A stretch of DNA of 24,789 bases, from the IMG/VR virus record IMGVR_UViG_3300037847_002725, positions 1 to 24,789 of that record; one strand, given 5' to 3'. The stretch's first letter is position 1. Every line of letters starts with the position of its first letter. The notes beneath the pieces were generated by a model. That model did no database searches, had not been told where the DNA came from, and worked only from the letters and a program-made list of their open reading frames with translations. Source of the DNA: a virus. This document shows positions 1 to 24,789 of this stretch, one piece after another. The translations under genes were made by a program, and so were the position numbers.

Positions 1-3000
1 CGGCACATTCCCTGCTGACCCCGCCATATCTGCTGGCAATACAATGTCTTTGTTAGGGAATGGCGATACTGCTTGACCTTTATGTTGGTCAAGATATGGA
101 GTGCCAGGGAACATGGCTAAGATGGCAGTGGTATCCAATATAGCATGTGAACCCATAATTTCACCAGCGTTTTGGATACCCGCTGAACCCGTAGGACCTG
201 CTGAATATGGGTGAGTGTACATCTCGGTGTAATCGTTTTGTGTCCCATCATTGATGTCAAATACCGCACCACTAAAGCCACCACCAAAATACAACGGCAC
301 TGTATGGTCTATGCTATCCTTTGCACCTCTGAAATACAAGATTGGTTTAGCAGACAAAGATGATGCTGCATAACGGTTTCCTTCAAACTGTTTGTTATAT
401 GGAAACTTCTGTGCAATCCAAGTACGGGTATTGTCAGCGACTTGATTGACACTAACTGTGGCGTTATTGCCACCACCTTCTATCTTCAATGTTGTATTCA
501 ATCGGGTATTTATTCCAAGACTAACTACACCAGTTACTGCAGTAACTACGCCACCACCACCCACAGTTATCGTTACTTGTGCAACAAACTTGTCGTCGTT
601 ATCCACCAATCTGTAATTTCCAGCAACATATCCAGTACCTTCAGCGATTACATCTGCACCCATGAACTTACCAACATGTGCAAATGTTTGGAAGTTAGAA
701 GATTCATTTGTCGTTTTGAGTGTGGGTTGTTCCTCATCCACTTCAGTGGTACTCATAATTCGTGCAAATGCGTGTTGATGTTGTTGATTCATCATTGTTG
801 CAGCAGCGCCTCTATTGGCTATACCAACTCCCAAATCAAGTGCGTATGGCCATAACTTGTGATAATGTCCTTCAGACCATATCGTGTGCGGTGGGACATA
901 TGATACATCTTCAGATAGTTCTGTTTGACCACTGCCACTGATGGTGGCAAATTGTATGCTAGGACCTGGTGATGCACTAGTACCGCTTCGCTCAGTTTTC
1001 AATCGGCCAACAGGTCCGAATTGGAATGCTTGATGCAATCCATGATATGTTACTGTAGTGTCAAATGGCCAACAATGCACAGTCCATTTTTCAGTGGCAT
1101 CTTGACCATTGTTAGGTTTGCCCATAATTGTTGATGGGTTGCTGATGTTTGGTGAAATCAAATCTCCTTTGATGGCTCGCTTCTTCAATCCCTTTAAGTT
1201 GCGTTCCCAATCATTTGTATTGATTGGTTCATTGGCACTGTTCACAATGCGTGGAGATGGTTTGTTAGCGTTTGTCCCCGTATATGTTGTATGCACATTC
1301 AATACGGTCTTTGGGATATATCCACATGGGACTGTCAATCCTTTGTCAATCATTGCGTTATGCGCCCCGACTGTTTCATTCCCTGATTGTTTCATTCCCA
1401 CTGGTTGAGTATAAGATGTTGGAGGTGAACCCCATCCAGCGTTGGTGGCTCTGTGTGTACCCAGCCTTTTGTCCCCTCTCATGTGGGCTTCCAATATGCC
1501 ATAATCACGATGTAGTTCAGCGCGGAATAATCTATTCAACGGCACATTTTCATTTTCTGGTTTGAAGTATTGAACATGGATTGCATCTCCAGCGATGCCC
1601 CAATCTCCGAATGTTTTACCATCAGATGCATACATTTCTCTGCAATCAAAAATAGAATTATCTGCGTTGGGGTCATCAAGATTGATTGCATGTGCCACCG
1701 CAGCAGCGAGCAATTCATCAGTTACTAAGCAAGTCCAATTTGGTGCTGGGGATATACACACTGGTGCTAACCTGTCCGTGTTAGCCATCGGACCTATTTG
1801 GGGAGTCGCCCATGACACCAATTCGCTTGGAATGTTTTTACACCCAAAGAATGCGTGTCGTGTAGCAGCACCTGGTGGTATTCTTTCGTATGTAGTTCTA
1901 GATTCATATGAAATGAATTGACCTGTTTTACCGACTCTATGCTTGGCACTATCTATTGGGGTTGTAATTTGAATGATACCGTTTGTTTTAGGGAATCCCA
2001 TGAACCCTAATGCATCAACTCCATTCGGTATGTCGTGCCATATCCCTCTGTTTTGATGGGCGAATGAACCTGTTGTTGTCCCTTGAGATAATTGTAATGT
2101 TCCTGTTGTCGCTGCTGGTTTGTCAATAGTCACTGCGTATGCTGCTACAGGTGCTTTGACCGTGTTCCATCGGCTACCACAATATGCTTCATTGCTCACA
2201 CCTTGAATCTGTCTTGTTGTTTCTAACGCTGCTTCCAATGCCCCTGCTGGGGTTATGCATTCTTCACCAGTAACTATTCGGCCACCTATGTCGCCCTTTC
2301 CTTTCATGTGCTTTCCGATGGTGAAACCACCTTGCGACACATCTTTGTCGTTAATCCATATTACAATCTCATTGTCTAATGTTGGTGGTAATGTGCTTCG
2401 CTCGTCAGCAAACTCTTTGCCATATTCTTTGTACAATATACGGATACGGTGCTTTACTCCACGATGGTCCTCAAGTTCCACTGCATAAATATCGTTTTGG
2501 ATAAAATCATATTTTTCATCATTTGGGACATGTGCGGTTGTTTCCGTAATGTCATTATGAGATGCAGTGTATATTTCATGCGCCCGTGCGTTCTTGCCAC
2601 TTTCACCGAATCCCCATTTACCCAAGTCGGGCGACCATCCAGGTATGCCTGTTGCAGTCAATCCACCAAAGTTAATACGGCCTATTGCACTTGTTCCTTT
2701 TCGCAATCCTTGTATCACTGATTGTTCATTTGGTGTAGTTGATTCAGTTTCCATTGTATTGGATGACGCACCTCCGCCTGAAATGCATGTATCTTCTAAT
2801 GACACTTCGCCTTCGTTTTCAAACTCGGCTGGTGGAACTGAATCACCATTGGTTGCTATACCCTTTGATGGTTTGCTCGTTGCGACCAATTCATGTAATG
2901 TTGTAATTGGTGCAAATGGCTTTCCATGTTTATCAATTGGCATCGGTGCTGGGTGCATACATTCATTCCATAACTCATCGGGTTGGCAATAGTAATCACG

Positions 3001-6000
3001 GAATCTGCCACCATGCCCTATCAAGAACTGTGGCGAATATACAGATTGGCCTTTGCTATTATCTAACCATGCACAGAAATTACGACCAGTCGCACCAGGT
3101 ATTGTTGAGTGGATGACAATTGAGTATCCTGAATTGCCTTTGCTATCTTCAACTACACGACCCAAATGGGCGCGAAGGTATCCCATGTGCGAACCCCTGT
3201 CAAATGAAACATCGGCATCTGCATGCCAAAATGGAGATGGGTCAAATGTTGAACCAGTGACTGCGTAATCTGCTTTGATGTGTGCATTAGCAGCGTCATC
3301 ATTATCAACAGTAATTGCAGGGAATTGCGTGTTTGGTTTGCGAATGTTAGACCTACCGTTCTTTGCACCCGCTTGATTGACAAGTCGCACTACTTCCTTT
3401 GCAGCGGCTTCAATGTTTGTAATACCTTCTTTGATGCCCACTTCACCCAAATCAATTGTCAATCTTCTGGTGAAATCCATGTCTTTCCAATGGGGTGAAT
3501 CATACACATTACCTAATGGAGTTCTGATACCAAACATTGTAGTAGGAACTGGATTTGGTGTAGCACGAATACCTTTCAAACACAAATATGCAGGAATAAC
3601 TCTTGTCCCGTGTGGTGTGTCAAATGTGGTTTGTGATATACGATGAGATTCTGCTTTTGCCTGTGGTTCGGGATGCCATGTATCAATTTGCACTGCACCT
3701 TCCCAGATATAAGATGGTGAATACTTTGTATTGTAATGTAATGTAAAATCGTTTGCATAATAGTAATTGTATATCCCATTAGCAAATGCAAAGGGTGAAT
3801 GCGAAAGTGATACCGATGCATCTTCAGTTCGTATTGGTCGCCTATCAGCGTTTAAGACAAACGATTCGTGATAATTCCTTAGTGCTGCTTTTTCCAATCT
3901 CCAATAATCCATAGCATTTGCTAATGGGTCAGATGAATCTGTCCTATCAATCATTAACAAACTAGGGTCATCGTGTGAATATGCACCTTCAATAAATGTT
4001 GAGCGCATAATAGATGAGCGCACTCTGACTGTGGGATTGCTATAATCGGGGTATGATGCGTAGTCCATTGAACCACCAGCAACTGCAGTAAAATCAATTG
4101 GCACTTTATGTCGTTGTTGAGAATGATGACCATTTGCTACATCCAGATTCTTAATCTGCACTGCGTCGGGGTCAGATTGAACTTGCATGTGAATATCGTG
4201 GAACGAAATGAACTCACGATTGTGAAGGACATCGTATAACAATACACGGGCATGGTCATCGGTGCATAGATACGGGTCAATGAAAGCAACAGTTCGTTGT
4301 ACGCCATCACCTAATTGACCACCATTCATTAGAACGGTTTGATTCACATGCTGAGCAAAGTTTTCAGCAGTTTCACGACAATTGTTGCCAATCAAGAAGT
4401 TCTCCATTGGTATGCTTTCACGGGGTTTCAATCCAAAATTGCCTTGCCCTCCGTTGAACATCGTGTGTACTTCTAATGGGTTCAACACACCACGACTTTT
4501 GCAGAACATACCATCAATCGCATGTGGGTTGGTGTAATGCATGTTCATCCAAACTGTATCGCCAACACGCAAACCACCTTGAGCATATGGGCGATTCCAT
4601 TTGTCATTCAAACACGCAGGGAACATGCGGTCATTATTATTTGCAGTGTGTAAATATGCTGGTATCCCTAATCCTATTACTTCTAGTTCATCGTATTTTT
4701 GAATGTCATTCCCTGCGCCAAATGTGGGCGTAGCACCGTTCACCCATCTGTGTATTTGGATGACGACTTCTTTATCTTCTTCTGGGTCAAATGTTGATGG
4801 AGATAATGGGAATGAATATCCATGATATAATTCATTTGTTCTAGTGTTTTTAATCTTCCAAAACAATATCCCACTGTTAGCAACAGGTTTCATTTCACCC
4901 CACAATGTTGTAGCACCATGTCTTGGGAATGAATCACTATTGCTAACAATGACTGCGCTGACAGGCGCGTTAAAATCCTTCACTTTACCGTTCCAAAGGC
5001 CATTTTCCATCTTTGGTAAATGTGGGTTTTCACGAGGACCTGATTTGAACTCAACAGCACTAGCATAATGTTTCAATCCGTAGTCAATGTTGCCACCTTG
5101 CGTTTGCACATTTGCTCTATCATAATGATTCATTGAACGGAACTCTTGGCCTTCAGCCGATGATATTCCAAATCCGTCAGCCAGCAATGGTGTGCCTGAT
5201 TGGTATGGTTCAGTTCCAATTGGAGATATGCCCGTTCCAGATTCTAATGATGCAATGAACTCATCTGACATTGCACCATCACCTAGTGCGATAACAAGGA
5301 ACTTGGCAATCCTATCAACATTGTAGTAGTATGCCCATTCACCGTTGTCAAGCATCACTTTACGCATACCTAATGTGCCTTGTACGCTTGTGTTGTCTGC
5401 GCCTCTTGCTTTTGCATCTGGGAATATATCTGGATTTTCCACATACAATATCAGTGTTGATGTTGCACCAGAACCATATGCTGGTGTAGGAGTTAAGTTC
5501 TTGACTTTGTATGCTGAGTGAGTCAATGTAGTTCTCATCACTTGCTTTGTGAATGAATGGTTATACGGACCTAAAGCAACGGTATCCCCTGCTGGTTTGT
5601 ATGCGCCCAATCTTATACCAACGGGGTTTGGTGCATATGTATGTGCAGTCATGGTTGCATCAAGTGTTATCTTCATGCTATTGTCAGGACCTGGGAATGT
5701 GCGTGTTTCACGGTTCTCAAAGAATTGGTCGGGGAATAATGGTATCTCAACCAATGCACGGGTTGAAGCGTATTGTGTGCCAAGTTGGTAATCATGTTGC
5801 ACACTATCTAATGATTGGAACATACGGTCATTGACTGTAGTACCATCTGCACACTGACCTTCATCACCAATCAATGGGTCTGACACAATCAAACTACCAG
5901 CGTTCAAACCAACGGCAGTCATCCATTCAGTGAATGTTTCAAACGCTTCTCCATTAGCACCTAAGAACCATCCATTTGCAGTGTTTGTATCTGTTTGGTC

Positions 6001-9000
6001 AAATTGGAATAATCCACCAACAATATCAAAATACGCTGCTGATGCACCGCTTGGCAGATATATTCGTGCGGTTGGATTACCTGATGCGCCACTACTTGGC
6101 GGGAAGCAAATATGTCCCCAACTCGCTAATGATGATGAATTGTTATTCAACGGGACTACACCGAGCGTTGCTGGATTAGTACCAGGACTAAAATTAGAAT
6201 ATGAAATCGTAGCACCGCATGGCCGTCTTGTGTTCCAACCAATCCGTGCTAATGGAGATGGGTCATATGTCGGTTTTGTGTCTTTTGCACCTTGACCTAC
6301 ACCACCTAACGATACAGTCACTACAGGTCCGCCAGGTGTAATCTCTTTGATAGCGTGTGAATCTGGTGAACCATCACCTTGATAATTTGTCATGCTTGAC
6401 CGAATATCGTGAACTAATCCATCACCTTTGAGAATCAATGTCCGACCACTGCTTGTTTTACCATCTTTGAACTCGGATAATTTACCACGACATTGCATGT
6501 ATTCAATTGAAACAAACAAATGGTTTGCTGGGTTTTGGGTTTTACCAATGAAGTTAGCCAACTGCATGGTTCGGCCTTTGTTTGTTGGTTGGATAATCAA
6601 GATGTGTTCTTTGTTGTCTTGCCAATTATCAATTATGTCAAACAGTTCGTATAGATTGGAAGATTGGTTGCTTGGCGACTTGTCAAACACACCAGAAGCA
6701 TTTGATGTCGCTTCTTGCATCGGACTCATTGTGAATGTGCTGGGCGCACTTTCAACGGGTGGGTCAGTTGTTTGAGCAGATGCTGATTCAGATGAACCGC
6801 TTTGAGATGGTCTAACAATCAATTTGTGGTATCTTGATTCGTGGTCGGCATCAGTAACATGGGATGCAATGATACCTTGTGGCAATCTAATCGGTGAATC
6901 TGATGGGTTTTGTGGTAAGTAATCATCGGCCAAATTAGCAGTATCCAATTCCAATTCATATGTCGTTCCACCTGTGTTATCCCCGACCAATCGGTGCGGT
7001 TCAAATGCTATACTACCAAGACCTAAATCTTCATCACTTAACCGAATGACACCACCAGGTGAATGTAATGTAGTGCCAGCATACAATGATTCGTGAACCC
7101 ATTGTGCTACGGTTTTACCACCAATTGTTTGCTCAGCACTCGGAACTGTCTTTGTGATACACAATGTAGCACCAGCGAGGTCATATGTCACTAACCGATT
7201 TGCTGCTGCAAGTTGAGCAATGAATGATGCTGTTATGCCACCACTAAATACCAATTGGTTGCCAGCGTAATCAATAGTCGCAGTGTCTGTCCCTATTGAA
7301 TCTGCAGCGCGTATGTTGTTGCATTGGATGTAATATGCATCCAACTGTTGTGTATCTGCGCCAAAGGTTTGCACCATACCAGCGCTCAATGGTAAATTGG
7401 GCGCTGCATATGCACCAGTAGTGATGCCCAATGCTGCGTTGTCTAATGTTGCACCTGTCAAGTCAATAGCATTGTAATGCATCTCAACATATGGGAATGG
7501 GCAACTACCACGCGTTTCCAATATGGCCACACGGGATTCATCTTCAGGTGTTAGATGTATGTTGTATGAATCATATGTTCCATCTTCATTGATGGAAGCA
7601 TGACCTTTGAGTAAGAACGGTAATGGGTTGAAACCTATTCCGCCAATACCAATGATTTGTCTTTGTGTTGCATCAATATGTGCCATACCGTTCTCTTTCA
7701 ACTGTGTAGGTGTTGATGATGATTCGGTTGTCAATGCTGAACCAATGTATGCTTGGCGGTGCATATCCAATATCGTGCCGATTGGTAATTGCTCACGCAA
7801 TCCCATACTGCCACCATCAAAATACGCAGCGAATGTATCTGAATCACCATCCAAATTACGATTCACAACTTCTTCAACGGCTGGTGGTAGCACCCGCAAA
7901 TACGGATGCCCTGCCACATGTGAAAACATATGGCGACCCGTATGGCCAGCCTTATGCCCTTCTTCTTCAAATGTGCCACTAAATCCGTATGGATTACTAC
8001 CTCCCCGTGCTATCTCACGGCTAAATATGAATCCATGATTACCATTGACTTCATCAACCACCATTTGCCCAGTTCTGTCAATCACCTGTGTCCCAAGATT
8101 GGGCGCAAGGTATGGTTTTCCTGTTGATATATCAAGAACTGAATCAGAATTGATGACAACCATTTGACAATCGTCTTGAGCGTGGGCGTGTAATACACCA
8201 CGCAATGCACCATTATCACCAAGATGTATGCTTGACACACCGAGTACGCTTGTCCCTGATGTTGCGTTGTATGTGATGCTTAACAATCGCATACGCTCTG
8301 GTGGTGATGTAGTGTATGGCAATCCCGTGCGAGCATTGGTCGCAGTTGGATTCATAATGATGTTAAGTGGAGTATGCTTGATTGGCGTTGGGTATCTTGT
8401 TTCGTATGTCCCGTTAGAATATGGGTCGGTTGTCAAATCATATGTTGTGTTTGTAGTTGGTGCAGTTTTACCCGTTAGATATTCAACTAACGGTTTCACA
8501 TGTTCTGTACGAACCTGTATGTTTGTGTCGTTGGGACTTGTATTTGTTCTAAGTGGCATTACAATCTGTGGCACTTCAACGGGTTCTTCAAAACGCCATA
8601 GACCAATCGTATCGCCCGATGAAATCAACGGCAATGGTCTGATGCCACTTTCATTGTATCCTCTGCGCCAATGCACCCCTTCAATGACACCACGATATTC
8701 ACCACCTTTACCACCGATGTATAAATTGGCGGTGGATACCGCCAATCTTGACGGCTTATCCAATTTTTCAGATGCTACCAATTCGCCATTGACATACAGT
8801 TTGACTTGTTGCCCTGTGAATAAACCAACGACATGAAGCAATGGTCTGTTGTTGCTATTGGTTGCTATTGGTGTGTTGAGCGCACCATTGTATTGATTGA
8901 ATGAACCAAACAGTTCGTTAGAATGAGATGGATACACGATACCATCCCACCCATCGTGATTGCCAGCAGTGATGTGTGGAGATGCCGATGACACCGTAAT

Positions 9001-9336
9001 GGATTGGCGACCCGTTTCATCATCGTGGACTTCAACGGTGAATTGTGCAGGGCCTGGTGTCCCAACGCTTCCAATGCTTAATTCAAACAATCCCTTTTTG
9101 GAAGCAATGACACCACCGCAATCTGGTATGACCCATGCTTCAATCGTGAATGCTTTGCTGACTTTCGCGCTGGATACATGTTCGCTATTGGTTTGTGAAT
9201 CTCCTATCGCAGACCCATATGATTTACCACCGCTACCTGGTGTCCCCGTGTTAGCAAAAGCAGATGACGGAACAACAACACCATCACTTACGCCATTGAA
9301 AAATAGCGCATGACTTGTTTTGCCTATCACCGTCAT
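1..9336 (-). CDS. Giant tail fibre/baseplate-type protein, 3' end beyond window
   Basis: I translated the minus strand from ATG at 9336 to base 1 and met no stop, so at least 3,112 residues are present and the C-terminus is missing. Residues about 8-252 look like a LamG/concanavalin A-like domain: it opens with FFNGVSDGVVVP, has FTIEAWV near residue 63, VKLYVNGELVASE near 178, LYIGG near 206, and closes with IGLWRFEE near 244. Such domains bind sugars or proteins. A Ser/Thr/Pro linker near residues 840-870 and an acidic Ser/Gly linker near 2160-2200 suggest at least three large segments. The middle and distal parts are beta-rich with many Asn, Thr and Gly and match nothing I recognise. The start follows the distal-tail candidate by 4 bases, with GTGAT just upstream of ATG. 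Its place after the tape measure and that candidate suggests a receptor-binding fibre or baseplate hub. Confident that it is coding; role inferred. Confidence 0.85.
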   Translation of the reverse strand, partial: MTVIGKTSHALFFNGVSDGVVVPSSAFANTGTPGSGGKSYGSAIGDSQTNSEHVSSAKVSKAFTIEAWVIPDCGGVIASKKGLFELSIGSVGTPGPAQFTVEVHDDETGRQSITVSSASPHITAGNHDGWDGIVYPSHSNELFGSFNQYNGALNTPIATNSNNRPLLHVVGLFTGQQVKLYVNGELVASEKLDKPSRLAVSTANLYIGGKGGEYRGVIEGVHWRRGYNESGIRPLPLISSGDTIGLWRFEEPVEVPQIVMPLRTNTSPNDTNIQVRTEHVKPLVEYLTGKTAPTTNTTYDLTTDPYSNGTYETRYPTPIKHTPLNIIMNPTATNARTGLPYTTSPPERMRLLSITYNATSGTSVLGVSSIHLGDNGALRGVLHAHAQDDCQMVVINSDSVLDISTGKPYLAPNLGTQVIDRTGQMVVDEVNGNHGFIFSREIARGGSNPYGFSGTFEEEGHKAGHTGRHMFSHVAGHPYLRVLPPAVEEVVNRNLDGDSDTFAAYFDGGSMGLREQLPIGTILDMHRQAYIGSALTTESSSTPTQLKENGMAHIDATQRQIIGIGGIGFNPLPFLLKGHASINEDGTYDSYNIHLTPEDESRVAILETRGSCPFPYVEMHYNAIDLTGATLDNAALGITTGAYAAPNLPLSAGMVQTFGADTQQLDAYYIQCNNIRAADSIGTDTATIDYAGNQLVFSGGITASFIAQLAAANRLVTYDLAGATLCITKTVPSAEQTIGGKTVAQWVHESLYAGTTLHSPGGVIRLSDEDLGLGSIAFEPHRLVGDNTGGTTYELELDTANLADDYLPQNPSDSPIRLPQGIIASHVTDADHESRYHKLIVRPSQSGSSESASAQTTDPPVESAPSTFTMSPMQEATSNASGVFDKSPSNQSSNLYELFDIIDNWQDNKEHILIIQPTNKGRTMQLANFIGKTQNPANHLFVSIEYMQCRGKLSEFKDGKTSSGRTLILKGDGLVHDIRSSMTNYQGDGSPDSHAIKEITPGGPVVTVSLGGVGQGAKDTKPTYDPSPLARIGWNTRRPCGATISYSNFSPGTNPATLGVVPLNNNSSSLASWGHICFPPSSGASGNPTARIYLPSGASAAYFDIVGGLFQFDQTDTNTANGWFLGANGEAFETFTEWMTAVGLNAGSLIVSDPLIGDEGQCADGTTVNDRMFQSLDSVQHDYQLGTQYASTRALVEIPLFPDQFFENRETRTFPGPDNSMKITLDATMTAHTYAPNPVGIRLGAYKPAGDTVALGPYNHSFTKQVMRTTLTHSAYKVKNLTPTPAYGSGATSTLILYVENPDIFPDAKARGADNTSVQGTLGMRKVMLDNGEWAYYYNVDRIAKFLVIALGDGAMSDEFIASLESGTGISPIGTEPYQSGTPLLADGFGISSAEGQEFRSMNHYDRANVQTQGGNIDYGLKHYASAVEFKSGPRENPHLPKMENGLWNGKVKDFNAPVSAVIVSNSDSFPRHGATTLWGEMKPVANSGILFWKIKNTRTNELYHGYSFPLSPSTFDPEEDKEVVIQIHRWVNGATPTFGAGNDIQKYDELEVIGLGIPAYLHTANNNDRMFPACLNDKWNRPYAQGGLRVGDTVWMNMHYTNPHAIDGMFCKSRGVLNPLEVHTMFNGGQGNFGLKPRESIPMENFLIGNNCRETAENFAQHVNQTVLMNGGQLGDGVQRTVAFIDPYLCTDDHARVLLYDVLHNREFISFHDIHMQVQSDPDAVQIKNLDVANGHHSQQRHKVPIDFTAVAGGSMDYASYPDYSNPTVRVRSSIMRSTFIEGAYSHDDPSLLMIDRTDSSDPLANAMDYWRLEKAALRNYHESFVLNADRRPIRTEDASVSLSHSPFAFANGIYNYYYANDFTLHYNTKYSPSYIWEGAVQIDTWHPEPQAKAESHRISQTTFDTPHGTRVIPAYLCLKGIRATPNPVPTTMFGIRTPLGNVYDSPHWKDMDFTRRLTIDLGEVGIKEGITNIEAAAKEVVRLVNQAGAKNGRSNIRKPNTQFPAITVDNDDAANAHIKADYAVTGSTFDPSPFWHADADVSFDRGSHMGYLRAHLGRVVEDSKGNSGYSIVIHSTIPGATGRNFCAWLDNSKGQSVYSPQFLIGHGGRFRDYYCQPDELWNECMHPAPMPIDKHGKPFAPITTLHELVATSKPSKGIATNGDSVPPAEFENEGEVSLEDTCISGGGASSNTMETESTTPNEQSVIQGLRKGTSAIGRINFGGLTATGIPGWSPDLGKWGFGESGKNARAHEIYTASHNDITETTAHVPNDEKYDFIQNDIYAVELEDHRGVKHRIRILYKEYGKEFADERSTLPPTLDNEIVIWINDKDVSQGGFTIGKHMKGKGDIGGRIVTGEECITPAGALEAALETTRQIQGVSNEAYCGSRWNTVKAPVAAYAVTIDKPAATTGTLQLSQGTTTGSFAHQNRGIWHDIPNGVDALGFMGFPKTNGIIQITTPIDSAKHRVGKTGQFISYESRTTYERIPPGAATRHAFFGCKNIPSELVSWATPQIGPMANTDRLAPVCISPAPNWTCLVTDELLAAAVAHAINLDDPNADNSIFDCREMYASDGKTFGDWGIAGDAIHVQYFKPENENVPLNRLFRAELHRDYGILEAHMRGDKRLGTHRATNAGWGSPPTSYTQPVGMKQSGNETVGAHNAMIDKGLTVPCGYIPKTVLNVHTTYTGTNANKPSPRIVNSANEPINTNDWERNLKGLKKRAIKGDLISPNISNPSTIMGKPNNGQDATEKWTVHCWPFDTTVTYHGLHQAFQFGPVGRLKTERSGTSASPGPSIQFATISGSGQTELSEDVSYVPPHTIWSEGHYHKLWPYALDLGVGIANRGAAATMMNQQHQHAFARIMSTTEVDEEQPTLKTTNESSNFQTFAHVGKFMGADVIAEGTGYVAGNYRLVDNDDKFVAQVTITVGGGGVVTAVTGVVSLGINTRLNTTLKIEGGGNNATVSVNQVADNTRTWIAQKFPYNKQFEGNRYAASSLSAKPILYFRGAKDSIDHTVPLYFGGGFSGAVFDINDGTQNDYTEMYTHPYSAGPTGSAGIQNAGEIMGSHAILDTTAILAMFPGTPYLDQHKGQAVSPFPNKDIVLPADMAGSAGNVP

Positions 9337-9340
9337 CGTA

Positions 9341-10591
9341 TCACAATCCCACAATCAAGTCAATCGGTTTGAATGTCAGTTTGAAGGGATAGAATGTATC
9401 CCCCGCTGAATAATTGAATGAGAATGCGGATACTGTGCCACGAATGCCCGTATAGACATCTTGTGAATTGAACTCAACTGATGCTGGATTCACATTGGCC
9501 AATGAACCTTGATGGTCAGCAGGACTCAACCCAGTCACTAGAATGAAATTGCGAGCCGTCATGTTGCCACCCGCTGCTTGAACAATTGAGTTGTATGGGA
9601 TTTGGATACCCACGATGTAATCATCAGATGCACCAGCCGTTGGGTCAAGTTTGTTGAAGTCCGTGCTAATGGCTGACTTCTTTTCGTCATTGGTATCCAA
9701 TTGGAACATCTCACCAACTGCACCCATGACATTGCTATTCGCCACATTAGCAATGAGGTCTTGCACTTTATCACCAGCGGAACGGCATGTGTTTGCAGTG
9801 CCACCTCTAAATGTCAAAAACGCTGGTGCTTTAACTGCTAACTGATTTGTTGTGTTGGTATCACTGATTGTATCCCAAAATGTGGGCGTTCCTGAGTTGC
9901 CATTCTTCCCCACTACAATCTGTTGAATATCAACACGGCCTGTCCCCAATGTGGTATTCATACCGTTTGATACAGATGCAGAAAACGCAGCACCCAAATG
10001 TTGTGAAGCAGCGGTTGTGTTGATACCGATTGCATTGGTTGTGTTGTTAAGAACTGTCTTGAGTGTTTCAGCCACCCACGCTGCTCTTGACGGAAATCCC
10101 GCACCAGTAATCGCAATGTATGTGTTGGTGGATAAATCAAGGTCTATGCTAACAACACCACCAGCGTATGTATTACCACCACCTGTGTTGATGAACTTGA
10201 ATGTAATGCGTTCTCCACCACCCAATCCTTGTTGGTATGAGGTTCGTAAGTAAAACGGTTTGTCAATGATGTTTTCAATAGCCACTTCACCACCATCTTC
10301 AACAAAGTATATGCTGGTTTGAACATTAGCATCACGAACATTTGGGCGTGTGAAATCAATGAATGCAGTTGATTTGGCAGGTGATACATCACTAGATGTG
10401 CAATCGTCATCGCGAGCCATTCCATCAATGGATATTTCAGTGGCAACTGCGTTCAAATCTGCGCCAAACCTTTCACCCAACACGGGGATTGGTATTGCTG
10501 CTACGCTACGACCAACACTGAATTGGAATGCTTGTGCTTCAAGACTGATGATTTTACCATTGCGTTGAATGAGTCGGATTGGAACTGCCAT
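9341..10591 (-). CDS. Distal tail protein candidate (Dit-like position)
   Basis: A 416-residue protein beginning MAVPIRLIQRNGK. I chose ATG at 10591 because it overlaps the tape-measure stop in a TAATG junction, a typical coupled start; a GTG three codons earlier is possible but less likely. The sequence is beta-rich with no membrane segment or signal peptide. An N-terminal block (residues about 1-60) and a C-terminal block (about 345-416, ending FKPIDLIVGL) flank a central Gly/Asn/Thr-rich region. I do not recognise a definite family. Its position directly after the tape measure and before the giant tail protein is where siphoviruses encode the distal tail protein that connects the tube to the tail tip, so that role is inferred from gene order. 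It could also be a second baseplate protein. Confidence 0.6.
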   Translation of the reverse strand: MAVPIRLIQRNGKIISLEAQAFQFSVGRSVAAIPIPVLGERFGADLNAVATEISIDGMARDDDCTSSDVSPAKSTAFIDFTRPNVRDANVQTSIYFVEDGGEVAIENIIDKPFYLRTSYQQGLGGGERITFKFINTGGGNTYAGGVVSIDLDLSTNTYIAITGAGFPSRAAWVAETLKTVLNNTTNAIGINTTAASQHLGAAFSASVSNGMNTTLGTGRVDIQQIVVGKNGNSGTPTFWDTISDTNTTNQLAVKAPAFLTFRGGTANTCRSAGDKVQDLIANVANSNVMGAVGEMFQLDTNDEKKSAISTDFNKLDPTAGASDDYIVGIQIPYNSIVQAAGGNMTARNFILVTGLSPADHQGSLANVNPASVEFNSQDVYTGIRGTVSAFSFNYSAGDTFYPFKLTFKPIDLIVGL

Positions 10592-12420
10592 TAGAACCAC
10601 GACCCCAACGATTTCATTTGCTTCTTGGCGAATCCAACCATCATGTGTTGCATCTTATTTTCCAACACATGGCTTATATCTTCAGCCAATTGCATCTTTG
10701 CTTTTTCACTGGTAGCCAATACGCCACCAACATCAACATTGATGTTGAATGTGTTGCCGTGTTGCTGCATTGTGTGAGATAACATATCAACCATACGCTT
10801 CAATGTAGCATCACTGTATTGCGCTCCAGATAATTTAACGGGAACATTGCCACCCTTCAATGGAATAACGGCTTCAGGTCCTGCTTCACCAATCATACCG
10901 AGTGTTGGTGCATTGACTAAACCACCATCGGCAAACATCTTCATCTTCTTTGGGAACGGACCGAATGATTTACCACCGATAGCAGGAACCCAATCTGGAA
11001 TACTCATCTTTGGAATGATACCTGCAATTTTACTGTTCCATAGACTGACTACACCGTTAATTGGCATCTTGATGACTTTCATAAATGCGTCTTTCAATTT
11101 ACCTGGTATGGATTTGATGCCCTTCCATAGACCTACAAAGAACCCAATAATTTTGTTGATGATTGACATGAATCCATCTCGGATTCTTGTTATTCCATTT
11201 ACGAATGAATCTTTGATTTTCCCAGCAAATCCTGCAATCTTACCAGGGATTGATGCAAACCAATCCCAAACACCGCTGAAGAAATCACCAATAGAAGTCC
11301 AAACATCACCCATCCATGACCAGAAACCATCCCATTTTTCACCAAACCATTCACCGATACCAACAAACAAATCAACAACCCAATCCTTTGCTGCTACAAA
11401 GAATCCGACAATCTCATCCCAGTATTTGACAACAAGTGCAATTATCATAACTGCAAATGCCACCACTATAATGATTGGTAATGATAAGAATGCACCAATC
11501 CATGCTACACCAGACAATAACCATAGTGCAACAAAGGCGATAGCACCGAGAACAATAGTCCACCATCCACTGACTTTACCAGTAACGATTGCCCAAAACA
11601 ACCCGATACCCGCAATAATCAGTGTGATTGGCAACATCACTGTTGCTACAAATGATGCACCTATGACACCAAACCACGCCAATAACGCAGTTACTCCCGC
11701 CATAAGAACTACACCAGCGCCAGACAAAGCAATAATCAAACTGCCCGTCTTTGCTTTCAACCATTTGAATATACCAACGACACCGATGATTGTTGCTACA
11801 AGAATACCAACAGGCGCACCGAATATCAAGAATGCTGCTGCACCAGCCGCCAAAGCAAGACCTAACACATGCACCCCACCAGCCAATCCTGACTCGCCAT
11901 CTTCACCAGTCATTACAATTTTGAGTCCGTTGAGCAATTCCCCGATAATAGGTATGTCAGTCAGCCACCCCATCAATGGACTGCTAACATCTGCAAATGC
12001 CAATGCCAATGCCAATGCACCAATTGTCAGCAATGCGAAAATACCGAATAAGAACAATACACTACTTGTCAATGAAAACAACGCTTTGCTTAATCCTGTT
12101 GTTCCTTTACCTGCTAACTGTGCAGCACCGCCATACTTGGTCATCATTGCCGTCAATTTCATCATTGTTGTCCCACCAGCATCTTGTTGCTGATTTTGTT
12201 GTTGTTGTCCTTGTGTAGTTTGATTTTGTGCTTTGTGTAGTTTGGTCAAACCACCAAACAGGTTTTTGATTTGAAGCACTTGTTTGATGACGGGGGCATT
12301 GTGTATCGCCTTTGACATTTTGATTTGTGCCTTTTCAACTACACCAAGACTGACTCCTTGCTTGTCAAGTTCCATACGCATGTTCTTTGCGTCTTCTGTT
12401 GCTTTTGCAGTATCAGACAT
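10591..12420 (-). CDS. Tail tape measure protein
   Basis: A 609-residue protein that sets tail length and is ejected with the DNA. A Gln-rich stretch lies near residues 65-80. Strongly hydrophobic segments fill residues about 115-143, 184-219, 226-282 and 286-332, suggesting six to eight membrane-spanning helices. Residues about 333-390 are amphipathic and unusually Trp-rich, with repeated WF, WD and WxW patterns. Near residue 496 comes FADGGLVNAPTLGMIGEAGPE, the C-terminal signature common in tape measure proteins. The start has a strong ribosome-binding site (GGAGGTGA, then ATGA before ATG); the ATG four bases earlier meets a stop after three codons. It follows the chaperone pair by 13 bases, as in other siphoviruses. 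By the usual ruler of about 1.5 angstrom per residue the tail would be roughly 90 nm, an inference. Confidence 0.92.
   Translation of the reverse strand: MSDTAKATEDAKNMRMELDKQGVSLGVVEKAQIKMSKAIHNAPVIKQVLQIKNLFGGLTKLHKAQNQTTQGQQQQNQQQDAGGTTMMKLTAMMTKYGGAAQLAGKGTTGLSKALFSLTSSVLFLFGIFALLTIGALALALAFADVSSPLMGWLTDIPIIGELLNGLKIVMTGEDGESGLAGGVHVLGLALAAGAAAFLIFGAPVGILVATIIGVVGIFKWLKAKTGSLIIALSGAGVVLMAGVTALLAWFGVIGASFVATVMLPITLIIAGIGLFWAIVTGKVSGWWTIVLGAIAFVALWLLSGVAWIGAFLSLPIIIVVAFAVMIIALVVKYWDEIVGFFVAAKDWVVDLFVGIGEWFGEKWDGFWSWMGDVWTSIGDFFSGVWDWFASIPGKIAGFAGKIKDSFVNGITRIRDGFMSIINKIIGFFVGLWKGIKSIPGKLKDAFMKVIKMPINGVVSLWNSKIAGIIPKMSIPDWVPAIGGKSFGPFPKKMKMFADGGLVNAPTLGMIGEAGPEAVIPLKGGNVPVKLSGAQYSDATLKRMVDMLSHTMQQHGNTFNINVDVGGVLATSEKAKMQLAEDISHVLENKMQHMMVGFAKKQMKSLGSWF
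11996..12019 (-). repeat. Hexamer tandem repeat inside the tape measure gene
   Basis: On the plus strand the hexamer AATGCC occurs three times in a row followed by AATGCA. On the coding strand it encodes the alternating Ala-Leu run at residues about 135-141 of the tape measure protein, in its first hydrophobic segment. It could expand or contract by slippage in frame, adding or removing Ala-Leu pairs. Confidence 0.6.
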
Positions 12421-12433
12421 TCATTCACCTCCG

Positions 12434-12727
12434 TCAATCTTCAAACGGGAAGGGGTCGCCCTTCCGCTTTGTTGATGCTATGTCAGTACCGCTTTTCATA
12501 TCACTGTTCATCTTATCCATTTCTGCTGCTTCAATCTTCTTTGCTGCAGCGCCCCATGCTAATGACATTTCAAAATGTTCTGGCGACATAGCCAGCACTT
12601 CAGGTATGCTCATTTTGTAATGAGTGGCAACAAAGTATATTGACGAATCAATGGCCATTTCTAACGACTGTTCCCCTTTTCCTGACATGAAATCGTACAC
12701 ATCGGTTATTCTTCGTTGCCAAGACCT
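12434..12727 (-). CDS. Tail assembly chaperone, T-domain extension (made by -1 frameshift)
   Basis: This frame encodes 97 residues joined to the preceding chaperone by a -1 ribosomal frameshift at 12727-12733. After the slip it reads R-S-W-Q-R-R and continues through YDFMSGKGEQSLEMAID to the end, FPFED. The frame is open only from shortly upstream of the slippery site, where a TGA closes it. The GTG at 12700 and the ATG at 12688 have no ribosome-binding site, which argues that the region is mainly made as a fusion of about 220 residues. Residues such as HYKMSIPEVLAMSPEHFEMSLAW suggest a helical domain. In lambda and relatives, the equivalent gpGT fusion recruits the tape measure protein while the tube polymerises. 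Position between the tail tube region and the tape measure gene supports this strongly. Confidence 0.8.
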   Translation of the reverse strand, partial: RSWQRRITDVYDFMSGKGEQSLEMAIDSSIYFVATHYKMSIPEVLAMSPEHFEMSLAWGAAAKKIEAAEMDKMNSDMKSGTDIASTKRKGDPFPFED

Positions 12728-13095
12728 AAAGGGCCTGAAAGCAAATCAGTAGGTTGTGGCAGAATTGCAGACAATTGAGAGCCGACATATGAATTAAGAC
12801 CCAACAATTGGGCTTTGCTTAATTGGGGTTGGGTGGATACAATGCACTTATCATACATGTATCTCCAATACCCTGCTAAATCAATTTCCACTTCACCGCT
12901 TCCACTAATGTGGATAAACGATTTAATGGCACTTTGCATATCCAAAAACGACAAATCACGGGTTTCAACCATCATCACCAGATTCGGGTCATCTGGGTCA
13001 ATTGAAACGCTATGTGCGTTTGTTTTGCCGTTATTCAATAATTTACTTATGTCGCTCACAATCTGTGGCTCACTGTTCTTCTCCTTCTGACTCAC
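12706..13095 (-). CDS. Tail assembly chaperone, G-type
   Basis: A 129-residue protein just upstream of the T-domain frame and the tape measure gene, the usual place of the lambda gpG-type chaperone that coats the tape measure protein. It starts at GTG (13095), preceded by AAGGTGA with a 5-base spacer, and overlaps the end of the SAP-domain gene by 26 bases. The sequence is mixed helical with a central stretch DLSFLDMQSAIKSFIHISG. Six codons before its stop lies the heptamer C CCT TTA in the right phase for a -1 slip. The family is not recognised by residue identity; the assignment rests on position, size and the frameshift arrangement. Most ribosomes would terminate here and give the short form. 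Confidence 0.78.
   Translation of the reverse strand: MSQKEKNSEPQIVSDISKLLNNGKTNAHSVSIDPDDPNLVMMVETRDLSFLDMQSAIKSFIHISGSGEVEIDLAGYWRYMYDKCIVSTQPQLSKAQLLGLNSYVGSQLSAILPQPTDLLSGPLGLGNEE
12727..12733 (-). promoter_or_regulatory. Programmed -1 frameshift slippery site CCCTTTA
   Basis: On the coding strand the chaperone frame reads GGC CCT TTA GGT. The last C of GGC plus the next two codons form C CCT TTA, a canonical X XXY YYZ heptamer. A slip back by one base gives CCC TTT AGG and enters the T-domain frame, which is open from a TGA just upstream through to 12434. The phase, the heptamer and the open frame are seen directly; efficiency is unknown. I did not identify a definite downstream stimulatory pseudoknot. 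Confidence 0.82.
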
Positions 13096-13513
13096 TTACT
13101 TCACCTTCTTGGGTTTCTTGTGCAACTGCCGATTCATCGGGGGTTGCGGTATCCTCTTCAGCAGCCGTTTCAACGGGGGCTTCGGTGGAATCTGATTCAT
13201 CATCCGCTGTTAAACGGGTAATGAGTTCGGCCTTTGTACCTGATACGGTAAGACCTCGTTCAGCACACAGTGCTTTTAACTCAGCAACGGTCATTGACGC
13301 GTAATCTTTGAGTTCATCTTGGAATGGTTCTTCGCTTGGCGCAGCATCTTCTGGGTTGAATGTTTCTTCAGCCGCAGTTTTCTCGGCAAGGATTCGTGCT
13401 TCTTCGGCCAATCGTTCTTCTTCAGCCAATCGCGCTGCTTCACGCTCTTTGGCCATTTCTTCTTGACGAGCCTTTCTTGATTCGGAGTTCGGATGCATAC
13501 TAAATCTTGCCAT
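13070..13513 (-). CDS. SAP-domain protein with coiled coil
   Basis: A 147-residue protein between the tail tube and chaperone genes. Residues about 12-50 are a highly charged helix rich in Glu, Arg and Ala (coiled coil likely). Residues about 74-104 match the SAP motif: MTVAELKALCAERGL, then SGTKAELITRL, two short helices with a conserved Gly-Thr-Lys turn. The C-terminal 40 residues are very acidic (Glu, Asp, Ser, Thr). SAP domains usually bind DNA, though in virus structural modules they may also act as protein contacts. The start is set by GAGGTGA seven bases before ATG, and the gene begins 11 bases after the tail tube stop. It may be a tail-assembly or DNA-associated virion protein; its job is not established here. 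Confidence 0.75.
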   Translation of the reverse strand: MARFSMHPNSESRKARQEEMAKEREAARLAEEERLAEEARILAEKTAAEETFNPEDAAPSEEPFQDELKDYASMTVAELKALCAERGLTVSGTKAELITRLTADDESDSTEAPVETAAEEDTATPDESAVAQETQEGEVSESEGEEQ

Positions 13514-13524
13514 ATTTTTTCACC

Positions 13525-15453
13525 TCAACAATGGAACAGTGTGTCAATGGATTTCACTGACATGTGTTTTGGCATGATTTTACATTCAGTACGAATCACA
13601 CCCTTATCTTCGGGGATTGGTAGTGGTGCTTCAGTGAGAATGTAATCGTCAATTAGTATCTCAATCTTTTCACGGACTGCACCGCTTCCCTGCTTTACGA
13701 GTGTTAATGTGATTGGTGCGACATAATCGCGTGATTTAGCGAATCGCAACTCATCCCATAGCAACGGGTCGTCAATGATGACTTCCATTGACAACTCATA
13801 TTCCATTTTACCTTCAACGGCATATGTGGCCATACGAGTTGCAGCGTATGGGATTTGGTCGGTGGTGTCATTCATTGCGATATCTGCACCACGAATGACA
13901 AAGTGTTGCATGGTGTTGTTTTTACCACTGAGATTGAACTTGGTTGCCCGTGCAATCGTTTGACCGAATGCAGTGATTTCACCGTTGTAGTATAGATACG
14001 GCTTTTGTGTGTATGGTGCAATACCCGCAATCTTTCGCTCGGCAACACCATTGCCTGTGTTTTCAAACATACGATGTGCGGTGTATCTATCACCTTTGTT
14101 TGATGCTTCTTTGCGACCTGTATCTGTATAGACCTGTAATGCATCAAAATTGACGGTTAGTTTAACTTCCGAATCTGCATCAGCAGCGAGTGCAAAGTCT
14201 TTCACTTTGCATCCTTTGAATAGACGGGTCAATGTTTTAGCGTCATTAGCGCTACCTGGTGATGCTGCTACTGCATCGGGGTCTTGTGAATAAGAACCGA
14301 CATTTCGTGTGCGGATTGATGTTTCAATTGCGAATGTTGGTAAAGTCCAATTGCTGAATAACAATCTTTCAGTTGGGTTGGTAATGTTGAGTGTGTCTTT
14401 ATTCACATCAGGTCCGTTGGCTGAAGTTGTACTGTATCGTAATACACGAACATTCAACCCAGATGCATGTGAGAAACACAATGGGTCATCCAACCATAGA
14501 GTTTTAGTTCCTCCATCACTTATTGCGACAACCCTTCGGATTTCAGTTGTTTGTGTATCTTTGTATTGAGTGGAACTGTATTGCGACCATGTGTTTGCAG
14601 GTCCGATGTCGGTTGGCAAATCGTATGTCGCAGTATCTTCAATGACAATGTAATCACCGACTAAGATGGATGCTGCTGATGTAATGTCAATGTATGCATC
14701 CCCTTGTGTACTAGCAGCAGTAGTTGTGGTGGATGCTACGGCATATCCCGCACCTGGCGCTCTGATTGCTTCACCACCCAAACAATAGTAAAGCCATCGT
14801 GGGCTATTCATCATCAATTCAAAACTGCCACCTTCGGTGGTTTGTTTCCCTGGGACTTGCACGACAACATCACGGCCAATACCAACTACATGGTGTCGCT
14901 TCAAATCATTCTTGATATCTGGTAGTGTTGCAGTAGCCGCCAATCCTAAGAATTGGTCGGTGAGAACTGACTCATCACTTTGGTCAGCGTTTGCATGATG
15001 ACTCATGCCAACATCAATGGTTGGGCATGCTAACGAATGGATAAAGATTGCATCACCAGCAGCGGATGTCGCTGGTGTTGATTTCAATGCTGGGCTGATT
15101 GTTAAAACTGTAGCACCTGTATCGTTGGTGTTGCCAACAATGGTGAATATCTGACCATGTGTTGCATAATCGTCATCTGCAAAATTACCAGATGCAATGA
15201 ATGTAATGGTTGAGCCGACCAATAATCCCTCTGGATATTGTAATTTATCGCCTTGCACTGGGGCATTTGATATGCCACCAGCGAATGTCAATGCACTTGT
15301 GTTTCCGCTAGTTGTGCTAGTCCATGTAAATGTTTGAGGTGAACCCGATGCGTGTCCCGCACTGTTGGCACTCCTCAAATACAATCCACTTTCGTGGCCA
15401 AATACTACTTCTGCTAAATCACCTTTATACACTGTGCTAGGCATGGCGCTCAT
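13525..15453 (-). CDS. Major tail tube protein (enlarged)
   Basis: A 642-residue protein, two to three times larger than typical tube proteins. The likely core is split: a segment near residues 200-228 (TTEGGSFELMMNSPRWLYYCLGG begins about 205, shown only in part here) and the C-terminal part from about 360 to 642, including FKGCKVKDFALAADADSEV near 412, a pattern common to tail tube families. Two beta-domains appear inserted, at about 78-140 (VGSTITF to AIFIHS) and 250-338 (YIDITSA, VGDYIVIED, LDDPLCFSHASG). ATG 15453 is used; the next ATG at 15444 is also possible, and neither has a clear ribosome-binding site, which is odd for a highly expressed protein. Position before the chaperones and tape measure supports the call. 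Confidence 0.75.
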   Translation of the reverse strand: MSAMPSTVYKGDLAEVVFGHESGLYLRSANSAGHASGSPQTFTWTSTTSGNTSALTFAGGISNAPVQGDKLQYPEGLLVGSTITFIASGNFADDDYATHGQIFTIVGNTNDTGATVLTISPALKSTPATSAAGDAIFIHSLACPTIDVGMSHHANADQSDESVLTDQFLGLAATATLPDIKNDLKRHHVVGIGRDVVVQVPGKQTTEGGSFELMMNSPRWLYYCLGGEAIRAPGAGYAVASTTTTAASTQGDAYIDITSAASILVGDYIVIEDTATYDLPTDIGPANTWSQYSSTQYKDTQTTEIRRVVAISDGGTKTLWLDDPLCFSHASGLNVRVLRYSTTSANGPDVNKDTLNITNPTERLLFSNWTLPTFAIETSIRTRNVGSYSQDPDAVAASPGSANDAKTLTRLFKGCKVKDFALAADADSEVKLTVNFDALQVYTDTGRKEASNKGDRYTAHRMFENTGNGVAERKIAGIAPYTQKPYLYYNGEITAFGQTIARATKFNLSGKNNTMQHFVIRGADIAMNDTTDQIPYAATRMATYAVEGKMEYELSMEVIIDDPLLWDELRFAKSRDYVAPITLTLVKQGSGAVREKIEILIDDYILTEAPLPIPEDKGVIRTECKIMPKHMSVKSIDTLFHC

Positions 15454-15488
15454 TTAGTCCGAGTACATCACAGTTAATCATAGTTGTG

Positions 15489-15938
15489 TCAAGGAATGAA
15501 CTCAGCGAATGTCACTACTTCAACCTGAAATGTATATCTCCACAGTTTCTTTGTGCGGTCTGATAGGTCAGTTCTGGTCTTGTAAATCATCCTATCAAAA
15601 TTGACTCCATCACCTTTACGATTCAGGTGAATGATACGACGCACCTCGTTTTCCATTGCATATAGATGCTCACGGCTAACGGTGGTTCGCATATCAACGG
15701 TGATGTTCACACGGGTATTCACAAAGTCATAAAGCAGTTCTGGTTGTTCTTCATTGTGTGCAGTTTCATAAAATAACACTGCATCTTGACGAGTCAAATC
15801 TAAACGCTTTCCCCTTCCAGGTTCAACATTGGTAATATCATCAATCACGGGCTTGCGCTGATTGGTGTTAGCCCTGTTCCAATCCCTATCAAACACCGTT
15901 TTCAACAACGGTATGCTTTCTGCCCATGTTGCTACCAT
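15489..15938 (-). CDS. Tail terminator candidate
   Basis: A 149-residue protein starting at ATG 15938 in a TAATG overlap with the previous stop, hence translationally coupled. It has an alpha/beta pattern: N-terminal WAESIPLLKTVFDRDW, a central strand RVNITVDMRTT, then a helix HLYAMENEVRRIIHLNR and a final strand WRYTFQVEVVTF. This pattern of a strand, a long helix and a closing strand in about 140 residues is typical of tail terminator proteins, which cap the growing tube and bind the head. Its position directly before the tail tube gene agrees. I rely on architecture and gene order, not a residue-level family match. Confidence 0.6.
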   Translation of the reverse strand: MVATWAESIPLLKTVFDRDWNRANTNQRKPVIDDITNVEPGRGKRLDLTRQDAVLFYETAHNEEQPELLYDFVNTRVNITVDMRTTVSREHLYAMENEVRRIIHLNRKGDGVNFDRMIYKTRTDLSDRTKKLWRYTFQVEVVTFAEFIP

Positions 15939-16249
15939 TACTTCACATCCTTTAGTTTGCTTCTTTCTAAGACCTTGATGTGTTTATCAACTACAGATGG
16001 CATAGTTGGTGCGAGAAGTTTTACCCGATTTTCAATGGCTTTAATTATGTCAGCAGGAGGTGGGTTGCCTGTGCTTATTTCTATGACTTGACTACCATTC
16101 CAATCACAATCATGGTCTGGTGTGTATGAAGATTGAGCGCGGGATTCATTGCGATAAAGCATATCCAACTTGTCCTTTTCAATCATTGAGCCAGTGGCTT
16201 TCAATTCTTTGTAGTGTGCAATTTGAGCATCCAATTCCTTTTCACGCAT
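15938..16249 (-). CDS. Small neck protein candidate, function unknown
   Basis: A 103-residue protein. I chose ATG 16249 (MREKELDAQIAHYK), which has AGGTGGTAATA immediately upstream and overlaps the end of the previous gene by 8 bases; the longer frame upstream lacks a good start signal. The N-terminal half is helical and charged. The C-terminal part, ADIIKAIENRVKLLAPTMPS, then HIKVLERSKLKDVK, contains two amphipathic helices. No family is recognised. Lying between the adaptor and the terminator candidate, it sits where head-closure or neck proteins are found, so a connector role is possible but unproven. Confidence 0.6.
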   Translation of the reverse strand: MREKELDAQIAHYKELKATGSMIEKDKLDMLYRNESRAQSSYTPDHDCDWNGSQVIEISTGNPPPADIIKAIENRVKLLAPTMPSVVDKHIKVLERSKLKDVK

Positions 16250-16700
16250 TATTACCACCTTCGTAATCAAATAGGTTTGGCAACTGGGGTTGTCCGAATT
16301 GGTCAAGTGTCATTTGGTCGGGGTCAATTTCAGGTTCATCTTCTTGATGCCCAAACACCTGTGCTAAATTGCTTTGAGATGCATCTGCTTCTTGTTGCTC
16401 TTGTTGCTCTCGTAATCGTTGTTGCTCGGCTTCCCACGCTGCCGTACGGTTGGCTTCGTGATTGCGTTCTTCTTCACGCACTTTAGGTCCCATTTCTCTT
16501 GGATTCATAAAGATACGACCCATGTTTTTCATACCACGCTTAAATCTAGTCCACTGAGATTCGGGTGGCATAACTGGGTCGGGTTCGGGTTCTTCCTGTT
16601 CCTCTTTGATAATAGCCCATGCCAATGCAAAAGCGGGGTCTGATTTGTGAATGTGTAAATCTCCATACATTACAGAATCATGCAAATGCAAATCAGTCAA
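16242..16700 (-). CDS. Coiled-coil protein carrying the shared DPxxxAW helix motif
   Basis: A 152-residue protein. It starts at TTG 16700, supported by GAGGTGAT five bases upstream and an 8-base overlap with the adaptor stop; no ATG is as well placed. The N-terminus has a small duplication, DLHLHDS (residues 3-9) and DLHIHKS (14-20), rich in His. Residues about 20-32, SDPAFALAWAIIK, resemble the N-terminal helix of the small genes at 18536-19703, here preceded by about 20 extra residues. Then come a Pro/Glu stretch, a basic segment, a Glu/Gln/Arg coiled coil (about 80-105) and an acidic C-terminus. Function unknown; it is probably an accessory head or neck protein. Confidence 0.72.
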   Translation of the reverse strand: MTDLHLHDSVMYGDLHIHKSDPAFALAWAIIKEEQEEPEPDPVMPPESQWTRFKRGMKNMGRIFMNPREMGPKVREEERNHEANRTAAWEAEQQRLREQQEQQEADASQSNLAQVFGHQEDEPEIDPDQMTLDQFGQPQLPNLFDYEGGNNA

Positions 16701-18294
16701 GCGTCATCACCTCAACATATCGTGGTAATGTTTCTGCAACAGACTGTTTGAATAATTGGTATTTTGAACCTAAGTCAATGTTGGTAGTTCCTTCGGGTAT
16801 CAATACTGAACGGTCATCAGCGGTAATCAAATCCATAGCAACCAACTTAGTCACTACTTCTTCAATGGCTTTTTCCACATACCGTTCACCATACACATAA
16901 GTAACTTTGACTGCGTTCCATTCAAAGAATGGATATGAGTTGTTGAAATAGATAATCCCCATTTCTGGGTCAAACCACCAATCACGCAGTCGGCCTTCAT
17001 CACCTGTTTCGTTTGCGCTTTGGTAATCAATCTGCATAGTGCGTTGAATGATTGTCGTGCCAGCAGCATTCAATGTTGTCAAAGGTGTGCCAGCGAGATT
17101 GACACAACCAGTGAATGATGTTGCCGTAGTTCCCGTGTATGACATGACTTCAACCGATGTGCCTGAACCGACCATGACCACACCATGCGAAGGGAATCCT
17201 TCGGTGCTTGCCACATTTACGGTAGTCCCTGCCACACCTGTTGATGTGGTTGTGTTCTCACCTGTTTGGCTAATTTCAATGTTGGTCAAATCAGTGACTG
17301 CAATAGAACATGTTTGGCCACCTTGAGCGCGACGCATGCTTGTAATCTTGATACGACCATTCCCATAATCTGCGTTTGCAGATGCTAAGAACTCATGGTG
17401 AACATTGGCGTTCATTACGCCAGATTCGGAATAGGAATCTTCGTGAGTGTAATTTGGTGATGCAGCAATAGCCGACTTCTTTCGTCTGCCATCTTTGTTA
17501 ATCAGGTCTGCAATTTGTTGTGCCGTTGTGCCAGCGTCAAACGCGTTGTTCCATGTGGAAGATGATGTTCCTTGCGATAATGTGAATACACCACCGCCAC
17601 CAGGTGATAGGAATATAGAATCCCCTGTCAATTCGGTATGGTTCATAATCTTCAACCGTGCTTCAGCAGCGGCTAATTCTTTGTAATCACTACCTTGCCA
17701 CACTTCCAATCGCAATATCTGTTGCACATTGCGGAATAGCAATGGTGTAGTCCCAACATAATCGGTATAGTATCTGCGTCGGTATGGTTTGTATGTGTCA
17801 AAGTTTTTGTATTCAGCGACCTGTAGCATTGGTCGCCATGAGTTGTTTGTGATGTTATCAATACGGTCTTGGTGAACGGTGATAAGATGTTCAACATGTT
17901 TGCGAGTGACTCCACGCAGTTTGCCATTAGTGAAGATTTGGGTGTTGCGTACTACTGCATTGTTAGCGGTGGTATGTGCATATGATAATCCATCAGTGAA
18001 TGCTAATCGTGCATTACCACCGACCAATGTGATACCTGTGATGTCCCGTGATTCAACCAATGTTGCATCACTTTCAATTTCAATTGTATCACCCACTTCA
18101 AAGCCAACCAATCTGAAATCAATTGGGCTGACATCAATAGATGTATCTGTCGCGCTGGCATCAGCGGCTAATGCTACGGGGTCGGCAGGTGGTATTTGCA
18201 GAATGTTGCCCACTTTTTGGGCGGTTGTATATACTGTTCTGTCGGGGTCAATGGGTTGTGGTGCGCGTTCTCCAGGCTGAAATACTGTCGGCAT
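16693..18294 (-). CDS. Head-tail connector (adaptor) candidate with inserted beta-domains
   Basis: A 533-residue protein. The C-terminal part, MGIIYFNNSYPFFEWNAVKV near 445 followed by TYVYGERYVEKAIEEVVTKL near 465, is the pattern of head-tail connector proteins: a strand, a TYxYG turn and then helices that insert between portal subunits. An earlier helical segment, VTRKHVEHLITVHQDRIDNI (about 129-148), may belong to the same core. Two beta-domains are inserted, at about 50-118 (TSIDVSP, VGDTIEIES, LSYAH) and 356-418 (TTVNVASTEGFP, EVMSYTGTTATSFTGC). Typical adaptors are 100-200 residues, so this one is greatly enlarged. ATG 18294 follows a GGGGGGACAAT leader. The gene order before neck and terminator candidates agrees. 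Confidence 0.62.
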   Translation of the reverse strand: MPTVFQPGERAPQPIDPDRTVYTTAQKVGNILQIPPADPVALAADASATDTSIDVSPIDFRLVGFEVGDTIEIESDATLVESRDITGITLVGGNARLAFTDGLSYAHTTANNAVVRNTQIFTNGKLRGVTRKHVEHLITVHQDRIDNITNNSWRPMLQVAEYKNFDTYKPYRRRYYTDYVGTTPLLFRNVQQILRLEVWQGSDYKELAAAEARLKIMNHTELTGDSIFLSPGGGGVFTLSQGTSSSTWNNAFDAGTTAQQIADLINKDGRRKKSAIAASPNYTHEDSYSESGVMNANVHHEFLASANADYGNGRIKITSMRRAQGGQTCSIAVTDLTNIEISQTGENTTTSTGVAGTTVNVASTEGFPSHGVVMVGSGTSVEVMSYTGTTATSFTGCVNLAGTPLTTLNAAGTTIIQRTMQIDYQSANETGDEGRLRDWWFDPEMGIIYFNNSYPFFEWNAVKVTYVYGERYVEKAIEEVVTKLVAMDLITADDRSVLIPEGTTNIDLGSKYQLFKQSVAETLPRYVEVMTLD

Positions 18295-18311
18295 ATTGTC
18301 CCCCCGTCATT

Positions 18312-18536
18312 TCAGCCACCATGTTCAAGTGAATCAAGGTATTGCTGATACATACGCATTGCTTCTTCTTCAGATACACCCATGTGCTTCAATCTTTCAA
18401 TCTCACGCTTCGGGTCCTCTTCAAACCCAATGCGAACATCACTCATCTGTGCTTTACCAACCTCTTCCACTTGTATCAAATACACTTGGTCTTGGAGGAA
18501 TGCGAATGCTTTGTCAGTTGCTTTTTTCCAAATCAT
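18312..18536 (-). CDS. Small protein with a divergent copy of the shared helix
   Basis: A 74-residue protein starting at ATG 18536, overlapping the previous stop in a TAATG junction with GAGGGAGAG just upstream. Residues 7-15, TDKAFAFLQ, align with IDKAWALLK of the gene at 19452-19703, so this looks like a degenerate member of the same N-terminal family. The rest is helical and charged, ending with a short helical repeat-like region (PKREIERLKHMGVSEEEAM). There are no cysteines. No function is recognised. It is the last gene of the five-gene accessory block before the adaptor. Confidence 0.68.
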   Translation of the reverse strand: MIWKKATDKAFAFLQDQVYLIQVEEVGKAQMSDVRIGFEEDPKREIERLKHMGVSEEEAMRMYQQYLDSLEHGG

Positions 18537-18793
18537 TACTCTCCCTCTTCATCTGCTGGCCAGTGTGCCAATCTTTGACACCTTCGGTATTCTTCCATGT
18601 GGGCTTCGTATCCTTGCCCATCACCTGGTTCGTAATCTTCCATTCGTGGCTTTGTGCATGCCATCATGCCCGTTCCTGTGGGTTTAACAGTGCGTGGGTG
18701 TTTGTTGCCACATATAGCACATTCACCGCTTTCTTCTTCACCATCGTATGCCTTTGATTTCAAAATCTGCCATGCACTATCTATTGGATTCAT
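18536..18793 (-). CDS. Small zinc-binding protein with N-terminal NPIDSAW helix
   Basis: An 85-residue protein starting at ATG 18793, overlapping the previous stop by 4 bases (ATGA) with GGAGGGAAGTGA ahead. It begins MNPIDSAWQILKS: Asn as helix cap, Pro at the first turn, then Ile, Ala, Trp, Ile and Leu on one face. After an acidic linker come CAIC (Cys25, Cys28), Cys46 and Cys72, which could hold one zinc ion, though the spacing is irregular. The C-terminus is acidic with several His, Tyr and Arg. No known family is recognised. The context is the head-accessory block with sister genes that share the same first dozen residues. Confidence 0.75.
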   Translation of the reverse strand: MNPIDSAWQILKSKAYDGEEESGECAICGNKHPRTVKPTGTGMMACTKPRMEDYEPGDGQGYEAHMEEYRRCQRLAHWPADEEGE

Positions 18794-19455
18794 TCACTTC
18801 CCTCCTGTAAGAACTTCAATTCTTTCTCAGTTAGAATATCCCCACTCATCAATCTGCTCATCAGTTCATCACGGTCAAATGTGCTTTCGTCTAAATGGTC
18901 GCCCATATTACGGATTCTTATTTGCTCTGGAGATGCTTCGTAAAGTTCTCTTCTGTTCCTTCTGCTGGATGCAATTTCTTGAAGGCGGTTGTGGAGATTG
19001 CGTCGTCTGTTTCCAAAACTACGCTGATACTCCATACGCTCCTCGTCGGTTATCTGTCTTGGAAGTGGAGGTAATGGTTGTGTTTCGCCCCTATCAAATG
19101 CACTGAAGTGTTCAGCGCTTATTGGTGGTCTGCCTCTGCGTTCCAATTCATCACTCATCATTTGCATTGCTTGTCGCATTTCAGGGCGTGTGTGCCTAAA
19201 GAATGGGTTATTCTCTGCACCTATACCACCGCCCATGCCTCTATCTCGTCGTTCCAATTCTTCGCGTATGTGTTGAAGTGCGAGAGCCATATGTGGCCGT
19301 GTCATACGGAATGGGTCAAGCCAATCTAATGGCGTTGGATTCCTATTTTCCATTTCTCTTAGGAAGTAGTGTTCATCATCTAGTTCTGGGTCATCGTCTG
19401 CATCTGGTTCTTCTGCAGATTTGAGAACTGACCATGCATATGCCATAGGATTCAT
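18790..19455 (-). CDS. NPMAYAW-helix protein with an internal duplicated helix
   Basis: A 221-residue protein starting at ATG 19455 in an ATGA overlap. It begins MNPMAYAWSVLKS, the shared N-terminal helix, then an acidic stretch. Two related segments follow at about 47-73 and 83-110: DPFRMTRPHMALALQHI and NPFFRHTRPEMRQAMQMM, each continuing into ELERR plus a Gly turn. This looks like an internal duplication of a 27-residue helical unit. The remainder is Arg- and Glu-rich and ends with a helix-rich segment, ILTEKELKFLQ. It lacks cysteines. I do not recognise the protein; the duplicated amphipathic helices suggest a binding or oligomerising role, which is inference. Confidence 0.75.
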   Translation of the reverse strand: MNPMAYAWSVLKSAEEPDADDDPELDDEHYFLREMENRNPTPLDWLDPFRMTRPHMALALQHIREELERRDRGMGGGIGAENNPFFRHTRPEMRQAMQMMSDELERRGRPPISAEHFSAFDRGETQPLPPLPRQITDEERMEYQRSFGNRRRNLHNRLQEIASSRRNRRELYEASPEQIRIRNMGDHLDESTFDRDELMSRLMSGDILTEKELKFLQEGSE

Positions 19456-19703
19456 CGTTCAGCCTCACATTCTTCACAATGAGGACCGTAATCGCTGAAA
19501 CCACCAATTTCATCAAAGGTTATTCTTTTGCCACACATTTCACATGGGGAAGTGCGATTAGATGCCTGTGCATCTGCGTAATCGTCATCTATCATTCCAT
19601 AATCACCGAACTCAACTGGGTCAAGTTCATCTTCATCTGCTTCATCGTCATCAACCATTCGGAATGCTTTGAGCAATGCCCACGCTTTATCAATGGGACT
19701 CAT
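19452..19703 (-). CDS. Small zinc-ribbon protein with N-terminal SPIDKAW helix
   Basis: An 83-residue protein starting at ATG 19703, overlapping the previous stop by 4 bases and preceded by GGAGGCGAAGCA. It opens MSPIDKAWALLKA, the clearest copy of the shared N-terminal helix. A very acidic linker (residues about 17-46) separates this from a C-terminal zinc ribbon: CEMC at 54-57 and CEEC at 76-79, with His75 beside the second pair. The layout of helix, acidic linker and zinc knuckle suggests a targeting helix tethering a small metal-binding domain. Function unknown; it belongs to a block of five such genes between the head and connector genes. Confidence 0.78.
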   Translation of the reverse strand: MSPIDKAWALLKAFRMVDDDEADEDELDPVEFGDYGMIDDDYADAQASNRTSPCEMCGKRITFDEIGGFSDYGPHCEECEAER

Positions 19704-19990
19704 TGCTTCGCCTCCACAGTTCCGAGATTGTAGTCCATTTCAGTACCACATGACCCACACTTTGGAAGCCAACACATGTGAAGCATACCACATACTTTGC
19801 ATCGTGTTCCAGCACCGATGTTTAGAACATCAGCAACCTGACGATTGCGTGTGTTTTGCTTCTTTACGGAGTAATCTTTCCACTTAATGGTATCTTCAGC
19901 GGGTAGTAAATCCACACCAAATGACTCGGCTTTCATCCATCCTTGCTTATTCATGCGGTGAACATCGTTGAGGGTCAAACCATCATCCAT
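19700..19990 (-). CDS. Small zinc-ribbon protein
   Basis: A 96-residue protein starting at ATG 19990 with GGTGATAAC immediately upstream. The N-terminal 50 residues are mixed, with LTLNDVHRMNKQGWMKAES. The C-terminal part is a zinc ribbon: CKVC at 64-67, Cys73, and CGSC at 78-81, with the loop MLHMCWLPK between the pairs. It lacks the shared NP/SP helix of its downstream neighbours. Zinc ribbons of this kind can bind nucleic acid or protein. It is first in the accessory block and may act with the two other Cys-rich proteins downstream; the exact role is unknown. Confidence 0.74.
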   Translation of the reverse strand: MDDGLTLNDVHRMNKQGWMKAESFGVDLLPAEDTIKWKDYSVKKQNTRNRQVADVLNIGAGTRCKVCGMLHMCWLPKCGSCGTEMDYNLGTVEAKQ

Positions 19991-20000
19991 GTTATCACCA

Positions 20001-20435
20001 TCAATTCATGTCAGCATAAACGAATATCAAATTGCCTCTTCCATCATCAGATACTTGCACAGTAGTTGTTGGCGCAATTGGTAATCCTGCCCCAGCAGCA
20101 AACGCATCGGCTTTCGCATATGCTAATGCTGCTACATCAAGACAATACAATACATCGTTGTCAGACAAAGCGAATGCAGTGCCACCGCCACCATTGATAC
20201 GAACATTTGTCGCACCGTTATGAGTGACTACACCGAGAACTCGCATTGGTGTTGATGCTTGAGCATTGTCCCTTGCCATGATTGTTGAACCAACGGGAAA
20301 CACTTGCGTAGCATTTAGACCATCAACGGTCATTGCTGCGGTAGTGCCAGCGGCATAACCACCAGCGTTGTTAATCTTCACACCTGTGGCATAAGGACCT
20401 GCTGCTGGTAATGATATGGAAAACTGAAAAGCCAT
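20001..20435 (-). CDS. Head decoration or fibre candidate, beta-domain protein
   Basis: A 144-residue protein starting at ATG 20435. It is Ala/Gly/Thr/Val-rich and predicted mostly beta. Residues about 31-100 (MTVDGLNATQVFPVGSTI, RVLGVVTHNG, FALSDNDVLYCL) resemble the beta-domain inserted into the adaptor and tail tube. The first residues, MAFQFSISL, resemble MAFTYTIDT of the gene just upstream, hinting at related small surface proteins. The stop of the upstream gene, the ribosome-binding site and this ATG all lie in one hairpin (20434-20450). Position after the capsid gene suggests a decoration protein on the shell. That is inference; no family was recognised. Confidence 0.65.
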   Translation of the reverse strand: MAFQFSISLPAAGPYATGVKINNAGGYAAGTTAAMTVDGLNATQVFPVGSTIMARDNAQASTPMRVLGVVTHNGATNVRINGGGGTAFALSDNDVLYCLDVAALAYAKADAFAAGAGLPIAPTTTVQVSDDGRGNLIFVYADMN

Positions 20436-20450
20436 GAGGACTCACCTCAT
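20434..20450 (-). promoter_or_regulatory. Hairpin enclosing a ribosome-binding site and start codon
   Basis: On the coding strand ATGAGG, loop TGAGT, CCTCAT form a six-base-pair stem with a five-base loop. The left arm contains the TGA stop of the upstream gene and the GAGG part of the ribosome-binding site; the right arm includes the first two bases of the ATG at 20435. When the hairpin is closed, initiation should be blocked unless ribosomes finishing the upstream gene open it, so tight translational coupling is expected. The pairing is seen; the effect is inferred. Confidence 0.55.
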
Positions 20451-20710
20451 CGCTTGCCCATTGCCCACCATGTACCGCTCAGGTTTGCTGCAGTTACTAG
20501 TGTGAGTGTTGAAACCACTGTTCCATCAATCTCAGTATCTGTTGCGCCAGCAGCGTTGCCGTTTGCACCAGCAGCAACTGCCTTTGAGATTCTATCTGCT
20601 AAGAGTATATCTCCACCTGTGCTTCCACCATCATTGGTGAATGTACCAGTTACTAGGTACATATCGCCAATCACATGCGGTCTTGTATCAATCGTGTATG
20701 TAAATGCCAT
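20447..20710 (-). CDS. Small structural protein candidate, function unknown
   Basis: An 87-residue protein starting at ATG 20710, which shares one base with the preceding TAA stop and has GGAGATGAACAA upstream. It begins MAFTYTIDTRPHVIGDMY and is rich in Gly, Thr, Ala and Asn, with strands such as YLVTGTFTNDGGSTG and VSTLTLVTAANLSGTWW. It has no cysteine, membrane segment or charged coil. It looks like a compact beta protein, perhaps a shell decoration unit, and its opening resembles that of its downstream neighbour. No family match is recognised. Confidence 0.62.
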   Translation of the reverse strand: MAFTYTIDTRPHVIGDMYLVTGTFTNDGGSTGGDILLADRISKAVAAGANGNAAGATDTEIDGTVVSTLTLVTAANLSGTWWAMGKR

Positions 20711-21096
20711 TATTGTTCATCTCCGTTATCTTCTGCCAGTGCTTCCGACTCATTAACCTCTTCGGTTGGGTTGAGGTGTGAATCAACGCGGGCGAGCAAT
20801 TGTGCTTTAGTTAGACCAGCACGGGTTTGCACCCCTGCTTCCTTCAACCATCCTACGATGTTTGCACGAGTCCAACCGTTGTCAGGAATACCATCATCTC
20901 CTTCATCAACCTGTTCAAAGACTTCTTCAGGTGCTGCCTTCTTAGCGTTAGCATCACCTTTGATGTCGCAATTGAGTAGTTGAGTGCGGAATGAATCAAG
21001 GTCTGCCTGACTCACCTTTTGCTCTTGACCACGAATCAACATACCAAACCCAACCCTACGGGTTGGTTCGGGACCGTTGTACTTTACTGTTGGCAT
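20710..21096 (-). CDS. SAP/HeH-like domain protein
   Basis: A 128-residue protein. I chose ATG 21096 (MPTVKYNGPEPTRRVG), which has GAGGT at an eight-base spacing and lies 11 bases after the previous stop; the longer upstream reading would overlap that gene. Residues about 75-108, WTRANIVGWLKEAGVQ followed by LTKAQLLARVDSHL, look like a helix-extension-helix or SAP fold, near a second SAP-type protein at 13070-13513. The first 60 residues (RRVGFGMLIRGQEQKVSQAD) are unlike the rest and may be a strand-rich head-binding part. The C-terminus is acidic. Possibly a DNA-contacting head protein; function inferred weakly. Confidence 0.68.
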   Translation of the reverse strand: MPTVKYNGPEPTRRVGFGMLIRGQEQKVSQADLDSFRTQLLNCDIKGDANAKKAAPEEVFEQVDEGDDGIPDNGWTRANIVGWLKEAGVQTRAGLTKAQLLARVDSHLNPTEEVNESEALAEDNGDEQ

Positions 21097-21107
21097 TGAA
21101 ACCAACC

Positions 21108-21557
21108 TCAAGCAACGATAAGCCAAATTGTCTGAACACCAGATATTACGCCAGTTCCGTCAGATAGGTAAGTCAAAGTCAATCTGTTGTTCAATCCGTT
21201 TACTGGGGTTGTTGAATCACTCAATGCACCAGTAACTGAGGTTTGGAAATCCCCAGTTGGTGCAGCGATAGTTCCAGCATCACCTAGAATGAACGACACA
21301 ATCTTTGTTGCTTCACCAGAAACATCAATGGTGTAAGCACCACCGTTGTTTGTATCTGCTATGGTTGCAGTAACACATAGAAGTTTCAACCCTGCAACTG
21401 CAGTGCCATCAGTTTGGCGTGGTTTGAATGCTTCAATGCCACCTGGGTAATCAGTACCTGACCAGACCTCATTGTCTGGTGAACCTGCGTATAAGTCAAG
21501 TTCAAGGTCATTCGTCAATGTTGTAATTCCTGCTCCTTTTGTCAATGTTATTGCCAT
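21108..21557 (-). CDS. Small head protein candidate downstream of the capsid gene
   Basis: A 149-residue protein starting at ATG 21557 with an ideal GAGGTGATAAT leader, nine bases after the capsid gene. It is beta-rich and contains AITLTKGAGITTLTNDLEL at the N-terminus, a central VTATIADTNNGGAYTIDV and a C-terminal ISGVQTIWLIVA. It has no cysteine pairs, coils or membrane helices apart from a slightly hydrophobic end. The place immediately after the major capsid protein and the strong start are typical of a highly expressed decoration or stabilising protein, but I recognise no family. Confidence 0.66.
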   Translation of the reverse strand: MAITLTKGAGITTLTNDLELDLYAGSPDNEVWSGTDYPGGIEAFKPRQTDGTAVAGLKLLCVTATIADTNNGGAYTIDVSGEATKIVSFILGDAGTIAAPTGDFQTSVTGALSDSTTPVNGLNNRLTLTYLSDGTGVISGVQTIWLIVA

Positions 21558-21566
21558 ATTATCACC

Positions 21567-22697
21567 TCACTCCAAATCCCTAATACTGCCTTGTGCGCCA
21601 AAGAATGACACAACTAGTTCACCCATTGTTCGGTAAAGCCCTTCCTGACCTAGACGGTTGATTGCGAATGGGTCGCCCGATTCAATTCCAGATTCAAAGT
21701 ATTGGGTTGGAATTGCGGTTTGAAACCATAGGTAATCAGTATCAAGGTAATACATTCTGCTAATGCCATCAGGTTGAACATCCTTAGATGGGATGATTGG
21801 GACACCGTTGTATGTTGCTACAATGAATCCTGCTTCAATACCTGGGACACCTTTTACACCGTTGAATGATGGAGTAACACGCTTTGTTTCCATGAATCTC
21901 TGTTGAGATTGTAGGAGTTGCTGCACACGCATCAATGTATCATATCCAGTGAAGATAACCTTTGGATTACCACCACGCTTCCAAACTTGTTGGAAGATGG
22001 TGTCAAGGTGGTCAAGGGATAGAGTTCTGTTTGTTCCTTTTGTTCCAGATACACTTACTTCAGCACTGTGGAAGTCTGCGCTTCCATCACGAGTGATTGA
22101 ATACATGTCGTGGTCAGTTGCTGCACCGTATGTTCCGCCCATTGAATCTGGGTTGGATGTCAAACGGTCAAGTGATTCAAAGTCATTACCCGCTGGGTTG
22201 TCAATGTCATCAGTTAGCATTCGGTTCACATGGTCAGCGTGGTGCTTGCCCATTTCTTCCTTCAGTACTTGTCTGATGTCGCCAAGACCGTCATCCTTGT
22301 CAGCAAGGAAGATTGCGACTTCACTCATGTCAAATGTGTGAGCAATGGTCTTTGGTTTGCATGCAACATGTAGGAATGTTGGTTTGGTGGTTTCTGGCAA
22401 GGTTGCATTTTCAGCAACACCGCCACCCTTAACGAAGGATGGTTTGCCAGTAATGATTCTCCAACCAGACTTTTCCCAGGGTTTCTTTGGTAGGATTGAG
22501 AACGCGTTGAACTCTTGGTTCAATTGCGACCAAACCTTTCGGCCATAGATTGCCTGATATGTTCCTGCTGTTGTGCTTAACATTGGTGCGTCTGCTTTGA
22601 GAATGTCTGAGCCAGCGTATGAATATCCGCTAACATTTCCTGCTCCGTAGTAGTATCGCTCCATGTCCTGTATTGTGTTAATATAATTTCGTGCCAT
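21567..22697 (-). CDS. Major capsid protein (HK97 fold)
   Basis: A 376-residue protein starting at ATG 22697 (MARNYINTIQDM), two bases after the protease stop, with its ribosome-binding site GGGGGGGTGAG inside the last codons of that gene. The size and mixed alpha/beta sequence fit HK97-fold shells. A helical stretch, RQVLKEEMGKHHADHVNRML (about 140-160), is a good candidate for the spine helix, and NPKVIFTGYDTLMRVQQLLQ (near 245-265) fits the peripheral domain; the end, LGQEGLYRTMGELVVSFFG, fits a closing strand and helix. It has no acidic N-terminal scaffold domain, consistent with a separate scaffold upstream. Gene order after the prohead protease makes the call strong. Confidence 0.88.
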   Translation of the reverse strand: MARNYINTIQDMERYYYGAGNVSGYSYAGSDILKADAPMLSTTAGTYQAIYGRKVWSQLNQEFNAFSILPKKPWEKSGWRIITGKPSFVKGGGVAENATLPETTKPTFLHVACKPKTIAHTFDMSEVAIFLADKDDGLGDIRQVLKEEMGKHHADHVNRMLTDDIDNPAGNDFESLDRLTSNPDSMGGTYGAATDHDMYSITRDGSADFHSAEVSVSGTKGTNRTLSLDHLDTIFQQVWKRGGNPKVIFTGYDTLMRVQQLLQSQQRFMETKRVTPSFNGVKGVPGIEAGFIVATYNGVPIIPSKDVQPDGISRMYYLDTDYLWFQTAIPTQYFESGIESGDPFAINRLGQEGLYRTMGELVVSFFGAQGSIRDLE

Positions 22698-22699
22698 TA

Positions 22700-23545
22700 T
22701 CACTCACCCCCCCTTAGAGCCTTTGACGCAAGGTTGTGGACTTCTGCCCAATCCATTGTTGCCAAAGATTCTGTGGATGGAATTGAAACGGTTGGTGCGG
22801 ATTTGCGGATTTCTCCGCCACCGACTGCACCAGTACCGATACTGTCAATGCGAGTTGCTAGTTCAAGAACTGCCTTTTCAAGACGGTCAACTGGCGCACG
22901 GGCATCGTAAGATGCGTGTGCTTCAGCGTTTGCCTTTGCCATCAGTTCGCTCTGCAATCTTTCAGTGAAAGCGTGGTTGAGTTCATCTTTGAAGTTCTGT
23001 TCCATTGCTGCTGCTTTGAAAACCTCATATGCTTCTTCAAGTTGAGCGCCAGATACATTCTCCTTCAATACAAATTGGTTGCCCTTTGGAGGACTCCACT
23101 TGTCTTGAGATGCACGGATAGCGAACTTGTTGCCCTTTCCACCGCTTCCAAAATTAGCCTTTGGTGCGTTAGAGCCTTCACCAACAATGCCCAATGGTGG
23201 TTGCCCACGATGGGATGCGCCATCTTCACCTGGTGCGTATCCCTTCTCAAGTGCTTCAAAGTGGCTTCGGGCTTGTGCCGTATCCACTCCAGCGCTCTTT
23301 AGGGTGTTTTCCATCCAGTTGAGATAGTCCATTGTGATGACATCATCAAATGATTGACCCTTTTCATAGCCACCATCATCCGAGTAGTTCATCTTCTCGT
23401 CTTTCTCTTCTTTCTTATCGTCTTTCTTGTCTTTGTCCTTATTGCCCAAAAACGCTGGTTTCTTATCTTCACCATCTTCTTCAAGACGCTTTGATAGGCG
23501 TTCCAGCACATTATGCAATTGTTCCACTACTTGTTCTTCTGCCAT
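22700..23545 (-). CDS. Scaffold protein from an internal start in the protease gene
   Basis: Within the protease gene, in the same frame, ATG 23545 (MAEEQVVEQLHNVLER) is preceded by AAGGAGGATAAAACT, one of the strongest ribosome-binding sites in the window, at eight-base spacing. It would make a 281-residue protein lacking the protease domain. It has a leucine-rich coiled coil, a Lys/Asp/Glu-rich linker (about 25-50), and a long helical segment ending near the capsid gene. Lambda uses the same plan (C and Nu3): the free scaffold is made in excess over the protease fusion. The signal is seen directly; use of it is inferred. Confidence 0.75.
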   Translation of the reverse strand: MAEEQVVEQLHNVLERLSKRLEEDGEDKKPAFLGNKDKDKKDDKKEEKDEKMNYSDDGGYEKGQSFDDVITMDYLNWMENTLKSAGVDTAQARSHFEALEKGYAPGEDGASHRGQPPLGIVGEGSNAPKANFGSGGKGNKFAIRASQDKWSPPKGNQFVLKENVSGAQLEEAYEVFKAAAMEQNFKDELNHAFTERLQSELMAKANAEAHASYDARAPVDRLEKAVLELATRIDSIGTGAVGGGEIRKSAPTVSIPSTESLATMDWAEVHNLASKALRGGE

Positions 23546-24094
23546 AGTTTTATCCTCCTTCAATATCCTGAATGTGGATTCTGTGTTTATGCCCTTCTCA
23601 CATATTGTCACTTCGTGAAGTTCCATATCTTGGATTTCACGGTATGACCCTCGCATTCCATCGGACTTATTGACACGCTTGAAAGCCTGTCCTCCAATGG
23701 AAAAGGCACGAAGGTTGCCTTTACGAATCTCGGAAGCCACTTCACGGGCTTTCTCAATATCGTTGCGGAGTTTGATAACAACAAACAGCCCTGTGTCATC
23801 CACTTCGGATTTCCACACACGACCATTTGAATCTGTATATGATGGGACAACATTGCCCACTTGAATGTTAGAATGTGCCAACTGCACATTGGTGAACGAT
23901 GGGTCAGCCATGAACTTCTTGAATGCTTTATTCAAAGCACCTGTGGTAATCAAGTCCCCTTGCTTATCCACGAGTTCAACACTTGCATATCCAGCAATAA
24001 TGAGGTCATCAACAGACTGAGCCTTGAGCAAAACCGCCCCGTTTGGGTGGATATTTTGCTGACGAGCCGCTGCTATAACCATGTTCAACGACAT
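22700..24094 (-). CDS. Prohead maturation protease fused to scaffold (HK97 family, U35-like)
   Basis: A 464-residue protein from ATG 24094 (MSLNMVIAAARQQ). An upstream TTG at 24136 would add 14 residues; I prefer 24094 because the intervening DNA holds two dyads and no start signal fits well. Residues about 32-170 are the serine protease: IIAGYASVELVDKQGD near 32, catalytic His74 in QLAHSN, Ser132 in RAFSIGGQAFKR, and Glu161 in LHEVTICEKG, the usual order for this family. Residues from about 184 are a scaffold: leucine-rich coil, a Lys/Asp/Glu run near 205-235, then a long helical C-terminus. It cleaves scaffold and capsid N-termini during head maturation. An in-frame internal start makes a separate scaffold. 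Confidence 0.9.
   Translation of the reverse strand: MSLNMVIAAARQQNIHPNGAVLLKAQSVDDLIIAGYASVELVDKQGDLITTGALNKAFKKFMADPSFTNVQLAHSNIQVGNVVPSYTDSNGRVWKSEVDDTGLFVVIKLRNDIEKAREVASEIRKGNLRAFSIGGQAFKRVNKSDGMRGSYREIQDMELHEVTICEKGINTESTFRILKEDKTMAEEQVVEQLHNVLERLSKRLEEDGEDKKPAFLGNKDKDKKDDKKEEKDEKMNYSDDGGYEKGQSFDDVITMDYLNWMENTLKSAGVDTAQARSHFEALEKGYAPGEDGASHRGQPPLGIVGEGSNAPKANFGSGGKGNKFAIRASQDKWSPPKGNQFVLKENVSGAQLEEAYEVFKAAAMEQNFKDELNHAFTERLQSELMAKANAEAHASYDARAPVDRLEKAVLELATRIDSIGTGAVGGGEIRKSAPTVSIPSTESLATMDWAEVHNLASKALRGGE
23551..23560 (-). promoter_or_regulatory. Strong internal ribosome-binding site for the scaffold
   Basis: The coding strand reads AAGGAGGATA inside the protease gene, eight bases before an in-frame ATG at 23545. 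It is a better match to the 16S 3' end than most gene starts in this window and falls exactly at the boundary between protease and scaffold domains. Confidence 0.72.
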
Positions 24095-24110
24095 GCCGAT
24101 GTTCTGTGAT

Positions 24111-24149
24111 GGTATATTATACCACCTGTAATACAACTGATACTATCAG
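24111..24149 (-). promoter_or_regulatory. Two adjacent dyads in the portal-protease gap
   Basis: The coding strand holds CTGATAGTATCAG (24149-24137) and GGTATAATATACC (24123-24111). Each has perfect six-base arms around one central base, and the centres are 26 bases apart. The second is longer if one mismatch is allowed (19 bases, GGTGGTATAATATACCATC). The stop codon of the portal gene lies in the first dyad. One-base centres do not favour RNA hairpins, so protein-binding operator sites are more likely. TATAATATA could also be a TATA-like promoter element about 20-27 bases before ATG 24094. This is the largest gap in the window. Confidence 0.4.
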
Positions 24150-24789
24150 GCTGGGTTTTCGGGGTTTATTTGCAGCACTGCTTGAGAATCATCAACTGTA
24201 ATCGTGCCTTGCTCGCCATCTTCGGTTTCCAGCGGTTCTTCCTTCGGTTGCACTTCGCCTGTGGCTTTGACTTCTTTGGGTTTGTCTGACTCATCTTCAT
24301 CGCGCTGACGCATATCATAATCCAATGTGTTGGATTCGTTTGTCAATTCGGTAGGTCCTCGTGGTGCGCTATCGGGAGTTCCTAATCCAATCCCTAATCC
24401 CCTTGCACCAGTCCATGTGGATTTTTCCTTAGCAAGAATGTCATCAATTGTAGTAAGTGCTTGCACTAGCATCTTTGTCAGTTCTGGTTTGAGAATAGAA
24501 TCTTCACCCATCTTTTTTGGTTTGTTGATGGTGAAGCCTTCTTCATACAATTTTTCATCTTCATCTTCTTCATCTTCATCTTTCGCTTTTTCATTAGAAT
24601 CGCGTGGGTCAAAGTCCAATTTGATGAGATTGTTGAGTGTTAGACCTGCAACGGGTTGCCAAAATGGTCGTAGGCTTTCAGCCATTTTGATTGGATAATC
24701 ACTGTTTGACAAATCACCAACGGCACTCACTGGGTCATACAATACCCATGTTCCATTCCATTGTTGTGCTTTGTATATCACGATGTCAT
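24146..24789 (-). CDS. Portal protein C-terminus candidate (5' end beyond window)
   Basis: An open frame entering from the window edge: at least 214 codons with no stop upstream within the window (the residues before the GTG at 24781 read D-I). It is likely the end of a longer protein. It has an initial compact part (VIYKAQQWNGTWVLYDPVS, then FWQPVAGLTLNNLIKLDF), a strongly acidic run of Asp/Glu near residues 65-80 encoded by a CATCTT-type repeat at 24556-24585, a helical stretch PELTKMLVQALTTIDDILA, and a long Glu/Lys/Pro-rich tail. Place directly before the prohead protease is where HK97-type viruses keep the portal gene, so I call it a portal C-terminus by gene order. A separate small head protein remains possible. 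Confidence 0.5.
   Translation of the reverse strand, partial: DIVIYKAQQWNGTWVLYDPVSAVGDLSNSDYPIKMAESLRPFWQPVAGLTLNNLIKLDFDPRDSNEKAKDEDEEDEDEKLYEEGFTINKPKKMGEDSILKPELTKMLVQALTTIDDILAKEKSTWTGARGLGIGLGTPDSAPRGPTELTNESNTLDYDMRQRDEDESDKPKEVKATGEVQPKEEPLETEDGEQGTITVDDSQAVLQINPENPA

Follow-up and report, generated by a model that had tools for sequence, protein, structure and literature searches.

Tag copies in the window and in related proteins

The 24,789-nt stretch of DNA analysed here (the window) is part of a 64-kb magrovirus-type record. The following genes and features were considered, all on the minus strand:

19668..19700, minus strand: tag SPIDKAWALLK, residues 2-12 of ORF 19452-19703; matrix score 32.2
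19420..19452, minus strand: tag NPMAYAWSVLK, residues 2-12 of ORF 18790-19455; matrix score 31.2
18758..18790, minus strand: tag NPIDSAWQILK, residues 2-12 of ORF 18536-18793; matrix score 29.8
18312..18536, minus strand: 74-aa ORF containing TDKAFAFLQ, not accepted as a carrier of the tag
16605..16637, minus strand: probable weaker tag PAFALAWAIIK near the N-terminal end of ORF 16242-16700; matrix score 15.2
21567..22703, minus strand: major capsid protein of SU10 type (PF17236, 1.2e-9; phrog_24667, 1.3e-57)
22700..24136, minus strand: prohead protease of S78 type with a long charged C-terminal part (PF04586, 7.7e-10, residues 45-194)

The first three ORFs are consecutive, start with ATG and open with the shared helix from residue 2, as an earlier sequence-only reading of the window had described. 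CxxC pairs are located in the C-terminal part of ORF 19452-19703 (83 aa), a duplicated helical segment was recognised by eye in ORF 18790-19455 (221 aa), and ORF 18536-18793 (85 aa) has a CxxC. Applied to all six reading frames of the window, the pattern proposed in that reading matched four times, each time in a minus-strand gene. The charged 152-aa ORF 16242-16700 had been named as a further carrier; with the TTG start, DPAFALAWAIIK makes up residues 21-32, and counted from an internal ATG it lies about 10 residues in. This ORF probably does contain a copy, graded as weaker because its score was 15.2 compared with 30–32 for the other three tags of the window. The claim of a fifth carrier could not be upheld: TDKAFAFLQ of 18312-18536 was absent among the 17 places scoring above 6 on the matrix in the 64-kb record, leaving one of the five named genes without the motif. 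No homologues of 16242-16700 or 18312-18536 were found in six other genomes.

Among the relatives, 216 distinct tagged proteins were collected, and the parts following the tag fell into 109 groups by BLASTP. The tag is a short peptide common to otherwise divergent proteins, as in T4, and the suggestion of a modular helix on unrelated partners was borne out. The helix consensus in the relatives was [NST]-[PA]-[FMLI]-[DEN]-x-A-W-x-[LVI]-L-K. The carrier search itself required Ala, Trp or Phe, the hydrophobic pair and Lys, and the frequencies of Trp (103/109) and of Leu before Lys (96/109) both lie within the residues constrained in this way. At a position outside the constraint, Pro was present in 72 and Ala in 29 of the 109 representatives. 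Three representatives (T001, T012, T023) were judged spurious and dropped, resulting in 106 for the counts, while alignment A1 comprised 104 proteins with five of the 109 left out. The residue after the tag Lys was Ala, Ser or Gly in 57/106 compared with a background of 21%; Glu, Asn, Gln and Met also occurred and Pro never.

The tag is a recurrent motif at the protein level. At a matrix score of at least 12, 100 places were detected in eight records (two of them near-identical) versus one with the 11-mers read backwards. A DNA pattern for the tag matched 34 times in 16 of 17 records with no control matches, and a comparable pattern shifted one base out of frame resulted in no matches in the 17 records. 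Another recurrent short motif, LP[DN][LI]F, was observed on late and early proteins of the same genome.

Position of the tag and nature of its partners

The tag is not confined to protein termini, as the T4-type signal would be: 59 internal or C-terminal contexts were determined (56 once near-duplicates were merged), with up to four copies in one ORF. The large ORFs contain several tags and modules, most of the latter without a Pfam match. The description of the helix as N-terminal holds for the three window genes and was too narrow for the tag as such. For two of the domain types that carry the tag, relatives from other phages lack it (6/6 relatives examined), and two of these relatives adjoin annotated head genes. 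Among 13 distinct cases of the KYR domain, the tag precedes the domain in 10 and follows it in one; in the two untagged proteins, LIK↓A or VLK↓A is all that remains ahead of the domain (the arrow stands for the proposed cut). For DUF6321, 7 of 10 proteins were untagged on the first count; inspection of five of these seven revealed three weaker variants (e.g. SPLEISMAVVK, TPFEISMAILK) and two more degenerate ones.

With a Pfam threshold of E 0.01, 20 families were found, and each had a single match among the 104 tagged proteins; most of the cargo was without an assignable function. HD_4 and DUF6321 cargo exceeded the Pfam cut-offs and a SLOG-type YAcAr remained just under its own. The model of the YHGTT cargo (alignment A2, pLDDT 72) resembled Tpt1 8tg3 with Z 10.2 and rmsd 2.7 over 92 residues, and also Arr and TreX with Z 7–8; no PDB entry reached E 0.001 in Foldseek, and the Pfam PARP family was reached with E 0.12 only. 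The fold predicted from this model is that of the ADP-ribosyltransferase superfamily. The A3 tagged family appeared GNAT acetyltransferase-like by eye, and this identity stays a guess, as the model was poor (pLDDT 55) and no Pfam family passed its cut-off. A cargo with HExxH looked metalloprotease-like on visual inspection only and matched nothing in Pfam. Small basic and zinc-ribbon-like proteins are also among the cargo.

Genome setting and virus lineage

The seven records of 102–116 kb contained 8–15 strong tag copies each. The capsid-gene strand, which holds 62–70% of the coding sequence in these records, carried 76 of the 77 strong copies, in the neighbourhood of head and tail genes; assuming circular genomes, all 77 lie between −32 and +35 kb relative to the capsid gene. 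Where a record contained a capsid gene, the pattern matches shared its strand in 149 of 150 instances, some of the records being near-duplicates. Opposite-strand copies were located at G000 47262, G002 5025, and G017 60740 and 60920. The setting is that of late genes; the virus has a prohead protease, and the carriers are encoded alongside its head genes. The proposed capsid-to-neck block was too narrow, since many copies lie upstream of terminase or about 30 kb past the capsid gene.

The lineage is of magrovirus type: a capsid protein akin to those of haloviruses, a terminase, an S78 protease and a portal, the last with a match just below its Pfam cut-off, were detected. The capsid relatives and the literature point to a Marine Group II archaeon as the host; magroviruses are assigned to Marine Group II archaea in the portion of PMC10160649 available. 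The strict DNA pattern, which covers only part of the tag's forms, occurred in 105 stretches of IMG/VR and in none of a collection of 84,980 cellular genomes. With the tag matrix, no tag was found in the 30–41 kb scanned of HVTV-1, HCTV-1 and the Methanofastidiosa virus (vir519), which have related capsid proteins. The literature search revealed no title or abstract describing this tag.

Lysine sites of the capsid protein and the protease

The S78 protease gene adjoins the capsid gene. Comparison of the capsid protein N-termini revealed a conserved [DE][IL]LK↓[AS]D[AS]P, represented here by ILKAD at codons 34-38 (window 22590-22604). The protease has [RS]ILK followed by Glu or Gln at the end of its protease domain, kept in 6/6 other genomes; here the ILK forms residues 191-193 (window 23558-23566). 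As cleavage sites we propose ILK↓AD in the capsid protein and ILK↓E in the protease. The LLK end of the tag resembles both the invariant ILK/LLK of the capsid protein and the ILK ending the protease domain. HVTV-1 has MSK↓AD and VSK↓AD at the places matching the capsid-protein and protease sites, and the capsid protein of the Methanofastidiosa virus is without the Lys site. No tag was found at the protease N-terminus, only LLK, ILK or similar before the first conserved stretch; this LK and the ILK at the domain end may be structural. The capsid protein of HK97 is cut after a Lys. A published cleavage site for HVTV-1 or HK97 was not found in the literature search.

Proposed role of the tag

The helix is probably a capsid-loading signal, released perhaps by the prohead protease, with the cargo ejected together with the DNA. 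This reading fits due to the near-confinement to the late strand, the recognisable partners, the untagged relatives and the LK end common to the capsid protein and the protease; docking, packaging, cleavage and ejection are steps that we infer. The short amphipathic helix would begin with a capping residue, in many copies Asn, Ser or Thr, followed by Pro or Ala, and would dock within the prohead during its growth through a face made up of Phe/Met/Leu/Ile, Ala, Trp and Leu. Candidate docking partners are the capsid protein, the part of the protease ORF that resembles a scaffold, and other core proteins. Placed at the N-terminal end, between fused modules or at the C-terminal end, the tag would draw its protein into the head, where the prohead protease may cut after the tag Lys and free the partner, as proposed for the ILK↓AD site of the capsid protein and for the ILK↓E site in the protease's own ORF. 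The cargo, namely ADP-ribosyltransferase-like, HD, SLOG-like, small basic and zinc-ribbon-like proteins and possibly a GNAT and a metalloprotease, would be ejected with the DNA, either to affect the host or to shield the genome.

It is unlikely that the helix instead gathers many late proteins at a hub other than the prohead, be it a host or a viral factor encountered late in infection (a chaperone, the packaging motor or the proteasome, for example). A short helix common to many proteins, with an unvarying Trp and some copies internal or C-terminal, is what hub-binding motifs typically look like, and the tag has these properties. The recurrence of LP[DN][LI]F suggests, moreover, that hub-type motifs may occur in this genome. 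The restriction of the tag to the late region, the absence of the strict pattern from the cellular collection, the resemblance of part of the cargo to known injected proteins and that of the LK end to the capsid-protein and protease sites argue against such a hub.

A reading of lower probability still is that the motif mainly serves for processing, as a propeptide or as a site at which the prohead protease cuts virion proteins and fused polyproteins after Lys, with the upstream residues only shaping the site and no separate targeting. The terminal Lys with small residues favoured next, the ILK↓AD and ILK↓E sites, the internal copies between modules, up to four per ORF, and the two KYR-domain proteins with their remnant LIK↓A or VLK↓A are all consistent with it. 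However, the most constrained part of the tag (Pro/Ala, Phe/Met, Asp/Glu, Ala, Trp) is missing from the capsid-protein and protease sites; therefore, this part should act beyond cleavage.

The mean hydrophobic moment of the tag, 0.47 versus 0.28 for 11-mers from cargo parts, would suit an amphipathic membrane anchor for assembly or lysis. This function is very improbable: membrane helices in general do not show an acidic residue or Asn two before Ala, an almost fixed Ala-Trp and a Lys at the end, and copies are found inside multi-module proteins. A nucleic-acid element such as a start-region signal, to which the 40 of 49 tag matches starting directly after Met (80 loci) would correspond, or functionless leftovers of gene duplications, can hardly be maintained, the nucleic-acid reading being nearly refuted and a gene-start signal ruled out by the free variation of synonymous codons (all four Pro codons at roughly equal use) and by copies far inside ORFs and at C-terminal ends.

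The capsid-loading signal could be extended to a general effector delivery system of magrovirus-type viruses, which we regard as a tentative proposal with slightly less than an even chance. In each genome, a single position-independent, protease-released helix would bring some ten or more proteins, exchanged rapidly, into the head to be injected along with the DNA, and new cargo would be acquired from other phages via tag gain. Such cargo would comprise ADP-ribosyltransferases, possible acetyltransferases and metalloproteases, and nucleotide-binding and nucleic-acid-binding proteins. The presumed hosts of magrovirus-type viruses are some of the most abundant archaea of the ocean. If the proposal is true, the tag is a sequence key naming the likely injected proteins of a whole uncultured virus group, and dozens of unknown genes become candidates for host takeover or counter-defence. 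Cargo loading in the style of T4 would have arisen, or exist, more extensively among tailed viruses of archaeal type, and the loading signal would be kept at either end of a protein or inside it. It would also provide a testable cleavage rule for the prohead protease of such viruses and possibly a short handle for putting foreign proteins into the capsid.

Comparison with known systems

The window lineage corresponds to the magroviruses (PMC10160649, in the part available) in genome size, halovirus kinship, capsid protein, S78-type protease, portal and terminase; no such tag is mentioned in that part, and the words "motif", "tag" and "N-terminal" are absent from its main text. The Dar internal proteins of P1, according to the accessible sections of PMC12810830, resemble the proposed cargo as head proteins co-ejected with DNA, and an N-terminal piece of DarA is removed by the prohead protease. 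In contrast to the tag carriers, no shared short tag is described for them in those sections, and P1 is a bacterial phage. The gp115 of the haloarchaeal virus HVTV-1 (KC117377), annotated as a zeta toxin, is similar to the tag ORFs as a head-region multi-domain protein with, by eye, LKD-containing repeats before its modules, whereas the scanned HVTV-1 region has no tag matrix match. Polyvalent proteins, as portrayed in excerpts of PMC5512222, are large, multi-module, expected to be packaged and injected, and equipped with effector-type domains; the ORFs with internal tags look similar, and differ in that a common short tag precedes the modules and also marks small single proteins.

The T4 capsid-targeting sequence of IPI-IPIII and Alt, as given in extracts of PMC9026906, is likewise a short peptide common to divergent head-made proteins, with a prohead protease present, targeting residues upstream and processing residues at the end. 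According to the same extracts, T4 Alt is a packaged and ejected transferase with an N-terminal propeptide, and an ADP-ribosyltransferase is among the carriers of both sets, in the tag set by predicted fold. The tag differs in its residues, an Ala-Trp helix ending in Lys, and in that many copies are internal whereas the T4 signals are terminal; it has many more partners, an S78-type protease and archaeal-type viruses. The best reading is that the tag, though not classed as a T4 capsid-targeting sequence, works like one.

Tag consensus and partner proteins

The ORF translations bore out the sequence-only reading in that a helix starting at residue 2 opens three consecutive genes of the window (SPIDKAWALLK, NPMAYAWSVLK and NPIDSAWQILK). 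A further copy proposed for the gene at 16242-16700 is present near its start but weaker, and the proposed copy TDKAFAFLQ in 18312-18536 does not fit the tag. The window's capsid protein matched 595 stretches in IMG/VR, and the best 80 loci of the 595, mutual near-duplicates included, were retained. A slightly broadened form of the earlier pattern gave 49 matches, distributed over 29 of these 80 loci; every match shares the strand of the capsid gene, and 40 of the 49 are directly preceded by Met. In locus L005, a relative of the window gene at 19452 (kinship by eye) retains the tag as MNPIDQAWVIIK.

In a scan of 196 loci and the window, 216 distinct proteins carried the tag at a possible start. 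With the tag removed, the remainders fell into 109 clusters, 68 of them singletons (BLASTP, 1e-3). The consensus begins after Met with Asn (45/109), Thr (15/109), Ser (13/109) or others, followed by Pro (72/109) or Ala (29/109) and by Phe, Met, Leu or Ile; then come mainly Asp, Glu or Asn, any residue, Ala, Trp (103/109), any residue, Leu, Val or Ile, Leu (96/109) and Lys. The Ala, the Trp or Phe, the hydrophobic pair and the Lys were imposed by the search pattern itself. All four codons are used for the tag Pro (23, 17, 16 and 16), so selection on the tag is at the protein level.

Internal and C-terminal copies

The tag had been described as a modular N-terminal helix. Modularity was upheld by the unrelated remainders, but the restriction to the N-terminus was not, since 59 other contexts were detected (56 with near-duplicates merged), a few of which are possibly N-terminal with an unrecognised start. 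Gly or Ser directly precedes the motif in 40 of the 56. Four internal tags lie in one frame of 976 residues in record G023. The corresponding positions in the window's own genome are:

53473, 52203, 49468: internal tags ahead of modules
50138, 47262: C-terminal tags at protein ends

Among 13 distinct cases of the KYR domain, the tag stood before the domain in 10, after it in one, that of the window's own virus, and was absent in two; the tag is therefore kept at either end. In HVTV-1 gp115 (annotated zeta toxin; L243, 18622-22563), an element AA[QE]S[IV]LKD..WVSDPTEQAPNRW is repeated before modules, which recalls the internal tags; the end of gp115 is ADP-ribosyltransferase-like by eye.

A second short motif, LP[DN][LI]F, occurs nine times in the window's record and ten times in its near twin (frames of at least 60 residues), on late-strand and opposite-strand frames, and was found in none of six other magrovirus-type genomes. 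One copy forms the final residues of its frame; sliding-clamp binding motifs are likewise terminal in the protein. Its copies are:

16242-16700 of the window: C-terminal end
26746, 26788, 50393, 51598, 51652, 57603, 59197, 59238 of the window's record: further copies

Cargo of the tag

The majority of the cargo has no assigned family. HD_4 and DUF6321 were above the Pfam cut-offs, a SLOG-type YAcAr match was slightly below its own, and zinc-ribbon, possible GNAT and HExxH cargo were assigned by eye. The model of the YHGTT proteins (alignment A2, n=7) has a pLDDT of 72 and shows the tag as a helix of its own with low confidence (residues 3-14), after which comes a low-confidence linker. The remainder matches the ADP-ribosyltransferase superfamily, with the best Z of 10.2 to Tpt1 and the next-best matches, Z 7-8, to Rhs toxin domains and Arr. 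Foldseek gave six viral matches and no PDB match at E ≤0.001. In the same alignment (L117, L109, L108, L091, L094, L113, L122), the linker R-Q-[ST]-T-L-G-E-[FY]-H-P-D-[FL]-P-S-P is conserved directly after the tag. An HMG-CoA-lyase-like gene (47233-48135 of the window's record; PF00682, 1.3e-25) lies among tagged genes, and a similar one was recognised by eye in record G017 (58992-59831).

Genomic arrangement and distribution

The record containing the window is 64,422 bases long. Its head genes by profile and family matches are:

21567-22703: SU10-type major capsid protein
22700-24136: S78-type prohead protease

A portal protein (match slightly below cut-off) and a terminase follow further along. 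The capsid protein matched 11 records of the phage collection, every one below 60% identity: haloarchaeal viruses (HVTV-1, HCTV-1, HCTV-5 and kin), together with others whose assigned hosts are of methanogen type. Such a pattern of genes and kinship is that of magroviruses in PMC10160649, and we infer a Marine Group II archaeon as the host. Upstream of the protease lies an ORF of 1,867 residues (24146-29749 of the record) with CxxC zinc-type pairs and a segment matching an ATP-dependent DNA ligase domain slightly below cut-off. In five tag-bearing records (G030, G047, G037, G056, G076) the capsid-protein match contains one TGA, which may be recoding, an error or the plain end of the gene.

A weight matrix built from 106 representatives, partly drawn from the records then scanned, was applied to eight records, seven of 102-116 kb. 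At a score of at least 12 it gave 100 places, 96 on the capsid strand, compared with one for 11-mers read backwards. At a score of at least 16, with the window's record excluded as a near duplicate of G001, 76 of 77 copies were on the capsid strand, which holds 62-70% of the coding sequence. These copies span -32.3 to +35.3 kb from the capsid gene if the records are circular, an assumption, as no end repeats were found in them. Up to three tag islands were seen, 12-32 kb upstream of the capsid gene and 3-8 and 30-35 kb after it. Opposite-strand tag-bearing frames inside the tagged region were noted at 46917-47312 of the window's record and 60477-61274 of G017.

A strict DNA pattern, blind to virus group but limited to M-[NSKR]-P tags, matched 105 stretches in IMG/VR and none in a genome collection of 84,980 species. 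The same capsid protein was coded by 59 of the 77 distinct records tested; the other 26 stretches were, by contig names, already in the capsid search or covered by the records tested. Of the 18 records without it, five had the terminase, a sixth weakly matched a different late protein, and two of the three largest (G017, G072) appeared by eye to be magrovirus fragments with chaperonin-like, polymerase-like and clamp-loader-like genes. The tags were on the capsid-gene strand in 116/116 cases in 35 records with the capsid gene and in 33/34 in a further 17.

The main rival to a prohead signal is binding of the tag to some other hub. Relatives of the KSHVVVA-type basic domain, which carries the tag at position 54705 in the window's genome, are present in 47 phage records, and relatives of a tagged HD domain from L168 in 129. 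The tag was absent from all six relative regions opened, five with annotated genes (top matrix score 7.5). In cyanophage KBS-S-2A the untagged gene sits between a head-morphogenesis gene and a capsid gene, and in an Aggregatibacter phage the HD gene is near an annotated minor head gene.

Possible shared cut site

The second rival reading takes the motif to be mainly a place for cleavage. Ala, Ser or Gly follows the tag Lys in 57/106 cases, compared with a background of 21%, and Pro in 0/106. All the magrovirus-type capsid proteins compared carry [DE][IL]LK|[AS]D[AS]P some 34 residues into the protein, behind a more variable stretch, and in 6/6 other genomes the protease ORF has [RS]ILK and then Glu or Gln at the S78 domain end. 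The matching places are MSK|AD (capsid protein) and VSK|AD (protease) in HVTV-1, and VSK|AD and VSK|AK in HCTV-1; no such Lys was found in the compared N-terminus of the capsid protein of vir519, a Methanofastidiosa virus. The co-variation of the two sites is the trace expected of one protease with a shifting preference, but it concerns two lineages and both sites are possibly structural.

Comparison with known systems

The internal proteins of T4 have N-terminal targeting propeptides of 10-19 residues, with targeting residues before processing residues, and T4 packages and ejects the ADP-ribosyltransferase Alt, whose propeptide has 7 residues (both from PMC9026906). The tag may share this two-part design, targeting and then processing. 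On this evidence the tag would work like the T4 signal; it is not classed as a T4-type signal because, unlike the N-terminal T4 propeptides, its copies are not confined to the termini and packaging and cleavage are predictions. The large multi-tag ORFs look like polyvalent proteins, a class for which packaging and injection are expected in many cases (PMC5512222).
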